From positions 4,712,001 through 4,776,000 of the forward strand of contig LR632930.1 in assembly GCA_902167325.1 (NCBI GenBank): 64,000 nt of DNA, given 5' to 3'. Position numbers and translations under genes: made by a program. The stretch comes from Chitinophaga pinensis (GTDB lineage Bacteria > Bacteroidota > Bacteroidia > Chitinophagales > Chitinophagaceae). Every line of letters begins with the position of its first letter. The stretch's first letter is position 1. Positions 1 to 64,000 of this stretch are shown piece by piece. Under the pieces are notes generated by a model. It made no database searches. It was given only the letters and a program-made list of their open reading frames with translations, and was not told the DNA's origin.

Positions 1-994
1 CGGTACTGTTATTGTAGAATCCGTTCAGACTGTCGGTGATGAACTGGGCAGTGGCCAGTTGCAGCTTCGCGAGGAAGTCGTATTCACTGTAATTGAGGAT
101 GGTGAATGTACGGAAGTCTCTTTCGAGGTTACCGCCCCATACAGGCCTTAATTTAGGCGGGGTATTGAGGAAGATGCTGTTGTTGAAGTTGATGATGGGA
201 ACGGCGGAGTTACCACGGCGGGTGGTGATCACGATTACACCGTTGGCACCACGTGATCCGTACAGGGAGGCGGCCTGCGCGTCTTTAAACACTTCGATGG
301 ACTCAATATCTTCCGGGGGCAGCAGTGCCAGCGGGCCGGTAGCGGCACCGGGCTGTAACATAGACTGGTCGATGCCGCCATCATAATCGATCGGAACGTT
401 ATCGATCACGAGCAGCGGATTGGAGCTGGAGAGGAAAGCCTCATCGCCACTGCCGGAAACATTCAGCTGGGAGATACCGCGGATATTGATGGAGCCACCG
501 AAACCGGGTGCACCACTGATGTTCTGGATGTTCATCCCTGCTACCTTACCCTGCAGCAGCTGCTCGAGGTTGGCTACCGGTACGTCCTGGATATCCTTCT
601 TATCGATCATGGATACGGCACCGGTTACGGAACCTTTGCTACGGGTGGTATACCCCACGATCACGGACTCTTTCAGGTATTTCTCTGCAGGCGCCAACGT
701 AAGGTTGATCTCTGCCTTGTTGGCTTTTACGGTTTTATCTTCATATCCGATAAAACGGAAGAGGAGAGATTTATCCGATTCAATGGTTACAGAATAGTTA
801 CCGTTATGATCCGTAATGGCGATTGCCTTTTTGAGGGTAGCATCGAGGATGCTGACACCGGGGATGCCGGAATGCGACTGCACATCCGTCACCTTACCCT
901 TGATGGTGATCTTTTGCTGCGCCAGGGCGATGCTGCCTGCGAAGAGCAGGAAGACCGTACACAGCGCCATCGCTTTTAGATATATATTTCGCAT
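1..994 (-). CDS. SusC/RagA-family TonB-dependent outer-membrane transporter (N-terminal part, cut by window edge)
   Basis: The reading frame opens with ATG at 994 and stays open to base 1, so about 331 N-terminal residues are visible. Residues 1-25 form a signal peptide ending in LAQQ. A carboxypeptidase-regulatory-like beta domain follows (about 28-105), with the usual GVSI start and FIGYED end. Next comes a TonB plug domain (about 110-235) carrying LQGKVAGM, PLLVIDNVPID and the SLYGSRGANGVIVITT signature. The family forms the beta-barrel that imports glycans or peptides with a SusD lid. It is the last visible gene of a minus-strand operon and lies 32 nt after the gene at 1027-2088. A second SusC in one operon is unusual; its SusD partner may lie outside the window. 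Family assignment is secure; the substrate is unknown. Confidence 0.93.
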   Translation of the reverse strand, partial: MRNIYLKAMALCTVFLLFAGSIALAQQKITIKGKVTDVQSHSGIPGVSILDATLKKAIAITDHNGNYSVTIESDKSLLFRFIGYEDKTVKANKAEINLTLAPAEKYLKESVIVGYTTRSKGSVTGAVSMIDKKDIQDVPVANLEQLLQGKVAGMNIQNISGAPGFGGSINIRGISQLNVSGSGDEAFLSSSNPLLVIDNVPIDYDGGIDQSMLQPGAATGPLALLPPEDIESIEVFKDAQAASLYGSRGANGVIVITTRRGNSAVPIINFNNSIFLNTPPKLRPVWGGNLERDFRTFTILNYSEYDFLAKLQLATAQFITDSLNGFYNNST

Positions 995-1026
995 ATCAGT
1001 TTCTGTTTTACTTGGTGTTTACGATA

Positions 1027-2088
1027 TCAGTCGTCTTCGAATTTGGGCGTTTGCCTGAACTTCACGGCTACGGTCCATTCTCCAGGCTCCAGTATGGCGA
1101 ACCTTACCGCCACAAAGCCCAGCTCCTGCCGGCCGAAATTCACCCGCTTATAATCGAAGTACAGCGATGCCATATCCAGCCCGCCGGATACATCGGTCAA
1201 CACCGGGAAAGGATTGGGAATATCATAGGTAACGATGGTACTGTCTCTATCAAACCGCTGGTTGAATCCGAACTTCACCCGTATATCGGCCATGGGACTG
1301 TAATAATACAGGCTGTCCCACCGCTGCATATCGAATACGGTAAGCGGGATAACGGTGGAGTCTCGGTTAAAGAAGCGGAACGATACGGTGTTCTTCGCAT
1401 TACCTGTTTTCACGAAGTATACATCCACACTGTCTTTAGAAAGTATCCGCTGCTGATAGTCGCGGAGGTTCCTTACGTCATGCGCTTTCACAACGCCGCC
1501 GCTGTTCAGTGGTTTCTGGATACCGGTGATATCATCGTAGATATAAGGATCATATGGCTTCGGCCGGCGCAGGTCGAGCGTCAGGTTGGAGAACAGGCGC
1601 TCTCCTCCTTTGTTCTTTACGCGCACGTCGAAGTAATACATATCGTAAGGCACTTTGAAAGAATCCACGTTCCAGAAGATGATCTCTCCGGAATTGGGGC
1701 GTATATCGAGGATAGGGCGCTTCTGAACGAAGGTCTTCGCTTCTATCTCTGCGATCGTTTTCTCCGTTCCGTTATACCATGTTTTCCATTGCCGGGTATC
1801 CACGAGGTCGCGCAGGAAAGGCGCGGGCTGTTTATCACCTTTGCGCACGTTCTCGATAGTGAACTCCAGTGGCTGGGTGGAATAATCGGCGTTAAACACA
1901 TTGATGAAAACGTTGGTTTTGCCGAGGTTGGCGATAAACGTTTCCGTTGTATAGTTCATATTGGTGCTGAGGTGATCCTTTTCATCAGGCAGCAGGTTCT
2001 TATAACAGCCGGTGGCACCCAGCAGCAGGGTAAAAAGTGAAGCGGCGGTAAAAAGGCGCTTCCATTCCCGTGAGTTATTCGTTTGCAT
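1027..2088 (-). CDS. SusCD-locus lipoprotein (DUF5007-like, function unknown)
   Basis: A 353-residue protein. A lipoprotein signal sits at about residues 10-28 (hydrophobic run ending LLGATGC), so it is probably anchored to the outer membrane. The mature part is rich in beta-strand-like segments and short of catalytic motifs. I recognise no enzyme family. It resembles the lipoproteins labelled DUF5007 that accompany fasciclin proteins and SusC/D pairs in Chitinophagaceae, but that name is from memory. It lies between the fasciclin/CBM-like gene (11 nt upstream) and the second susC (32 nt downstream), all on the same strand, so it is probably co-transcribed. A surface glycan-binding or barrel-accessory role is inferred from position alone. 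Confidence 0.75.
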   Translation of the reverse strand: MQTNNSREWKRLFTAASLFTLLLGATGCYKNLLPDEKDHLSTNMNYTTETFIANLGKTNVFINVFNADYSTQPLEFTIENVRKGDKQPAPFLRDLVDTRQWKTWYNGTEKTIAEIEAKTFVQKRPILDIRPNSGEIIFWNVDSFKVPYDMYYFDVRVKNKGGERLFSNLTLDLRRPKPYDPYIYDDITGIQKPLNSGGVVKAHDVRNLRDYQQRILSKDSVDVYFVKTGNAKNTVSFRFFNRDSTVIPLTVFDMQRWDSLYYYSPMADIRVKFGFNQRFDRDSTIVTYDIPNPFPVLTDVSGGLDMASLYFDYKRVNFGRQELGFVAVRFAILEPGEWTVAVKFRQTPKFEDD

Positions 2089-2099
2089 TCGGACTGTTT

Positions 2100-3722
2100 T
2101 TATTGGGCGATGAATTTGAATTTGTACACATTGAACCCGGCATTGTCATTCACATATTTCAGGATATGACGGCCTGCGGTAAGATGCACTACAGGGCCAT
2201 TCAGGTCTTTATACGTTGCATAAGCGCCTGTGGCTACCACGTTCACGTTGCCGGTGATATCCACTCCGTCCATTTCCAGGTGCAACTTACCGGCAGTACC
2301 GGTACCGCTGGTGCGGAACACGATCTTATAATCGCCGGTTTGCTTCACATCCACGGAATAAGTGAGCCACTCCCCTTTCACACCATGGCTGATGGCGTAG
2401 GTACCGGTAGCCTCGTTCACTTTTTCACAGTCAGGCCCTTCAAACACACGGTGCTCGGCTTTACCGTTGGCTTTGTTGCCGGCATCGGTATCGAAATAAG
2501 ACTCATTGGGTTTGCCATAGTCGAATTCAGTGGCGAAGATCTCACCGGGAATGCTGTGGGGCTGTATGTTATAAGGCACACGGTCGTTCGGGAGGAAAGC
2601 GAAGCGGCCAGCGTTATAACCACCAGTTTCGAGGAAGTGACGGAGGGTGTACTCCCCTTCCGTCAGCTGGATGTTGGGTACTTCCACGGTTCTCCAGGTC
2701 TGGTAACCGCCGGTTTTAGGCACCACGATGCTGCCGGATATGTTCACATCGTTCAGTTCAATACGAAGGCGGCCGTGATCATTTGGAGAAGCAACCATGC
2801 AGGCAATGCGGTAAGAGCCTGTGTAATTGATCTTCACCGTGAACTTCACCCACTCGTTGATATTGGTATATCCCGTGTTATACAAACCTTCGCTGCAGTT
2901 GTCGAGGTCCACACCTTCATCTTTACGGAAGGCCGAGGTACCTCTCTGCGACACGTCGTTATCGTGATACGCAAGTCCCAGCCCACCACGATCGTAATAT
3001 CCTATTTCGATATGCCCCGGGAGTTCCAGTGGCCGTTCGAAGTAAGGACGGCGGATGGGCGGGTATGCCATCGGTGTGAAGGAAGAAAACCCGAAGATGT
3101 GTTTGGCCTCGAGCATATGCGCAATGCCGGTAGTGGTTTTCAGGTTAGCAGATTCCGTTGTGGCCAGTACCCAGTTTTTCATGATACGGCTGTTGTTCTT
3201 ATCTGAATACTGTATCACAGACGACCCTCCGCCTTCGATACCCGAAGCGGTGGTTACAATGGCCTTCCCGTTCATTTCATAGCCATAGGGCGTTGTCAGG
3301 TTCATACCATCGGCATAACGCAGTGTATCGAGGGTATAATTGCCATCCAGCATATAGCGGGAGAGCAGGGTATCCCAGATGCCAAGGCGCACACTGTCTA
3401 CCGTCCAGTTTCCCGGCTCACCACGCTTTTCACGGGTAAAGTTGAGATCGTACATGGCAGCCTGGATGGAGAAATCCTGCGGTACAAAGAAGGTCAGCTT
3501 ACCGGATTTCAGTTTATCAGCCAGACCGGTTTTATCGAGCAGATAGATTAGGGTATCGTACAGGCCGCCTTTGTTGGCATTCCTGATAAAATCGTAAGTA
3601 GACATGTTCACTTCCGTTACCGGGCGCATGTCGCGGAATTCAACGTTCTTCTTTTCGCAGGAGAACGTTGTGGCCAGCAGCGCGCCGGCTATAACAGGAA
3701 TACTGAAGGAAAACTTTTTCAT
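2100..3722 (-). CDS. Fasciclin-domain lipoprotein with two CBM6-like C-terminal domains
   Basis: A 540-residue protein whose N-terminal hydrophobic signal ends in TTFSC, a lipoprotein-type Cys. Residues about 45-215 fit a fasciclin (FAS1) domain: DTLIYLLDKTGLADKL, then LTFFVPQDFSIQ. Two related beta-sandwich segments follow at about 235-385 and 395-540. Each has a YxxGGYNxGRF or NAGFNVYKF end, a W(V/L)xF/YxV strand and a T(A/E)GxxxLxxxL strand, as in CBM6-like carbohydrate-binding modules. The repeat suggests internal duplication. It lies 11 nt downstream of the SusD gene and 11 nt upstream of the next lipoprotein, so it is in the operon. A cell-surface adhesive or glycan-binding accessory to the SusC/SusD pair is the likely role. 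CBM6 membership is inferred from strand pattern rather than demonstrated. Confidence 0.8.
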   Translation of the reverse strand: MKKFSFSIPVIAGALLATTFSCEKKNVEFRDMRPVTEVNMSTYDFIRNANKGGLYDTLIYLLDKTGLADKLKSGKLTFFVPQDFSIQAAMYDLNFTREKRGEPGNWTVDSVRLGIWDTLLSRYMLDGNYTLDTLRYADGMNLTTPYGYEMNGKAIVTTASGIEGGGSSVIQYSDKNNSRIMKNWVLATTESANLKTTTGIAHMLEAKHIFGFSSFTPMAYPPIRRPYFERPLELPGHIEIGYYDRGGLGLAYHDNDVSQRGTSAFRKDEGVDLDNCSEGLYNTGYTNINEWVKFTVKINYTGSYRIACMVASPNDHGRLRIELNDVNISGSIVVPKTGGYQTWRTVEVPNIQLTEGEYTLRHFLETGGYNAGRFAFLPNDRVPYNIQPHSIPGEIFATEFDYGKPNESYFDTDAGNKANGKAEHRVFEGPDCEKVNEATGTYAISHGVKGEWLTYSVDVKQTGDYKIVFRTSGTGTAGKLHLEMDGVDITGNVNVVATGAYATYKDLNGPVVHLTAGRHILKYVNDNAGFNVYKFKFIAQ

Positions 3723-3733
3723 ATATCCGGTTT

Positions 3734-5236
3734 TTACTTCCAGTAATTAAATTGGGTGAGTTTGGGATTGAGGCTGAGTGCAGCGCGGGAAATGGGCCAG
3801 TAGATGGCACCATTCTGGATATCAGCTTCGGAGAGACCAGTATACTCCGTCACTTTTCCGAAGGTTACCAGATCGTACCACAACCATCCTTCGCCCATGA
3901 GTTCACGGCGGCGCTCCTGGAATATTTCCTCCAGCATCTGCTCTTTCGTGAGGGTATTCACAAGCGGTGTAATGTTACGCCCGCCACGGAGATCGTTCAG
4001 AATGGTGAGGGCCGGACCGGGATTATCAAGCCTTACCTGGCACTCTGCTTCCAGCAGCAGCAGCTCTTCGTAACGGAAGATCACGATGGCGGAGTTAAAG
4101 AACCGTAGTGTGGGGTTCTTCACCGCATCGTTCAGCATTTTCATCTTGTAGAACATCGGCTGCATGGAACCCATGTCGGTAAAGAAGTTAAGAATGCGAA
4201 GGTCTGATGCCTGCGGGAAGATGTTCAGGATACTATCTTTCGTCACGTATATTTCCGCTTCCTTTTTAGTGACGTCCGGTGCGCGGAGGGTCCAGTTTTC
4301 GATCTGGCCGGTGGTGGAGATCTCGGCATGGTCGAAGTTCATATCCATCTGCAGGATATTCTCATTCCTTCTGCCACGGAAAGTACCGCCGTTGCTCACC
4401 AGATCGGTTATTGACACACGGGCATAACCGGTTTTAGACTGGTTGTTCCGCAGGATGGTGAGTGCATCCATTGCGCCCTGATAATCTTTCTGCCAGGCAC
4501 GGATATGCGCCATTAGCGTAAGGCCTGCACCTTTGGTAGTAAGGATACTGCGCCAGTGGCTAACCCCCTGCCCGCGGTAGTTACCGGGCTGTTCGGGGCT
4601 TACACCGTCGAACTGCCAGGGCAGCTTGTTGATGGCAGTATTGGCCTCATTATAGGCGAAATTCAGGACTTCATTTTGTTCTGTACGGGGCACAGTGGCA
4701 AAGTCGCCCTGTACAGGCTCCGTGATCAGCGGAACATCGCCCCAGATACGGGCCATGTAGAAGTAAGTGAACGCGCGGATGAAACGCACCTGCGCAAGGT
4801 CCAGCTCCATTTCCGTAGAAGAATAACGCTCGTCAAGCGCCGGGATGCCGGGCAGTTTGGCGATGGCGATATTACACTGTGCGATGATGGCGTAGAACTT
4901 ACGCCAGTCGCGCCAGGTATCCATGGTTACGTAGTTGGAAGTAAGGAGACTTTTACGAACGGCCTGCAGGTCGCCGCGTTTGGTAATGGTAAAATGCCCT
5001 GCACGCAGTTCACCATGTGCCCAGTAGGAGTTTTCGTTGCACATGGCAGCGCGGAGCAGCCCGTAACAGGCGAAGCTGCCGGCCCACGCATCATTCTTCG
5101 AGGCCCACATATTCTCCTCCGTAACCGCACGGGTACTTTCGATGTCCAGCATGTTTTTGCAGGACGACCAACCGGCGGCCATCAGCAAGAGCAGGCCGCC
5201 TATCCATATTTTTCGCATGAGATTGCTTTTTTGCAT
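3734..5236 (-). CDS. SusD/RagB-family nutrient-uptake outer-membrane lipoprotein
   Basis: A 500-residue protein, typical for SusD. A lipoprotein signal ends at AAGWSSC (about residue 26). The N-terminal SusD_N region carries the helical TPR-like pattern (AQVRFIRAFTYFYMARIWGDVPLI, about 148-172). The C-terminal RagB/SusD part has YEELLLLEAECQVR and FQERRRELMGEGWLWYDLVTFG. SusD proteins cap the SusC barrel and hand over ligand. Its ATG shares one base with the TAA stop of the upstream susC (TAATG at 5234-5238), so translation is probably coupled. An internal Met at residue 7 (start 5218) would also give a clean signal peptide. Confidence 0.96.
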   Translation of the reverse strand: MQKSNLMRKIWIGGLLLLMAAGWSSCKNMLDIESTRAVTEENMWASKNDAWAGSFACYGLLRAAMCNENSYWAHGELRAGHFTITKRGDLQAVRKSLLTSNYVTMDTWRDWRKFYAIIAQCNIAIAKLPGIPALDERYSSTEMELDLAQVRFIRAFTYFYMARIWGDVPLITEPVQGDFATVPRTEQNEVLNFAYNEANTAINKLPWQFDGVSPEQPGNYRGQGVSHWRSILTTKGAGLTLMAHIRAWQKDYQGAMDALTILRNNQSKTGYARVSITDLVSNGGTFRGRRNENILQMDMNFDHAEISTTGQIENWTLRAPDVTKKEAEIYVTKDSILNIFPQASDLRILNFFTDMGSMQPMFYKMKMLNDAVKNPTLRFFNSAIVIFRYEELLLLEAECQVRLDNPGPALTILNDLRGGRNITPLVNTLTKEQMLEEIFQERRRELMGEGWLWYDLVTFGKVTEYTGLSEADIQNGAIYWPISRAALSLNPKLTQFNYWK

Positions 5237-8208
5237 TAGAACTGTAAGTTGAAGCCAAGCGTAAAGCTTTTAGGCTGCGCCCAGTTGTAGCCGCCCTGAT
5301 CATAGCCCAGATAGCTGAATGCTTCAGGATCGCCGCCACGGTATTTCGTCCAGGTAAAGAGGTTGTTACCGGTTGCGTATACACGCAGCTGGTCGAGACC
5401 ACGCTTCTTCAGAAATGCCGACTGGAAGTTATAGGTAAAGGTGATGGAGCGCAGGCGCACGAAAGATGCATCTTCGAGGAACAGCGTCTGGTTTACCTGG
5501 TAAGGACTAACCGGGCTCCAGGGATTGTAGCGGGGAATGCGGTCGAGGTCGCCTTCCGGCTCTGCCCAGAAAAACACTTCCTTCACCGCACCGATATCAT
5601 CAGCTCCTTCGCGGTTTGCGAAATCGAAACGCGCAGCCAGGTTCTCGTTGATCAGTTTGCGGCCAAATGCATAGCTCATGAGGAAGTTCAGTTCCATATT
5701 GCGGTACCGCACAGTATTAGCCCACCCGCCCTGAATCTTGGGGTTGTGGGATCCTTCCATGATACGGTCGTTATCGTCGATTGTGTTATCACCGTTCCGG
5801 TCGATCCATACAGGGTCTCCACCTTTCATGGGTATGCCCTGGTAGTTCATACCTGCGGGCACAGCAGCATCCGTGGCATAAATGCCTTCGTTCTGCAATA
5901 CCCAGAAACGGTCTACCGGCATACCAACTTCAAACTTCCTGTTATTCAGTACAACGCTCTGTTGCCCGCCGGGCAGTGCCAGCAGATTGTTCTGGTTGAA
6001 GGAAGCATTGAGGGCCGATGACCAGGCGTATGTTTTGTTTTGCAGGATGGTAGCTTCCAGCGTCAGTTCCACTCCGGAGTTACGGATATCCATCCCGTTC
6101 TGCCACATACCGGAATATCCATATTCCTGTGTAACGGGCGTTTTCAGCAGCAGGTCGCGGTCAGTACGGGCGTACACATCCACAGATGCCCTGATCCGGT
6201 CGTTGAGGAATCCGAAATCAACACCGCCATTGAGCTGATCGGTATAAGCCCAACCGATACCGGGTGCAACATAACCGAGTTCATATGCAGCATTGAGTAC
6301 AGGGAATGCGTTGTAGGTAGACAGGTTAGGCGTACCCTCCCATCCTATTTCCACGTTGTATACCGGGCCTCCGCTGTAATAATCGAGCGAGAAGAGTTTA
6401 CCCATTCTGCCGGCGCTCCCGCGCAAACGGAGGGTGCTCAGCGATTTGGAATCCTTCAGGAAATTTTCTTTGTTAATATCCCACGATGCGGTAGCGGTGG
6501 GGAACATTTTCCAGCGATTGTCTTCCGTGATATAAGAACTACCATCCTGGCGGAGGTACAGCGATACATGGTATTTGTCAGCATAACTGTATCCGATATT
6601 GCCATAGAAGCTGGCCAGTGCAGCACGGATACGGTCTTTGAAGTTGGCAGTCAACCTCAGGTTATGCGATCCGTTATTAGGATCTCCGGGGCTGCTGGGC
6701 TGATAGATTTTGATATAATCACTCTTGCCGCGGTAAGCCTTACCGTACATATAACGCCAGCGGTCCCACTGGTTGTACTGCCCTGCGGTAACCGAAAGGT
6801 GGTGCTTGTTAAAGTAACGGGCAAACTCCAGCGAGTTATCAAACGTCATGCGGGTTTGCAAACCGTCGAAGTTGGAAGCGAAGTTGTTGCCGTCGTTAAT
6901 GGTACGTGGCATGAAGAGGTCGCGGAAATTCTGTCCGTAATCGATGGAGAAGCGGGAGTTGAATTTCAGCCACGGTGCAAAAGTATACGTGAGGTTGTTC
7001 AGCACCCTCACATTGGTATTGCGGTTGCGGTCCACCCCTTGTTCCAGATACCCGTAATATTCATCCAGCAACGATTTGTTGGGGGATGGCGGCCGGTCGA
7101 GGTTGAGGATATAATCCTGATCACCCATGCGGTCGCGGAGCGATTGGTTACGCTTGCGGTTGATCATGCCAGCGCTGAGATAGGTGCTCCAGTCGAGGCT
7201 TTTCACCGGGGTGATGTTGATACCGAAGTTCACGTTGTAGCGGCGTGCGAGGGTATTGTCCTGCCCTTGTTGGGTAGATTGTCCAACCCCGAAACGGAAA
7301 CTGGCAAGGCGGGTACCACCACTAACGCCGGCGTGCAGGCCGGTCATCCAGCCATTGCGGTAGTAAGATTCGTCCCAATCGGCAGCACCGTAGTACTGGG
7401 CGTTGGTGGAATCTGCGAGGTAAGCGGGGAAGCTGCGGTATTGTTCGGCCGTGGCGTATTTATCGTAGAACGGCATGCGGAAGTCGCGCTCCCAGCGGCC
7501 ATTGATTACTTTCTGTGAGGGTTTGAGGGACATGCCCGCATACCCGTTTACTTCCACCCGGAGTTCACCCATACGTGGGCCGCGGGTGGATATTTCGATG
7601 ACACCGGCAGATGCAGCAGGACCGTATTTGGCGGAGGCGCCGGCATCTTTCAGTACCTGGATGGTGCGGATGTCATTGACATCGATAAATGCGAGCGGAT
7701 CGATTTCGGTGCCGATGCGGTTGAAATCGAAGCGCTGGATATCGTAAGCGAAAGCGTGATCATATTGAATGGGCATGCCATCGATCACATAAAGTGGCTG
7801 TGCGGCGAACACATCACCATTCTTCAGGAGCAGGCCGGAGGCGCCACGGATAAAGAGGGCGCTGCGTTTGCCGGGTTCTGCGCTGGGGATGCGTACATCC
7901 ACACCGGTGGCGCGGCCGGCCAGTATGGAGTTAACACTGAAGTAAGGGAGTTTGCGCGCCTGATCGAGATCGGGAGATGATGCGGCACCTTGTTGATGGA
8001 GCATCATGGCAGTGTTCCGGATATAACCGGCACTGTCGAGTGCGGAAACGGGGAGATGCCGCAAACGCTCGGCTGCTTCAGGACTGGCAGATTTGGTACT
8101 GTCTGCTTTTCCGAAGACCTTTTTCTGAGCGGCGGCGCCGGTTCCCATCAACAGCAGCGCGAGCAGGAAGGCCTGACTCTTGCGGGAGCATGGGTAGAAA
8201 TATGTCAT
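5236..8208 (-). CDS. SusC/RagA-family TonB-dependent outer-membrane transporter lacking the N-terminal beta domain
   Basis: A 990-residue protein with a signal peptide ending GAAAQ (about residue 27). The plug domain (about 75-215) includes VNSILAGRATGVDV, PLYVIDGMPIQ and VLKDAGASAKYGPAASAGVIEIST. The rest is the 22-strand barrel, ending in the aromatic C-terminus FNLQF. The carboxypeptidase-regulatory-like domain normally ahead of the plug is missing; residues 28-70 are a short linker (AERLRHLPVSALDSAGYI). It is the first gene of the operon that runs down to base 1, and its stop overlaps the susD start by one base. No sigma/anti-sigma pair adjoins it, unlike the locus at 30012-37448. The transported substrate cannot be read from the sequence. 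Confidence 0.95.
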   Translation of the reverse strand: MTYFYPCSRKSQAFLLALLLMGTGAAAQKKVFGKADSTKSASPEAAERLRHLPVSALDSAGYIRNTAMMLHQQGAASSPDLDQARKLPYFSVNSILAGRATGVDVRIPSAEPGKRSALFIRGASGLLLKNGDVFAAQPLYVIDGMPIQYDHAFAYDIQRFDFNRIGTEIDPLAFIDVNDIRTIQVLKDAGASAKYGPAASAGVIEISTRGPRMGELRVEVNGYAGMSLKPSQKVINGRWERDFRMPFYDKYATAEQYRSFPAYLADSTNAQYYGAADWDESYYRNGWMTGLHAGVSGGTRLASFRFGVGQSTQQGQDNTLARRYNVNFGINITPVKSLDWSTYLSAGMINRKRNQSLRDRMGDQDYILNLDRPPSPNKSLLDEYYGYLEQGVDRNRNTNVRVLNNLTYTFAPWLKFNSRFSIDYGQNFRDLFMPRTINDGNNFASNFDGLQTRMTFDNSLEFARYFNKHHLSVTAGQYNQWDRWRYMYGKAYRGKSDYIKIYQPSSPGDPNNGSHNLRLTANFKDRIRAALASFYGNIGYSYADKYHVSLYLRQDGSSYITEDNRWKMFPTATASWDINKENFLKDSKSLSTLRLRGSAGRMGKLFSLDYYSGGPVYNVEIGWEGTPNLSTYNAFPVLNAAYELGYVAPGIGWAYTDQLNGGVDFGFLNDRIRASVDVYARTDRDLLLKTPVTQEYGYSGMWQNGMDIRNSGVELTLEATILQNKTYAWSSALNASFNQNNLLALPGGQQSVVLNNRKFEVGMPVDRFWVLQNEGIYATDAAVPAGMNYQGIPMKGGDPVWIDRNGDNTIDDNDRIMEGSHNPKIQGGWANTVRYRNMELNFLMSYAFGRKLINENLAARFDFANREGADDIGAVKEVFFWAEPEGDLDRIPRYNPWSPVSPYQVNQTLFLEDASFVRLRSITFTYNFQSAFLKKRGLDQLRVYATGNNLFTWTKYRGGDPEAFSYLGYDQGGYNWAQPKSFTLGFNLQF

Positions 8209-9287
8209 AGTGGAGCAATTGGTTTTTATACGTGAAATAAGATCCCCTGCCCGCTACTGCGCAGGCAATGGCGGGAAGTGGCATAGCATATCCATGGCAG
8301 GCCGGAGTAAAGCCCTGTGGACAGTATGCCGTCAAAACTGTCTGTTGATATAAAAACGTGTGAAACCCTTTTAGCTAAACCGATTTTCCAGCCGGTTCTT
8401 TTTCGCCCTGCAGTATTTTTTTCATTTCGTGTATTCTGTTAGGTTACTGCATCATACCGTTAGCGGGGCCGTTGGAAAATCAGGAAAAAGGGGGATCAGC
8501 CGGGGCTGCGAAATACAGAATTGTCACAATAGTAATGCATGTTAAACGTGGTTTGTGTTATGAAGGGATAATCATCCATTCCTGCGGAAAATACGATCGA
8601 CGATATACAAGTTGGATAGAAAGATACATCGGCAGATAATTCCCGTCAAGCATGGAGGGTGTTTTGCATACAAATTAAACGTCAAATGTTAAAGTTTCTT
8701 AAAAGTCCATCAAAATCATATGGTATTAGATCCTAATGACAGTTTAAAAGTATTAAATAGACTTTATTTCCCATTCTTTTCCCACATTATTTTAATGTTA
8801 ACGAAAGTTTTTTAAAATGGATGAAAGGATAGATAAATTCATTTCATCTATTCATCCTTCAACAATCGATTACATCCATTTAAGAAATCGATTTCAATTG
8901 ATAAAGAATGTAAAAAGCAGGGTGTTTAGCAAGCTAAACCACTGTATAGGCAACGCTTTCGAGAAATGAAGCATTACATAATGGGAAATGAAAGCAACAA
9001 GACAACTATAGTCTTAGTATTCAGGCCCGGATTAAACGTCTGAAAGCCGCTATAGCATTGACAAATTCGTACAGCTTTAAGATAATCCTGCATTAGTAAA
9101 ATGGCAGTTTCCGGCAGCAGATCTGCATCTATACCACATGTTTTACCCTCCGGCATCCCAATAAATGCAGCCTGTCTGTCCGTATTACGTACCGGGTTTT
9201 GAAAACATTCACCAATGAGCGCTTCAGCCCATAGCGGGAGGTCCCCTACTGGCAATACCGCCTGCCCACGGTATAGCCCCTGGTTTT

Positions 9288-9307
9288 TGATGGGTTTATA
9301 CCCATCA
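9288..9307. repeat. Perfect 8-bp inverted repeat (hairpin)
   Basis: TGATGGGT and ACCCATCA flank a four-base TTAT loop. No T-run follows on either strand, so it is not a standard terminator. It lies at the start of the repeat-rich part of the intergenic region and could be a protein-binding palindrome. Confidence 0.5.
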
Positions 9308-9524
9308 CCAAAGCAACGCCCCCTTCTTACATACAGCCCGTTTTAGCCGGTTATAAGCCCATCGTCCGGCATTCCTCTCCGAAAATGCCCTGCTAAGGCA
9401 AAATCCCCCTTAAAACACCGGGAGCTTAACCCGCCCATCCGCCACTTAATAGCCAACATTCCTGCATATTAAAAGCCAGGTTCCGGTAGAGATAAGCCGC
9501 CTTTAAGCCGCCCATATCCCGCCC

Positions 9525-9554
9525 ATAAGCCGCCCCTATATAAGGGCGGCTTAT
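9525..9554. repeat. Perfect 11-bp inverted repeat within a degenerate AAGCCGCC repeat block
   Basis: ATAAGCCGCCC at 9525-9535 is mirrored by GGGCGGCTTAT at 9544-9554, and the central eight bases are themselves nearly palindromic. Further copies of AAGCCGCC lie just upstream, at about 9493-9512. No T-run follows. It sits about 185 bp upstream of the YCII gene and could be an operator or part of a short intergenic repeat family. Confidence 0.6.
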
Positions 9555-9739
9555 CTACGGCTTAACTACGAATCAAATACAACTTATCTGCGGCTCACCA
9601 TACTATACATCCTGCCTTATCCCTTCCCTTTCCCGACTTCCGGAAAGGTTACCCTTCCCGGAAGCCGGGAAAAAATAATTACGGGAAGTTGTCCGGATTA
9701 TTGACGCGGGAGGCACTATATTGAAAAACAATGCACACC

Positions 9740-10084
9740 ATGAAAAAATTTATGTTCCTCATCCGGGAAGACCTGGCCCGGCTTGCGCAGATGGATGAAG
9801 CCGAATTACAGGCCGATATTGCGGCTATGACGGCCTGGGCCGAAGAACTGGCCGCCGGCGGAAACCTCCTTTCTGGTGAACCCCTCGAGCCGGATACCCG
9901 CTATATCACCAAAAATCATATCGCTTCCGACGGGCCATTCGCCGAAGCCCGTGAATCAGTCAGCGGTTATTTCCTCATTCAGGCCACCGATCTGGAAGAA
10001 GCAGCCCGGATCGCAGCTACCTGTCCTTCGCTGAATGACGATAAAATAGCCATAGAAGTCCGACCTTTGATGATCTATGCCTGA
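9740..10084 (+). CDS. YCII-related (DGPF-domain) protein
   Basis: A protein of about 114 residues matching the YCII/DGPF family: MKKFMFLI strand, G...LLSGEPLEP, then the diagnostic DGPFAEARESVSGYFLIQA and a C-terminal IEVRPL strand. I chose the ATG at 9740 because family members begin MKxFMxLI; another ATG lies at 9731. These ferredoxin-like-fold proteins are small dimers of unclear activity. Its stop overlaps the start of the sigma-factor gene by 8 nt. DGPF proteins are the characteristic neighbours of ECF42 sigma factors, so this is probably a target or partner of that sigma factor. Confidence 0.88.
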   Translation: MKKFMFLIREDLARLAQMDEAELQADIAAMTAWAEELAAGGNLLSGEPLEPDTRYITKNHIASDGPFAEARESVSGYFLIQATDLEEAARIAATCPSLNDDKIAIEVRPLMIYA

Positions 10085-11309
10085 TGCGCGTGATATGCAA
10101 TTGACAAGCCTCCTGCAGCGGATTTACCGCAAAAGCTTTGGGAAAATGACCAGCCATTTGCTGTTGATGGACAGGGCGCTTTGCCTCGCCGATGCGGAAG
10201 ATATGGTGCAGGAGGCCTTCACTTCCGCAGCCGCTTCCTGGAAGAACGGTATCCCCGATCAGCCGGAAGCATGGCTCTATGCCGCCGTCCGCAACATGAG
10301 CCGGAGAAGGCATACACGGAAAAGCACCGTCATCCCCCTTACCCACCTCCCCTCCGCCCCCGCGCCTGAAGGCCCGCCGGCAGATGGCGACCTCGAACTG
10401 TTGCGGCTCCTTTTCGCCTGCATGCATGCCCGGTTCCCGCCTAAAGTGCAGCTGATCACCGCATTACGGTATGTTTTCGGGTTGCAGGTGCAGCAGATCG
10501 GTGAATTGCTGGGTATGGAAGCCGATAGTGTATCCAAAGTGCTGTACCGCCAGCGGCAGCAGCTCCGCGCGGGAGATATCGCTTTCCGCTCCGGTTTTGT
10601 GTGGTGGAGTGCGGAAAAAGTGCAGCTTACACTGAAAGTGCTGTACATCGTATTCACCGAAGGCTGGAAAATACTCGATGAAACGCTTTGTGAAGACGCG
10701 CTCAGTCTTACCCGCGAAACCATCCGCCGTGCACGGATCCGCATCCCTGATGCCAAAGCCCTCTACGCCCTTATGCTCTTCCAGCTATCACGCTGGGAGG
10801 CACGAACAGGTGACATGGGCGAACTGCTGGAACTTGAACTGCAGGACCGCCGCCGCTGGAATCATGACATGATCCATGTGGCCACCGATTACCTCAAACA
10901 ATCTGCCGCCTCACCCGGCGAAAGCCCTTATCATTTCGAAGCATCCATCGCATACTTCCACGCCACTGCAAACTCCTTTGCTGCAACACCGTGGCTGCAG
11001 ATCGCAGGCCTGTACAGGCAGCTGGGTACCATTGCCCCATCGCCCTTTGTAACCCTGAACCATGCCATTGCACTGCATTTCGCAGGACAAACACGTGCTG
11101 CTCTGGAAATGCTGGAAGTACTCCGCAATGATCCTTTCATGCAGCATCATCACCTCTTGCATGCAGGCCTGGCAAGGATATACGCAGATGGCGGTGATGT
11201 GCCTGCAGCCTTATTGCACTACCGAAAAGCCCTCCATGGCAAGCCTACTGCCGCAGAAGCTGCCTTCATCCGCAAAAAGATCGCAGCGTACCTCAACAGC
11301 GGCTCCTGA
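10077..11309 (+). CDS. ECF42-like RNA polymerase sigma factor with long C-terminal extension
   Basis: A 410-residue protein. Sigma-70 region 2 lies at about 10-85 (CLADAEDMVQEAFTSA and PEAWLYAAVRNMSRR). Region 4 lies at about 120-165 (PPKVQLITALRYVFGLQVQQIGELLGM, then SVSKVLYRQRQQLR). About 240 extra residues follow: a DUF6596-like helical part containing YIVFTEGW, then TPR-like helices (YRQLGTIAPSPFVTLNHAIAL; LLHAGLARIYADGG; LLHYRKAL). This architecture plus a DGPF neighbour is the hallmark of the ECF42 group, in which the C-terminal extension regulates the factor instead of an anti-sigma protein. No anti-sigma gene adjoins it. The start at 10077 overlaps the YCII stop; Met at 10095 is an alternative. 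Confidence 0.9.
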   Translation: MPDARDMQLTSLLQRIYRKSFGKMTSHLLLMDRALCLADAEDMVQEAFTSAAASWKNGIPDQPEAWLYAAVRNMSRRRHTRKSTVIPLTHLPSAPAPEGPPADGDLELLRLLFACMHARFPPKVQLITALRYVFGLQVQQIGELLGMEADSVSKVLYRQRQQLRAGDIAFRSGFVWWSAEKVQLTLKVLYIVFTEGWKILDETLCEDALSLTRETIRRARIRIPDAKALYALMLFQLSRWEARTGDMGELLELELQDRRRWNHDMIHVATDYLKQSAASPGESPYHFEASIAYFHATANSFAATPWLQIAGLYRQLGTIAPSPFVTLNHAIALHFAGQTRAALEMLEVLRNDPFMQHHHLLHAGLARIYADGGDVPAALLHYRKALHGKPTAAEAAFIRKKIAAYLNSGS

Positions 11310-11358
11310 AATGCAACCACCTTGTAAAAATTCCTGTCCGCCCTTTAGCCTTTTTCAA

Positions 11359-11366
11359 TAGCTTTG
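11359..11366 (+). promoter_or_regulatory. Bacteroidota -7 promoter box TAGCTTTG
   Basis: TAGCTTTG matches the TAnnTTTG consensus and ends 5 nt before the ATG at 11372. That would give a leaderless or nearly leaderless mRNA for the Cys-rich protein and metal-efflux genes. I see no good -33 TTTG at the expected distance. Confidence 0.5.
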
Positions 11367-11371
11367 CCGGT

Positions 11372-11686
11372 ATGAAAGCATTGTGCTTATTCCTCAGTTT
11401 CTGGATACTCCTCTGCGCAGGTACACCCTGTTCGGATAGTGCTCCGCATGAACATGAGGAAACTTCCCAAACGGCAGTTCACATGCCCGGTACGGAAAAA
11501 GCAAACTGCTTTGATCTCTGTTCGCCTTTCTGCGCATGCTACTGCTGCGCCGTCAGCGTTTCTCTCCCTCACACTACTTTGTATTTTTCCCGCACAACAG
11601 CCCTCCCGGTAGTTCCGGAGGTGTTTGTTTGTCCACCCGTGCGCGATTACCCCAACGCTCCCTGGCAGCCGCCGAGGGTTTCCTGA
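11372..11686 (+). CDS. Small Cys-rich secreted protein (DUF6660-like) preceding a metal-efflux operon
   Basis: A 104-residue protein with an N-terminal signal-like hydrophobic stretch (residues 3-16, LCLFLSFWILLCAG). It then has a His/Glu patch (PHEHEE) and a dense cysteine cluster CFDLCSPFCACYCC at about 46-59. The C-terminus is Pro-rich with no motif I know. Proteins of this size and pattern, labelled DUF6660, occur directly upstream of CusA/CzcA pumps in Bacteroidota. The gene ends about 90 nt before the RND pump gene on the same strand. Metal binding or sensing is inferred from the Cys/His content and context only. Confidence 0.72.
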   Translation: MKALCLFLSFWILLCAGTPCSDSAPHEHEETSQTAVHMPGTEKANCFDLCSPFCACYCCAVSVSLPHTTLYFSRTTALPVVPEVFVCPPVRDYPNAPWQPPRVS

Positions 11687-11773
11687 ACCAGATACGCTCC
11701 ATTTGATTCAGTCTAACGTGTAAGGCCATACGCATCCATATGCCCGTGTGCGCCTGTAAACCCAATTGCAACA

Positions 11774-14700
11774 ATGCTTAATAAGATTATCCGGTTTTCA
11801 ATTCAGAATAAATTGATCATCGGGCTGATGACCCTCGCCATGGCTGCGTGGGGTATTTATGCGCTTTCCCGCCTGCCGGTGGATGCCGTTCCGGACATCA
11901 CCAACAACCAGGTGCAGGTGATCACGCAAAGCCCATCGCTGGCCCCGCAGGAAGTGGAGAAACTCATCACTTACCCGCTGGAACAAACCATGGCCACCAT
12001 CCCGGAGCTGAAGGAGATCCGCTCCATTTCAAGGTTCGGGCTTTCTGTAGTAACTGTGGTTTTCCATGATAACGTGGATATATACTGGGCGCGCCAGCAG
12101 ATCAACGAGAAGCTGGGAGAAGCCGTAGCCCGCATTCCCGCAGGCATCGGCACCCCGGAAATGTCGCCCATCTCCACCGGTTTGGGTGAAATTTATCAAT
12201 ACACCATCGATCCCAAGCCCGGTTTCGAATCCAAGTACGATGCCGCCGCACTCCGTACCATACAGGACTGGATCGTGCGCCAGCAGCTCCTTGGCACGCC
12301 CGGCATAGCAGAAGTGAACAGCTTCGGAGGGTTCCTCAAACAATACGAAATAGCGCTCGATCCCGATAAACTCGCCAGCTACCGGGTAGGCATAAACGAT
12401 GTATTCACAGCGCTGGAAAAGAATAACCAGAACACCGGCGGCGCTTACATCGATAAAAAGCCCAATGCTTATTTTATCCGCAGCGAAGGGCTGATTCAAT
12501 CGCTCGACGATATCGCGCGGATACCCGTCATACAAACCGCACAGGGCTTCCCCGTCCTCATCCGCGACCTTGCCGAAGTACGCTTCGGTACTGCCATCCG
12601 TTATGGTGCGCTCGTGCATAACACCGATAAAAAAAGCGGCGAAGCCGTAGGTGGTATCGTGATGATGCTGAAAGGACAAAACGCCAGCATCGTAGTGAAA
12701 GACGTGGAAAAACGCATTGAACAGATCCGCGGATCACTGCCGGAAGGCGTGGAAATTAAGGAGTATCTCAACCGGAGTGACCTGGTAGACAGGGCACTTT
12801 CCACCGTAAGCCGAAACCTGATCGAAGGGGCACTCATTGTGATCTTCGTGCTCGTGCTTTTCCTCGGGAACCTGCGCGCAGGGCTTATCGTAGCCTCAGT
12901 GATACCGCTGGCCATGCTCTTCGCCATTATCTGTATGTATCTCTTCGGTGTTTCCGGCAATCTGATGAGCCTTGGTGCTATCGACTTCGGACTGATCGTG
13001 GACGGTGCGGTGATCATCGTGGAAGCCACGCTGCACCATCTCGGGCTTAGTAAAGTAAGAAGGCTTAATCAGCAGCAGATGGATGATGAAGTATTCACAT
13101 CAGCCAGCAAGATCCGTAATGCCGCTGCCTTCGGGGAAATCATTATCCTCATCGTATACCTCCCCATCCTTGCACTGGTGGGTATTGAAGGAAAGATGTT
13201 CAGGCCCATGGCGCAAACCGTGAGCTTCGCCATCCTCGGCGCTTTCATCCTTTCGCTCACATATGTGCCCATGATGAGTGCCCTCTTCCTCAATAAAAAC
13301 ATCTCCCATAAACGCACCATTTCCGACAGGATGATGGATGCCTTCCAGCGCGTTTACAATCCGCTGATACGTGGCGCCCTGCGGCATAAATTGCTGGTAA
13401 CGGTGATCGCCATCGTATTGTTTGTGGCCAGTCTTATCACCTTCTCCCGCCTCGGTGGCGAATTCATCCCCACGCTGGAAGAAGGCGACCTCGCCATAGA
13501 AATGCGGCTCAGTACGGGCCGGTCATTACAGGAATCGGTAGACAAGATCAACCTCGCATCCAAATTACTGCTGAAGGAATACCCTGAAGTACTGGAAGTG
13601 ATCGGGAAGATCGGCTCGGCAGAGATCCCTACCGATCCCATGCCCATGGAAGCGATCGACGTAATGCTGATCATGAAGGACAAATCCGAATGGACCACCG
13701 CCACCAACCGCGACGACCTCGTGGAAAAGATGCAACATACCCTCGATGCCATCCCCGGTGTGAATTTCGGGTTCTCACAACCCATCCAGCTGCGGTTTAA
13801 CGAGCTGATCTCCGGGGTTCGGCAGGATGTGGGGATCAAGATATTCGGGGAAGATCTGGCCACCCTCACACGACTCAATGAGCAGGTAGGCGCTATTGTG
13901 TCGCAGACCGCGGGGGCGGAAGATCTGTATCTCGAAAAGATAACCGGCTTGCCACAGATTGTGGTATCCCTCAACCGCGACCAGCTCGCCAAATTCGGCA
14001 TCGACGTAGCCACCGCCAACCAGGCTATTAACGCAGCATTTGCGGGGCAGTCGGCCGGACTGGTATACGAAGGCGAAAAGCGGTACGATATGGTGGTACG
14101 TTTTAATCAGGCCAGCAGAGAAAGTATCGACGATGTGCGGAATGTATTTGTCAGCGCATCCGACGGGCGGCAGGTACCCCTTGCGCAACTGGCAGATATC
14201 ACCTTTAAGCCCGGTCCTAACCAGATACAGCGCGAATCCGCCAAGCGGAGGATCATCACCGGGTTCAATGTACGCGGGCGCGACATTGCCAGTGTGGTGA
14301 AAGACGTGCAGGAGAAGATAAACACCGAAGTGAAGCTGCCCCCAGGGTACTTCATCACTTACGGCGGTCAGTTCGAGAACCTGCAGGAAGCACAGCGCCG
14401 TTTATCAATAGCGGTACCCCTCGCATTGGGGCTTATCTTCCTGCTGCTGTTCTTCACCTTCCACAGTGTAAAACATGCCGTACTCATCTTCACGGCCATC
14501 CCTATGTCGGCCATCGGCGGTGTACTGGCGCTGGTACTGCGGGGCATGCCATTCAGCATCTCGGCAGGCGTAGGCTTTATCGCATTGTTTGGTGTAGCCG
14601 TGCTGAACGGGATTGTACTCATCGCAGAGTTTACACGATTGCGGAAAGAAGGGATGGACGATCTGGAGGAAGTGGTACTACAGGGCACACGCATTCGTTT

Positions 14701-16135
14701 GCGCCCCGTACTCATGACAGCTTCCGTGGCCTCACTGGGCTTTTTGCCCATGGCGTTATCCGGCACTGCCGGAGCGGAAGTACAGAAGCCGCTGGCGACT
14801 GTGGTGATAGGGGGGCTGGCATCTTCTACCCTGCTCACCCTCATCGTACTGCCCATTATCTATATTTATTTTGAACGCATCAAACGTAAGCCCATGGCTA
14901 TAAAAACGTTATTGTGGCTGCCGTTGCTGGCATTGGCATGGCCGGCAGGCGCATCCGCACAGGAGCCCGGTTTGCCTTTGGAAGCCTGTATCCGGCAGGC
15001 CCTTACGCAAAACCGCGGATTACAGGCATCCCGTGCCGATATCAGTGCGGGAAAGCAATTGAAGACTACCGCACTCGATATCCCCAAAACCAGTGTAACG
15101 CTGCAAAGGGGGCAGTATAACAGTTATGTGCGGAACGATAACAACATCAACGTATCCCAGCAGATACCCTTTCCCACCCTCTTAGGGGCGCAGGCGAAGC
15201 TGGCAGGGGCCGATGTAAGGAGCAGCGAGCTGCAGCTGGCCTCTGATGAAAACAACCTCGTGTACCAGGTAAAGGCTGCCTGGTATCAGCTGCAATACCT
15301 CCATGCCCTGCAAACACGGCTGGAAGAGCAGGATACCGTGTACGTCCGCTTTGAGCGGGCAGCAGGTGTTAAGCTCAAAACCGGGGAAAGCAATCTGCTG
15401 GAGAAAACCACCGCAGAAAACCAGCGCCAGCTGCTCCAGACGCAAATACAGCAGGTGAAAGCCGATATCAGGATATACGAAACACGGCTGCAGACCCTCA
15501 TGCACAGCGAAGCTCCCGTGAAAGTGGAAATACATCCGCTGGAAGCACTCAATGCCGGGGCCGACAGTTCAGCCGTTGCACAGAACCCCGGCCTGCAATG
15601 GTTCAGGGAACAAACCGTAGTGATGGAAAAAAGGAAGCAGGTAGAAAAAAATAAGATGCTGCCAGACCTGACAGTGGGCTTCTTCACCCAAACGCTCATT
15701 GGCACCCCCATGAACGCTACCGGTGCCACCATGGCCACCAAATCAGACCGGTTCAACGGCTTCGAGGCAGGCATCGCTATACCATTATGGTTTAAGCCGC
15801 AGGCCGCTAAAATAAAGGCAGCAGGCCTGCACCAGCAGGCAGCCGCATTCCGGTATGAGCAGCAGCAGCAGAATTATAATGGTATGTTCCGTGAAAGTAT
15901 GGGAGAAGCCCGCAAGTTTGAAGAAACCCTCCGGTACTACGATGCTTCCCTGCTGCCACAAACAAAGCTGATGACGGCCCATGCCGGTAAAGCCTATGCC
16001 AGCGGGGAAATCGGGTATGTGGAATACCTGCAAAGCCTGCGCACGGCCATGGAAACACAAACCAGTCACCTCGAAACCCTGAACAATTACAACCAGCGCA
16101 TATTGCATCTGCAATACCTCGCCGGCAATAAATAA
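11774..16135 (+). CDS. CzcA-type heavy-metal RND efflux pump fused to a TolC-like outer-membrane channel
   Basis: A 1453-residue protein. Residues 1 to about 1040 are a complete heavy-metal RND antiporter. Visible are the N-terminal membrane helix (FSIQNKLIIGLMTLAMAAWGIY), porter-domain FGLSVVTVVF, the proton-relay helix DFGLIVDGAVIIVE (about 403-416), and C-terminal helices ending in LIVLPIIYIYFERIKRK. The DFG..DGAV..VE form is that of CzcA-like pumps for Zn/Co/Cd rather than CusA. At residue 1041 (ATG at 14894) a new signal-peptide-like segment begins and ends in GASAQ. About 390 residues of TolC/CusC-like outer-membrane efflux protein follow, with long helices (NLLEKTTAENQRQLL; SGEIGYVEYLQSL). 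The adaptor gene follows after 7 nt. Fusions of this kind are known in Bacteroidota; the embedded signal peptide suggests processing into two proteins. Confidence 0.95.
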   Translation: MLNKIIRFSIQNKLIIGLMTLAMAAWGIYALSRLPVDAVPDITNNQVQVITQSPSLAPQEVEKLITYPLEQTMATIPELKEIRSISRFGLSVVTVVFHDNVDIYWARQQINEKLGEAVARIPAGIGTPEMSPISTGLGEIYQYTIDPKPGFESKYDAAALRTIQDWIVRQQLLGTPGIAEVNSFGGFLKQYEIALDPDKLASYRVGINDVFTALEKNNQNTGGAYIDKKPNAYFIRSEGLIQSLDDIARIPVIQTAQGFPVLIRDLAEVRFGTAIRYGALVHNTDKKSGEAVGGIVMMLKGQNASIVVKDVEKRIEQIRGSLPEGVEIKEYLNRSDLVDRALSTVSRNLIEGALIVIFVLVLFLGNLRAGLIVASVIPLAMLFAIICMYLFGVSGNLMSLGAIDFGLIVDGAVIIVEATLHHLGLSKVRRLNQQQMDDEVFTSASKIRNAAAFGEIIILIVYLPILALVGIEGKMFRPMAQTVSFAILGAFILSLTYVPMMSALFLNKNISHKRTISDRMMDAFQRVYNPLIRGALRHKLLVTVIAIVLFVASLITFSRLGGEFIPTLEEGDLAIEMRLSTGRSLQESVDKINLASKLLLKEYPEVLEVIGKIGSAEIPTDPMPMEAIDVMLIMKDKSEWTTATNRDDLVEKMQHTLDAIPGVNFGFSQPIQLRFNELISGVRQDVGIKIFGEDLATLTRLNEQVGAIVSQTAGAEDLYLEKITGLPQIVVSLNRDQLAKFGIDVATANQAINAAFAGQSAGLVYEGEKRYDMVVRFNQASRESIDDVRNVFVSASDGRQVPLAQLADITFKPGPNQIQRESAKRRIITGFNVRGRDIASVVKDVQEKINTEVKLPPGYFITYGGQFENLQEAQRRLSIAVPLALGLIFLLLFFTFHSVKHAVLIFTAIPMSAIGGVLALVLRGMPFSISAGVGFIALFGVAVLNGIVLIAEFTRLRKEGMDDLEEVVLQGTRIRLRPVLMTASVASLGFLPMALSGTAGAEVQKPLATVVIGGLASSTLLTLIVLPIIYIYFERIKRKPMAIKTLLWLPLLALAWPAGASAQEPGLPLEACIRQALTQNRGLQASRADISAGKQLKTTALDIPKTSVTLQRGQYNSYVRNDNNINVSQQIPFPTLLGAQAKLAGADVRSSELQLASDENNLVYQVKAAWYQLQYLHALQTRLEEQDTVYVRFERAAGVKLKTGESNLLEKTTAENQRQLLQTQIQQVKADIRIYETRLQTLMHSEAPVKVEIHPLEALNAGADSSAVAQNPGLQWFREQTVVMEKRKQVEKNKMLPDLTVGFFTQTLIGTPMNATGATMATKSDRFNGFEAGIAIPLWFKPQAAKIKAAGLHQQAAAFRYEQQQQNYNGMFRESMGEARKFEETLRYYDASLLPQTKLMTAHAGKAYASGEIGYVEYLQSLRTAMETQTSHLETLNNYNQRILHLQYLAGNK

Positions 16136-16142
16136 CGCCAAC

Positions 16143-17306
16143 ATGAAACGATACCTTTTAATACTGACCGTTTTCCTCACCGCCGCCTGCGGCAATGCCG
16201 ATAAGAAAGCTGCTGAGAAAGCCCCTGAAAAGGAAGCACAGGGTCATGAACATGAAGAAGATATAGTAGAGATCACCGAAGCACAGGCTAAAACCATCGG
16301 ACTTACCATGGAAACGCTCCAGCCCCGTAAGCTCAGCGGCAGCATCAAAGTGAACGGTATGCTCGACGTGCCGCCCCAGCAGATGCTCAGCGTATCCACC
16401 CCATACGGGGGTATTCTGCGGAATACCGGCCTGCTCGAAGGCTCCTGGGTACGTAAGGGGCAGGTGATCGCGGAAATGGAGCATCCCGATTACATCCAGC
16501 TCCAGCAGGATTACCTCGAAACAAAAACCCAGCTGAGCTTCCTCGACCAGGAATATGCCCGCCAGGAGGAACTGAGCCGTGAGGAAGTAACCGCAAAGAA
16601 GACATTCCAGAAAACGGATGCAGAGCGGAAAACAATGAAGTTCAGGCTGGAAGGGCTGCGCCAGAAGCTAACTCTCCTTCATATACATTTCGCGGAACTG
16701 GATAAGGGCAATATCGTAAGGGCCATCCCCATTGTGGCGCCCATCAGCGGATATGTAACCAAAGTAAACGCCAACATCGGGAAATACGTGCCTGCCAACG
16801 AGCCTATGTTCGAGATTGTGGATACCGAGCACCTGCATGCAGAGCTGACGGTGTTTGAGAAAGACATTCCCCGGCTGAAAATCGGCCGGAAAGTACGGTT
16901 TCAGCTGAGTAACGAAACAAAAGAGCGGATGGCCACGGTACATCTTATAGGCCGGGAAATTGACCGGGACAGAACCATCAGGGTGCATTGCCATCTCGAC
17001 CGTGAAGACAGAGAAATGATGCCCGGCACTTTCCTCAAAGCCTGGGTTGAAACGGGTGCTGCGGAGGTAACATCCCTCCCTGCAGAAGCGGTGGTGCTGG
17101 AAGGCGACCAACAATATGTGTTTGTGGCGGAGAAAGCGAAAAACCACTTTAAGCGGGTGGCAGTGATGGCAGGAGTAACAGAAGGCGGATATACAGAAGT
17201 ATCGCTGCCTGCTGGTGTGGATGCAGGGGCACAATTTGTGGTAAAAGGAGCTACCGACCTTATGGCTAAGATGACGAACGGGGAAGAAAGCGGGCATAGC
17301 CACTGA
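16143..17306 (+). CDS. RND efflux periplasmic adaptor lipoprotein (CusB/CzcB, HlyD family)
   Basis: A 387-residue protein with a lipoprotein signal ending LTAACG (Cys16). A short charged linker contains a possible metal-binding GHEHEED. Barrel-sandwich halves are at about 75-115 (VSTPYGGILRN; LLEGSWVRKGQVIAEME) and 195-225 (IVAPISGYVTKVNANIGKYV). The helical hairpin between them carries YLETKTQLSFLDQEYARQEEL. Beta-barrel and membrane-proximal domains follow, and the C-terminus is GEESGHSH. The adaptor links the inner-membrane RND trimer to the outer-membrane channel. It is 7 nt downstream of the pump gene. The His-rich ends fit a divalent-metal system. An inverted repeat at 17345-17370 lies shortly after the stop, but its T-run is poor. 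Confidence 0.95.
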   Translation: MKRYLLILTVFLTAACGNADKKAAEKAPEKEAQGHEHEEDIVEITEAQAKTIGLTMETLQPRKLSGSIKVNGMLDVPPQQMLSVSTPYGGILRNTGLLEGSWVRKGQVIAEMEHPDYIQLQQDYLETKTQLSFLDQEYARQEELSREEVTAKKTFQKTDAERKTMKFRLEGLRQKLTLLHIHFAELDKGNIVRAIPIVAPISGYVTKVNANIGKYVPANEPMFEIVDTEHLHAELTVFEKDIPRLKIGRKVRFQLSNETKERMATVHLIGREIDRDRTIRVHCHLDREDREMMPGTFLKAWVETGAAEVTSLPAEAVVLEGDQQYVFVAEKAKNHFKRVAVMAGVTEGGYTEVSLPAGVDAGAQFVVKGATDLMAKMTNGEESGHSH

Positions 17307-17624
17307 TAAAAGTGCGTAAGCGAAAAAAAAATTCAAAAAAAGGGGTGGTTCTTTCTTCGGGGGGAACCACTTCACATTTAATTGCCCACCTCCACTAACG
17401 CGCCGAGAATCGCATATACGCTCCTAACCCCGGAGCGATGCATGAATATGACGCCCAAACGGGCCATGCGCTTGCTTCAAGTAAAAGTTGAAGTACTGAT
17501 ACCCGCTGCTGGTCAGCGTTTTATACTAAATAATCGTGAAAAACCTACGCCCACGCAGATTTTTATTTATTCACTGTGTCTAACATTTTTTTTCTGTTGT
17601 GGCCCGGCCCATTATTTTTGCATC
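17307..17624. other. Intergenic region before the SDR gene, with weak hairpin and promoter box
   Basis: The SDR frame stays open upstream to 17382, but homologues start at the Met at 17625, so I treat this as non-coding. GTGGTTC at 17345-17351 pairs with GAACCAC at 17364-17370; a loose T-rich stretch follows, so it may weakly terminate the efflux operon. TATTTTTG at 17613-17620 fits the Bacteroidota TAnnTTTG -7 box and ends 4 nt before the SDR ATG. I see nothing else. Confidence 0.55.
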
Positions 17625-18428
17625 ATGCAAAGCTTCCAGCACCAATCCGTAGTCATCACCGGCGCCACCTCAGGTATAGGCAAGGCGTTAGCCCTGGCAT
17701 TCCTCCGTGCAGGCGCAAACGTATCAGTTTGCGGCCGTAAGGAGGAAACGCTCCTCGCTCTCAGGGCGGAGGAACCTTCACTGCATGTGTTCAGGGCCGA
17801 TGTGAGCCGTGAGGAGGATTGCAAAGCTTTTATCGGGAGTGTGCTGGAAAAGTTCGGGAAGATCGATATCCTCATCAACAACGCAGGCATCAGTATGCGT
17901 GCCCTTTTCAGGGATGCGGAGCCTGATGTGCTGAAAACCCTGATGGATATCAATTTCTGGGGCACTGTGTATTGCACCAAGTACGCCCTTCCTTCCATTC
18001 TGGAACAGAAAGGCACAGTGGTGGGTGTGAGCAGTATTGCGGGCTACCGCGGCCTGCCGGGCAGAACCGGTTATTCGGCCTCCAAATTCGCCATGCAGGG
18101 CTTCCTGGAGGCGCTAAGGACCGAAAACCTGCATACAGGCGTCAACGTGATGTGGATATGCCCCGGTTTCACTGCTTCCAACATAAGGAACACCGCATTG
18201 GATAAAAGCGGACGCTCCCAGCAGGAAACCCCGCTCGACGAAGGGAGCCTAATGAGTGCCGATACCGTGGCTGCACACACGCTGAGGGCCATCGCTAAAC
18301 GAAAAAGGACGCTGGTATTGACTTCGCAGGGCAAGCTAACTGTTTTCCTCAGTAAACTACTCCCCGGACTTACGGACAAACTGGTGTTCAACCACTTCCG
18401 GAAAGAACCCGGTTCGCCCCTCTCCTGA
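17625..18428 (+). CDS. Short-chain dehydrogenase/reductase (SDR)
   Basis: A protein of about 267 residues with the classical SDR layout. The nucleotide-binding GATSGIGKALA is at about 12-22, ADVS and NNAGIS follow (ILINNAGISMRAL), and the catalytic set is VSSIAG (Ser) plus YSASK (Tyr and Lys). PGF follows, as in classical SDRs. The C-terminal part (about 220-267) is basic and ends in HFRKEPGSP. The substrate cannot be told. The start at 17625 places the Rossmann motif at the normal distance. No neighbour is close enough to imply an operon; the next gene begins 122 nt later. Confidence 0.93.
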   Translation: MQSFQHQSVVITGATSGIGKALALAFLRAGANVSVCGRKEETLLALRAEEPSLHVFRADVSREEDCKAFIGSVLEKFGKIDILINNAGISMRALFRDAEPDVLKTLMDINFWGTVYCTKYALPSILEQKGTVVGVSSIAGYRGLPGRTGYSASKFAMQGFLEALRTENLHTGVNVMWICPGFTASNIRNTALDKSGRSQQETPLDEGSLMSADTVAAHTLRAIAKRKRTLVLTSQGKLTVFLSKLLPGLTDKLVFNHFRKEPGSPLS

Positions 18429-18550
18429 CGAGTCTGGCCCCGCTTTTGCACCGTTTTATTTAATTCCTTTTTTTTCATCATTGCACTGAAATAAAGCCTT
18501 ACTTTGCAGGAATCAAACCCCTGTAGATAAGAGCTTCGTTTGAACTCATT

Positions 18551-19375
18551 ATGCCCATCGTTACGCTGACATCAGACATTGGATTGCAGGATTACCTGAC
18601 AGGCGCCATAAAGGGCCTGCTACTGCAGCATTGTCCGACTGCCCAGGTCGTGGACATCTCACACCACATCTCACCATTCAACCTCCCGCAGGCCACTTAC
18701 ATCTGCCGCAGCGCTTTCAGATACTTCCCTGCTGACACCGTTCACCTCGTGCTCAACAACCTGTTCGACCGTAAAACGGATCACATCCTGCTGGCACGCC
18801 ACCAGGGGCAGTACATCTGCTGTGCAGATAATGGAATTATAACCATGATCGCCGGAGGCATGCCCGAAGAAGTACACCGCATCTCCCTCGAATCTGCAGA
18901 AATACGCAATACCCTCGGCATCGTAGGCGTAATGGCACGTATGCTTGCCCGCCTCTTCGGCGGGGAAACACCTGCACAGTTCGGTACCCCCGCTCCGGAA
19001 ATTGTTGTGAAGAATAACCTGCAACCCCTCACCGGTGAAGATTATATCGAAGGCCAGATCCTCCATATCGATAACTTCGAGAACGTAATCGTCAACATCA
19101 CCCGCGAACAGTTCCATGCCCAGCGTAATGGCCGCCGGTTTGCCATCTTCTTCCGCCGGGATGAAATGATCACCCAGCTCAGCGAAACCTATGCGGATGT
19201 GGCAGAAGGTCAGAAGCTCGCACTCTTTAACGCCGCAGGCTACCTCGAGATCGCCGTGAACAAAGGGAACGCCGCCGGCCTCTTTGGCCTCCAGGGCTTC
19301 AAAAGAGACCAGTTGCAGCAGGGGGCTTATCAACAGCTGTCGTTCTACCAGACCGTCAGAATCCTCTTCGAATAA
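18551..19375 (+). CDS. DUF62-family (SAM hydroxide adenosyltransferase-like) protein without the canonical catalytic residues
   Basis: A 274-residue protein. The family fold is clear: LTSDIGLQDYLTGAIKG at the N-terminus, VVDISHHISPFNLPQA, ADNGIIT, IDNFENVIVNIT and the C-terminal GYLEIAVNKGNAAGLFGL. Characterised SAM hydrolases use an Asp in VxDPGVG, a nearby Arg and a His in FHGRD. Aligned by eye, these become LNNLFD, Asp, and TLGIVGV, so the usual water-activating triad is absent. SAM or adenosine binding may remain, but classical hydrolysis to adenosine and methionine is doubtful. Some Bacteroidota relatives may share this. A TACTTTG-type promoter box lies about 45 nt upstream. The stop overlaps the next gene's ATG (TAATG). 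Confidence 0.88.
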   Translation: MPIVTLTSDIGLQDYLTGAIKGLLLQHCPTAQVVDISHHISPFNLPQATYICRSAFRYFPADTVHLVLNNLFDRKTDHILLARHQGQYICCADNGIITMIAGGMPEEVHRISLESAEIRNTLGIVGVMARMLARLFGGETPAQFGTPAPEIVVKNNLQPLTGEDYIEGQILHIDNFENVIVNITREQFHAQRNGRRFAIFFRRDEMITQLSETYADVAEGQKLALFNAAGYLEIAVNKGNAAGLFGLQGFKRDQLQQGAYQQLSFYQTVRILFE

Positions 19376-19671
19376 TGATCAGAATCGTACAACTTACTTT
19401 CGCCGACGCCCACTGTTCGGCCTTTGAATCCCTTTTCGGGACCCTGAGGGATGATATCCGCCACTTTCCCGGATGCTCACATCTGGAACTCTGGAAAGAC
19501 CGCTCCCGTCCGGGTGTATATTGCACCTACAGTACCTGGACAGGCCCCGATGCCCTGGATGCATACCGCCACTCTGATCTGTTTGCCAAAACATGGGCTA
19601 CCATAAAGCCCTGGTTCTCAGGCAAACCGGAAGCATGGAGCCTCGACCGTATCGCTTCCGCAAACTTGTAG
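19375..19671 (+). CDS. ABM-domain (putative quinol monooxygenase-like) protein
   Basis: A 98-residue protein with the antibiotic-biosynthesis-monooxygenase ferredoxin-like fold. It shows IRIVQLTF, FESLFGTLRDDIRHFPGCSHLELWKD, YCTYSTWTGPDALDAYRHSDLFAKTW and PWFSGKPEAW. Such dimers act on quinones, haem or polyketides, or have no known activity. The ATG overlaps the stop of the DUF62 gene by one base, so the two are translationally coupled and probably act in one process. The actual substrate is unknown. Confidence 0.85.
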   Translation: MIRIVQLTFADAHCSAFESLFGTLRDDIRHFPGCSHLELWKDRSRPGVYCTYSTWTGPDALDAYRHSDLFAKTWATIKPWFSGKPEAWSLDRIASANL

Positions 19672-19736
19672 ATTTGTTAAAGTATTTATAAAAAGTTAAA
19701 ACTGTTCCGCCAATTAGCTTAATTGGTTAGATTTTC

Positions 19737-19744
19737 TATTTTTG
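19737..19744 (+). promoter_or_regulatory. Putative -7 promoter box TATTTTTG
   Basis: TATTTTTG fits TAnnTTTG and lies 23 nt before the ATG of the large membrane glycosyltransferase. No convincing -33 TTTG is seen at the usual spacing. Confidence 0.4.
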
Positions 19745-19767
19745 TCGGAATTATCTAAAATCGACTT

Positions 19768-22700
19768 ATGAATTTTAACAGGATTAATAACATTACAGGC
19801 TGGGTCGTGTGCATCATCGCCTGTATTGCTTATTTAATGACCATGGAAGCCACGGGTAGCCTGTGGGATTGCGGCGAGTTTATTTCCGCGGCCTATAAAG
19901 TACAGGTTCCCCACCCTCCCGGCGCCCCCTTGTTCGTGCTCATCGGCAGGATCTTTACCCTGCCCTTTGCTCCCGGCAGCGCAGGACTGGGTATCAACAT
20001 CATGAGTGCGCTTTCCAGCGGCTTCACCATCCTGTTCCTCTTCTGGACCATCACGCACTTCGCCCGCCGTATCTATACCCAGAACGGTGGCGTACTCACA
20101 CAGGCACAGCTCATAGTAGTTATGGGTGCCGGTGCTGTAGGTGCCCTGGCTTATACTTTCTCCGACTCCTTCTGGTTCTCCGCTGTGGAAGGTGAGGTAT
20201 ACGCTATGTCTTCCCTCTTCACCGCCGTGGTTTTCTGGGCGATGCTGAAATGGGAACATGCGGCAGACTCAGAATCCGGCGACCGCTGGATCGTGCTGAT
20301 CGCTTACCTGATGGGCCTCTCCATCGGTGTCCACCTCCTCAACCTCCTTACCATCCCCGCCATGGTGCTTATCTGGTACTTCCGGAAAAGCAAAAACGTT
20401 AGCACCAGCGGTGCTTTCTGGGCTTTTGTTATCGGTTGCCTTATCACCGGTGCTGTACAGAAATTCGTTATCCAGGATACCATTAAAGTAGCCGGTATGA
20501 TGGACGTTTACTTCGTAAACTCCCTCAGCCTGCCCTTCTTCTCCGGTTTCACCTTCTACTTCGTAGGCATCCTCGCCCTCCTTGTTGTGGGTTACTTCAA
20601 ACCGAAAGTGGGCCTGTATGCTCCCCTCGTCCTCATCGCCACCGTACTGGTTATCCCTGCTTTCCCTGAAGGCGGCAGCGGAGCAGCCAAAGCAGGAAGG
20701 GTCATCTTCGCCATCATCGTTCTCGGCCTCCCCTACATCATTCAGGTGTTTGGTAAGAAGTTCGACTACGCGAAGCTCAGACATCCTATTCAGCTCGTCA
20801 ATTCCTGTATTTTCTTCCTCCTGATGGGTTACTCCACCTACATCACCACCATGATCCGATCCTCGGCCAACCCGACCGTGGACATGTACAATGTAGACAA
20901 TCCCGTATCCCTCGTAGGCTACCTCGGCCGCGAACAATATGGTGACTTCCCCCTGATTTACGGTCAGGTGTTTACCGCCCGCCCGGAAACTTATAAAGAG
21001 ACAAATAATATCTACGCCCGCGCCGGTAACAAATACATCGTAGCCGGTAAAAAGCAGGTACCCGTATACAAGCCTGAAGACATGATGCTGTTCCCCCGTG
21101 TATGGGACGCTTCCAATGATCAGGGCCATGCCGATTACTATAAGGCATTCCTCGGCCTGAGAGATGGTGAAAAACCCTCTTTCGGTGACAACATCACCTT
21201 CTTCCTCAAATACCAGGTCAGCTTCATGTACCTGCGCTATTTTGGCTGGAACTTCGTAGGTAAACAGAACGATACCCAGGGCTTCGGTAACCCGCGTGAT
21301 GGTAACACCATCTCCGGTATTCCCTTTATCGACAACCTCATGCTGGGCGACCAGTCTGAAATGCCCGACAGCCTGAAAAACAATAAAGCACACAATACCT
21401 TCTTCTTCCTGCCTTTCCTGCTGGGTGTACTTGGATTCCTTTTCCATTACTCCCGCCACAAGAAAGATGCGCTGATTGCAGGGTTGCTGTTCTTCTTCAC
21501 CGGTCTGGCCATCGTACTGTACCTCAACCAGGCAGGTAACCAGCCCCGTGAGCGTGACTATGCTTACGTTGGCTCCTTCTACGCTTTCGCCATCTGGATC
21601 GGCCTCGGCGTAATGAGCATCTACACCTTCTTCGAAAAACGGAAACTGCCTGCCGCCGCAGTGCTGGCAGTAGTGATCAGCTTACTTGCCGCTCCCGTAC
21701 TGATGGCACAGCAAGGCTGGGATGATCACGACCGTTCCAAAAAAGTAATAGCCCGTGACGTAGCGAAAGACTACCTCGAGTCCTGCGCACCCAACGCCAT
21801 CCTCTTTACCGTGGGTGATAACGATACTTATCCGCTCTGGTATGCACAGGAAGTGGAAGGAATTCGTCAGGATATCAGGGTTATTAACCTGAGCCTGCTC
21901 GGGGTAGACTGGTACATTGAACAACAGCGCAATGCCACCAATCAGAGCCCTGCCATCCCCATGACCCTTACATCAGAACAATACCGTGGTGAAAACCGCA
22001 ACTATGTAATGTTCTTCGACAATGGTAAAGTACCGCAGGACCGCTTCTACAACCTGAAAGAAGTGATCGGATTCCTCGGAGACGACAGCGATGCCGCTAA
22101 AGTACCGCTGAACACCGGCGAGAAAGTGAACTATCTGCCCACGCAGAAACTGTTCATCCCGGTAGATAAGGCTACAGTACTGAAAAACGGTACCGTAGAT
22201 GTTGCAGACAGCGCCCGTATCGAAGCACAGATTCCGTTCATGATCAGCAAACAAATGATCTTCAAGAACGACCTCGCCGTATACGATATCATCGCTACCA
22301 ACGAATGGAAGCGCCCCATCTACTTTACCTCCCCTGTGGATCTTGGCTTTAATGATTTCCTTTCTGTGGAAGGTCTTACTTACCGCCTGTCGCCCACCCG
22401 CCGCCAGACCTCTGACGAGATGCTGCCCGGCCTGAACGATCAGGTGAATACTAACCGTGCTTACAGCACCATTATGGAGAAATTCCAGTATGGCAGTGTA
22501 AACGTACCCGGTGTGTACTTCGATGAGCCTAACCGCCGTATGCTGCAGACCGTTCGTAACGCCCATACCAAAGTGGCCGTAGCGCTCGTGAAGGAAGGCA
22601 AGAAAGATAAAGCCCTCAACATCCTCGGCCGTCAGGATACGATGTTCCTACCCGGTAACATGCCTTACGCGATGACCTCGCCCGGTAACATGCACAACCT

Positions 22701-22998
22701 CTGGAGCATGGAGATCGTATACGCTTACTACATCGCCGGCGATAAAAAGAAAGCACAGGAAATCACCGGTCAGATCGTAAAAGATCTGGATCAGCAGATG
22801 CGCTACTACCGTGCCCTCCCTGCTTCCAAGTTCACCAACGACCTGCAGGATGATGCCCGTCGTGCCGAACAGTTCAAAGCTATGCTTACGCAATGGCAGC
22901 AAGACTTCGGTGGTGACAGTGCCCGCCAGGTAGAAGGAGGCCAGCAGTTCGGGAATGCTCCCGCCCCTGCTCCACAGGATTCTCCTAAAAAGCAATAA
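19768..22998 (+). CDS. GT117/DUF2723 membrane glycosyltransferase-like protein (TMEM260 type)
   Basis: A 1076-residue integral membrane protein. The N-terminal DUF2723 region (about 1-400) holds roughly ten membrane helices and the family signature GSLWDCGEFISAAYKVQVPHPPGAPLF near residues 30-55. A second group of helices lies at about 530-660 (FFFLPFLLGVLGFLFHY; GLLFFFTGLAIVLYLNQ), followed by NQPRERDYAYVGSFY. A large soluble C-terminal part follows (NDTYPLWYAQEVEGIRQDIRVINLSLL, then helical TPR-like segments near the end). The family includes the eukaryotic O-mannosyltransferase TMEM260; Bacteroidota members are thought to glycosylate exported proteins. It is a single-gene unit closed by the terminator at 23014-23049. 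Donor and acceptor are unknown. Confidence 0.93.
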   Translation: MNFNRINNITGWVVCIIACIAYLMTMEATGSLWDCGEFISAAYKVQVPHPPGAPLFVLIGRIFTLPFAPGSAGLGINIMSALSSGFTILFLFWTITHFARRIYTQNGGVLTQAQLIVVMGAGAVGALAYTFSDSFWFSAVEGEVYAMSSLFTAVVFWAMLKWEHAADSESGDRWIVLIAYLMGLSIGVHLLNLLTIPAMVLIWYFRKSKNVSTSGAFWAFVIGCLITGAVQKFVIQDTIKVAGMMDVYFVNSLSLPFFSGFTFYFVGILALLVVGYFKPKVGLYAPLVLIATVLVIPAFPEGGSGAAKAGRVIFAIIVLGLPYIIQVFGKKFDYAKLRHPIQLVNSCIFFLLMGYSTYITTMIRSSANPTVDMYNVDNPVSLVGYLGREQYGDFPLIYGQVFTARPETYKETNNIYARAGNKYIVAGKKQVPVYKPEDMMLFPRVWDASNDQGHADYYKAFLGLRDGEKPSFGDNITFFLKYQVSFMYLRYFGWNFVGKQNDTQGFGNPRDGNTISGIPFIDNLMLGDQSEMPDSLKNNKAHNTFFFLPFLLGVLGFLFHYSRHKKDALIAGLLFFFTGLAIVLYLNQAGNQPRERDYAYVGSFYAFAIWIGLGVMSIYTFFEKRKLPAAAVLAVVISLLAAPVLMAQQGWDDHDRSKKVIARDVAKDYLESCAPNAILFTVGDNDTYPLWYAQEVEGIRQDIRVINLSLLGVDWYIEQQRNATNQSPAIPMTLTSEQYRGENRNYVMFFDNGKVPQDRFYNLKEVIGFLGDDSDAAKVPLNTGEKVNYLPTQKLFIPVDKATVLKNGTVDVADSARIEAQIPFMISKQMIFKNDLAVYDIIATNEWKRPIYFTSPVDLGFNDFLSVEGLTYRLSPTRRQTSDEMLPGLNDQVNTNRAYSTIMEKFQYGSVNVPGVYFDEPNRRMLQTVRNAHTKVAVALVKEGKKDKALNILGRQDTMFLPGNMPYAMTSPGNMHNLWSMEIVYAYYIAGDKKKAQEITGQIVKDLDQQMRYYRALPASKFTNDLQDDARRAEQFKAMLTQWQQDFGGDSARQVEGGQQFGNAPAPAPQDSPKKQ

Positions 22999-23013
22999 GG
23001 TATACTACCATAG

Positions 23014-23049
23014 AAAAAGCCGGTTGACGATATGTCAACCGGCTTTTTT
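23014..23049. terminator. Bidirectional intrinsic terminator
   Basis: GCCGGTTGAC at 23019-23028 pairs with GTCAACCGGC at 23034-23043 around a five-base loop. A-run before and T-run after let it work on both strands, which suits its place between convergent genes ending at 22998 and 23075. Confidence 0.93.
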
Positions 23050-23074
23050 ATTAATTACCTCTGATCGTTATTAT

Positions 23075-23584
23075 TTATTGCTCTTCAGGTTTGCTGCGGC
23101 GATGTAAGCTTACAATAACAATTATCATCAGCAGCGAAATGATTATAATCCGCTGCCAGTTAAATTGTGCAGGTGTCCAGTATGAAGGCAGAATGTCTCT
23201 ATCAAACCACGGCAGAATCCAATAGTATAAAATGAATTCCTGGAAGTTCAGCAGCATCAGCAGAAAAAGGAACAGTCTTCCCTTCCATAACTGCAGATGC
23301 AGTTGTTTAATAAGTAAAAGCAGCATAGCCAGGAGAGAGAAAAACAGCCACAGCCAATCGGGTGTCACTATAACAGGTGGTATAGTTACAGTAATCAACA
23401 GGCTGGGAAAATACAAGAGCATAGCCATACACCATGCAGTCCACCCGGTAATTGTAAGGCTCCTGGCGTGGAGGTAGCAATACCTTGCAAAGTCGGTAAT
23501 CACAAAAAAAAATGCATAAGTGAAAGCACATGCAGGCAGCAACAACAGACCGAGCCATTTTACAAAAGTGTAATACAGTTCCAT
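23075..23584 (-). CDS. Small multi-pass membrane protein of unknown function
   Basis: A 169-residue, very hydrophobic and Trp-rich protein. About five membrane helices are apparent, for example WLGLLLLPACAFTYAFFFV, AWCMAMLLYFPSLLITV, LWLFFSLLAMLLLLI, LFLFLLMLLNFQEFILYYW and IIIISLLMIIVIVSL. A loop PWFDRDILPSYW precedes the last helix. I do not recognise the family. The overall plan (W-rich last loop with an Asp, then a terminal helix and basic tail) resembles that of the next gene (23664-24173), so they may be diverged duplicates. Base composition is more AT-rich than the flanking genes. Confidence 0.65.
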   Translation of the reverse strand: MELYYTFVKWLGLLLLPACAFTYAFFFVITDFARYCYLHARSLTITGWTAWCMAMLLYFPSLLITVTIPPVIVTPDWLWLFFSLLAMLLLLIKQLHLQLWKGRLFLFLLMLLNFQEFILYYWILPWFDRDILPSYWTPAQFNWQRIIIISLLMIIVIVSLHRRSKPEEQ

Positions 23585-23663
23585 GGGTAAAAGGCATTTA
23601 AAAAGGAAGGATAATTGTCTGTGATAAGTTTATGTAGGGATAGCATCACACTGAGGGCACCCG

Positions 23664-24173
23664 TTACGCCTCTTTCCGGCCTTTCATTGCATACCAGTAA
23701 GTAATTCCTATTAATATCATTGACAGAATAATCACGATTCCCAATGTAAAATCCAAAGTGGAAGCAGACAATGCCATAGACTGGTAATCCTTGTTGATTA
23801 GGGGCATTATCCACCCATCTAATATCTCATCAAACCAGATTATTGCGATCATCATGAGCCAGATTATAAAGCTTCCCCAGAGTTTTGAGTATTTCCGCGA
23901 TAGCAACAGCACCAGGATTATTGATAAGCAGAATAGTACATATAGAATGATATATCCAAAAACTGCCCAATGGTCTTCCCGAACAAGAATACATCCAATA
24001 GGATGTAATATGCCAGATACAAGGCCAAAGTAAGTCAGGAATTGGAGACCACGGGCATGGGCTTTACGGTTATTTTGAAAAAAGGGGGCAACTATCCACC
24101 AAATCATAAAAGTGATGGCTGTAACAGACACAAGCAACAGGATCAGATAGATTATGAAGATTAGGAAGTACAT
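23664..24173 (-). CDS. Small multi-pass membrane protein of unknown function (possible paralogue of the preceding gene)
   Basis: About 169 residues when started at the ATG at 24173. The frame continues upstream to 24221, but that extension runs through the terminator at 24187-24215, so the later start is preferred and also opens directly on a membrane helix (MYFLIFIIYLILLLV). Five helices are visible: that one, then ITFMIWWIVAPFF, LTYFGLVSGILHPIGCIL, VFGYIILYVLFCLSIILVLLL, IIWLMMIAIIWF and a final LGIVIILSMILIGITYWYA. Length matches the neighbouring membrane protein. No family is recognised and no catalytic motif is seen. Confidence 0.6.
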   Translation of the reverse strand: MYFLIFIIYLILLLVSVTAITFMIWWIVAPFFQNNRKAHARGLQFLTYFGLVSGILHPIGCILVREDHWAVFGYIILYVLFCLSIILVLLLSRKYSKLWGSFIIWLMMIAIIWFDEILDGWIMPLINKDYQSMALSASTLDFTLGIVIILSMILIGITYWYAMKGRKEA

Positions 24174-24186
24174 AGGTAAGGGCAAT

Positions 24187-24215
24187 AAAAAAACGCCGGA
24201 CACAATGCCCGGCGT
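24187..24215 (-). terminator. Intrinsic terminator of the sugar-isomerase-like gene
   Basis: On the minus strand ACGCCGG and CCGGCGT (24193-24199 with 24209-24215) form a stem around an 9-base loop, followed by seven T's (24187-24193). It lies 21 nt past the stop at 24236. Confidence 0.9.
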
Positions 24216-24235
24216 CTTCAAAATAGTAAAAATCC

Positions 24236-25078
24236 TTATAACTTCTCGATCATACCACGAACGTTCTTCACGCCTTCAGCAATCTCAGGCCAGTTACGAT
24301 CCCAATGGTACTCGTATTCAGCACTGAAAAGACCTTTAAAGTTCTGCTTCTTCAGCTCAGCCAGTACGCCTTCGATGTTGCATACACCTGTTCCCCAGGG
24401 TACATCGTGGCCTTTAGGGCTTTTCTCATGCAGATCTTTAAAGTGCAGGCTGAAAATCTTACCGTTCAGCTTCTGCAGGCATTCTACCGGATCAAGACCG
24501 GAACGTACCCAGTGGCCGATATCAGCACAGGCTCCCAGGTACTTGCTACGGCCTTCGATGGCTGCCAGCACAGTGTCGGGGTGCCAGTAGTGGCTCGGTT
24601 TGGGGTGGTCGTGGATGGCCACTTTAATCTTGTACTCGTCTGCCAGGCGGCTCACAGCATCCAGATCCTTCACACGGGGCTCCGACGTGATGATCTGGAT
24701 GTTCATCGCTTTCGCAAATTCGAACAACTCTTTCCATTCTCCCTCTCCGTTGGGCGTTACCACACCAAAGGCCACGAGGGTCTTCTTTTTCTTCTTCAGT
24801 AAGTCTTTCACCTGCTGCTGCTTAGCCGCATCCATCCGCCAGTCCATTTTCCCTTCAATACCGCCGCCGATTGTCTGGCCGGGATAGCACTCCACGAACT
24901 GGAGTCCGCAGGAATCCAGCCGGTCGAGGGCTTCGGATAAAGTGAAACGATTGAAGGAGTACGCCTGCGCACCGAGTTTCCAGCCCAGCTTAGCTTCCTT
25001 TTTCTGTGCCAGGGCAGGCTGTGCAAACAGCAAAGCCGCCATACCCAGAGACAGCAGTGATTTTCGAATTGAGATCAT
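24236..25078 (-). CDS. Secreted sugar phosphate isomerase/epimerase-like TIM-barrel protein
   Basis: About 280 residues from the ATG at 25078, which gives a clean signal peptide (KSLLSLGMAALLFAQPALAQ); a longer frame begins at 25117. The mature protein is an AP-endonuclease-2/xylose-isomerase-like TIM barrel. Likely metal-site residues are the Glu in VECYPG, the His in VAIHDHPKPSHYW, Asp/His in CADIGHWVRSG, HFKDLH and the Glu in SAEYEYHWD. Such secreted versions are common in Bacteroidota and Planctomycetota next to Gfo/Idh/MocA and DUF1080 genes, as here (27895-29927), and may act on 3-keto or other modified sugars. The exact reaction is unknown. Confidence 0.88.
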   Translation of the reverse strand: MISIRKSLLSLGMAALLFAQPALAQKKEAKLGWKLGAQAYSFNRFTLSEALDRLDSCGLQFVECYPGQTIGGGIEGKMDWRMDAAKQQQVKDLLKKKKKTLVAFGVVTPNGEGEWKELFEFAKAMNIQIITSEPRVKDLDAVSRLADEYKIKVAIHDHPKPSHYWHPDTVLAAIEGRSKYLGACADIGHWVRSGLDPVECLQKLNGKIFSLHFKDLHEKSPKGHDVPWGTGVCNIEGVLAELKKQNFKGLFSAEYEYHWDRNWPEIAEGVKNVRGMIEKL

Positions 25079-25233
25079 AGACGTGTATTTTAAATTGACC
25101 GTTGTAATAGTGTCCAAAATACACGACCCTAATGATATTTACAAGCACAGCGGGATAAACGGCAGTATTTTGGCCTCCTGATCGTTCCGTGACAAACGAA
25201 TCTGTATCCCCTTTTTCCGTAATTTAGTACGCT

Positions 25234-26328
25234 ATGAAAGGGTTTATATTCACCCGGTTTAACCCGTCAGACAACAGCGGACCATCGTTCGAAAAGCTGC
25301 TGGACGTATTCACCCAGCTGCTGACTTACACCAGTGGCGATGTATCAGAAGCCCTCCAATGGCTTACCGAACTGGATAAGGAATACCAGCTTACCAGTGA
25401 GGAATATGGCATCGGGGATCTGATTCAGGATCTGAAAGACAAAGGTTACCTCCGGGACAACGAGGCAGAAGGCACTATCTCCATCACCGCTAAAACGGAA
25501 CAAACCATCCGAAAGCGGGCGCTGGAGGAAATATTCGGGAAGCTGAAGAAATCCCGTATCGGGGACCATAATATCCGTAAATCGGGGCAGGGCGATGAGC
25601 AGAACGCAGAAACAAGGCCCTATGCCTTCGGCGATGCCCTGGAGCAGATAGATATTACGGCATCTATCCGCAATGCCCAGATCAACCATGGCATCGATGT
25701 ATTCTCCATGCAGCAGGATGATCTGGAGATCCGGGAAACGGATTTCAAGACCCAAACGTCTACCGCCCTCATGATAGACATCTCACATTCCATGATCCTT
25801 TATGGTGAAGACCGTATCACACCCGCCAAAAAGGTGGCCATGGCCCTCAGTGAACTCATTACCACCCGCTACCCCAAGGATACCCTCGACATCATCGTTT
25901 TCGGTAACGATGCCTGGCAGATAGAGATCAAAGACCTCCCTTACCTCCAGGTGGGCCCCTTCCACACCAATACCGTGGCAGGACTGGAACTGGCGATGGA
26001 CATCCTCCGCAGGAGGCGCAACCCCAACAAGCAGATCTTTATGATCACTGACGGGAAGCCTACCTGCCTCAAACAGGGTAAGCAATACTATAAAAACAGC
26101 TTCGGGCTGGACAGGAAGATCCTCAACCGGACCCTCAACCTCGCTGCCCAATGCAAGAAGCTGAAAATCCCCATCACCACATTCATGGTAGCCACCGATC
26201 CCTGGCTGCAGCAATTCGTTAACGAATTCACGGAAACCAACAACGGTAAAGCATTTTTTTCCGGTACCGACCATCTGGGGCAGTTCCTGTTCCACGATTT
26301 CGAGAACGGAAAAAGGAAAAAGTTATAA
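25234..26328 (+). CDS. VWA-domain protein paired with a MoxR-like ATPase
   Basis: A 364-residue cytoplasmic protein without signal peptide. Residues about 1-165 are helical and charged (LLDVFTQLLTYTSGDVSEALQWL) and resemble no domain I can name. A von Willebrand A domain fills about 175-360. Its MIDAS residues are DISHSM (DxSxS-like), a Thr in NTVAGLELAM and the Asp in MITDGKP. It ends 4 nt before the AAA ATPase gene. VWA plus MoxR/Mg-chelatase-like pairs act as chaperones that mature or remodel a client protein. TAATTTAG, one mismatch from a -7 box, lies 6 nt before the start codon. Confidence 0.9.
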   Translation: MKGFIFTRFNPSDNSGPSFEKLLDVFTQLLTYTSGDVSEALQWLTELDKEYQLTSEEYGIGDLIQDLKDKGYLRDNEAEGTISITAKTEQTIRKRALEEIFGKLKKSRIGDHNIRKSGQGDEQNAETRPYAFGDALEQIDITASIRNAQINHGIDVFSMQQDDLEIRETDFKTQTSTALMIDISHSMILYGEDRITPAKKVAMALSELITTRYPKDTLDIIVFGNDAWQIEIKDLPYLQVGPFHTNTVAGLELAMDILRRRRNPNKQIFMITDGKPTCLKQGKQYYKNSFGLDRKILNRTLNLAAQCKKLKIPITTFMVATDPWLQQFVNEFTETNNGKAFFSGTDHLGQFLFHDFENGKRKKL

Positions 26329-26332
26329 AGAC

Positions 26333-27835
26333 ATGGAAAAAATCAAGACGCTCGGCGAGCTGAAGAAAAGCGGACACGTGATGAAGTCCGTCAAAGAAGA
26401 GATCAGACAAAACCTTATCGCCAGACTCAAAAAGAAAGAAAGCACCTTTCCCGGCATCATCGGGTACGACGACACCGTGATACCCGACACCGAAAGGGCA
26501 CTGCTTTCCCGGCACAATATCCTCTTCCTCGGCCTCCGTGGCCAGGCAAAGACAAGGATGGCCCGCCAGATGATAGACCTGCTGGATGAAATCGTACCCA
26601 TTGTGGCAGGCTCCGAAGTCAACGACCATCCTTACCAGCCCCTCTCCCGCTACGCCCGTGATTTGGTAGCGGAGATGGGAGATAAAACACCCATAGAATG
26701 GCTCCCACGCGAAGCCCGCTATGGCGAAAAGCTCGCCACACCCGATGTATCCGTGGCTGACCTTATTGGCGACGTAGACCCCATTAAAGCGGCCAACGAA
26801 AAGCTCAGCTATGCAGATGAAAGGGTGATCCACTTCGGTATTATTCCCCGCTCTAACCGCGGCATATTCGTCATTAACGAGCTGCCCGACCTGCAGGCCC
26901 GTATACAGGTAGCACTGTTCAACATCCTGCAGGAAGGCGATATCCAGATAAGGGGCTTTAAAGTGCGCATGCCGCTCGATATGCTCTTTGTTTTCACCGC
27001 CAACCCGGAAGACTATACCAACCGTGGCGCCATCGTAACCCCGTTGAAAGACAGGATCGAGAGCCAGATCATTACCCACTACCCTAAAACGCTGGAAAAC
27101 AGTTTGCTTATCACAGAGCAGGAAGCCGCTGTGCATGCAGAACAGCAGGGTAAAGTGACCATGCCCGACCTCATTAAGCGCCTCATTGAGCAGGTAGCAT
27201 TTGAAGCCAGGGCCAGTGAATATGTAGACAAGAAAAGTGGTGTATCCGCCCGCCTTACCATAGCAGCTTTCGAGAATGCGGTGAGCGCAGCGGAAAGGCG
27301 CACCTTCATACATAATGAGGCTAAAACCTACGTACGCGTGAGCGACCTTCAGGGTATTGTACCTGCCATCACCGGTAAAATTGAGCTGGTATATGAAGGC
27401 GAGCAGGAAGGCCCTCTACAGGTAGCCCTCAACCTGCTGGATAAAAGTCTCCGTACCCTTTTCGCCCAATACTTCCCCAACCCTGAAACCTTTAAGAAGC
27501 GTAAAGCCGGCGGACCGGACACTAACCCCTACCGCCCGGTGATCCAGTGGTTTGATGCGGGTAATGCCCTCCAGCTGCTGCAGGATGCTTCTGATAAGGA
27601 TTATGCCAAATCACTGATGCAGGTAACCGGCCTTGAAGAGCTGGTGGAAAAGCAATTCCCTCATGCCAATAAGCACGAAAAGCTGCTGATGATGGAAATG
27701 GTACTGCATGGACTGGCGGCCCATTCGCTGCTTAGTAAGAAGTCGCTCGAAAACGCTACCCGCTTCTCCGACCTGCTGGGAACCATGATGAATTTCAGTA
27801 CAACGGAAGATCCGGAAGACGACGGAGAACTATAA
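26333..27835 (+). CDS. MoxR / magnesium-chelatase-like AAA+ ATPase
   Basis: A 500-residue AAA+ protein. Walker A is GLRGQAKT (about 63-70), Walker B is GIFVINELPDL (about 180-190), and VFTANPEDYTNRGAIVTPLKDR holds sensor 1 and the arginine-rich end of the core. The insertion IGDVDPIKA is typical of Mg-chelatase-I/MoxR relatives. The C-terminal third is helical with no further motif. It follows the VWA gene by 4 nt, so the two products presumably work together. The client protein is not evident from neighbours. It is not a chlorophyll gene: no other bacteriochlorophyll genes are present. Confidence 0.92.
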   Translation: MEKIKTLGELKKSGHVMKSVKEEIRQNLIARLKKKESTFPGIIGYDDTVIPDTERALLSRHNILFLGLRGQAKTRMARQMIDLLDEIVPIVAGSEVNDHPYQPLSRYARDLVAEMGDKTPIEWLPREARYGEKLATPDVSVADLIGDVDPIKAANEKLSYADERVIHFGIIPRSNRGIFVINELPDLQARIQVALFNILQEGDIQIRGFKVRMPLDMLFVFTANPEDYTNRGAIVTPLKDRIESQIITHYPKTLENSLLITEQEAAVHAEQQGKVTMPDLIKRLIEQVAFEARASEYVDKKSGVSARLTIAAFENAVSAAERRTFIHNEAKTYVRVSDLQGIVPAITGKIELVYEGEQEGPLQVALNLLDKSLRTLFAQYFPNPETFKKRKAGGPDTNPYRPVIQWFDAGNALQLLQDASDKDYAKSLMQVTGLEELVEKQFPHANKHEKLLMMEMVLHGLAAHSLLSKKSLENATRFSDLLGTMMNFSTTEDPEDDGEL

Positions 27836-27894
27836 CGGGAATTTTTTATCTTGTCTGCATATTTCGATTTCTTTCCACGTCAAAACATGAAAAC

Positions 27895-29181
27895 ATGCAC
27901 AGAAGGAACTTCTTGTTCAACACTTCCGCATTCCTTGCGGGGTCGGCCTTCCTGCCCTCTTCGTTACGCGCCATAGCGCCGAGCGACCGCGTTAATATTG
28001 CGGTGATCGGTGTAAATGGTATGGGCTGGAGCAACCTCAATGCCCTGTTAAAACATCCCGAAACCAATGTAGTAGGACTTTGCGATGTAGATTCCAACGT
28101 GCTCAACAGGCGCGCCGGTGAGCTGGAAAAAAAGACCGGTAAGAAAGCCGCCCTTTATGGCGATTACCGTAAGCTCCTGGAAAATAAGGACATCGACGCC
28201 GTTGTGATCGGTACCCCTGACCACTGGCATTGCCTGCAGATGACAGACGCCTGCGCTGCCGGGAAAGATGTTTACGTTGAAAAGCCCATCGGCAACTCCA
28301 TCGCTGAATGCCGCGCTATGGTAAACGCCCAGGAAAGAACAGGGCGCGTAGTACAGGCAGGGCAATGGCAGCGCAGTATGAACCACTTTAACGATGCTAT
28401 CGCCTTTGTACACTCCGGTAAGCTGGGTAAAGTACGCCTCGTGAAAGTATGGGCTTACATGGGCTGGATGAAGCCAGTGGCTATTGCCTCCAACGCCACA
28501 CCTCCCGCCGGGGTAGATTATAAGTCATGGCTGGGCCCTGCTCAGATGCGCGACTTCAATGCCAACCGCTTCCACTTCAATTTCAGATGGTTCTGGGATT
28601 ATGCCGGCGGACTCATGACCGACTGGGGCGTGCATCTCATCGATTACGCCCTCTATGGCATGAAAGCCTCCAATCCCAAGAGCATCATAGCCGCAGGGGG
28701 TAAATTTGCTTACCCTGACGATGCTGCCGAAACACCCGATACACTTACCACCGTTTATGAATTCGACGGATTCAATATGCAGTGGGAACATGCTACCGGT
28801 ATTAATGGCGGTCCATACGGACGCGACCATGGCATTGCCTTCATCGGTAATAACGGCACGCTTGTATTAGACCGTGGTGGCTGGGAAGTAATTGCAGAAA
28901 AGGATAAGATGGAAAGCATCAGCCGGGTTAAAGCAAATGATAATGGCCTCGATAAGCATACCAAAAACTGGCTGGAGGTGATCAAGTCGCGCAAGCTGGA
29001 TGATCTCCGTTGCGACATTCGTACCGGTGCTAACGTGGCAGTGAATGCCCAGATGGGTAACATCGCTTTCCGTACCGGAGAAAAGATTTACTGGCAACCA
29101 AAAGAAGGCAGGTTCAACAATAAAGCAGCCAACGCCCTTATTACACCCGAATATCATAACAATTACAAACTTCCCAAATAA
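27895..29181 (+). CDS. Gfo/Idh/MocA-family oxidoreductase with twin-arginine-like signal
   Basis: A 428-residue protein. It begins MHRRNFLFNTSAFLAGSAFLP, a Tat-like signal, so it is probably exported folded with its NAD(P). The Rossmann part contains VAVIGVNGMG-type glycines, VGLCDVDSNVLNR and the family EKP motif (VYVEKPIGNS, about 123-132). The C-terminal half has the DWGVHLIDYALYG segment typical of secreted members. These enzymes oxidise or reduce sugar hydroxyls. A DUF1080 gene follows after 5 nt, a common Bacteroidota pairing consistent with making and hydrolysing 3-keto-glycosides. The substrate is inferred only in class. Confidence 0.94.
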   Translation: MHRRNFLFNTSAFLAGSAFLPSSLRAIAPSDRVNIAVIGVNGMGWSNLNALLKHPETNVVGLCDVDSNVLNRRAGELEKKTGKKAALYGDYRKLLENKDIDAVVIGTPDHWHCLQMTDACAAGKDVYVEKPIGNSIAECRAMVNAQERTGRVVQAGQWQRSMNHFNDAIAFVHSGKLGKVRLVKVWAYMGWMKPVAIASNATPPAGVDYKSWLGPAQMRDFNANRFHFNFRWFWDYAGGLMTDWGVHLIDYALYGMKASNPKSIIAAGGKFAYPDDAAETPDTLTTVYEFDGFNMQWEHATGINGGPYGRDHGIAFIGNNGTLVLDRGGWEVIAEKDKMESISRVKANDNGLDKHTKNWLEVIKSRKLDDLRCDIRTGANVAVNAQMGNIAFRTGEKIYWQPKEGRFNNKAANALITPEYHNNYKLPK

Positions 29182-29186
29182 CTGAT

Positions 29187-29927
29187 ATGTACAGGACAAC
29201 GAGAATCATGCTCTGCGCAGCCCTTCTTGCGCCCGCCATCCACGCCTCCGCACAGGAAGCCAAACCACAGGACACCGAAGTATGGGAGCCCGTACCTCCC
29301 AAAGTAACTCCCGGCACCGGTACCAGCGCTCCTTCTGATGCTATCGTACTGTTCGATGGTTCCAGCCTCAGCAGCTGGGTGTCTGACAAAGACGGCTCCG
29401 CAGCCCCCTGGGTTATTAAAGACGGCGTTATGACCGTGGCACCGGGCAAAGGAGGCATTAAAACCAAAGCTTCGTTCGGCGACTTCCAACTGCATATAGA
29501 ATGGCGCTCACCTTCCAAAGTGAAAGGCGAAGGCCAGGGCCGTGGCAACAGCGGCATTTTCCTGCAGGAGCAATATGAGCTGCAGGTACTTGATAACTAT
29601 GACAACAGAACTTACTCCAATGGTCAGGCGGGCAGCCTTTACAAACAGGCTATTCCCCTGGCCAATGCCTGCCGCCCTCCGGGAGAATGGCAAGTGTATG
29701 ATGTGATTTATACCGCCCCCCGCTTTAAGGCAGACGGTACGGTGGAATCGCCCGCGCGCGTTACCGTACTGCACAACGGTGTGCTGGTACAGAACAATTA
29801 CGCCCTGCTCGGCAAAACCCTCTACATCGGCAAGCCTTTTTACGAAAAGCATGGCGAGCTGCCAATTGGGTTACAGGATCATGGCGATCTCGTGAGCTAC
29901 CGGAATATCTGGTTACGCAAACTCTGA
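29187..29927 (+). CDS. DUF1080 (3-keto-disaccharide hydrolase-like) secreted protein
   Basis: A 246-residue protein with a signal peptide ending IHASAQE. The remainder is a single concanavalin-like DUF1080 domain: IVLFDGSSLSSWVSD, WVIKDGVMTVAPGKGGIKTK, FQLHIEWRSP, GNSGIFLQEQYELQVLDNYDN and the end PIGLQDHGDLVSYRNIWLR. The family is now linked to hydrolysis of 3-keto-glycosides. It follows the Gfo/Idh/MocA gene by 5 nt and is closed by the terminator at 29948-29978. The two-gene unit may act in the periplasm on plant or microbial glycosides. Confidence 0.93.
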   Translation: MYRTTRIMLCAALLAPAIHASAQEAKPQDTEVWEPVPPKVTPGTGTSAPSDAIVLFDGSSLSSWVSDKDGSAAPWVIKDGVMTVAPGKGGIKTKASFGDFQLHIEWRSPSKVKGEGQGRGNSGIFLQEQYELQVLDNYDNRTYSNGQAGSLYKQAIPLANACRPPGEWQVYDVIYTAPRFKADGTVESPARVTVLHNGVLVQNNYALLGKTLYIGKPFYEKHGELPIGLQDHGDLVSYRNIWLRKL

Positions 29928-29947
29928 TGGTATTGTAATTTTTCGAT

Positions 29948-29978
29948 AGCCTGATGCGTTCCGCATCAGGCTTTTTTT
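29948..29978 (+). terminator. Intrinsic terminator
   Basis: AGCCTGATGCG (29948-29958) pairs with CGCATCAGGCT (29962-29972) around a three-base loop, followed by a run of seven T's. It closes the oxidoreductase-DUF1080 unit. Confidence 0.95.
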
Positions 29979-30011
29979 ATATGTTTACAGTCACCAACAA
30001 AGCATGCTGCG

Positions 30012-30587
30012 TTGCAAACCAAGGTAGTAGATATCAGTGACACGTTACAGGCAGTATCCCGTGGGGATGAAGCCGCATTCCGTGAGCTATTCCGTCAATA
30101 TGCCGACCATCTCTATGCTTACATCTGGCAACTCACCAAATCCCGTGAGCTGGCGGAAGAAGTGGTACAGGATATATTTCTGCAAATATGGATCAGCCGC
30201 GAAACGCTGGCAGAGGTCCGTAATTTCCGTAATTACCTGTTCGTGATCGCCAGGAACCATGCCCTCAATGCTATCAAGAAAATGATGCGTGAAAGGAAGC
30301 GTGCTATGGAATGGGAACTGGCGCGGGGGGAAGAAGATGTGCCGCCACCGCAGGAGCCAGATCTCGATATTGTGGAGGAAGCCATCCGCCAGCTGCCCTC
30401 CCAGCAGCAAAAAGCATGGCTGCTCAGCCGCAGAGGGGGAAAGAAGTATCATGAGATAGCGCGGGAAATGCAGCTCTCCCGTGAAACCGTTAAAAAGTAT
30501 ATCCAGTACGCCACACAATCCATTGTGCGGTATGTAACCAGCAGGATCTCTACCCTCCTCGCCATCTGCATCTTTTCATCTATCTGA
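30012..30587 (+). CDS. FecI-like ECF sigma factor
   Basis: About 191 residues. The only in-frame start before region 2 is a TTG at 30012; no in-frame ATG is present upstream. Sigma region 2 is AAFRELFRQYADHLYAYIWQLTKSRELAEEVVQDIFLQIW (about 21-60, written in two parts in the family logo), then NFRNYLFVIARNHALN. Region 4 is IRQLPSQQQKAWLLSR plus KYHEIAREMQLSRETVKKYI. The C-terminal tail is hydrophobic (LLAICIFSSI), as in many Bacteroidota FecI-type factors. The FecR gene follows after 70 nt and a SusC with an STN domain comes next, so it should be activated by ligand signalling through that transporter and direct transcription of the uptake genes. Confidence 0.93.
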   Translation: MQTKVVDISDTLQAVSRGDEAAFRELFRQYADHLYAYIWQLTKSRELAEEVVQDIFLQIWISRETLAEVRNFRNYLFVIARNHALNAIKKMMRERKRAMEWELARGEEDVPPPQEPDLDIVEEAIRQLPSQQQKAWLLSRRGGKKYHEIAREMQLSRETVKKYIQYATQSIVRYVTSRISTLLAICIFSSI

Positions 30588-30657
30588 AAAAAATCCTGAA
30601 AAATATTCCCGGGCGGTAGCCCCTTTTCCTTTTTACCGTTGTCCCTATTATACCACT

Positions 30658-31815
30658 ATGCAAACAGATTCGTCAAGACTGCAGGAATTACTGGACCGCT
30701 GGATGAGCGACCAGGCTACCGACGCCGATAAAGAAGCGTTACTTGAACTGCTGGACAGGCAGGGCGTTGAAGCGCTTACTCCTGCCCTCAGGGAAGCGTG
30801 GGATAACCTGCAACCCGGCATGGCCATGTCTGACGAAACAAAAGACGCCATCACCCACCGAATCCTCCACCGCCACAATAGCGCCCCTGTACACAGGATG
30901 CGCTGGTGGTACGCAGCAGCCGCAGTTTTAACACTCGCCATTGCCATCCCCTTCGGCATGAAGCTGTGGAAAAGCAACAACACAACCATCGTACAGGAGA
31001 ACCGCCAGCCCGATGTGGCTCCCGGTAAGGAAGGCGCCATCCTCACATTGGCCAACGGCCAGCAGATTGTACTCGACTCCATGGGCAACGGACTGGTAGC
31101 CAGTCAGCAGGGTACGCAGATCACCCTGCAAAACGGCCGTCTCGCCTACGATGCTGCTAAGGCGGCAGACATCACTTATAATACTATGACCACACCCCGC
31201 GGCCGTAAGTTTCAGCTGCTGCTGCCCGATGGCACTAAGGTGTGGATGAACGCAGGATCTTCCCTCCGCTTCCCTACTGCCTTTACCGGCAGTGAGCGCC
31301 GGGTGGAAATGACCGGGGAAGCATATTTTGAAGTAGCGAAAGATGCGAATCACCCGTTCTTTGTGACCATCAATGGTCAAACGGATGTACAGGCACTGGG
31401 CACCGAATTCAACATTCATGCCTATGCGGATGAGCAGCATATCAATACCACGCTCCTCGAAGGTTCTGTAAGGGTTCGCAATGGCAATAACTCAAGAGTA
31501 CTTACCCCCGGCCAGCAGGCCCGTATTCCGCATGAGAACGGCAGCATGACTATTCTGTCACCAGATCTGGATCAGGTAATAGCATGGAAATCAGGATACT
31601 TCAATTTCCAGAACGCTCCGCTCCGCGAAGTAATGCGCCAACTGGCAAGGTGGTACGATATAGAAGTAATTTACGAAGGCAATGTGCCCGACCAGCAGTT
31701 TGAAGGCGAACTACCCCAGTCGCTGCAACTCTCGCAGGTAACGAAGATATTAACCAAAGTCAACATAAAATTCAGGATCGAAGAGGATAAGAAACGGCTG
31801 ATAGTATTGCCGTAA
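30658..31815 (+). CDS. FecR-family anti-sigma factor
   Basis: A 385-residue single-pass membrane protein. The N-terminal cytoplasmic part (about 1-80) binds the sigma factor, a helix follows at about 83-102 (WWYAAAAVLTLAIAIPFGM), and the periplasmic part has the FecR domain: TPRGRKFQLLLPDGTKVWMNAGSSL, FTGSERRVEMTGEAYFEV, VQALGTEFNIHAY and TLLEGSVRV. The C-terminal DUF4974 region ends NIKFRIEEDKKRLIVL. It transmits the signal from the STN domain of the SusC at 32056 to the sigma factor. Gene order sigma-FecR-SusC-SusD is the standard Bacteroidota arrangement. Confidence 0.96.
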   Translation: MQTDSSRLQELLDRWMSDQATDADKEALLELLDRQGVEALTPALREAWDNLQPGMAMSDETKDAITHRILHRHNSAPVHRMRWWYAAAAVLTLAIAIPFGMKLWKSNNTTIVQENRQPDVAPGKEGAILTLANGQQIVLDSMGNGLVASQQGTQITLQNGRLAYDAAKAADITYNTMTTPRGRKFQLLLPDGTKVWMNAGSSLRFPTAFTGSERRVEMTGEAYFEVAKDANHPFFVTINGQTDVQALGTEFNIHAYADEQHINTTLLEGSVRVRNGNNSRVLTPGQQARIPHENGSMTILSPDLDQVIAWKSGYFNFQNAPLREVMRQLARWYDIEVIYEGNVPDQQFEGELPQSLQLSQVTKILTKVNIKFRIEEDKKRLIVLP

Positions 31816-31949
31816 CAGTGTAACAGATATCGTAATTATCAAGGTAACAGCAACAACCACGCAGAAAGAAACATAATGCCATGTTAGTACGCTCAACAAA
31901 GCGCCGTCGACGACGGTGAGGCAAGGTATTGTCCCCTGCAGAACGAAAA

Positions 31950-31974
31950 AGGGAAGTGTTTGCAGCACTTCCCT
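31950..31974 (-). terminator. Hairpin with T-run on the minus strand, between FecR and SusC genes
   Basis: AGGGAAGTG (31950-31958) pairs with CACTTCCCT (31966-31974) with a seven-base loop. On the minus strand it is followed by TTTTTCG. No minus-strand gene ends here, so it may end an antisense or small RNA, or may be a processing stem in the 240-nt FecR-SusC spacer. The rest of that spacer shows nothing I recognise. Confidence 0.4.
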
Positions 31975-32055
31975 CGAATAAGTTCAGGCGGATAAACAGT
32001 ATAGCCCGTTGGAACAAGCTTCTTATTTACTCCACTCTTAAACCTTTACAAAAGT

Positions 32056-35000
32056 ATGAATTTTTGGACTTTTTGTAAGAATGTCTTCCCGTGCCCCCAC
32101 CGGAAGGCAGGCCAAAATCTATGTAAGGCGGGGCACGGTTCCGGGAGGCACCGGAGCAGCCGCTTCACCACAATCGTGAATACGATGAAATTAACCGCCG
32201 CTTGTCTTTTTGCCCTGTGCATGCATGTCAGCGCAAAAAGCCTATCGCAAACCATCACCTTTACCGGCCGCGATGTACCGCTGGCACGGATATTTGCCAC
32301 TGTTAAGAAGCAAACGGGGTACGTTTTCTTCTATAACAAAAGCATTGTTGCCGATGGTGCCACCATTAACATCAGCGCCATCAACCAACCGCTGGAAGCC
32401 TTCCTCAAAGAAGCGCTCCGCAGCCAGCTGCTGGATTACTCCATCGAGGATAAAGTGATCATCATATCCCGCAAACCGGTTGATGAGCTACCGGATATGC
32501 CACCTCCTATTAATGTGACCGGCCGTATCACAGACGACCGCGGCGTACCGCTGCCCGGTGTTTCCATCAAGGTGAAAGGCACTACCCGCGGCGCTACCAC
32601 TAATTCCGACGGTGTATTCAGTATCAATAATATCCCCGACGATGCGCACCTGCTCATCTCCTACATCGGCTTCGAATCGCGCGATGTACCGGTACAGGGC
32701 AAAACTTCCTTCGACCTGCAGCTGATACCCGCCAGTAAAGACATCGAAGGCGTTACCGTGGTAGGGTATTCTTCCAAAAACGTGAAGTACCTCTCCAGTG
32801 CGGTAAGCACCGTATCGCGCGAGAAGCTCCGCGACGTAACGAGCAACAGCCTTTCCAGCCTCCTCCAGGGCAAAGCCGCGGGTGTGGTGGTCAGCTCAGG
32901 CTCAGGCGATCCAGCTTCCGGCAACAGCATCACCATCCGCGGACAGGGCACCCTCGCCGGCAGTCCCAACCCGCTCATCGTGGTAGACGGGAACATCGGC
33001 GGCTCATTTAACCCTACCGATGTAGAATCCGTTACCATCCTGAAGGATGCGGCAGCAACAGGATTGTATGGTTCCCGTGCAGCCAACGGCGTTATCATCG
33101 TTACCACCCGCCAGGGCAAGGCCGGTAAAACACGCATCGAGTTTAACACCGTAGTAGGCTATAACAAGGCAGACAACGGCAATTTCAAACTCATGAACAG
33201 CCGCGACCTGTACGATTATCAGAAAACCTTCACCACCCGGTCAGACACCGTGCTGAATACCGATACAGACTGGCTGGATGTGGCCTTCCGCACCGCCATG
33301 ACGCAGAGCTATACCCTCTCCGCATCGGGCGGCAGTGAAAAGACGCAGTTCTATACCGCAGGGACATTCTTTAAGGAAGAAGGTACCCTGCTCACCAACA
33401 GCAAATCGGCCTACAACTTCCGGGTGAACATTACCCATAAGCTGACCAACAAGATCAAAATGGCCGTACTGCTCAATGGCAGCTATGAGAAAGCCAACAA
33501 CCACCACAGCAGCACGCTCTATGGTGCATACACCAATCTGCCCTGGGATAAGCCTTATAATGCCGACGGCTCTCTCCGCTTCGGCAGCGGCACCGGGTGG
33601 CTCGGGCGTGAGCAGCACAACTTCCTGTATTCTCTGCAATACAACCAGTCTTATAACCGTGCCATGACCTTCAACGGCGATCTGAACCTGGATTACGCCA
33701 TTACGAAGCACCTCACCTTCAGCACTTATAACCGCGCCAACATTTACAATTTCAAATCCACCGAGTACTACGACCAGCGTTCCAAAGAAGGGACCGCAGA
33801 CAAAGGTTACCTCGCGCACAGCATTAGCTACAACAACACACTGCTCAGCTCTAACCGTCTCCGGTACGAAAACAGCTGGGGCGATCATAACCTCTCCGTT
33901 CTGGGCGTTGGCGAAGCAGAAAAATACTATGGCGATAACAATGGCATCACCGGCCGCGGGCTTCCTGCGGGCATGACTGCCATGAGTACGGCAACAGAAG
34001 CCAAATCTACCCCTACCGGCGGACGCGATGAATACAGCTTCCAGAAATGGCTGGTACAGGGCGATTACAACTTCGATAACCGCTACTTCTTCCTCGCCTC
34101 TTTCGTACGCGATATCAGTTCCAAATTCGGTAACAACAAACCGGGCGGTAACTTCTACCAGGTAGGCGCTTCCTGGATCCTCAGCAACGAAAACTTCCTG
34201 GCAGGCAACCCTGTTATCACTTTCCTGAAAGTACGCGCCAGCCATGGTACCGTGGGTAACCCTCCTATCCTGAACTACCAGGCACTTGGACTGTACCAAT
34301 ACGATCAAACGGCTTCCTATGCCGGACAGAATGGTTCTTTCCCCTTCCAGAAAGCCAACCCGAACCTCACCTGGGAAAAGATCATGGTCAACAACCTCGG
34401 GGTCGAAATATCGTTCTTCAACCGTATTGAGCTGAATGCAGACTTCTATAACAAACAGGCCAAGTCGTTGCTCATGCTGCGCCCCCTGCCGCTGACAACG
34501 GGATATACCAGTGTGATGGAAAACATCGGGTCTATGCGTAACCGTGGCGTGGAGCTGAACCTGAATACCAAGAACCTCGTGGGCGAATTCAAATGGGAAA
34601 CCAGCCTCAACTTTGCCATGAACCGCAATAAGGTAACCAAGCTCAATGGCAATGATAAGTTTGCGAGTCCGGGTACCAACCAGCCGGTGGGCCTCAACGA
34701 GGATATGGACAAATGGTATATGCGCATCTGGGCGGGTGTAGACCCTGCCACCGGCGATCCGCTTTGGGAGCGCGTGGTAACCGATGCAGACGGTAAAAAC
34801 TATCTCACCTATACCAACAGCTACAACGCCGCCACGCTGCAATATACCGGCACATCCGCCGCACCCAGGTTCACCGGCGGTATGCTTAATACCTTCAGCT
34901 ATAAAGGGGTTTATATGAGCGCCTTCTTCAACTTCGTATACGGCAACCAGGTGTTCAACAGCTCACGCCAGTTCTTTGACTCCGATGGTATCTACGACAG

Positions 35001-35376
35001 CTATAACCAGATGGTACTGTCTGAAGGCTGGAGCCGCTGGAGCAAACCGGGAGATATTGCCACACACCCCAAGCCGCTGCTGGGTGGTAATAAAGCATCC
35101 AACGAACCATCTTCCCGCTTCCTGGAAGATGGCAGCTACATCCGCCTGCGCAACGTGCAGATCGGGTACGACCTGCCGGAATCCCTCCTGCGCCGCGTAA
35201 AGATCGGCAGCGCACGCATCTTCCTGAGCGGCGATAACCTGTGGACGGGCACCAGCTTTTCCGGCATGGACCCCGAGGTATCTTTCGTGAACGCCAACGG
35301 CTTCACCAAAGGTGTTTCCGGGACTAAATACCCCATCAGCAAGAAAATATTACTGGGTGTAAACATCGGATTCTAA
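32056..35376 (+). CDS. SusC/RagA-family TonB-dependent transporter with STN signalling domain
   Basis: A 1106-residue protein when started at 32056; the signal peptide core is KLTAACLFALCMHVSA, and a Met at 32185 would also start it just before that. A secretin/TonB short N-terminal (STN) domain follows (TFTGRDVPLARIFATVKKQTGYVFFYNKS and further). Then come a carboxypeptidase-regulatory-like domain (INVTGRITDDRGVPLPGVSIKV to FESRDV), and the plug (LLQGKAAGVVV; NPLIVVDGNIGG; GLYGSRAANGVIIVTT). The barrel ends KKILLGVNIGF. The STN domain is what couples ligand binding to the FecR/FecI pair just upstream. SusD follows 2 nt later. Confidence 0.97.
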   Translation: MNFWTFCKNVFPCPHRKAGQNLCKAGHGSGRHRSSRFTTIVNTMKLTAACLFALCMHVSAKSLSQTITFTGRDVPLARIFATVKKQTGYVFFYNKSIVADGATINISAINQPLEAFLKEALRSQLLDYSIEDKVIIISRKPVDELPDMPPPINVTGRITDDRGVPLPGVSIKVKGTTRGATTNSDGVFSINNIPDDAHLLISYIGFESRDVPVQGKTSFDLQLIPASKDIEGVTVVGYSSKNVKYLSSAVSTVSREKLRDVTSNSLSSLLQGKAAGVVVSSGSGDPASGNSITIRGQGTLAGSPNPLIVVDGNIGGSFNPTDVESVTILKDAAATGLYGSRAANGVIIVTTRQGKAGKTRIEFNTVVGYNKADNGNFKLMNSRDLYDYQKTFTTRSDTVLNTDTDWLDVAFRTAMTQSYTLSASGGSEKTQFYTAGTFFKEEGTLLTNSKSAYNFRVNITHKLTNKIKMAVLLNGSYEKANNHHSSTLYGAYTNLPWDKPYNADGSLRFGSGTGWLGREQHNFLYSLQYNQSYNRAMTFNGDLNLDYAITKHLTFSTYNRANIYNFKSTEYYDQRSKEGTADKGYLAHSISYNNTLLSSNRLRYENSWGDHNLSVLGVGEAEKYYGDNNGITGRGLPAGMTAMSTATEAKSTPTGGRDEYSFQKWLVQGDYNFDNRYFFLASFVRDISSKFGNNKPGGNFYQVGASWILSNENFLAGNPVITFLKVRASHGTVGNPPILNYQALGLYQYDQTASYAGQNGSFPFQKANPNLTWEKIMVNNLGVEISFFNRIELNADFYNKQAKSLLMLRPLPLTTGYTSVMENIGSMRNRGVELNLNTKNLVGEFKWETSLNFAMNRNKVTKLNGNDKFASPGTNQPVGLNEDMDKWYMRIWAGVDPATGDPLWERVVTDADGKNYLTYTNSYNAATLQYTGTSAAPRFTGGMLNTFSYKGVYMSAFFNFVYGNQVFNSSRQFFDSDGIYDSYNQMVLSEGWSRWSKPGDIATHPKPLLGGNKASNEPSSRFLEDGSYIRLRNVQIGYDLPESLLRRVKIGSARIFLSGDNLWTGTSFSGMDPEVSFVNANGFTKGVSGTKYPISKKILLGVNIGF

Positions 35377-35378
35377 AA

Positions 35379-36914
35379 ATGAGAACAATGACATCAACAT
35401 ACCGCTTCCTGTTCCTCGCCGGCGCGCTTGCCCTCACGGTAACCTCCGCCTGCAAAAAAACCTTTGAGCCGTCTACCGCTAAGAACGAAGACGACGCGCT
35501 GAAAAACGAGGCGGACGTTAAATCCGCTACCATCGGCACTTACGCAGTACTCAAAAACGCGGATTACGTACGCTCTATTCACTTCCTCACCGAATATCAG
35601 GGCGATAATATCGCGCAGGCACAAACATCTTCTGATGCCTTATCTAATGCCTACCGATATACGCACCTGGTAGATATGTCGCACGTCAATAACGTATGGC
35701 GGCAATCTTACGGTGTGGTGAATGCCGCCAACAAAGTGATCGCTTTCACGCCCGATGGTGCTTCCGCAGGCATGCGGCAGCTGAAGGGAGAAAACCTTTA
35801 CCTCCGAGGCATGATCTACTTTAACCTTGTACGCATCTTCGGCAGGCCTTATCCGCAGGGCAACGGCGCCAACGAAGCCGTACCCCTTGTACTCGAAAGC
35901 ACCACCACAGAGCTGCCCGCCCGTAATTCCGTGAAAGAGATATATGATCAGGTGGTAGCCGATCTTACCAAAGCAGCAGAGCTGCTGTCTGAAAAGAAGA
36001 ACAACAACTTTGCTTCGAAAGAAGTAGCACAGGCGCTGCTGGCAAGGGTGTACCTCTACATGGGGAACAACGCCAAAGCCATTGAATTCGCCAACCTCGT
36101 AATTAATTCAGGCCGCTATAACCTGCTTACCGGCGATTCGTACAAGAACTATTTCCGTGGTACCCCGGAAGACAACAAAGAGACCATCTTTTGCATCCGT
36201 CATACCAAAGCCGAGAACCGCGACTTTAGTGCTATTGGCTCCATGTATTTCAGCGAAGGCGGTCAGGGCCAAACCGGATGGGGTGAGATATATGCCTCTA
36301 CCGAATACATGGCCCTGCTCGATCAGCATCCTACCGATATGCGGCATGCATTTATATCTCCCTATGCAGCCAGCGGTGTGCTTTCCTGGCCTTATACCGC
36401 GCCGGTAGCCGATGTGCGGATGAACACGCGCCTCAATCCCAACACGCCCATGTACTACATCAACAAGTACAATTACCAGGAAGGTCTCGTGAACCTCAGC
36501 TCTCCCGTATACTTGCGCCTTGCTGAGATGTACCTCATCCGTGCAGAAGCATATGCCAAACAGGGAGCAGGCACCGCCCAGCTGGCTATTGATGATCTGA
36601 ACACGCTCCGCCAGCGTGCAGGGCTTTCAGGAGCCGGGTTGCATACCCTTGTAAGTCTTGCTGCTGCAGGCAAATCAGTATTGGATGCCGTACTGGAAGA
36701 ACGCCGGCTGGAGCTGGCTTTCGAAGGGCACCGTGCATATGATCAGTTCAGGAACAACCGTACACTGGAAAGGAACTATCCCGGTACGCATTCGTTGAAC
36801 AACACGCCCAGCACCAACATCCAGCAAACCATCCTGCCCTCCGACAACCGGGTGATCTATTTCATCCCTAACCGTGAGCGCCTGGTGAACCCCAACCTCA
36901 CCCAAAATCCGTAA
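35379..36914 (+). CDS. SusD/RagB-family lipoprotein
   Basis: A 511-residue protein. The lipoprotein signal is LFLAGALALTVTSAC (Cys about 24). The N-terminal SusD_N region has LYLRGMIYFNLVRIFGRPYP and the C-terminal RagB part has VYLRLAEMYLIRAEAYAKQG and VLEERRLELAFEGHRAYDQFRN, ending NPNLTQNP. It begins 2 nt after the susC stop and ends 3 nt before the discoidin gene. It forms the substrate-capturing lid of the transporter encoded upstream. Confidence 0.97.
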   Translation: MRTMTSTYRFLFLAGALALTVTSACKKTFEPSTAKNEDDALKNEADVKSATIGTYAVLKNADYVRSIHFLTEYQGDNIAQAQTSSDALSNAYRYTHLVDMSHVNNVWRQSYGVVNAANKVIAFTPDGASAGMRQLKGENLYLRGMIYFNLVRIFGRPYPQGNGANEAVPLVLESTTTELPARNSVKEIYDQVVADLTKAAELLSEKKNNNFASKEVAQALLARVYLYMGNNAKAIEFANLVINSGRYNLLTGDSYKNYFRGTPEDNKETIFCIRHTKAENRDFSAIGSMYFSEGGQGQTGWGEIYASTEYMALLDQHPTDMRHAFISPYAASGVLSWPYTAPVADVRMNTRLNPNTPMYYINKYNYQEGLVNLSSPVYLRLAEMYLIRAEAYAKQGAGTAQLAIDDLNTLRQRAGLSGAGLHTLVSLAAAGKSVLDAVLEERRLELAFEGHRAYDQFRNNRTLERNYPGTHSLNNTPSTNIQQTILPSDNRVIYFIPNRERLVNPNLTQNP

Positions 36915-36917
36915 AGC

Positions 36918-37448
36918 ATGCAAAAGAAACATCTCTATCTATACATCCTCGCCTGCATTATTGCTGCCGGTTGCGGCAAGGCAGACGCAGTTTTCTTTCA
37001 GGATAAATCCACAGTCGTAAAAGCCGACCGTGCCGGGTGGACCGCCACCGCATCCAGCGAAGAAACCACCTGCGAAACCGCCACGGCAGGATTAGTGCTC
37101 GATGGCAAAACCGCCACCTACTGGAGTTCACAGGGTTGCCCGGCGGTATTGCCCTACCCCCATTCCATTACTGTGGACATGAAAAAAGCCATCAACCTCG
37201 TAACCATAGACATCATTGCCCGGCAGAATGATGCAAACGGTATGACGAAGTTTAAACTGGAAGGCAGCACCGACGGCACCGCCTGGACCATCCTCCGTGA
37301 TAACCTCGCATTCGTGCCCACCACGCGTACTGCACAGAGTTACCCCGTGCCCTCATCCGCCACATGGCGATACCTGCGCGTAACCGCACTGGCAGGGCCT
37401 ATCCAGAAAGCATTCCTTTCAGAAATTGACGTATACACAACTAAATAA
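36918..37448 (+). CDS. Discoidin (F5/8 type C) domain lipoprotein
   Basis: A 176-residue protein with a lipoprotein signal ending IIAAGC. The mature part is one F5/8 type C domain: WTATASSEETTCETATAGL, VLDGKTATYWSS, PHSITVDMKKAINLVTIDII, FKLEGSTDGTAWTILRDN and WRYLRVTAL. These bind glycans at the cell surface. It is the last gene of the FecI-FecR-SusC-SusD unit and is followed by a terminator. The locus has no glycoside hydrolase within the window, so the discoidin lipoprotein is probably a surface glycan-binding helper of the uptake system. Confidence 0.92.
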   Translation: MQKKHLYLYILACIIAAGCGKADAVFFQDKSTVVKADRAGWTATASSEETTCETATAGLVLDGKTATYWSSQGCPAVLPYPHSITVDMKKAINLVTIDIIARQNDANGMTKFKLEGSTDGTAWTILRDNLAFVPTTRTAQSYPVPSSATWRYLRVTALAGPIQKAFLSEIDVYTTK

Positions 37449-37488
37449 CAACTAAATCTGCCAACGGTAGATGCTACTCTGAATCCGA

Positions 37489-37524
37489 AAAGCCCGTGAC
37501 GCATTTGCGCACGGGCTTTGTTTC
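37489..37524 (+). terminator. Intrinsic terminator closing the FecI-SusCD locus
   Basis: AAAGCCCGTG (37489-37498) pairs with CACGGGCTTT (37510-37519); a T-rich stretch follows. The loop itself can form a two-base GC pair. It marks the left boundary of the defence island. Confidence 0.85.
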
Positions 37525-37657
37525 GTATGTACGTAAGGGTATCAGTTTCGTGTAGTATAAACCGGCTTCAATATTTGAACTTAGAGAGTTCAAAACTGCT
37601 ATTCTACATTAGCTTCCACCAAGGGTTTCTCGTATAACTTTAAAGGACTCTTTGAAA

Positions 37658-40012
37658 TTAACTGAGAGAATCAGCAATTTTATACAAATCAGCGATCAGT
37701 GGTTGCTCATTCCTACTCAGATTAATGCCAACATTTCTAAATGCATTTGCCTTTTGCTCCTGAATGCCCTTGTCTTTTAACTTAAATGTTTCAGCTTCAA
37801 ATGCCTCTTTAATACGGTTAGCGTTTTTATTATATATGCTTGCTACTTTACCAATTCCATTAATTAAATTGATATTTTCAGCTTTAACATTAATAAAGAA
37901 ATCCGGGTCCAGTGAGCGGATCTTCTTTGTCAGTTGATTTTCGAAATCAACTATTTCCTGAGAGAGATTATGTTTAACCTGTATTTTTTGAATTAGTTCT
38001 TCCGTTTTCAGCTCTTCATTAACAGATAACTCTTTGTAAAATTTGAGCCTCATAGAACTATAAAATTGAGCTCCGTTTGAATGAATTCTGCAATTTTCAT
38101 TTATAAGAGAGAAGTCGAATGTTTGCACTGTGAGATATCGCTTCTTAAAGTCAGATTCAGCGAGTTTATATCTCGCCAGAATTGCTTTAACTTCCTGCGA
38201 GTTTTCAAATGCAGCGAACTCAGTGCTACCCGAAATATCATTCCAAAGCTCTTCTTTTTTCGCATACTCACCAACATCGTCACTTTTGCTGTACGTTTTC
38301 AACCACTCATGAACTGATTGAAGCAGTTTGCGGGAAAAGGCTTTAAGATCATCTGGTATCCCTTGTGCTAACCAAATAGCTCCGAGATCAAAATAATTTT
38401 GCCTTTTCACTATCGTCATCTTATAGAGAAGTGATAAGGCATAAGGTACAACTGACGAACGGATTTGCCCTATTGCTCCCTCACCCGCACCATAAATCTG
38501 TTCAAAACCTTTAAACATTAACGCCTTGGCAATAAGATCCTCATAAAATGCTCTCCCCATATTCTCAGGATTCATTGGTTTTTCATTATGATCGAGCTGA
38601 ATGAAATCCATAAAATCCCGGAACACTTTTTCACCACCTTTCCGAACGAGAAACGGGCTTGTGCCCCAGGCAACATAGTACTTAGCAACCTGTTCTTTAC
38701 TTAACCTCTTTTGCTTCGGATAATTTCGTTCTATCTGTGTCTTTTGCTTAGGGTTTACCCTTAACATTGTATTAAAATCACCCCTGATTCGCTCAAAAAA
38801 CCATTTAGTACCAGAAGGATCGGTGATGCTTTCAGAAAGTTTTTTAATCTTTACAAGATGCGGACTACGGGATTTAAGGTCTACACTTGAAACTTTATTC
38901 TGTGAGTTCGAATATTGTGAAATTTTAGAAATCAGTTCATCCAGACTATTCCTGTCATCAGTATTTACTATATTGATTTTCGCTGTTACATTTACCTTCG
39001 AAATATCTATTCCTTCTTTGCTGGTAAAATAAATGGAAGCAGTCGTTTGCCCACCATTAACGATTTGAAAATCAGTGAGTGAGCGAATCATCGAAATACC
39101 TTCCGAATGGATTATCTCTGAAGCTGTTGCAGTCACAGTAAGCCCGTTATTATAAGCAATGAATTTCTCAGGCTCCTTGCTAATGGTATCCTTAATCTGT
39201 TTATTAACTCCTTTAAATTGAAGAAAGGAACGTACATTCCGTTCAAGCAGCCGGGAGCTGTAACTATGATAAAGCTGAACCAGCAATGTTGCAGGAAGAA
39301 CCGCAAGATACGATTTGAATATACCAGTATCATCTGCTGCCTGAATGGCTGGTAATGGGCGGTCAAAATTAATAACTATAGGCTCTGCTGTACCTTCACT
39401 GATTTCGAAATTGTATATTTTATTTAAGTCAATCAGCTGATAAATAACTCTGACCTTTTTTGTTTTCCGCTCTTTATTCAAAGTATAAGTGACTGAAACT
39501 TCATCATCACTGAATAGAAAGTTCTTTGGAGACTGCGAACCACGTGTTTCTATTGAAATCGTATTGCTGACAAGAAATACTTCCAGCACATCAATCTGCT
39601 CCTGAAATTCAGCTGTTTCAAGCGACCTTATGAGGACAGCCGCCGGATCTCCTGCCTGAACATCAGTCAGTTGTTTCCGGACAGAGCGACTAAAGAAATT
39701 TTTCACTCTGGCAAAAATATGATCATAGTAGTCTTTTCTGGGGATCATGTAATCGCCTCCGGGAAGAACCAGATTTGATATAAATAACTGAAGACGTTCA
39801 CCTGATTCATTAATCTGGTACCCATCTACTTCAACATTCTCACTGTCTCTCAAAAAATAAGATTCGCTGATTTCTTCAGAGTCAGTCAACCTTGCGAGGT
39901 TTAGTGCCGGTAATACATATGCCAGGAGTTCCTGACGGTTAATATTATTATCTTCCGACGTTATGTTATTAAGCAATGTCCCAAAGAAAGAGTTGAGTTC
40001 GTTCAGCGTCAT
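37658..40012 (-). CDS. AIPR-family (abortive infection phage resistance) protein
   Basis: A 784-residue protein, last gene of the six-gene defence operon. The AIPR domain is recognised by FIAYNNGLTVTATA (about residue 287) and QIVNGGQTTASIYF (about 319), with a basic helix-rich region further on (LKSRSPHLVKIKKLSESI; FFERIRGDFNTML). The family was first noted in abortive-infection loci and is the final component of Mza-type (MutL-Z1-DUF-AIPR) systems. Its biochemical activity is not established to my knowledge. The ATG overlaps the stop of the PD-(D/E)XK gene by four bases (ATGA), giving translational coupling. Base composition is AT-rich like the rest of the island. Confidence 0.92.
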   Translation of the reverse strand: MTLNELNSFFGTLLNNITSEDNNINRQELLAYVLPALNLARLTDSEEISESYFLRDSENVEVDGYQINESGERLQLFISNLVLPGGDYMIPRKDYYDHIFARVKNFFSRSVRKQLTDVQAGDPAAVLIRSLETAEFQEQIDVLEVFLVSNTISIETRGSQSPKNFLFSDDEVSVTYTLNKERKTKKVRVIYQLIDLNKIYNFEISEGTAEPIVINFDRPLPAIQAADDTGIFKSYLAVLPATLLVQLYHSYSSRLLERNVRSFLQFKGVNKQIKDTISKEPEKFIAYNNGLTVTATASEIIHSEGISMIRSLTDFQIVNGGQTTASIYFTSKEGIDISKVNVTAKINIVNTDDRNSLDELISKISQYSNSQNKVSSVDLKSRSPHLVKIKKLSESITDPSGTKWFFERIRGDFNTMLRVNPKQKTQIERNYPKQKRLSKEQVAKYYVAWGTSPFLVRKGGEKVFRDFMDFIQLDHNEKPMNPENMGRAFYEDLIAKALMFKGFEQIYGAGEGAIGQIRSSVVPYALSLLYKMTIVKRQNYFDLGAIWLAQGIPDDLKAFSRKLLQSVHEWLKTYSKSDDVGEYAKKEELWNDISGSTEFAAFENSQEVKAILARYKLAESDFKKRYLTVQTFDFSLINENCRIHSNGAQFYSSMRLKFYKELSVNEELKTEELIQKIQVKHNLSQEIVDFENQLTKKIRSLDPDFFINVKAENINLINGIGKVASIYNKNANRIKEAFEAETFKLKDKGIQEQKANAFRNVGINLSRNEQPLIADLYKIADSLS

Positions 40013-40968
40013 ATGTTTGGTGTTATGTCTTTAGTTGCAAAATCCCGGATATTATTCAGTGCTATTTCATACCTGACCGACTGAATTGCATCCGGCAACC
40101 CAGACCTGGTTATTGAGGGAAAACCCTGCAGACAACAGTTGTACCAGGTCGTCTGTATGATGTTAAACTGATAATGATCATATTGTTCCAGTCCTTGTAC
40201 TGGCAACCCTGTTTTACCTAATGGTGACCAGAACAGATTCATTCTGGTTCCGGTAACAGAGCGCAATATGGCTACAATGCTACCAACCAGTGATGATATT
40301 GTTGTAAATGATGCAGCATTTGAGCTGAATTCAAATATCCCTAAGAACAATTTCTGCCCGCTCAGAAAGTCTAACTGATATTCGCTGGAAATGGTCACTG
40401 AAGAGCGTGATTCAGTAACACTCTTGATTTCAAAATGTGTGTCTTTCAGCTCAAAATCGTGACCTTTACCATATGGACCTTTCCAGGCTGATAGCAGATC
40501 ATTAAAAGGAAGTTTCGACGTAGTAAGTAAATATCTGAGGAAATACAGCTCGGCAAAAATACCCTGCAGTTCAGGTAGTGAAAGCTGACCTGATAACGGT
40601 TCAAACAAATCGAACCATTCGTTACAGATCGCTATAAATCCGGCTTTTGCCAAGCCGGGTTCAATTAGCCGGGTTTGCGTAACAATACTGATAATAAGAT
40701 CACTGAACAGGTTTCTTGCGTCGTCATTCAATAACGTCATAACCAGGACCGGCCGGCCATCATCAGTAGTTTCCTCTAGTGAAATATTAGCCCTTACCAC
40801 CGGATCAACCGGAACATTACCACCTGACTTATTAAAATAGAAATACAGGCAATAATGCATATGCACATCAATTCCGTATCGGAAACGTTCATCAGAAAAT
40901 TCGCCAAAAAACAACAATCGAGGGAAACGCGAATCATCATTCAGTAAAACATCCCATTGAAGTTCCAT
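40009..40968 (-). CDS. PD-(D/E)XK motif protein (DUF4420-like), putative nuclease of the defence operon
   Basis: A 319-residue protein. The candidate nuclease core is Asp171 in KGHDFE followed by Glu180-x-Lys182 in HFEIKSV, a PD-(D/E)XK arrangement. A supporting Glu140 lies in the helix LQGIFAELYFLRYLL. The N-terminal 130 residues are an unassigned alpha/beta region. This matches proteins annotated as PD-(D/E)XK motif protein or DUF4420, the 'DUF' of MutL-Z1-DUF-AIPR systems. Its ATG shares one base with the stop of the Z1 gene (TAATG at 40966-40970) and its stop overlaps the AIPR start. It is the most probable DNA-cleaving subunit besides Vsr; cleavage itself is inferred. Confidence 0.85.
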   Translation of the reverse strand: MELQWDVLLNDDSRFPRLLFFGEFSDERFRYGIDVHMHYCLYFYFNKSGGNVPVDPVVRANISLEETTDDGRPVLVMTLLNDDARNLFSDLIISIVTQTRLIEPGLAKAGFIAICNEWFDLFEPLSGQLSLPELQGIFAELYFLRYLLTTSKLPFNDLLSAWKGPYGKGHDFELKDTHFEIKSVTESRSSVTISSEYQLDFLSGQKLFLGIFEFSSNAASFTTISSLVGSIVAILRSVTGTRMNLFWSPLGKTGLPVQGLEQYDHYQFNIIQTTWYNCCLQGFPSITRSGLPDAIQSVRYEIALNNIRDFATKDITPNI

Positions 40969-43952
40969 TAATTGATATCGTTTATGTCCGTGTTATTAAT
41001 ATCATCCGGAATTTCGTTGTCTTCATTGCGTATTTCCGGTTCTTCCTGACGGATATACTCATTAGCCATATAAATAGCTCCCGGATCATTATCGATCTCC
41101 GGGAAGCTGACTGCATAACCTATAAGCGGAATATCAAGGTTTATTCCTTTTTCTGCGGCAGCTGCCTTAAGTTCAGGATCATGGAAAACCTCATGCAGAT
41201 CTATCAGATAGATTAGCAATAAACCCTGTTTCTCTGAACGCACTTTCCGGAATATCCAACCTGGAATAGACGTATCTCTTGATTTCTCATCTGCTTCGGC
41301 TTCGCTTCGTTCTCTTTCAATCAGTTTTTTCTTTTTGTGCTCTCTGAATTCCGCTTCAGCACTCCTGATAACTTCCTGTGTCAGTCCCAGAGATTCGTCA
41401 TATCCGGAAGTCATAATGTTCATAGATTTCCCGGATGCTGTAAATAACATCTCGTTCTTCAATTCATTATAATACAGCAACTCGTTATCCTTCCGGGGGC
41501 CACTCCTTTTCGTTAAAGTAAGTTCCAATCCATCCACCTGAATACGCCTTCCCGTACCCGAGCCCTTTCGCCTGATCGCAATCTTCCAGTTTGTCAGTAA
41601 CCCACGGTCATTGCACATATCGATATACCGTATCATATCCTCCTTTTTGAAGGAGTTTGGCAGGAATACAGAAGAGAGTTCAAAAAAGCGGTAAAGATCA
41701 TGCTTGCTGCCATTAAAGATGTAGAAACCCTGGTCTTCTATTGAGTTAAAATCCATTTCATGATACAACTTCCTGAATGAAGTCCAGGTATCTTCCAGCG
41801 TATTTTTTCCGATACTGAAGTGAACAGACTGATGAACAATATCCTGGAAAGAATACCGGACTTCTCTGGCATTTCTCAATATTGAAGCGCGTGTGATCTG
41901 GAGTATATCCGGATGTTTGCGGATACGCAACTCAAACTCCTTAGGCGATTTTTTCTGAATTTCCATATTATCGATCTGCTCTTCCAACTCGCAAAGTGCA
42001 GTCGTTATGAAGTTATACTTGACTTCAGTAGCCTTATCAATAAAAAGACGGCAGGCATCAATATATCCTGGCCTGTAACCGAACCAGCGCCCCATTTGCA
42101 AAAGAGCATCATACAGGTTTGTATCCCGGACAAAGTAATTGATAGTCAATCCTTCCAAAGTAAATCCCCTCGATAGCCGGTTACCTCCGACTGCTATATA
42201 TTTTCTGGCCTCTTTTTCAGAATAATCAAGTTTGTCTCCTGTTTGGGAATTGATTGCCTTGATAATGATATTCTTTGCTGCATTAGGTAACAGAGCTGAT
42301 ATATCATCCCAGTTTTTAGGTACAAGCCCATCTGAATTGTACTCCTCCGGAAGATAGGAACGGATATTCGCAACTTTATAAGCAAAGAACTTATTCCATT
42401 GAAGACGGAATTTTTCATAAATACCATCAGGATCTCTGATACTCTCATCACTAAGCTTTTTGGAGATATAGTCTACGTATTCAGATATACGTCCTGCGGC
42501 CTCATTCTGTTCACTGATCAACCTGGAAATATGCACCAGCATCGTCTGATGTGGTGTATAACCAGGCATAATATCCAATACAGATTTCCGGGCGTTCCGG
42601 AGTGCAACAGACAATACAAAGCAGTCAACCGCGTCTGTTAATGACCTGGGTAACGCTACTTCATTATCTCCAAATACAAAGTTCCCGTTATGCTGTGCCT
42701 CAGGAATTGTTTCTATCAGGGGTATCTTATAGTCACCTTCCTGCTCACTTCCGCTTGAAAAAAACCTGCGTGGCCCCAGATAAGAGCTTGGTGTAGCAAG
42801 TTTATAGATGAATTTATCCGGAAACAGTCCCGGAGACAGAGTACATTGAAGTTCCCGGACATCTCCCTGGTAACGGTATTTGATTATCCATGCATTATCC
42901 TCTGTTCTCGCCCCATGCTGATCCTGTAGTATATTGGCAAATGGTGTAGCAGTGTATCCAAGATAGGATCTGCGTTTAAACAGATCCAGCAACGCACGTA
43001 TATGCCCGTTAACTTTACTGGCATATTCTGCACCTTTGAAGCCAAGATTATTCAGTGAAGCATTATCTGCTTCGTCATCAACTACGATTACACTCCTGGC
43101 CAACTGGTTCAATCCTTCCGGCAAAGATGATTTCAACCAAAAAATCAGATTCGTCAATACCGACACGTTTTTCTTACAAACCAGTATGCGTTGATTTGTG
43201 AAGTCAAAATTATTGTCAACCATTGACTTACGAAAATCTGCGGTGCATGTTGTAATTGAGTTGATCTGGTAGATTCCATCCCGTCCAAACTTCTGAATTT
43301 TCCCTACTCCAACATCCTGATTAATCAACGTTCCAACCTCTCCCAGGCCGATGACGTCATTATTGATACGTTTCTGAGTCTGAAAGCGGAGATCTTCCAT
43401 TATTCCTGAAAAAACAATAATTATATCATACCCTGCATCTATTGCTCTGTTAATTACACCGTTGAAATTTGCCGTCTTCCCTGATTGCACAGCGCCAAGC
43501 ACCAGGCCTTTCTGTAACTGCTCAATATTTTTGCGGGGATCTCCCAGCCGTTCAATTATTGCGAATGTGCTTCTTTCTGTATTCTGTATTACATCAATTG
43601 GCCGGTCAATAGTCCGGAGATAATGACTATAGCGGTTAAAGTAATTCCAGGTAATTCCCGGTTCGCGGCGTCCTATCCACCGGTCATAATGTTCACTCTC
43701 ATCTAAAACGCTGTCGGAATCACTGGTAGTTACAATTACGGACTTCAACCTCAATTTAATATTATCTAACCATTCAGACAGTCTTTGTGTATCGGCACCG
43801 TCGAATTCATAATCAAAATCGGGGTTGTTCTTCAATGACTCAAAATGGACTTCTATCTGATGATTCAATTCATTCACTGTAATTGAACCCTGATCACGTT
43901 TAACTTTTTCAGCACGCCTTTTTATGATATCTGACAAATGTTCCCAAGCCAT
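40968..43952 (-). CDS. Z1-domain superfamily II helicase-like ATPase
   Basis: A 994-residue protein with helicase-like motifs: Walker A GAVQSGKT (153-160), motif Ia-like IIIVFSGIMEDLRFQTQKRI, a Walker B-type VDDEAD (291-296) and motif III YTATPFAN (333-340). The Z1 core carries GGNRLSRGFTLEGLTINYF and LLQMGRWFGYRPGY in the second half, containing the motif V/VI arginines. The C-terminal about 350 residues are unassigned, and the last 20 are Asp/Asn/Ile-rich. Z1 proteins partner MutL/MORC-like ATPases in predicted restriction-type systems. It lies 4 nt after the ATPase gene and overlaps the nuclease gene by one base. A DNA translocase or remodeller role is inferred. Confidence 0.93.
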   Translation of the reverse strand: MAWEHLSDIIKRRAEKVKRDQGSITVNELNHQIEVHFESLKNNPDFDYEFDGADTQRLSEWLDNIKLRLKSVIVTTSDSDSVLDESEHYDRWIGRREPGITWNYFNRYSHYLRTIDRPIDVIQNTERSTFAIIERLGDPRKNIEQLQKGLVLGAVQSGKTANFNGVINRAIDAGYDIIIVFSGIMEDLRFQTQKRINNDVIGLGEVGTLINQDVGVGKIQKFGRDGIYQINSITTCTADFRKSMVDNNFDFTNQRILVCKKNVSVLTNLIFWLKSSLPEGLNQLARSVIVVDDEADNASLNNLGFKGAEYASKVNGHIRALLDLFKRRSYLGYTATPFANILQDQHGARTEDNAWIIKYRYQGDVRELQCTLSPGLFPDKFIYKLATPSSYLGPRRFFSSGSEQEGDYKIPLIETIPEAQHNGNFVFGDNEVALPRSLTDAVDCFVLSVALRNARKSVLDIMPGYTPHQTMLVHISRLISEQNEAAGRISEYVDYISKKLSDESIRDPDGIYEKFRLQWNKFFAYKVANIRSYLPEEYNSDGLVPKNWDDISALLPNAAKNIIIKAINSQTGDKLDYSEKEARKYIAVGGNRLSRGFTLEGLTINYFVRDTNLYDALLQMGRWFGYRPGYIDACRLFIDKATEVKYNFITTALCELEEQIDNMEIQKKSPKEFELRIRKHPDILQITRASILRNAREVRYSFQDIVHQSVHFSIGKNTLEDTWTSFRKLYHEMDFNSIEDQGFYIFNGSKHDLYRFFELSSVFLPNSFKKEDMIRYIDMCNDRGLLTNWKIAIRRKGSGTGRRIQVDGLELTLTKRSGPRKDNELLYYNELKNEMLFTASGKSMNIMTSGYDESLGLTQEVIRSAEAEFREHKKKKLIERERSEAEADEKSRDTSIPGWIFRKVRSEKQGLLLIYLIDLHEVFHDPELKAAAAEKGINLDIPLIGYAVSFPEIDNDPGAIYMANEYIRQEEPEIRNEDNEIPDDINNTDINDIN

Positions 43953-43956
43953 ATAT

Positions 43957-45459
43957 TCAGGTTAAGGAGTTGATAAAATTTACAGTATCGCTATTATGTG
44001 TAAAACTTTCCAGAAGGAACTCCCGGATTTCCCCCTCCGCATATCCGGACTCTTTGTAATGCTTCCATAACCTGACTATTTTCTCTTTATCTTCAGCACT
44101 GAGGCCACTGTCAACATCTGACGAAGACAGCAGATCCCCTTTCCAGATCTGGTTTAGTTTCTTTTCCAGAAGGCACGTAATGGTTCTCAGCAGGTCCAGC
44201 TGAGCACTTCCAAGATTCTTTTCCAATTCGCGGATAAGCTCAAAATCATGATTGATTCCGAGTACCGGGCCTGCAGCATTGCTATATCTGGTGATTAGCG
44301 ATAGTCCGCTTTTTGCTGCAGTATTTCTAATAATACCTGAAGCCAGCCTCTCACGGAACTCCTTTGCAGCCTGAGCGGCAACACCCGCTACCATTTCAGA
44401 CATTGCTCTTTTCAGACCAAATGGCAGTTTCAGAGATGATTTGGCAACATTGAGATGAAATTCACTATCGTTGGCATTTGTAATATCTATTTTAATACGT
44501 CCGAACTGAAGTGAGACAGACTTGGAAATTGTTCTGAGCCAACCTCCGTAACTGATCAACCGCTCGTTTCTGTAAACGAAGATCCCCTGTGTTTCTTCAA
44601 GTGTCCGGCCATGTGGGGCCCACACAGTCGGACCTTCCTTTACTTCAGCAGCTGCACGTTTGGGTAAAATAATACCTTGAAACCGGACAAAGGTATCTGT
44701 AGACTGCCAATAGTTTTCAGCAATCAGCTGAACACCCGGAGCGTTGACAGGAAAGGGATCAAACGCATCAATCATGGAATTATTCAGTCGGATCTCTAAT
44801 TTACCGGATTGTAGGAAGCGATGAAATACCAGGCCGAGATGACTACGCAGTTCTTCCAGCTCGTCATTAATCTCGGATCTTTTTTTTAAACGCTCCAGTT
44901 TATACAAGTCTTCCCAGACAATCAGCGTCCGGGGAACAAAAACTTCACTTCGGGAGTGGAAATCCAAACTCTGCGTATAAAAGTCTTTCAGGAAATTTCC
45001 GGTTGCCTCATCGCTTTCAATAAGTAGTGTCCAGTCCTTTGTCTTCTTCAAATACTCTACATCCCAGGTACGTGCCTCGTATAACATACCCTGTTTCGAA
45101 GAAACCAGTGTGAATTTCCTGGCCTGGGAAAAAGAGCCTGTTTTCAGGCCAAGGCCGAACCTGCCAAGATCATTCCCTGCACGTGGTGCATCGAGGTCGG
45201 CACTGGGGAATCTCATGTTTGAAGTAATCTCTTCAACAGTCATACCGCAGCCATCATCTGCAATAAAAAGCCTCAGTGGGGTAACATTCGTATTAATGAG
45301 AAGTTCAACTCTTTTCGCACCGGCGGTAACCGAATTATCTACAAGATCGGCAACGGCCGTGGAAAGTGAATATCCCTGCTCAGATATTGACTTAATGAAA
45401 TATACCGGGGGTGGGGATAAAATCTTATGACAATCATCCTTTATTTCCTTTTCTGACAT
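43957..45459 (-). CDS. MutL/MORC-like GHKL ATPase of the defence operon
   Basis: A 500-residue protein with the Bergerat ATP fold. The N-box is AVADLVDNSVTAGAKRVEL (35-53), giving Asn42 for Mg and Asp38 where MutL and Hsp90 have the catalytic Glu. The G1 box is IADDGCGMTVEEI (66-78) and the lid/G2 is GNDLGRFGLGLKTGSFSQ (95-112). A transducer-like region follows with RNERLISYGGWLR (about 300). The C-terminal 130 residues are helical. Proteins like this are the prokaryotic relatives of MORC ATPases found with Z1 proteins in restriction-type operons. Its start overlaps the methyltransferase gene by 19 nt. A DNA-clamping role coupled to the Z1 ATPase is inferred. Confidence 0.92.
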   Translation of the reverse strand: MSEKEIKDDCHKILSPPPVYFIKSISEQGYSLSTAVADLVDNSVTAGAKRVELLINTNVTPLRLFIADDGCGMTVEEITSNMRFPSADLDAPRAGNDLGRFGLGLKTGSFSQARKFTLVSSKQGMLYEARTWDVEYLKKTKDWTLLIESDEATGNFLKDFYTQSLDFHSRSEVFVPRTLIVWEDLYKLERLKKRSEINDELEELRSHLGLVFHRFLQSGKLEIRLNNSMIDAFDPFPVNAPGVQLIAENYWQSTDTFVRFQGIILPKRAAAEVKEGPTVWAPHGRTLEETQGIFVYRNERLISYGGWLRTISKSVSLQFGRIKIDITNANDSEFHLNVAKSSLKLPFGLKRAMSEMVAGVAAQAAKEFRERLASGIIRNTAAKSGLSLITRYSNAAGPVLGINHDFELIRELEKNLGSAQLDLLRTITCLLEKKLNQIWKGDLLSSSDVDSGLSAEDKEKIVRLWKHYKESGYAEGEIREFLLESFTHNSDTVNFINSLT

Positions 45460-46709
45460 AAAGTTTCCTTTATACGTTTCGCAATTTCAAATGCCATTAA
45501 TGGAGGAACAGCATTGCCAATCTGTTTAAATGCAGGAGTCCGGCTCATTCCTTCCTTTACTCCTTCAAAATAATAGTCATCCGGAAAAGACTGAAGCCTT
45601 GCGGCCTCCCGGACTGTTATAGACCGGTTTTGCTCAATATCAGGATGAATATAATAATGCCCGTCTTTTGCAATGTGCGCCACAACTGTTTGCGAGTATG
45701 GCTCATCTGCCGCAACAATTTTAAACCTGTCATAAAAAGAATGTCTGTTCTGATGTGTTTTTAAACGTTCAGGGAGATCATTATAATTTAATCTTTCCTT
45801 TTTCTCATTCCATTTCCCCACTGCTATCTTATAGATTTCCTTATCCTGTTTTGAATGAGGACGTGCCGTATGCTGGGTTAAAACATCAATCCCGTTCCTT
45901 ATACAGCTTTCATTCAGATAATCATTAATTTTAGATCTGTACTTTAAATATTTTCCCGTATCCTCTCCGGCCTGTATTTTAGGCAAATCCGAGAAAACTG
46001 CTTTAACCTTATGGCCTGTATTGGTGTCTATTTCTTCCAGGTCCGGTAAATCATATTGCAGGTTATCCTGCCAGCCAATAATAATTATACGCTTTCGGTT
46101 TTGCAGTACATTAAAACTATTAGCCTCGACATTAAAAATCCGCATGTGATACCCCTTTTTTAAAAAGAGTTTTTTCATGTTTTCGAGGTACACTCCGTTA
46201 CCTGCGGATTTTAATCCAAGTACATTCTCAAATACGAAAAGTTTTGGCCTGTATTTCTCAAGAAATTTCGCATAATGTACATATAAATAATTCCTGTGAT
46301 CTCCCTTCATTCCATTCTGTGAACGTGCCCGTCCTACAAGAGAATACGCCTGGCAGGGAGGGCCACCTATAATTAAGTCTACTGACTGACCTTTTAACTG
46401 CTTTTCAATTGTTCTGTGAATTATGGGGTTATGGTCTGCTCCTATTGGTAAATTGATTATTGAATCAAGTACTTCTGAAGGCACGGAAGAATATAATTCT
46501 TTCCGGCTAATCTCCCCTTTCAGATACCTGATATATGTGTCGTATTTGTTTACTGATTTAAGATAATGATACACTGAACGTGTTCTGAGGGTAAAACAGG
46601 CTGCCTCATCAATTTCAACATGCGCAACAGGCTCAAAGCCGGCTTTAATAAAACCTTCTGACAGCCCTCCGGCTCCGGCAAACAAATCAATAAATCTAAA
46701 GTTACTCAT
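45441..46709 (-). CDS. DNA (cytosine-5) methyltransferase (Dcm family)
   Basis: A 422-residue enzyme with the ordered C5-MTase motifs. Motif I is DLFAGAGGLSEGF (8-20), motif IV is GGPPCQAYS with catalytic Cys119, motif VI is ENVLG (161-165), motif VIII is QNRKRIIIIGW, and the C-terminal IX/X are RLQSFPDDYYF and QIGNAVPP. The target-recognition region lies between VIII and IX, about 225-350. It is followed by the ATPase gene with a 19-nt overlap and preceded by vsr with an 8-nt overlap. It should mark host DNA with 5-methylcytosine and so could protect it from the operon's nuclease. The recognition sequence cannot be read from the protein. Confidence 0.97.
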   Translation of the reverse strand: MSNFRFIDLFAGAGGLSEGFIKAGFEPVAHVEIDEAACFTLRTRSVYHYLKSVNKYDTYIRYLKGEISRKELYSSVPSEVLDSIINLPIGADHNPIIHRTIEKQLKGQSVDLIIGGPPCQAYSLVGRARSQNGMKGDHRNYLYVHYAKFLEKYRPKLFVFENVLGLKSAGNGVYLENMKKLFLKKGYHMRIFNVEANSFNVLQNRKRIIIIGWQDNLQYDLPDLEEIDTNTGHKVKAVFSDLPKIQAGEDTGKYLKYRSKINDYLNESCIRNGIDVLTQHTARPHSKQDKEIYKIAVGKWNEKKERLNYNDLPERLKTHQNRHSFYDRFKIVAADEPYSQTVVAHIAKDGHYYIHPDIEQNRSITVREAARLQSFPDDYYFEGVKEGMSRTPAFKQIGNAVPPLMAFEIAKRIKETLCQKRK

Positions 46710-47124
46710 CCGATTTTAATTGCATTAATAGTTGTTGTAGTGTTTCTTCCTGCTTTTCTGCTTTCAGCTCACACTCCCATATTATTATTACTCTCCAGCC
46801 TTTCTGTTGCAGCAAAACAACACTGTCTGCATCTTTTTTAATATTTCCGTTTATTTTGTTCAGCCACCATTCCGTTCTCGTTTTAGGAATAACATAATAC
46901 CTGCAGTTTGTATGCCCGTGCCAGAAGCATCCATGTATAAATAAAATCGTTTTATACCTGGGTAAAACCAAATCCGGTTTACCCGGAAATCTTTTATCAT
47001 GTAACCTATACCTGAACCCTTTTGAAAAAAGGAACTTTCTGACCAGAATTTCGGGCTTCGTATCTTTCCCTTTAATTCTACTCATGTTATAACTCCTTAC
47101 TTCTTTGGAATGTACGTCTCCCAT
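46702..47124 (-). CDS. vsr: Very short patch repair (Vsr) endonuclease
   Basis: A 140-residue protein, normal for Vsr. The active-site positions match E. coli numbering: Glu25 in DTKPE, Asp51 in FPGKPDLVLP, His64 and His69/His71 in FIHGCFWHGH, with zinc-site Cys66 and Cys74. The C-terminal GWRVIIIWECEL is also typical. Vsr nicks at T:G mismatches that arise when 5-methylcytosine deaminates next to a Dcm-type methylase, which is the next gene (8-nt overlap). As first gene of the operon it carries the promoter region upstream of 47124. Whether it also acts as a restriction nuclease in this system is unknown. Confidence 0.97.
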   Translation of the reverse strand: MGDVHSKEVRSYNMSRIKGKDTKPEILVRKFLFSKGFRYRLHDKRFPGKPDLVLPRYKTILFIHGCFWHGHTNCRYYVIPKTRTEWWLNKINGNIKKDADSVVLLQQKGWRVIIIWECELKAEKQEETLQQLLMQLKSDE

Positions 47125-47560
47125 TTTTAATCTTAACTGGAATCAAAAGGCTCCCAACATCCGCCTGTAAGACTTCTGCTGTTTAAAACAAGGTTTCCAA
47201 CATTGGCTGCATAGATTTGTATTCAAATTTGTAATAGCGGATCTTGTCAGAGTTAACCTGCAGGCAAATTATTGGTTTTTCACCGTCCAGCCAAAACTGC
47301 TTTTATTCCATTTTCAGCTTTCAGGAAACAGCATAAGCCTTTCAGACAAATCTTCTGCAAAATACACAAATTTTATAAGCGATGTTGTAAATAAAGCACC
47401 TGAAAACCCGCTATAATTTGTTTACTCAATTCATTGCAGATCATCTCAGGAGCGGGCTTTATTGTTCTGCATTATTCTTCCCTTCCGGATATGCAGCGTT
47501 ACGTCAATAGCATAATTCTTCCGGCACATCCCTTCAACATATTTTGTGTGTCCAACTCCT
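47125..47560. other. AT-rich region upstream of the defence operon
   Basis: No gene is apparent. It must hold the minus-strand promoter of the vsr-led operon, but I find no exact TAnnTTTG on that strand. ACCCGCT near 47406 and AGCGGGCTTT near 47452 could pair across a roughly 38-base loop, giving a long-looped terminator-like structure on the plus strand. The composition is like the island rather than the flanking chromosome, so the island probably extends to about here. Confidence 0.45.
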
Positions 47561-47576
47561 GCCAGGGGCACACTAC

Positions 47577-47661
47577 TGGCAACCCGCCATAATCGAAGAG
47601 TGGCACCGGTCTGAAAAACCGGAACATGGAAACACAACAGGTTCGAATCCTGTGCTGCCCA
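47577..47661 (+). tRNA. Degenerate class II tRNA-like element (Ser-like body, GAA in the anticodon position)
   Basis: Read by eye, the elements run as follows. An acceptor 5' strand TGGCAAC (47577-47583) faces GCTGCCC (47654-47660) with two mismatches. The D-stem is GCCA/TGGC, the anticodon stem CCGGT/ACCGG (47606-47610, 47618-47622) with loop CTGAAAA. A 14-nt variable region follows, then a perfect T-arm ACAGG-TTCGAAT-CCTGT (47637-47653). The GCACCGGTCT segment resembles tRNA-Ser. U8 and the D-loop GG pair are missing, so this may be a pseudo-tRNA or an integration-site remnant rather than a working tRNA. It sits at the right edge of the defence island. Confidence 0.35.
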
Positions 47662-47665
47662 CCTT

Positions 47666-47700
47666 ACAAAAATGGCCGCCCCCATCAGGAGGCGGCCATT
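47666..47700 (-). terminator. Intrinsic terminator of the small secreted-protein gene
   Basis: AATGGCCGCC (47671-47680) and GGCGGCCATT (47691-47700) form a perfect 10-bp stem; on the minus strand TTTTTGT follows. It lies 22 nt past the stop at 47723. Confidence 0.88.
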
Positions 47701-47722
47701 CACTATCAGTAGAAAAACACCG

Positions 47723-48223
47723 TCATTTCCCGCCGCAATTCGCGTATTCAATTCCCAACTCATAATACTCACTCTCCTCCGGACAGCCGCTTACCGATAC
47801 GGTTGCGATGATGCTGTAGTACCCTACCGCCATGGAAGCCGGTAATGCATAGGCATTGGTTTCTGAGAAATTGTAAATGTTACCACTGGCAACGATGTTG
47901 CCGAAACCATCCCATACCTGGTAATGCAGGGTTATGTCGCCTACCCAGAACGGCTGGTTCAGCGTGGCCTGAAAGGTGTTTACGTAGTCGTCGAAATCAT
48001 AAGGGTGATTGCAGAGGGTACTTCCACCGCCCAGTCCGTTGGAGCTGGAAGACATACCCGTGATGTAATACGTGTTGCAGGGATCTGCTTTGCCGGCTTT
48101 AATCCGGTCCATTTCTTTCTGGGCGTTCATGACGTCAACGATGTTGCTGCTTTGTGCTTTGAGCAACATGGGCAGGCATAACAGGGACATGGCCGTGAGG
48201 GTCAATTTCAGGATTGTTTTCAT
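47723..48223 (-). CDS. Small secreted protein of unknown function
   Basis: About 166 residues from the ATG at 48223, where a signal peptide begins directly (MKTILKLTLTAMSLLCLPMLLKAQ); the frame continues upstream to 48295 but that extension has no support. The mature part has four cysteines (DPCNTY, STLCNH, SGCPEE, YANCGG) and a beta-rich C-terminal half (ITLHYQVWDGFGNIVASG; GYYSIIATVSV) reminiscent of a small Ig-like domain. I recognise no named family. It is a lone gene with its own terminator, next to the tRNA-like element. Confidence 0.7.
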   Translation of the reverse strand: MKTILKLTLTAMSLLCLPMLLKAQSSNIVDVMNAQKEMDRIKAGKADPCNTYYITGMSSSSNGLGGGSTLCNHPYDFDDYVNTFQATLNQPFWVGDITLHYQVWDGFGNIVASGNIYNFSETNAYALPASMAVGYYSIIATVSVSGCPEESEYYELGIEYANCGGK

Positions 48224-49275
48224 GGAATTTGATATTGAGGGTTTGAAAATGTGCCGTTTTAACTGGTTAAAAGAGATATGGGTTTCCGGGTTCACATGAT
48301 CGATAGCCCAAAATACACCTGTGCCGGGCCTCCGGGTTCAACTGCACGGTTAAGTAATTGGAAAGTTTTCGGGAATGAAGCTGGCCTGCCGCTGATTCAA
48401 TATTATTTAACCTTAAAATAGTAAATTATTTACATAAACAAAAGTATTTGTAATAAATAATGAAAGCATATGAAAGATTATGTAATAAATCTGGGGTACT
48501 TCAGGGTATCAGAAAACATACTTCCGGGATACTGTAAGAGTACTGGTATGTATATGTAATGTAAATAAAATGGTACCTAACCCTTTACGGCAAAGGGTTT
48601 CGATGCGTTTTATATACATTAAGTATACTTTAAGGATACAGTAAGTACCAATTAAGCCTACAGAAGCATATGAATATGGGATCAGTATGGATATACAGGG
48701 GGAGATGAACTTATTCATACAGAGAGGTTGCCGCCTGGGGAGGTTCCTGATAGCGGTAGCATTGATAGTATCTTACCTGAAGGGTGTTAGCGGCAGGGAA
48801 CATGGCGGGAAATACGGGTCAATACTGCGTGAAACATGAGTTAAGTGCGGATATCAGGTGGACTTGAGGCGGACTTGAGGTGGACTTGATGCGTATCTGA
48901 GGTTGCTAAAATAATATCATCGGATAGCTGAAGAGGGGGGTATTTACAGCTGCTGCAATTACAGGAAAATCACTTCTACAGGAGCATCATTTCATATAAA
49001 GGTACATGCAAAAGCCTGTATAAATAACATGCTGAACGTTAAGGATGTTCAATTCCTCCCGTTCAGAATGGTGAAATTCAAATTGACCCTGAATAGGTGA
49101 ATTGATGGCAGGCTGAACGATCAAGCCAGCGGAAAAACCTTTGTTCTGTTCCGCTTGTTGTACCGTGGGGAAGCTGATAACTGACAGAGAAAGTTGTTGT
49201 GTGATGTAAATTCGCAGTGTGTTGGTATGGTATATGCCGGGGGATGAGACACTTACTGCACAACCGGCGCATCCT
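48224..49275. other. Intergenic region of about 1 kb, AT-rich with short repeats
   Basis: No convincing gene. Short minus-strand frames at 48509-48718 and 48987-49424 lack any family features, and the second runs through tRNA-Cys. Bases 48400-48700 are AT-rich with recurring GCATATGAA-type words. A short tandem repeat lies at 48857-48889. The region presumably holds the promoter of the secreted-protein gene near 48230-48300. Confidence 0.5.
48857..48889. repeat. Tandem repeat, 3 x 11 bp
   Basis: Three head-to-tail copies of GGTGGACTTGA at 48857-48867, 48868-48878 (one base changed, GGCGGACTTGA) and 48879-48889. It is non-coding. Confidence 0.85.
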
Positions 49276-49309
49276 GAAAAAGCAAAACCCGCCATGAAGG
49301 CGGGTTTGC
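49276..49309 (-). terminator. Intrinsic terminator downstream of tRNA-Cys
   Basis: On the minus strand GCAAACCCGCC pairs with GGCGGGTTTTGC (bases 49282-49309), followed by TTTTTC. It lies about 11 nt past the tRNA 3' end. Confidence 0.88.
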
Positions 49310-49319
49310 GTAGAGGAAG

Positions 49320-49390
49320 AGGTACCGAGCGGATTCGAACCGCTGTACGAGGTTTTGCAGACCTCTGCCTAGCCACTCGGCCACGGTACC
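49320..49390 (-). tRNA. tRNA-Cys (anticodon GCA)
   Basis: On the minus strand the acceptor GGTACCG/CGGTACC, D-arm GCCGAGTGGCTAGGC, anticodon stem GAGGT/ACCTC with loop CTGCAAA (GCA), and T-arm GCGGTTCGAATCCGC all pair correctly. The discriminator is U, as in Cys tRNAs. CCA is not encoded. A terminator follows. Confidence 0.97.
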
Positions 49391-49495
49391 TTTTTTGTTT
49401 CCATCCGTTTTTGATGGACTGCAAAAGTAGTAAATTTTAGATATTTGCCAAATCTGATTACAAGATATTTGATTACGGATAAAAAAAAACGAGGT

Positions 49496-50371
49496 ATGTC
49501 AACAGGAATAGCCGCTTCAGAATTGATTCTCAACGCCCGCGGGGCAGTTTATCATCTGGACGTAAAACCGGAAGAAATTGCCAATATCATCATCACCGTC
49601 GGTGATCCGGAGAGAGTTCAAAACGTCTCAAAGCACTTCGACCGCACCGAAGGTCAATACCGCCACCGCGAATTCGTTACCCATACCGGTTACTTCGGCG
49701 ATAAACGCGTTTCCGTGGTTTCTACCGGCATCGGTACCGATAATATCGACATCGTGCTCAACGAACTGGATGCCCTCGTCAATATCGATTTCCAGAGGCG
49801 GCAGGTGAAAGAAGAACTCACCAGCCTGCGCATCGTCCGCATCGGCACTTCCGGCTCCCTGCAGGAAAACATACCGGTAGACAGCTTCGTGGCTTCCTCC
49901 CACGCCATCGGACTGGATAACCTGCTCCCCTGGTACACCTGGCATAATACGCCAGAAGAACTCCAGCTGCTGGAAGCCTTCCGTGGACAGGTGCGTTTGC
50001 AACCACATGCCGCAAGGCCCTATCTTTTCGAAGCTGCACCCGAGCTGCTGGAACGTTTCGGGGAAGGGTTTCATACAGGCATAACCGTTACCTGTCCGGG
50101 TTTCTACGCACCGCAGGGCCGCGTACTCCGGGGCGCCCTCTCCCATCCGGAACTGATCGATCAGCTGGGTACCTTCCGGTTCGAGAACCGGCAAATTACC
50201 AACTTCGAAATGGAAACCGCCGGTATTTACGGGCTGGGCCGCGTATTGGGGCACCGCTGTCTTTCCCTCAGTGCCATCGTTGCCAACCGTGTACGGGGGG
50301 AATTCAGTGCAGACGGGAATGCGGCGGTAGAAAAACTCATTGCCACGGCGTTGCCGCTGATCACCGTTTGA
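49496..50371 (+). CDS. Nucleoside (uridine-like) phosphorylase
   Basis: About 291 residues from the ATG at 49496, which has a GAGG ribosome site 3 nt upstream; the frame is open back to 49445. It matches the PNP/UDP phosphorylase superfamily: IIITVGDPERVQNVSKHFD, VSVVSTGIGTDNIDIVLNELDAL, IVRIGTSGSLQ, CPGFYAPQGR and NFEMETAGIYGLGRVLGHRC, whose Glu-Met-Glu binds ribose. The enzyme cleaves a nucleoside with phosphate to base and ribose-1-phosphate; uridine is the best guess. The next gene, dapF, begins 33 nt later from its own promoter. Confidence 0.92.
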   Translation: MSTGIAASELILNARGAVYHLDVKPEEIANIIITVGDPERVQNVSKHFDRTEGQYRHREFVTHTGYFGDKRVSVVSTGIGTDNIDIVLNELDALVNIDFQRRQVKEELTSLRIVRIGTSGSLQENIPVDSFVASSHAIGLDNLLPWYTWHNTPEELQLLEAFRGQVRLQPHAARPYLFEAAPELLERFGEGFHTGITVTCPGFYAPQGRVLRGALSHPELIDQLGTFRFENRQITNFEMETAGIYGLGRVLGHRCLSLSAIVANRVRGEFSADGNAAVEKLIATALPLITV

Positions 50372-50397
50372 TCCTCCGCGAACAATGTGTAACTTTG
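50367..50397 (+). promoter_or_regulatory. Complete Bacteroidota promoter for dapF (TTTG - 19 nt - TAACTTTG)
   Basis: TTTG at 50367-50370 and TAACTTTG at 50390-50397 are separated by 19 nt, matching the -33/-7 consensus of Bacteroidota. The ATG follows 7 nt after the -7 box, so the mRNA would have little or no leader. Confidence 0.75.
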
Positions 50398-50404
50398 CAC
50401 TATC

Positions 50405-51184
50405 ATGCAGATTCATTTCTATAAATACCAGGGAACAGGGAACGATTTCGTGATCGTAGACAACCGTAACGGTGCTTATTCCGGCCTTACCACCGAACAG
50501 ATCGAACATTTGTGCGACCGCCGCTTCGGCATCGGGGCAGACGGGCTGATGATGCTCGAACTGCAGGAGGGCTACGATTTCAGGATGAAGTATTACAATG
50601 CCGACGGCCGCGAAGGAAGTATGTGCGGCAATGGCGGACGCTGCTTAACGGCATTTGCCCGTAATATGGGCATCCCGGGCGAAACCCTGCGCTTTATCGC
50701 TGTTGATGGTGAGCATGATGCCAAATTCCGGGAAAACGGCTGGGTGGAGCTTAAAATGCAGGATGTGGACCTCGTGGAAAATGGCAATACTTATTTCTAT
50801 CTCAATACCGGATCACCCCACTTTGTACGCTTCGTGACCGACATTCAGGAAGTGGATGTGTACGAAGAAGGCCGGGCCATCCGCTACAATGAACGCTTCG
50901 CGGAAAAGGGTACCAACGTTAACTTCGTGCAGGAGCTGGATAAAGGTATTTTTGTCCGCACCTACGAGCGCGGTGTGGAAGATGAGACATACTCCTGCGG
51001 AACGGGTGTTACCGCAGCAGCACTTACCGCCTCCCCCAATGAAGCCGGTTCATACGCTATTCCGGTGGAAACACTGGGCGGGCATCTGGAAGTACGGTTC
51101 CTGCGGACGGGCGAGCGCAACTTTGAGGACATCTGGCTCTGCGGCCCCGCCACGCCTGTATTTGAAGGAAATATTAATATTTAG
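50405..51184 (+). CDS. dapF: Diaminopimelate epimerase
   Basis: A 259-residue enzyme interconverting LL- and meso-diaminopimelate for peptidoglycan and lysine. It has YQGTGNDFVIVDNR at the N-terminus, GIGADGLM, the first catalytic Cys in SMCGNGGRC (Cys74), GSPHFV, GTNVNFV and the second catalytic Cys in ETYSCGTGVTAAAL (about 198). Length is typical for Bacteroidota. The promoter box lies only 7 nt upstream of the ATG. The following gene has its own promoter-like box. Confidence 0.98.
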   Translation: MQIHFYKYQGTGNDFVIVDNRNGAYSGLTTEQIEHLCDRRFGIGADGLMMLELQEGYDFRMKYYNADGREGSMCGNGGRCLTAFARNMGIPGETLRFIAVDGEHDAKFRENGWVELKMQDVDLVENGNTYFYLNTGSPHFVRFVTDIQEVDVYEEGRAIRYNERFAEKGTNVNFVQELDKGIFVRTYERGVEDETYSCGTGVTAAALTASPNEAGSYAIPVETLGGHLEVRFLRTGERNFEDIWLCGPATPVFEGNINI

Positions 51185-51213
51185 CCCCCCGGCTTTTGGT
51201 AGATTAATTCCGT

Positions 51214-51221
51214 TACCTTTG
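51214..51221 (+). promoter_or_regulatory. Bacteroidota -7 promoter box TACCTTTG before corA
   Basis: TACCTTTG matches TAnnTTTG and ends 7 nt before the ATG at 51229, the same spacing as in dapF. A TTTG at 51195-51198 is the nearest -33-like element but is closer than usual (15 nt). Confidence 0.55.
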
Positions 51222-51228
51222 CGCCCGG

Positions 51229-52167
51229 ATGATCCAGTACTTCATAAATATCGATTCCCGCACTGTTGAAATCAAGGAGCCGGATAACGGTGCCTGGGTC
51301 AATATTACCCCGCCGCTCAAGCAATCGGAGTTCGAACAACTGTCGGAAAACCTCGATATCCCCCTGGACTTTTTGACCGACTCCCTCGATATCGACGAAA
51401 AAAGCCGGTATGAACTGGAAGACAATGTAAAGCTCATCGTTCTCAAAACCCCTACGGAAAACAATTCCATCAACGAAAGCGATGCCTTTTACATTACCAT
51501 CCCCATCGTGATCATCCTCACCCACAACCAGATCGTTACCGTAAACTCGTTCGATAACGCGGCTATCAAAAAATTCCTCAACACCTTCCACAACCGCCAT
51601 CCCGAAAAGCGGAACATGATGGTACTGAAGATTTTTGAGAAAGTGGTCATGAACTTCCTCGATTACCTCAAGGAAATCAACCAGCGCCGCAACCTCCTCG
51701 AACAAAAACTATACGACTCCAACCGGAACGAAGAGCTGCTGTACCTCATGCGGATACAGAAAAGCCTCGTTTACTTCGTGACTGCCCTCCGCAGTAACGA
51801 ACTCCTGCTCATGAAGCTGGAACGTACCAACTTCCTCGGTCTTAACGAAGACGAAAAGGAATTCCTGCATGACCTTATCGTAGATACCTCACAGGCACTG
51901 GAAATGGCCAATATCTACACCAACATCCTTTCCAGCACTATGGATGCCTTTGCCAGCATCATCTCCAACAACCTCAACTTCGTGATGAAACGCCTCACGT
52001 CCATCACCATCGTACTCACCCTGCCCGTACTCGTGGCCAGTGTATACGGAATGAACGTAGAGATCCCCTACGCCCATTCCAAGTACGCCTTCTACATACC
52101 CGTAACCATCGCGATCATCACCGCCATCGTTATGAGTTGGTATTTCATGAAGAAAAAGTGGTTCTAG
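51229..52167 (+). CDS. corA: CorA-family divalent-cation (Mg/Co) transporter
   Basis: A 312-residue protein. The N-terminal cytoplasmic domain (about 1-245) ends in the long helix LDYLKEINQRRNLLEQKLYDSNRNEELL. Two C-terminal membrane helices follow, SITIVLTLPVLVASVYGMN and YIPVTIAIITAIVMSWYFM, with the diagnostic GMN at about 274-276 and the basic tail KKKWF. It forms a homopentameric Mg2+ channel in the inner membrane. The end overlaps the convergent NUDIX gene by 4 nt. Confidence 0.96.
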   Translation: MIQYFINIDSRTVEIKEPDNGAWVNITPPLKQSEFEQLSENLDIPLDFLTDSLDIDEKSRYELEDNVKLIVLKTPTENNSINESDAFYITIPIVIILTHNQIVTVNSFDNAAIKKFLNTFHNRHPEKRNMMVLKIFEKVVMNFLDYLKEINQRRNLLEQKLYDSNRNEELLYLMRIQKSLVYFVTALRSNELLLMKLERTNFLGLNEDEKEFLHDLIVDTSQALEMANIYTNILSSTMDAFASIISNNLNFVMKRLTSITIVLTLPVLVASVYGMNVEIPYAHSKYAFYIPVTIAIITAIVMSWYFMKKKWF

Positions 52168-52613
52168 TATTTCACCTTTACGATATCCGCCAGTACTTTA
52201 TCGATAGGCAGTGTAACCGCTGCTGAGGAAAACGCGTCCCAATCCACCCATCTCACCCCTTCCACCTGATCTGCACCCTCCGGAACAGCAAAGCCAAAAG
52301 GCTCAACCAATAATGGCGCCACAAAGGCTGATACGGGTTTCACGAGGTAATAAATGGAAATGATCTGGTTCACATTATCGAATGCGGAGATCTGGAAAAA
52401 ATCTGTGGTATAGATATGCTCCACTACTTCCACGTCCTGGTCCAGTTCTTCTTTCCATTCCCGCACCATACATTCCAGCGTACCTTCTCCAAACTCGAGG
52501 CCGCCGCCGGGGAACTTGGTGTAATAACCACCCCGGATGTACTCGTCAGACACGAGTACCTGTTTCTTTTCATTGATCATGATCCCGTATACACGGACCG
52601 TAAACTTAGACAT
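52164..52613 (-). CDS. NUDIX hydrolase
   Basis: A 149-residue protein. The NUDIX box is at about 37-59: GGLEFGEGTLECMVREWKEELDQ, with REWxEE intact but the closing Gly of the consensus replaced by Asp. The start VRVYGIMINEKKQVLVSDEY is typical. It hydrolyses a nucleoside diphosphate linked to another moiety; the substrate is unknown. The 3' end overlaps corA by 4 nt on the opposite strand, and it lies 10 nt downstream of the transporter gene, so the three minus-strand genes (53696 down to 52164) may form an operon. Confidence 0.93.
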   Translation of the reverse strand: MSKFTVRVYGIMINEKKQVLVSDEYIRGGYYTKFPGGGLEFGEGTLECMVREWKEELDQDVEVVEHIYTTDFFQISAFDNVNQIISIYYLVKPVSAFVAPLLVEPFGFAVPEGADQVEGVRWVDWDAFSSAAVTLPIDKVLADIVKVKY

Positions 52614-52623
52614 GCGTATGTAT

Positions 52624-53418
52624 TTACCTGTTCATGGCTGCCCGTTTCATTTCCGCCGCCAGATCGTGGCCAAGGTATCTTTCAATAATACCATGCACCC
52701 AATAGATAACCGGCGTCAGCACAATGGCCACCGTGAATTTATAGATGTAATTGATGATGCAGACACTGATAATAAGCCCCAGCGGCCATGCCATTTCCTT
52801 CTCCCCTACAATAATGGGGAAAAGATAGAATGCGCAGAACAGTACTACGAACGAATCGATGAGCTGGGAAACGAGTGTAGAACCCGTGGCACGCAGCCAG
52901 ATCTTACCTTCACCCGTCATTTTCTTGATCCGGTGGAACGTGATCACATCTACCAGCTGTCCCAATAAGAAAGCCGTGAGGGAAGCGATGATGATCATGG
53001 AACCCTGCCCGAGGATCTGTCCATATGCTTTATCCATATCCGGAACACCCGCCGTTACCTTACTGGTCACGAAGAAATCTGACGGATATAGCCGTATGGC
53101 GATGTAAAAGACGATGAAAGCGAATGCGATCAGTGCAGCTGTAAGGTAAGAGAGGAAGCGCACACCTTTCACCCCGTAATATTCGTTGATGATATCGGTC
53201 ATGATAAACACCACGGGCCACAGGAGCACCCCGGCGGTCATGTTAAAGCTGTAGGTATCGCCAAAGATCATGATATTGACCGGACTGAGGCCGAAAGTGG
53301 CTTCGAGGGAAAAGATCTTGACACCGATAATCTCCGCGATAAGGGCATTGGCTACGAAAATGCCGGCGAGAATGATAAATACACGGGTTGGTTTGTCTTT
53401 CAGGATATTGGTAATCAT
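52624..53418 (-). CDS. Queuosine-precursor transporter (YhhQ/VUT family)
   Basis: About 264 residues from the ATG at 53418, which overlaps the stop of the upstream small membrane gene (ATGA). The frame is open to 53649 but that extension covers the other gene. Six membrane helices are apparent, starting VFIILAGIFVANALIAEIIGV and GVLLWPVVFIMTDIINEYYG, the latter the family signature. Later helices include GSMIIIASLTAFLLGQLVDVITFHRIKK and LVSQLIDSFVVLFCAFYLF. The family imports 7-cyano-7-deazaguanine-type precursors for queuosine in tRNA. Confidence 0.93.
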   Translation of the reverse strand: MITNILKDKPTRVFIILAGIFVANALIAEIIGVKIFSLEATFGLSPVNIMIFGDTYSFNMTAGVLLWPVVFIMTDIINEYYGVKGVRFLSYLTAALIAFAFIVFYIAIRLYPSDFFVTSKVTAGVPDMDKAYGQILGQGSMIIIASLTAFLLGQLVDVITFHRIKKMTGEGKIWLRATGSTLVSQLIDSFVVLFCAFYLFPIIVGEKEMAWPLGLIISVCIINYIYKFTVAIVLTPVIYWVHGIIERYLGHDLAAEMKRAAMNR

Positions 53419-53696
53419 ATGGGGGAAACGAATTGAATGAGCAATATTAAAACATTCAAAACAAATACATATGGATGAATTTCGGCAAAACGTACCTTTT
53501 TCAACAACAGCATTACGATAGTGGTAAGGATGGTGATGATATTCAGGGGCGCAGCCACGAGCCAGCCCAGTATGGTAATGTGTTTGGTAAGAAAGCTCCA
53601 GGCCTCGGGATCGCCCATCATACGAACGCCATAGCCAAGCAGGAAGCAAATATTACAGATAAAGCTCAATTTTATGAGAAAGCGGACGAGCCTCAT
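53415..53696 (-). CDS. Small three-helix membrane protein of unknown function
   Basis: A 93-residue protein with three membrane segments (FLIKLSFICNICFLLGYGV; ILGWLVAAPLNIITILTTIVMLLL; YVFVLNVLILLIQFVS). I do not know a named family. Its stop overlaps the YhhQ-type gene start by four bases, so the two are co-translated and probably related in function. Its start lies 64 nt from the divergent YfhO gene. Confidence 0.78.
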   Translation of the reverse strand: MRLVRFLIKLSFICNICFLLGYGVRMMGDPEAWSFLTKHITILGWLVAAPLNIITILTTIVMLLLKKVRFAEIHPYVFVLNVLILLIQFVSPI

Positions 53697-53760
53697 ATTG
53701 AAATTTCGGATAAAATACAGTTATTTTGGATTCTTTTAAAAACTAAACCGGAAAAACCCG

Positions 53761-56247
53761 ATGCAACAAAGCTGGCTAAAAGGCCTATTGAAACATGTGT
53801 ATGCCATCCTGATCTTCCTCGGACTGGCGTTTTTGTTCTGCTCGCCCGTGCTGGATGGCATGGAGCTGCGGCAGACCGATAACGTATCCTGGAAAGGTAT
53901 GTCGCAGGAAGCACGTGCTTACCATGACAGTACCGGCATCAATCCCATATGGACCAACGCCATGTTCGGGGGTATGCCTACGTATCAGATCTATATGACG
54001 CAGGATAACTATACGTATTACCTGCACGAGATCGCTACGCTGGGCCTGCCCAAGCCTGTGAACTTTTACTTCCTGGCCATGATCGGGTTTTACTTCCTGC
54101 TCTCTGTCATGAATTTCCGCTGGTGGATATCCATAATGGGCGCCATAGCCTTCGGGTTCACCTCTTATAACGCCATGATCATCGCTGCCGGGCACGATAC
54201 CAAGATGTTCACCATCACCTACATGGCGCCGTTGCTGGCAGGCATCCTCCTCGCCTACCGGGGTAAATACTTCATCGGCGGCATCATTACCTGTATAACA
54301 TTGTGCCTCATGATCACATCGGGGCACTACCAGATGTTGTATTACATGCTGATCGTATGCCTTTGCATCGGCATCGCCTACCTCGTGCATGCTGTCCGTA
54401 ATAAGCAACTCCCGCAATTCCTGAAAGCCACCGGCATGCTGGTGGGCTTCGGTATTTTGTCGGTATTGCCCAGCACGGTATCCCTGTGGACTACCACCGA
54501 GTTCGGTAAATACACCATGCGCGGCGGCCATAGCGAACTTACGCCAGAAGCCGGTCAGGAAAGCGATAAAACCAAAGGCGGTCTGGATAAAAGCTATGCT
54601 TTCAATTGGAGCGAAGGCATTATGGAAACCCTCACCATCGTAGCGCCTAACCTGTATGGCGGTCCTACCACTGGCCCGCTTCCCGGTAATGGTGAAATGC
54701 ATAAACAACTGGTGAATATGGGCGTTCCACAGTCGCAGGCCGATCAACTGATAGAGCAGATGCCGCGTTACTGGGGTGGCCAGCCTATGACCGACGGTGG
54801 TGTGTACTGGGGGGCTATCATCCTCTTCTTCTTCGTACTCGCCCTGTTTATCGTGAAGGATTTCAACAAAGGTTGGATCGTTGCCTCCATTATCATCTGT
54901 GTGATACTCGCCTGGGGCGATAACCTATCGTTCATCAACTACTTCCTGTTCGATCATCTCCCCCTGTACAATAAATTCCGCGCACCGGCACAGGCTCTGG
55001 TGATACCGCAGGTGCTTGTACCTTTCTTCGCCTGCTGGGGTTTAAACCAGCTCATCAATGATGCGCAGGATAAAGTACTGGCGCTGAAGAACCTTAAAAA
55101 AGCACTGTATGTAACCGGCGGACTTGCCCTGCTGCTCCTGCTGGGTTCCTTCGGTATGTTCTCTTTCACCCACAGTAAAGACTTTGCGCTACAGTACTTC
55201 AGCCAGTTCGTAGGAGAGAATCAGGAGATGCTCAATCAGCTGATCACCGCCCTGAAGGCAGACCGTGCTTCGCTGCTGCGGATCGATGCCCTGCGTAGCC
55301 TCCTGTTTATCATTGCCGCTTTCGGACTTTGCTGGGCATGGCTGAAAGGGCGCCTTGCCGCTACGCCGGTACTGGCTATCCTCGCAGGACTCGTTGCCAT
55401 CGATCAGATGTGGGTCTCCTACCGTATCCTTAATAAGGAAAACTATGTTACTCCGTCTGACTACAGTGCCATCTTCGCGCCATCTCCGGTAGATAATGAG
55501 ATCAAAAAAGATCCCGATCCTTACTACCGCGTGTTCAATACCGCCCGTTTCGAAGATGCCATCAGCTCGTACCATCATAAGAGCGTGGGCGGTTACAGCC
55601 CTGTGAAGCTCGCCCTTTACCAGGACCTCATCCAGCATCAGCTGAGCAAAGGCACTCCGGGCGTCATCAACATGCTCAATACCAAATACGTTATTTTCCA
55701 GAACCAGGAGGGCCAGCTCTCTTACCAGCAGAACCCCGCAGCACTGGGCAATGCCTGGTTTGTGGACAGTCTCGTTTGGGCGAAGAATGCTGACGTGGAA
55801 ATGAAAACACTGGACAGCTTGCCTACAGGCCACGCAGCCGTGATAGACGAGCGCTTCCGTGCTTCCCTGAACGGATTTACGCCCGCGAAAGACTCCGCCA
55901 GCCACATCAAACTCACCAAATACGGACTTAACGAGCTGCATTACACCAGCTCCAACAGCAAAGCCGGTCTCGCAGTATTCTCCGACATCTACTACCCGGC
56001 CGGCTGGAAGCTGACGATAGACGGGAAGGAAGAAGAGATCCTGCGGGTGAACTACCTGCTGCGCGCAGCTAAGATACCTGCGGGCGATCATGCCATCGTG
56101 ATGAAGTTTGAACCGGAATCTTATTACCTCGGTAACAAGATTACTGCGGCATCCTCCATTACCATGCTGGTACTGCTGGCACTTGCCATTGCCTTCGAGT
56201 TCATCCGCCAGCGAAAGGCGAATGCCAAAAAGGAAACTGCTAAATAA
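53761..56247 (+). CDS. YfhO-family multi-pass membrane protein (putative glycosyl/lipid transferase)
   Basis: An 828-residue protein. A first membrane helix (VYAILIFLGLAFLFCSPVLDG) leads to a periplasmic segment with ELRQTDNVSWKGMSQEA and NAMFGGMPTYQI, the family signature in Bacteroidota. About ten further helices occupy residues 100-560, for example ITYMAPLLAGILLAYRGKYFIGG and GALYVTGGLALLLLLGSFGMF. A soluble region (about 570-790) precedes a last helix (SSITMLVLLALAIAFEFI). Gram-positive relatives glycosylate lipoteichoic acid; the Bacteroidota role is not known. It stands alone, closed by the inverted repeat at 56274-56343. Confidence 0.92.
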   Translation: MQQSWLKGLLKHVYAILIFLGLAFLFCSPVLDGMELRQTDNVSWKGMSQEARAYHDSTGINPIWTNAMFGGMPTYQIYMTQDNYTYYLHEIATLGLPKPVNFYFLAMIGFYFLLSVMNFRWWISIMGAIAFGFTSYNAMIIAAGHDTKMFTITYMAPLLAGILLAYRGKYFIGGIITCITLCLMITSGHYQMLYYMLIVCLCIGIAYLVHAVRNKQLPQFLKATGMLVGFGILSVLPSTVSLWTTTEFGKYTMRGGHSELTPEAGQESDKTKGGLDKSYAFNWSEGIMETLTIVAPNLYGGPTTGPLPGNGEMHKQLVNMGVPQSQADQLIEQMPRYWGGQPMTDGGVYWGAIILFFFVLALFIVKDFNKGWIVASIIICVILAWGDNLSFINYFLFDHLPLYNKFRAPAQALVIPQVLVPFFACWGLNQLINDAQDKVLALKNLKKALYVTGGLALLLLLGSFGMFSFTHSKDFALQYFSQFVGENQEMLNQLITALKADRASLLRIDALRSLLFIIAAFGLCWAWLKGRLAATPVLAILAGLVAIDQMWVSYRILNKENYVTPSDYSAIFAPSPVDNEIKKDPDPYYRVFNTARFEDAISSYHHKSVGGYSPVKLALYQDLIQHQLSKGTPGVINMLNTKYVIFQNQEGQLSYQQNPAALGNAWFVDSLVWAKNADVEMKTLDSLPTGHAAVIDERFRASLNGFTPAKDSASHIKLTKYGLNELHYTSSNSKAGLAVFSDIYYPAGWKLTIDGKEEEILRVNYLLRAAKIPAGDHAIVMKFEPESYYLGNKITAASSITMLVLLALAIAFEFIRQRKANAKKETAK

Positions 56248-56273
56248 GCTTTCCACACATTACAATAAACACG

Positions 56274-56343
56274 GCCCGGCTATCGAATGATGGCCGGGCC
56301 GTTGTGTTTAAAACAAAACCCGGCCATCATTCGATAGCCGGGC
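56274..56343. terminator. Large perfect inverted repeat acting as bidirectional terminator
   Basis: A 25-bp arm at 56274-56298 is the exact reverse complement of 56319-56343, with a 20-base spacer. Each arm can also fold alone through CCCGGC and GCCGGG. It lies between the convergent YfhO gene and the glycosyltransferase operon. T-rich stretches flank the stems on both strands (TTTTAA after the right arm on plus). Confidence 0.85.
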
Positions 56344-56368
56344 TTTTAAATGTATCGCCAGGAGCATA

Positions 56369-57280
56369 TTAATACCACAACCGCGCCTCCGTTTTGCGGA
56401 GGTAATTGCGGGCTTCCGCGCCTACAGGAGTACGTTTGTTATGACGGGGAATACTGAAAATGGCTTTCCATCCTTTAGCCCATCCTTTCCAGTCCCACTG
56501 GGTTTTCTTCAAATATTCCAGTGACCACATAAGGGCTGTGCTGAAATAACAGAAACGCGGCAGGTAACGGTACGCCACCTTCGCTTTATTCACCCACAGC
56601 ATGCGCATCTTATCTGCATGGGGTGTACGCCCCAGGGGCGATTCGTTATGCATCACCACAATGTCGGATAAGTAAGCGATGGAAATTCCTTTGTCGATCA
56701 CCCGGTACGAAAGGTCGTACTCCTCCATACCGTAAAAGAAATCTTCCGGATACAACCCTGCGGCATCGTAGGTTTCTTTCAGGATGGCATGACCACAACC
56801 GATGAAATAGGGTGCGAGGAAGTGCGGTTTGTTATGATACTTTTTGAATTGCTTATGCGGGAAGGCGTTCACCTGCATTTGGCCGGTGCTGGCATAGAGA
56901 ACTTTGAAACAGAGGATGCCGGCATGATTTCCAGGCAGGTAGCCACTGTTAAATGCTACTGCTATCGTCTGCAGCGCGGTATCGTCGCGGAACCAGGCAT
57001 CATCGTCGATAGTAACGAGGATAGGCGCTTTGGCCATGGAGATGCCGAGATTGCGCCCTCTGGCCACACCGAGGTTCTCAGGGGAATCTATGTACTTAAA
57101 AAAAGGGTACCCTGCCATGAAGGATTTCACTTCACTGTAATCGGCCGTGGAGGCGTTATTGATAACGATCACTTCTTCCAGCAGTGCATCCGCCCCCTGC
57201 TGGGTTGCGAGGTTGCGAACGAGCAGACCGAGATCTTCGGGCCGGTTATAAGTGATGATAATGACGGATAATGGCTTCAT
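56369..57280 (-). CDS. GT2 family glycosyltransferase
   Basis: A 303-residue protein with the GT-A fold: SVIIITYNRPEDLGLLVRNL, VIVINNAST, LGVARGRNLGI, VTIDDDAWF (DxD-type metal site), IGCGHAILKETYDAAGLYPEDFFYGMEEYDLSYRV and a basic C-terminus. It is the last gene of the surface-glycan operon, 1 nt after the GT4 gene. It probably adds one sugar to a surface polysaccharide or glycoprotein glycan; donor and acceptor are unknown. Confidence 0.93.
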   Translation of the reverse strand: MKPLSVIIITYNRPEDLGLLVRNLATQQGADALLEEVIVINNASTADYSEVKSFMAGYPFFKYIDSPENLGVARGRNLGISMAKAPILVTIDDDAWFRDDTALQTIAVAFNSGYLPGNHAGILCFKVLYASTGQMQVNAFPHKQFKKYHNKPHFLAPYFIGCGHAILKETYDAAGLYPEDFFYGMEEYDLSYRVIDKGISIAYLSDIVVMHNESPLGRTPHADKMRMLWVNKAKVAYRYLPRFCYFSTALMWSLEYLKKTQWDWKGWAKGWKAIFSIPRHNKRTPVGAEARNYLRKTEARLWY

Positions 57281-57281
57281 A

Positions 57282-58442
57282 TTAATTCAACAAAAGGCTG
57301 CGGTATGCGGCAGCAAACGCTTCCAGGCTAAAATGTTCGCGGGCGTAGGCGATGTTCGTTTCCCGCATGGCGGCCAGTGCTTCCGGCCGTGCTTCCTGCA
57401 GGAGGCGCGTCCCTTCCTCAACAATGGCTGCTTCTGACTGGTTATGCGGGATCAGCCATCCGTGTACGCCGTGTGCCACATGATACGGAATATCCCCCAC
57501 ATCGGTAGCCAGCACTGCGAGGCCGCGCGCCATGGCTTCCATGATCACCATGGGGAAACCTTCGCGGGTGGAGGTGATGGCGATGATACGGTGCTTGCGG
57601 TACAGGGTATCTATCACATCTGCTTCCGACTGCTCACCATAAAACCGGCAGTTCATTTTCAACGCATCGGGGATAGCGCTTTCAACAGGGCCAAGCATCC
57701 CCGCCTGTTCACCTGCTGCCTGTGCAATGGCTGCTACCAGCCAGGGGCGCTTCTCTTCCGTTCCACGGCCTACATACAGGAGCCTTGTCAGTTCCCGGAG
57801 CGGAGCCACTTCTTCAGGGATGGGAATGCCGTTCATGATGAGGCGGATGCGTTCACCATACGCTGCCGGAATGCGGTAGCGATTATACAATTCCAGATGC
57901 TGCCGGATGCTGTCGCGGCTGATCATGACCGTAGATTCGTAAAAAGGCAGAAAGGGTATGCGGATGAAGGAAAAGCTGCAATAGGAATGAATCAGCTCTA
58001 TCTGCCGTACTTCCCGTGGCAGATGGGGCGAGAGTTTATATGCAAAATTGCACTGTCCGTTAAATACTACCGGCGTTATACTCTGCCTGCGGATGTACTC
58101 CGCAATAATCCCCCGCCAGATCAGGTTGTTCCAGTACATGAACTTATTATCGGTGTACTCAGATATATCCCTGATCTCCACATTGGGAGCCTTGAATGCA
58201 TCGAACAATGCGCTGCCCTGCGATTTCTTTGTGAAGAAAACGAGGATGCGCTTTTCGGGGAACAGTTGCGTGATCTGTGCATGCACTTTCTCCGCCCCGC
58301 CAACATGGTAAAACGGGAAGAAGAGGAAGATATCGTGCTCACCTTTCAGGGGCCGCATCCGGGCGATCATCCGCCCCAGCAATGCAAAGGGGAAAATCAC
58401 AAGGGCTTCGAGGCGCCGTTTGAGGATGAACAGTTTATACAT
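57282..58442 (-). CDS. GT4-like (GT-B) glycosyltransferase
   Basis: A 386-residue protein of GT-B type. The N-terminal half has FFPFYHVGGAEKVHAQI. The C-terminal donor half has RLLYVGRGTEEKRPWLVAAIA, FYGEQSEADVIDTLYRKHRIIAITSTREGFPMVIMEAMARGLAVLATDVGDIPYHV, the classical glycosyl-transferases group 1 signature. Its start overlaps the preceding GT2 gene by 8 nt. It is a retaining sugar transferase acting in the same surface-glycan pathway; substrate not determinable. Confidence 0.94.
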   Translation of the reverse strand: MYKLFILKRRLEALVIFPFALLGRMIARMRPLKGEHDIFLFFPFYHVGGAEKVHAQITQLFPEKRILVFFTKKSQGSALFDAFKAPNVEIRDISEYTDNKFMYWNNLIWRGIIAEYIRRQSITPVVFNGQCNFAYKLSPHLPREVRQIELIHSYCSFSFIRIPFLPFYESTVMISRDSIRQHLELYNRYRIPAAYGERIRLIMNGIPIPEEVAPLRELTRLLYVGRGTEEKRPWLVAAIAQAAGEQAGMLGPVESAIPDALKMNCRFYGEQSEADVIDTLYRKHRIIAITSTREGFPMVIMEAMARGLAVLATDVGDIPYHVAHGVHGWLIPHNQSEAAIVEEGTRLLQEARPEALAAMRETNIAYAREHFSLEAFAAAYRSLLLN

Positions 58443-59256
58443 GGGCGTTACGTTGTTTCAGGAATTTAACAAAGGCTATTACCCCATCGCGGCACATACC
58501 GGCAAAAACGCGGCAATCGAATCCGTTCCATTTGCCCTGCCCAACTCTGTATGCGAGGTAACGCCTTTTACAATGAAAATGCCGCAGGAAAATGTTACTC
58601 CGTTTAATGACCGACACGGTCACTGATCCGGAATGTACCCGGTACAGTAACAATGGTACGGGTACTTTCTCGATCACCTTGCCATCGCCTTCGAGCCGCA
58701 ACCACAGGTCATAATCTTCGATATGCTTTTGTTCTTTCCGGTAAGGATATTCACGGAACACCTCTGCCCGCGCCATTACGCCGGGATGGGCGATGCAGTT
58801 GGCATAAGGCAGTTTGGCGCTTATCTGTGCATGGGTGGCACAGGCCCTGTCTTCAGGCCACTCCCCTGTCACCTTCCCGTTTTCATCGATGAAAGTGATG
58901 AAGCACCCTACCACTGCGGTTTCCGGATGTGCGTTGAGCCATGCTGCCTGCTGCTCGAAACGTTCGGGGAGGCATACATCATCTGCATCGATCCGTGCGA
59001 TGTATTTACCCCTTGCGGCAGCGATGCCGCGGTTGAGACTGAATATAAAACCGTGATTGGTTTGCGGGAGGTATTGAATACGGGAGTCGTTGAAGGAAAG
59101 GATAGTGGCCTCACTGTCGTCGGAAGACCCGTCGTTGATCACAATCAGCTCAAAATCTCCCAGTGTTTGGGCCAGCAGCGCTTCCAGCGTTTGCCGGAGA
59201 AAAGGGCCGCCGTTATAAACGGGTAATATGACAGAGATAAGCGGTGCTATTGCCAT
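58435..59256 (-). CDS. GT2 family glycosyltransferase
   Basis: A 273-residue GT-A enzyme: ISVILPVYNGGPFLRQTLEALLAQT, ELIVINDGSSDDSEA, NRGIAAARGKYIARIDADDVCLPERFEQQ (DxD) and EDYDLWLRLE. The C-terminal 60 residues are basic and may touch the membrane. It lies 6 nt after the fucosyltransferase gene and overlaps the GT4 gene by 8 nt, so it is firmly within the operon. Confidence 0.95.
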   Translation of the reverse strand: MAIAPLISVILPVYNGGPFLRQTLEALLAQTLGDFELIVINDGSSDDSEATILSFNDSRIQYLPQTNHGFIFSLNRGIAAARGKYIARIDADDVCLPERFEQQAAWLNAHPETAVVGCFITFIDENGKVTGEWPEDRACATHAQISAKLPYANCIAHPGVMARAEVFREYPYRKEQKHIEDYDLWLRLEGDGKVIEKVPVPLLLYRVHSGSVTVSVIKRSNIFLRHFHCKRRYLAYRVGQGKWNGFDCRVFAGMCRDGVIAFVKFLKQRNAHV

Positions 59257-59262
59257 GATGCT

Positions 59263-60099
59263 TTAAATTCTGGTCCAGTCTGCAGGAACAAGGTCTGCAT
59301 CGTTAATCCCTTCCGCCAGGAACCACTTCTTCGGGGCGGTTACCTGTTTGCCTTCGTACCGGTTCAGCCAGGCCGCCCACCAGCTATAGCTGCTGTTGGC
59401 GATGATCTGGTGCCGGCAGCTGCTCATGAGGAAAAGGTCTTCATATTGTGTACTGCTCAGCGATCCGCTCAGGATCTCATAAGATATTCCTGCCGGGAGG
59501 TTGTTACGCACCCATTCCGGATCGTTGGTAAATATATAAAAAGTTGCGCCGGGGTAGCGTGCAGCAGCCCGCTGATAGTATTCCGGCTCACAAATGCCAT
59601 GGTAAGTAGCCGCTGAGCTGCTGGTATAATCACCCCGCCGAAAGTGCATGGCCACACTGTTGCTGTTACGCAATGCTGCTGCTTTGGCCAGTATTTCAGG
59701 TGAGAATTCAATATTGAAAGCAAACTCCTGCCGGATCACATAAGCCGATGCCTCGAAGTACTTCCAGCTTTGCCAGTAGCCTTTCAGATAAACGGGAGGC
59801 CTTAGAGAAAAGAAGGCAGGATCAACATGGTAATGTTCTTCCCGGAACAAGGTGCGCATGGATGCGGGCGCAAGCCGGTTGAATACTTTACCGGCGAAAC
59901 CGGGTTGCGGGATCATATCTTCCGTGGCAATACCGGCACGGATCTTTAATCCATCCAGCCCATACATTCCTTCCTGACGGGGTTCGTAGCTTCCCTTATC
60001 CAGGAACAGCGGAACGTTATGGCGCAGGGCGAGGGCACGGCCTGCGGCGTATTGGAACATCTGGTTGCCCAGCCCGCCTTTTAATTGAACAAGGATCAA
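59263..60099 (-). CDS. GT11 alpha-1,2-fucosyltransferase
   Basis: About 278 residues. Key family features are LKGGLGNQMFQYAAGRALA at the N-terminus, the GDP-fucose-binding HFRRGDY (about 150), YIFTNDPEWV and SSCRHQIIANSSYSWWAAWL near the C-terminus. No ATG is available. The frame has TTG codons at 60120 and 60099. I prefer 60099, since it begins M-I-L-V-Q-L like GT11 relatives and because 60120 lies inside a promoter box. The enzyme transfers fucose from GDP-fucose to galactose, so the operon's product is probably a fucosylated surface glycan. Confidence 0.93.
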   Translation of the reverse strand: MILVQLKGGLGNQMFQYAAGRALALRHNVPLFLDKGSYEPRQEGMYGLDGLKIRAGIATEDMIPQPGFAGKVFNRLAPASMRTLFREEHYHVDPAFFSLRPPVYLKGYWQSWKYFEASAYVIRQEFAFNIEFSPEILAKAAALRNSNSVAMHFRRGDYTSSSAATYHGICEPEYYQRAAARYPGATFYIFTNDPEWVRNNLPAGISYEILSGSLSSTQYEDLFLMSSCRHQIIANSSYSWWAAWLNRYEGKQVTAPKKWFLAEGINDADLVPADWTRI

Positions 60100-60117
60100 G
60101 ATGGCTTGGTTTTGGCG

Positions 60118-60125
60118 CAAAATTA
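60118..60125 (-). promoter_or_regulatory. -7 promoter box TAATTTTG for the glycosyltransferase operon
   Basis: On the minus strand TAATTTTG fits TAnnTTTG. It lies between the end of the T9SS-exported protein gene (60149) and the fucosyltransferase, so the four glycosyltransferase genes may have their own promoter. No clear -33 TTTG is visible. Confidence 0.45.
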
Positions 60126-60148
60126 TCCTTTTTCGATCATTAATCCGA

Positions 60149-62824
60149 TCAGCGGAGTAAAGTTACCGTTCCTTTCCGCTCCACAGGCCCGCATTCGGAT
60201 TCAATGCGCAGTACATATACGAATGTGCCGATATCGAGGGGTACGTTCCTGTAAGTACCATCCCAGCAATCGTTGGCTTTGTTGGTCCGGAAAACCACAT
60301 TCCCCCATCGGTCAAAAACCGACAGCTCAAATCGGGTGGCCGGTCCTGCCGTTTTCACGCCAAAGCAGTCGTTCACACCATCGCTGTTAGGCGTAAATGC
60401 ATTAGGCAGCTGAAAGTGCGGCCTTGGCCCTGTAAATGACACTGCTACCGTAATGGAATCGTTGTTGATACATCCGTAGAAGTCGGCCGCAGCCACGTAG
60501 TATTTGGTGGTTTCCACAGGCGATACCTGCTGGACGGGATTTGCACGATCCGTAATCCCCGGCGCAGGAAGCCAGTTGTAGGTTGCTGCGCCAGAAACCG
60601 ACAGGGTCGCAATGCCTTCCATACAGTTGATATCGTTGCTTTTGATAATGCTCAGCACCGGCGGCGGGCGCATGGTAACAGGGAGGGTCACACGTTCTTC
60701 CGTACCGCATACATTATCACGGAGAGTAACATGATAGGCGGTGCTGGAGGTAATTGCAGTCGCCAGCCTGTCACCCCTGCCAATCACCGTTCCGTCTTCC
60801 GATTCCCAAATGGCTTCGTCCATTCCCTTTGCTGTAAATACGACCGGGTGGGTTTTGCAACCATATGCATTTGCCGGTGTAACGGACATACTGCCCGGCT
60901 TCCGGACGGCTACCGACAGGTTAAAGGATTCCGACACTCCGCATACCGTGTTCACTATCCGCACGGCATAATTACCGCTGGCAGTGGGCTGCATCACCAA
61001 TTGGCTCGCCGTACCCACTACATTCTGCTGACCATCGGTCCAGGTATAGGTTCCCCCTCCCGAGGCGTAAAAAGTTACCGGTCGGCCTTCGCAGACGGTC
61101 ACATTGCGCGGGATAACATCCACTACCGGGCGGGGCGTTACCATTACAGGGAGCGTGATGGTAGCGGTTTGTCCGCACAGGTTCTCCCGGAGAACGGCGG
61201 TAAACGGAGCCGAGAGCTGAGGGGTAACAGTCAGCGTATTGCCCGTGCCCACCTGTGCACCGGTATGGTCGCTCCATGTTACCTGGTCTGCGCCCGTGGC
61301 AGTAAAGGTAACCGGGTTACCCGCACAAACGTTGAAGTTGCCCGGCGTTACATTCAGTACCGGCAGGGCATCTACGCGCACCGCCACCGTATCGCGGCTA
61401 TGGCAGCCATTGGCATGCTCTGCATATAAGAAGAATGAGGTATTTGTGTTGATGTTGGCTGAGGGGTTCGGGATAGTAAGGGAGGACAGCCGCGGATTTG
61501 GCTCCCAGCGGTAGGTGAGCGCCCCCGTGGCCTGAAACTGGGCATTACGGCCCTGGCAAATAGCCATATCCGTACCTGCATTCACTTTCGTATTGTTACA
61601 GGTTTGCACGATCTGTGGGTAATAATCCTCCACTTCCCCATCTGCTGTAAATCCGGCAACCTGTTCCACAGCCACACGGGTACCTGCAATCCTGAAACGG
61701 AAACCGATCCGGGCGAAACCTCCATCTGCCAGTGAATAGGGCAACCCTGCCCAGTTAAACACCGCCAGATTGGTACCAACAGGCACGGTTACCACTACCC
61801 TTTCCGCAGCACTGAAGGCCCCATCCATATTCCAGTCCATCCACCCGCTGGCATACGCTGTAGCGGCGGTCTGGTTCACGAGGGTGAGGCTAACGGTATA
61901 GTTGCCCGTGCTGCCATTGTATTCGGGAAATACGGATATCCCGTCTTCATCCACCCCATCGATATTATCATCGATACCCTCCACGGCATCCGCATCCGCG
62001 ATGATGCTGCCGAAGTGGAGGTCGGATGCAGGTACCAGTGCGGGTCCGGGCAATGTGAGGGTGCAACCGTTGACTGCGGTATAAGCAATTGCGTGCTGTG
62101 CGGAGGGGTATGGTGCCGGAAGATCACCCCGGTCTATAGGTGACAGTATCCCGAATGTAACGGCCATGCCTCCGGTGGCGCCGGTAGACCTTTCGAGGGA
62201 TGTACTGACCCGCAGGGGTATGGTACCGTCGGAATAAGTGGCCATCATTGGGTTTTGCCCCATTCCGGTACCACCGCCGAAAGTACTGGATATCCGGATC
62301 GTTTGGGTATTGCAGCCCGTAAGAGGACTTACCACGCCGAACACATTCGCAAAGAACTCCACTGTTTGCCAGGGCGCACCTGAAGTGGTAAAGTGTGTCA
62401 CTTCTTCCGGCATGGAAGCTTCTGCATCGGCGGCAATGAATGTAAAAGGGATAGCCACGCCATTCCGTGTAGCAGTAACCTCCATATCGAAACGGGCCGT
62501 AACGTTGGTGGCTACGCTGTGCAGTGAAGGCCGCATGGCAGTATTGGAAAACTCGTACAGGTTATGCAGTACCGCGCCATACCAGGTGTTCATGACATCC
62601 GGCCGGAGGCCCACCCCGGATACGTTGCTGAAACGGATAGTGACCACAATGCCATCGTCGGTAGTGAAGGTTCTTGTGGTCCCGTTGGCCACGGTAAATC
62701 CATTCCAGTCGAACCACCAGATATAGGGCTTTAGCTTACCCGTGCCCCGGTCTGCAAACTGTGCATAAGCCGGGAGCTGAAGGAAGCAAAGCAGGAAAAA
62801 TGGTAAAATCTTCCGGAAAGGCAT
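60149..62824 (-). CDS. Large T9SS-exported (type B sorting) CshA/GEVED/Ig-like surface protein
   Basis: An 891-residue protein with a signal peptide ending PAYAQ (about 22). Residues about 25-250 resemble a CshA-type fibrillar-adhesin domain (WWFDWNGFTV; TFTTDDGIVVTIRFSN). A GEVED domain follows (about 255-405, with VDEDGISVFPEYNG and FTADGEVEDYYPQ). Several Cys-containing Ig/PKD-like repeats come next, with recurring VC.G..VTFTA.GA..V.W patterns (about 410-780). The C-terminal 85 residues are the gliding-motility/T9SS type B domain: LPNAFTPNSDGVNDCF, FDRWGNVVF, WDGTYRN, GTFVYVLRI. It should be carried across the outer membrane by T9SS and held at the surface. The GT operon begins 50 nt downstream. 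Confidence 0.93.
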   Translation of the reverse strand: MPFRKILPFFLLCFLQLPAYAQFADRGTGKLKPYIWWFDWNGFTVANGTTRTFTTDDGIVVTIRFSNVSGVGLRPDVMNTWYGAVLHNLYEFSNTAMRPSLHSVATNVTARFDMEVTATRNGVAIPFTFIAADAEASMPEEVTHFTTSGAPWQTVEFFANVFGVVSPLTGCNTQTIRISSTFGGGTGMGQNPMMATYSDGTIPLRVSTSLERSTGATGGMAVTFGILSPIDRGDLPAPYPSAQHAIAYTAVNGCTLTLPGPALVPASDLHFGSIIADADAVEGIDDNIDGVDEDGISVFPEYNGSTGNYTVSLTLVNQTAATAYASGWMDWNMDGAFSAAERVVVTVPVGTNLAVFNWAGLPYSLADGGFARIGFRFRIAGTRVAVEQVAGFTADGEVEDYYPQIVQTCNNTKVNAGTDMAICQGRNAQFQATGALTYRWEPNPRLSSLTIPNPSANINTNTSFFLYAEHANGCHSRDTVAVRVDALPVLNVTPGNFNVCAGNPVTFTATGADQVTWSDHTGAQVGTGNTLTVTPQLSAPFTAVLRENLCGQTATITLPVMVTPRPVVDVIPRNVTVCEGRPVTFYASGGGTYTWTDGQQNVVGTASQLVMQPTASGNYAVRIVNTVCGVSESFNLSVAVRKPGSMSVTPANAYGCKTHPVVFTAKGMDEAIWESEDGTVIGRGDRLATAITSSTAYHVTLRDNVCGTEERVTLPVTMRPPPVLSIIKSNDINCMEGIATLSVSGAATYNWLPAPGITDRANPVQQVSPVETTKYYVAAADFYGCINNDSITVAVSFTGPRPHFQLPNAFTPNSDGVNDCFGVKTAGPATRFELSVFDRWGNVVFRTNKANDCWDGTYRNVPLDIGTFVYVLRIESECGPVERKGTVTLLR

Positions 62825-62944
62825 TGGGATCAGGGATAATTTGTACTGTACGGATATCCGGCACAGGATTAATAATCAAAGTTAATATTTCGTGCGGCAA
62901 TCCAAAATCATTCTATATTCGCCGTTAAGTTTGAAAGAAGAAAT

Positions 62945-64000
62945 ATGGGAATTATCCGCAGTCAGAGTATCCGCACGTCTATCATTACGTTCATTGGATT
63001 TGGCATCGGGGGGATCACGACAATCCTCGGCGCTAAGCTCGTAGATCCAAATGTGATGGGGTTGACGCGGTTCTTTATCAGTGTGGCTACCATCGTTTTT
63101 GCGCTTTCAAACCTAGGGTCCATCACTGTGATGAACAAGTTCTATCCCTGGTACCGGGATCTGCTGCCTCCCCCCCGCCGGGATATATTCGGGATGGTGC
63201 TCATCCTCTGCGGGATAGGTTTTTTGCTCTGCACAGGCGGCTTCTTTATTTTTCAGGACCTCATTATCCGCAAGTTCGGAACCAAGAGTGCCTATGTGGT
63301 GGATTACTATTTCTACCTTATCCCCTTCTCTCTTTTCTTCCTCCTGTTTTCCGCATTCGAAAATTTTTCCTATAACCAGTTCAAGAGCGTATACCCCATC
63401 CTGCTGAAAGAAGTGGGCCTTCGGGTGGAATACCTGATCCTGAGCCTCTTCTTCATTTTCGGAGTGCTTTCGCTGGGGCGTTATGTACAGTTCATCTCGA
63501 TTGTATATGGCGTACTCCTGCTCCTGCTTTTGCGGTATCTGTACAGGCAGGGCGATCTGGTTTTTTCTTTTTCCATCAGCAACGTTACCCGGCGGCTGGC
63601 GAAACAGTTAATCACTTTCAACGCTACATTGTACATAGGCTCGGTCATCAACGTGATTGCCGCCAATATCGATAACCTTTCCATTTCCAGCCAGAAAGGG
63701 CTGGATCTCGGATTTGTATTTGAGCTCAGCACCTACATCAGCACGCTTATCCTCTTGCCGCAGCGTAACGTAGTGGCCATCGCTATTCCGGTGCTGGCCG
63801 CTGCATGGAAGAACCGAGATATGCAGTCTATCGGCAGCATATACCGCCGTTCCAGCAACACCATGCTAACTTATGCAGTTTTATTGTTTGGACTGATATG
63901 GCTCAACGTAGATAACGCATTCGGCATCCTCCGGCTGGATCCCATTTATTATGCGGGCAAGCCGGTGATCCTGTTCCTGGGCATGAAATCGGTGATGGAT
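62945..64000 (+). CDS. Polysaccharide flippase-like (Wzx/MATE-type) membrane protein, cut by window edge
   Basis: Open from ATG at 62945 to the last base, giving 352 residues without a stop. It starts MGIIRSQSIRTSIITFIGFGIGGITTILGA and shows regular membrane helices, for example MVLILCGIGFLLCTGGFFIF, YYFYLIPFSLFFLLFSAFENF, YLILSLFFIFGVLSLG and TLILLPQRNVVAIAIPVLAAAW, a plan of paired helices as in Wzx/oligosaccharide flippases. It is divergent from the surface-protein gene with 120 bp between. A role in exporting lipid-linked glycans made by the adjacent operon is inferred. Confidence 0.88.
   Translation, partial: MGIIRSQSIRTSIITFIGFGIGGITTILGAKLVDPNVMGLTRFFISVATIVFALSNLGSITVMNKFYPWYRDLLPPPRRDIFGMVLILCGIGFLLCTGGFFIFQDLIIRKFGTKSAYVVDYYFYLIPFSLFFLLFSAFENFSYNQFKSVYPILLKEVGLRVEYLILSLFFIFGVLSLGRYVQFISIVYGVLLLLLLRYLYRQGDLVFSFSISNVTRRLAKQLITFNATLYIGSVINVIAANIDNLSISSQKGLDLGFVFELSTYISTLILLPQRNVVAIAIPVLAAAWKNRDMQSIGSIYRRSSNTMLTYAVLLFGLIWLNVDNAFGILRLDPIYYAGKPVILFLGMKSVMD

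What the first reader, a model, noticed from the sequence alone, without database searches (positions are those of the whole stretch)
37658..47124. Six-gene defence island joining a Dcm/Vsr pair to a MutL-Z1-DUF-AIPR (Mza-like) system
All six genes are minus-strand, separated by at most 4 nt or overlapping, so they form one transcription unit: vsr, C5-MTase, MutL/MORC-like ATPase, Z1 ATPase, PD-(D/E)XK (DUF4420-like), AIPR. The last four match the order named for Mza (MutL, Z1, DUF, AIPR) and for predicted MORC-linked restriction systems. The added methyltransferase and Vsr suggest a self/non-self mark (5mC) read by the MutL-Z1-nuclease assembly, with Vsr repairing deaminated sites. The island is visibly AT-richer than its flanks, which fits horizontal transfer.
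Basis: partly seen in the sequence, partly recalled or inferred. Interest (0 to 1): 0.88.

Follow-up and report, generated by a model that had tools for sequence, protein, structure and literature searches.

The report
Two-part DNA-restriction defence operon
Six overlapping bacterial genes look like a defence system that marks the cell's own DNA with methyl groups and attacks unmarked DNA; this kind of gene set was already predicted, but here the marking half and the attacking half are closest to those of different relatives, as if the two parts can be swapped.

Summary
Window 37658-47124 (minus strand) holds vsr, C5 methyltransferase (MTase), MORC-type GHKL ATPase, Z1 motor, DUF4420 PD-(D/E)XK nuclease and AIPR, touching or overlapping, on a 40.4% G+C insert of about 10 kb (rest of window 51.5%) missing at this place in the nearest congener. 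MTase and Vsr are the only ones found in the genome. The kind is known: Iyer 2008 described MORC/helicase/nuclease/Dcm/Vsr operons, and Miller 2022 this gene set as a putative type II system resembling mza. MTase and Vsr are not an unusual addition: 87 of 90 complete four-gene cores found here have a C5 MTase within 8 kb, 62 a Vsr within 10 kb. What I add: the operon is a mosaic. MORC-Z1-DUF4420-AIPR is 66-79% identical to a Mucilaginibacter system whose MTase is 35-41% identical, while vsr and MTase are 67% and 79% identical to a Chitinophagaceae system whose Z1 and AIPR are about 30% identical. Across 80 systems the effector genes co-diverge (rho 0.72-0.93), the MTase hardly (0.08-0.14). Best reading: restriction-like defence from two exchangeable modules. 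Membership in Mza proper is not met (curated cut-offs, no MzaA). No activity was tested.

The parts
46702..47124 (-). vsr, very short patch repair endonuclease, 140 aa
   Evidence: Pfam Vsr 117 bits; PDB 1cw0 E. coli Vsr E 1e-35; D51, G65, F67, W68, H69 conserved in 65-66 of 66 and present; only Vsr found in the genome
45441..46709 (-). C5-cytosine methyltransferase, 422 aa, DrmMII-like, Cys119
   Evidence: Pfam DNA_methylase 207 bits; PADLOC DrmMII PDLC02649 562 bits; only PF00145 gene found in the genome
43957..45459 (-). MORC-type GHKL ATPase (MzaB-like), 500 aa
   Evidence: HATPase_c_3 100 bits; MORC motif at 292-302; PDB MORC2 E 5e-5; MzaB 194 of 850 bits needed
40968..43952 (-). DEAD-Z1 type ATPase/translocase (MzaC-like), 994 aa; QSGKT at 156, DDEAD at 292, DALLQMGRWFG at 615
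   Evidence: Z1 225 bits; motifs
40009..40968 (-). DUF4420 PD-(D/E)XK nuclease (MzaD-like), 319 aa; E140, D171, E180, K182 invariant
   Evidence: DUF4420 137 bits; the four residues conserved in 99 of 99 aligned homologues, window included
37658..40012 (-). AIPR protein (MzaE-like), 784 aa; core motif QIVNGGQTTAS at 316
   Evidence: AIPR 253 bits, AIPR_N 48 bits; model pLDDT 82.7; residues 1-210 weakly resemble several nuclease structures
45420..45493 (-). mosaic breakpoint between marking cassette and effector cassette
   Evidence: DNA match to L031 covers 47364-45493 (72%), DNA match to L036 covers 45420-37794 (70.5%)
47126..47340 (-). remnant (ends approximate) of a small Xre/Cro-type HTH gene upstream of vsr, no longer one open frame
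   Evidence: aligned to the intact 69-aa HTH_3 gene just upstream of vsr in L031
37617..47577 (.). inserted island (9,961 bp) relative to the nearest congener G684, which has 363 bp with a tRNA-Leu gene here

Best explanation
A horizontally acquired restriction-modification-like defence operon made of two separately inherited modules. Marking module: the MTase puts 5mC on a specific site of host DNA, and Vsr repairs the T:G mismatches that arise when 5mC deaminates. Effector module: the MORC ATPase (a clamp or loop former), the DEAD-Z1 motor (ATP-driven movement on DNA, as proposed from experiments for CglI), the DUF4420 nuclease and AIPR attack DNA that lacks the mark. Shown here: families, intact known motifs, single MTase and Vsr in the genome, recent insertion, mosaic origin, and across relatives co-divergence of the four effectors without the MTase. 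Inferred: attack on unmarked DNA, the division of labour, the order of steps, anti-phage activity. The confidence given is for a methylation-linked DNA defence system of this two-module make-up; the step by step mechanism is less certain.
For: Families. Known catalytic motifs intact in MTase, Vsr, MORC, Z1 and DUF4420. 87 of 90 four-gene cores have a C5 MTase within 8 kb, 62 a Vsr within 10 kb; the core with an MTase recurs in Bacteroidota, Pseudomonadota, Actinomycetota, cyanobacteria and archaea. Only MTase and Vsr found in the genome, both on an island missing in the nearest congener. Spearman correlation of pairwise identities in 80 non-redundant systems: MORC-Z1 0.93, Z1-AIPR 0.85, Z1-DUF4420 0.73, but Z1-MTase 0.08; in the 57 with a Vsr, MTase-Vsr 0.43. 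With the MTase gene directly upstream of MORC (34 systems): effector pairs 0.88-0.92, Z1-MTase 0.03. Mosaic breakpoint in the window's own DNA and conflicting trees: window plus L031 for MTase (support 100/98), window plus L036 for Z1 (100/100). A Z1 motor working with a C5 MTase is known from CglI/NgoAVII (PMC4267653 passages; PMC5737866 abstract). mza is called validated by Miller 2022.
Against: The E. coli mza loci read here have no linked MTase or Vsr, so this module need not have its own marker. The lack of co-divergence can also mean that the MTase is a separate passenger; Vsr follows the effectors no better (0.08-0.13). No sequence-recognition domain was identified in the effectors. The Z1 model is poor (pLDDT 61.5). 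I found no functional data for this operon.
Confidence: 0.66

Rival explanations
1. The four-gene core is a methylation-independent defence system (as mza may be), and MTase plus Vsr are a neighbouring, separately selected cassette (orphan methylation, protection against other restriction systems, or addiction).
For: MTase history is nearly independent of the effectors; the E. coli mza loci read have no linked MTase; MTases with a closely similar recognition region also sit beside other genes: 6 of 70 sampled Bacteroidota C5 MTases have it next to a GHKL ATPase with no Z1, DUF4420 or AIPR in the stretch fetched.
Against: 87 of 90 cores keep an MTase close by despite exchange, and in the window the MTase and MORC genes overlap by 19 nt; a passenger should be lost more often.
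Confidence: 0.22
2. An abortive-infection system: infection releases AIPR or the DUF4420 nuclease to damage the cell; the MTase is an antidote-like mark.
For: AIPR carries the name abortive infection phage resistance (PMC2292703 figure legend; Pfam AIPR_N); the AIPR N-terminal region weakly resembles nuclease structures.
Against: No conserved catalytic motif in the AIPR N-terminal region: only F106 and D195 reach 93% in the first 210 residues; the gene content is restriction-like.
Confidence: 0.08
3. A type IV-like system that attacks foreign methylated DNA.
For: Weak structural similarity of the AIPR N-terminal region to MspJI and McrBC chains.
Against: The operon itself encodes a 5mC MTase, which would create self targets.
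Confidence: 0.03

Closest known systems
Miller 2022 putative defence system type II (PMC9523054, section 11 read)
   Same: Z1 protein, PD-(D/E)XK protein (DUF4420; printed DUF4220), C5 MTase, AIPR, with MORC; mzaA in only a few; low similarity to mzaBCDE
   Different: Vsr is not named for type II in the section read (DNA repair endonucleases are named for type I); no module exchange described there
Mza, mzaABCDE (Gao 2020, not held; known here through Miller 2022, NCBIfam names and E. coli records)
   Same: B-C-D-E gene order and families; 27-32% identity over aligned positions to the E. coli proteins
   Different: No MzaA sigma factor; linked MTase and Vsr; far below the NCBIfam equivalog cut-offs
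Prokaryotic MORC operons, third type (Iyer, Abhiman and Aravind 2008, PMC2292703, section 3 parts 1-2 read)
   Same: MORC motif, SFII helicase with a DThhQXuRhFG domain (which I identify with Z1), restriction-endonuclease-fold protein with E-D-ExK, cytosine methylase, Vsr; AIPR in the figure legend
   Different: Nothing of substance found; the window's helicase motif reads DALLQMGRWFG
CglI / NgoAVII restriction-modification systems
   Same: C5 MTase (recalled to be C5) with an NTP-dependent DEAD-Z1 motor
   Different: Their nuclease is PLD-B3 with site reading in the B3 domain; here a PD-(D/E)XK DUF4420 protein plus MORC and AIPR
DISARM (DrmMII)
   Same: Best PADLOC model of the MTase is DrmMII (562 bits)
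   Different: No DrmA, DrmB or DrmC in the match lists shown for the six proteins

Membership tests
Miller 2022 type II putative defence system | Z1 protein, DUF4420 PD-(D/E)XK protein and C5 MTase as core | tested here: met
Miller 2022 type II putative defence system | additional AIPR protein, associated with MORC | tested here: met
Miller 2022 type II putative defence system | low similarity to mzaBCDE (about 20% by their measure) | tested here: inconclusive
   27, 32, 27 and 31% over aligned positions to E. coli MzaB-E, another measure than theirs
Mza (mzaABCDE) | homologues of MzaB, C, D, E in that order | tested here: met
   PADLOC E 9e-47, 6e-89, 1e-10, 9e-61; order
Mza (mzaABCDE) | NCBIfam equivalog cut-offs for MzaB-E | tested here: not met
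   194 of 850, 376 of 1500, 54 of 420, 273 of 1050 bits
Mza (mzaABCDE) | sigma-70 family MzaA upstream of MzaB | tested here: not met
   MTase directly upstream of MORC; no MzaA in the lists for the six proteins or for P0009, the next gene upstream scanned
Mza (mzaABCDE) | anti-phage activity | not testable with these tools
   needs bench work
Prokaryotic MORC operon, third type (Iyer 2008) | GHKL protein with MORC motif GhXhhpXXRhl | tested here: met
   GIFVYRNERLI at 292
Prokaryotic MORC operon, third type (Iyer 2008) | distinct SFII helicase with DThhQXuRhFG | tested here: met
   DALLQMGRWFG at 615, one departure (A for T); the nine other Z1 proteins all have DT there
Prokaryotic MORC operon, third type (Iyer 2008) | restriction-endonuclease-fold protein with E-D-ExK | tested here: met
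   E140, D171, E180, K182 in 99 of 99; the fold itself was not modelled here
CglI/NgoAVII type | PLD-B3 nuclease subunit | tested here: not met
   no PLD or B3 match in the six proteins
DISARM | DrmA helicase, DrmB, DrmC | tested here: not met
   no such match among the six (the PADLOC list of the MTase was cut at 25 of 61 families)
Dcm/Vsr of E. coli type (CCWGG) | Dcm-type target recognition region | tested here: not met
   profile alignment of recognition regions gives probability under 10% for the four usable MTase clusters against E. coli Dcm; aligned columns differ

The most novel reading that the evidence does not exclude
The effector module is indifferent to which MTase protein does the marking, as long as the mark falls on an acceptable site: MTases of several subfamilies are found before closely related effectors (in the window the switch lies at the MTase/MORC junction), yet 87 of 96 system MTases keep one recognition-region signature seen in 2 of 64 other C5 MTases (8 of 70 if six beside lone GHKL ATPases are counted as controls). 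One marking cassette (MTase, Vsr, sometimes an HTH gene) would then serve several effector sets, and the E. coli form of mza, which lacks a linked MTase, would borrow the host's chromosomal Dcm and Vsr or have changed its needs.
Probability: 0.22. Interest if true: 0.66.

Novelty: new member of a known kind. Interest (0 to 1): 0.42.

Why it matters
Prokaryotic MORC ATPases are the relatives of the eukaryotic chromatin MORC proteins, and no MORC-Z1 system has a worked-out mechanism in the papers I could read. The exchange of the MTase against a conserved four-gene effector gives a direct experiment: put different MTases in front of the same effectors and ask which marks protect. It also poses a testable question on E. 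coli Dcm, long regarded as an orphan MTase (recalled): does mza need it?

Tried and rejected
Rejected: Mza proper as the label (cut-offs and MzaA not met). Rejected: a system built by adding Dcm/Vsr to Mza; the linked form is the usual one in this survey. Left open: CCWGG as the site. For it: a recalled report that a DISARM DrmMII methylates CCWGG (a review passage says so for DISARM, PMC12926258), Vsr presence, and the DrmMII match. Against it: the recognition region is not of the Dcm type, and a Neorhizobium MTase beside an EcoRII-type nuclease and a Vsr has the Dcm-type region instead; the Serratia DISARM MTases are reported with other motifs (PMC9142583 passage).

Led nowhere: Foldseek of the AIPR model against PDB had nothing better than E 0.2. 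The VIA second look gave AF1548 (unknown function) Z 7.6, then MspJI, Shedu, SduA, N.BspD6I, HamA, Cdn1, Can2 and McrBC chains at Z 4.2-6.9 over residues about 1-210 (nuclease folds, as I recall), but also acetyl-CoA carboxylase up to Z 5.5, and SspE at Z 4.3-4.5 over about 228-371; all lie under the level the tool calls safe. The Z1 model was too poor to search. Promoter scans gave nothing upstream of vsr above chance. In nine MTase-swapped and nine coupled pairs, chosen by hand and judged by eye, no effector stretch was variable only in swapped pairs; the AIPR C-terminal part varies in both. Two of those nine are weak swaps: L078/L085 (MTase 54%, same cluster) and L070/L087 (43%). In one search the rows for clusters 10 and 12 are stale output from empty files and were dropped; recognition regions were extracted by pattern for 51 of 96 MTases only (cluster 4 31 of 31, cluster 11 7 of 7, cluster 5 10 of 32, cluster 6 2 of 6).

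It favours relatives of this Z1, and L031 and L076 look like the same locus. 16 of 106 lacked one or more effector genes in range, several at contig ends. The nearest MTase within 8 kb was taken as cognate, hence the repeat with directly adjacent genes. The three cores without an MTase: L073 (contig starts at MORC; none found in its genome), L115 (contig ends after AIPR), L182 (MTase beyond 8 kb). In one search the small MTase correlations with MORC, DUF4420 and AIPR (0.11, 0.14, 0.12) are nominally above chance (p 0.035, 0.010, 0.020; 199 permutations); none is (p 0.09-0.37). For one search the 70 control MTases came from 30 loci returned by the tool and 40 that I picked from its list, leaving out those I knew to be in such systems; six beside GHKL genes were set apart after their score was seen. 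The alignment-free pattern is a weaker contrast: 65 of 66 scorable system MTases, 7 of 24 scorable others, 30 and 40 not scorable.

Papers: PMC9523054 section 11 and passages; PMC2292703 abstract and section 3 parts 1-2 of 3; PMC5379612, PMC9142583, PMC12926258 and PMC4267653 passages; PMC5737866 abstract and outline; Gao 2020 not held. That I saw no report of the module exchange rests on searches of this library only.
Full report
Observation. The six ORFs lie where stated, all on the minus strand, each overlapping or within 4 nt of the next. Pfam names them Vsr, C5 DNA methylase, GHKL ATPase, Z1, DUF4420 and AIPR, all above gathering score. Residues conserved in at least 93% of the aligned relatives are present in the window proteins, apart from five positions in MORC (one of them a gap) and one in Z1: MTase PCQ, ENV and QxRxR, Vsr D51/H69, MORC D41/N42 and the GxGxK region, Z1 QSGKT/DDEAD, DUF4420 E140/D171/E180/K182 are intact.

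Where it sits. Island 37617-47577 has 40.4% G+C against 51.5% for the rest of the window; the lowest of 172 other windows of that length has 49.85%. The genome is one contig of about 6.28 Mb whose family is probably Chitinophagaceae (inferred: a member of its family, G253/L031, has the same gene layout as locus L076 of a named Chitinophagaceae bacterium). In the nearest congener, G684, the DNA matches the window up to 37616 and again from 47578 (91% and 90%), with 363 bp in between that carry a tRNA-Leu gene and end at a tRNA-Tyr gene. In three other congeners fetched (G812, G807, G780) nothing of the island matches at this place either. In the window no tRNA-Leu or tRNA-Tyr is recognised by ARAGORN; the Tyr copy survives as a changed sequence. 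The genome search found one C5 MTase gene and one Vsr, both here.

What kind it is. Iyer and colleagues (2008, PMC2292703) described prokaryotic MORC operons with a distinct SFII helicase, a novel restriction-endonuclease-fold protein, cytosine methylases and Vsr, with AIPR named in the figure legend as common in RM operons. Miller and colleagues (2022, PMC9523054) described a putative defence system with Z1, DUF4420 (printed DUF4220) and C5 MTase as core; their type II adds AIPR, is associated with MORC and resembles mza at about 20% identity. The window operon fits both. Its MORC protein has the MORC motif and its best solved relatives are MORC2 and MORC4.

Mza or not. PADLOC finds MzaB, C, D and E, but NCBIfam's equivalog cut-offs are 3.8 to 7.8 times the scores reached and no MzaA was found. 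A Pseudomonas locus (L087) shows the bridge: a sigma-70 protein with its best match to MzaA (241 of 800 bits) and MzaB-E matches of 281-1151 bits, also under their cut-offs, with an MTase on one side and a Vsr on the other. The two E. coli mza loci read here have no linked MTase or Vsr; mza covers at least 80% of the query in 55 of 5,426 E. coli genomes. E. coli MG1655 has dcm and vsr as neighbours elsewhere in its chromosome.

The survey. In 106 regions around Z1 relatives, 90 hold all four effector genes; 87 of these have a C5 MTase within 8 kb, 62 a Vsr within 10 kb, 61 both. In 26 of 90 both lie upstream on the same strand as here.

The mosaic. The closest effectors found are in Mucilaginibacter pedocola (L036): MORC 72%, Z1 77%, DUF4420 66%, AIPR 79%, but MTase 41% by pairwise alignment (35% in the multiple alignment) and 527 rather than 422 aa; its Vsr (65%) lies 4.4 kb from the MTase beyond three further genes, one with a KaiC-like ATPase domain. 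The closest MTase found (79%) is in L031/L076, whose Z1 is 31% and AIPR 29% identical to the window's and whose Vsr is 67% (best Vsr: L185, 68%). DNA matches switch between 45493 and 45420, at the MTase/MORC junction. The match to L031 extends about 240 bp upstream of vsr (66% identity), over a small HTH gene that is intact in L031 and broken in the window. Trees of 23 chosen systems agree: window with L031 for MTase (100/98), with L036 for Z1 (100/100).

The general pattern. In 80 non-redundant systems the four effectors co-diverge (rho 0.72-0.93), the MTase hardly (0.08-0.14); in the 57 that also have a Vsr, MTase and Vsr partly follow each other (0.43), Vsr and effectors hardly (0.08-0.13). 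With MTase directly upstream of MORC, 34 systems: 0.88-0.92 against 0.02-0.09. Of 27 system pairs with Z1 identity 75-95%, 9 have MTases from different clusters (pairs are not independent). Swapped pairs show no effector stretch that is variable only in them (by eye).

A limit on the exchange. The MTases are not random C5 enzymes. Profiles of the recognition region of clusters 4, 5, 6 and 11 match each other (E 1e-7 to 1e-49 over six pairs) but not E. coli Dcm (see limits). Arg283 and Asp289 (window numbering) occur together in 87 of 96 system MTases, in 2 of 64 other Bacteroidota C5 MTases, and in 6 of 6 next to a GHKL ATPase without Z1 in the stretch fetched. One of the two exceptions, L259, sits beside a DrmE_C match below cut-off and helicases. 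These enzymes may form one broad DrmMII-like clade, so the signature may reflect descent rather than a shared target. Nine system MTases lack it.

Mechanism. By analogy with CglI, where a DEAD-Z1 protein hydrolyses ATP on unmethylated cognate DNA once the R protein's B3 domain has bound the site (PMC4267653 passages), I infer that Z1 is the motor, DUF4420 the nuclease, and MORC a clamp or loop former as Iyer proposed. AIPR is unassigned: its first 210 residues or so resemble several nuclease structures weakly and lack a conserved catalytic motif. No PLD-B3 protein is present, so how the site is read is open.

Verdict. A real, apparently intact, horizontally acquired member of a known predicted kind. 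The new element is the evidence, in this operon and across relatives, that marking and effector modules are exchanged; whether the effectors depend on the mark is untested.

Noticed in passing
window 47577-47664: A tRNA-Tyr gene recognised in congener G684 (L174 3716-3803) is no longer recognised by ARAGORN in the window, right at the island edge; a tRNA-Leu of G684 (L174 3951-4028) is absent.
   Followed up: partly
window 47126-47340: Broken remnant of a small Xre/Cro-type HTH gene that is intact upstream of vsr in L031 (1784-1993); with a strict search such a gene lay within 300 bp of Vsr/MTase in 2 of 106 loci, L031 and its look-alike L076.
   Followed up: partly
L242, L235, L246, L237, L249, L238: C5 MTases with the same recognition signature sit next to a 619-731 aa GHKL ATPase without Z1, DUF4420 or AIPR in the stretch fetched. 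None of five partner proteins scanned (from L246, L242, L249, L235) has a Pfam family; of two scanned with PADLOC, L242:10839-12797 matches PDC-M33A and L246:11116-12204 nothing.
   Followed up: partly
L036 2531-6779: Three genes, one with a KaiC-like ATPase domain, lie between vsr and MTase in the Mucilaginibacter relative.
   Followed up: no
L265 1937-4857: An EcoRII-type nuclease, Vsr and Dcm-type MTase lie divergently upstream of an mzaA-E-like set on a Neorhizobium plasmid.
   Followed up: partly
window 37658-40012 (P0001 residues 228-371): The AIPR core with QIVNGGQTTAS aligns weakly (Z 4.3-4.5) with the N-terminal part of SspE, a defence NTPase as I recall.
   Followed up: no
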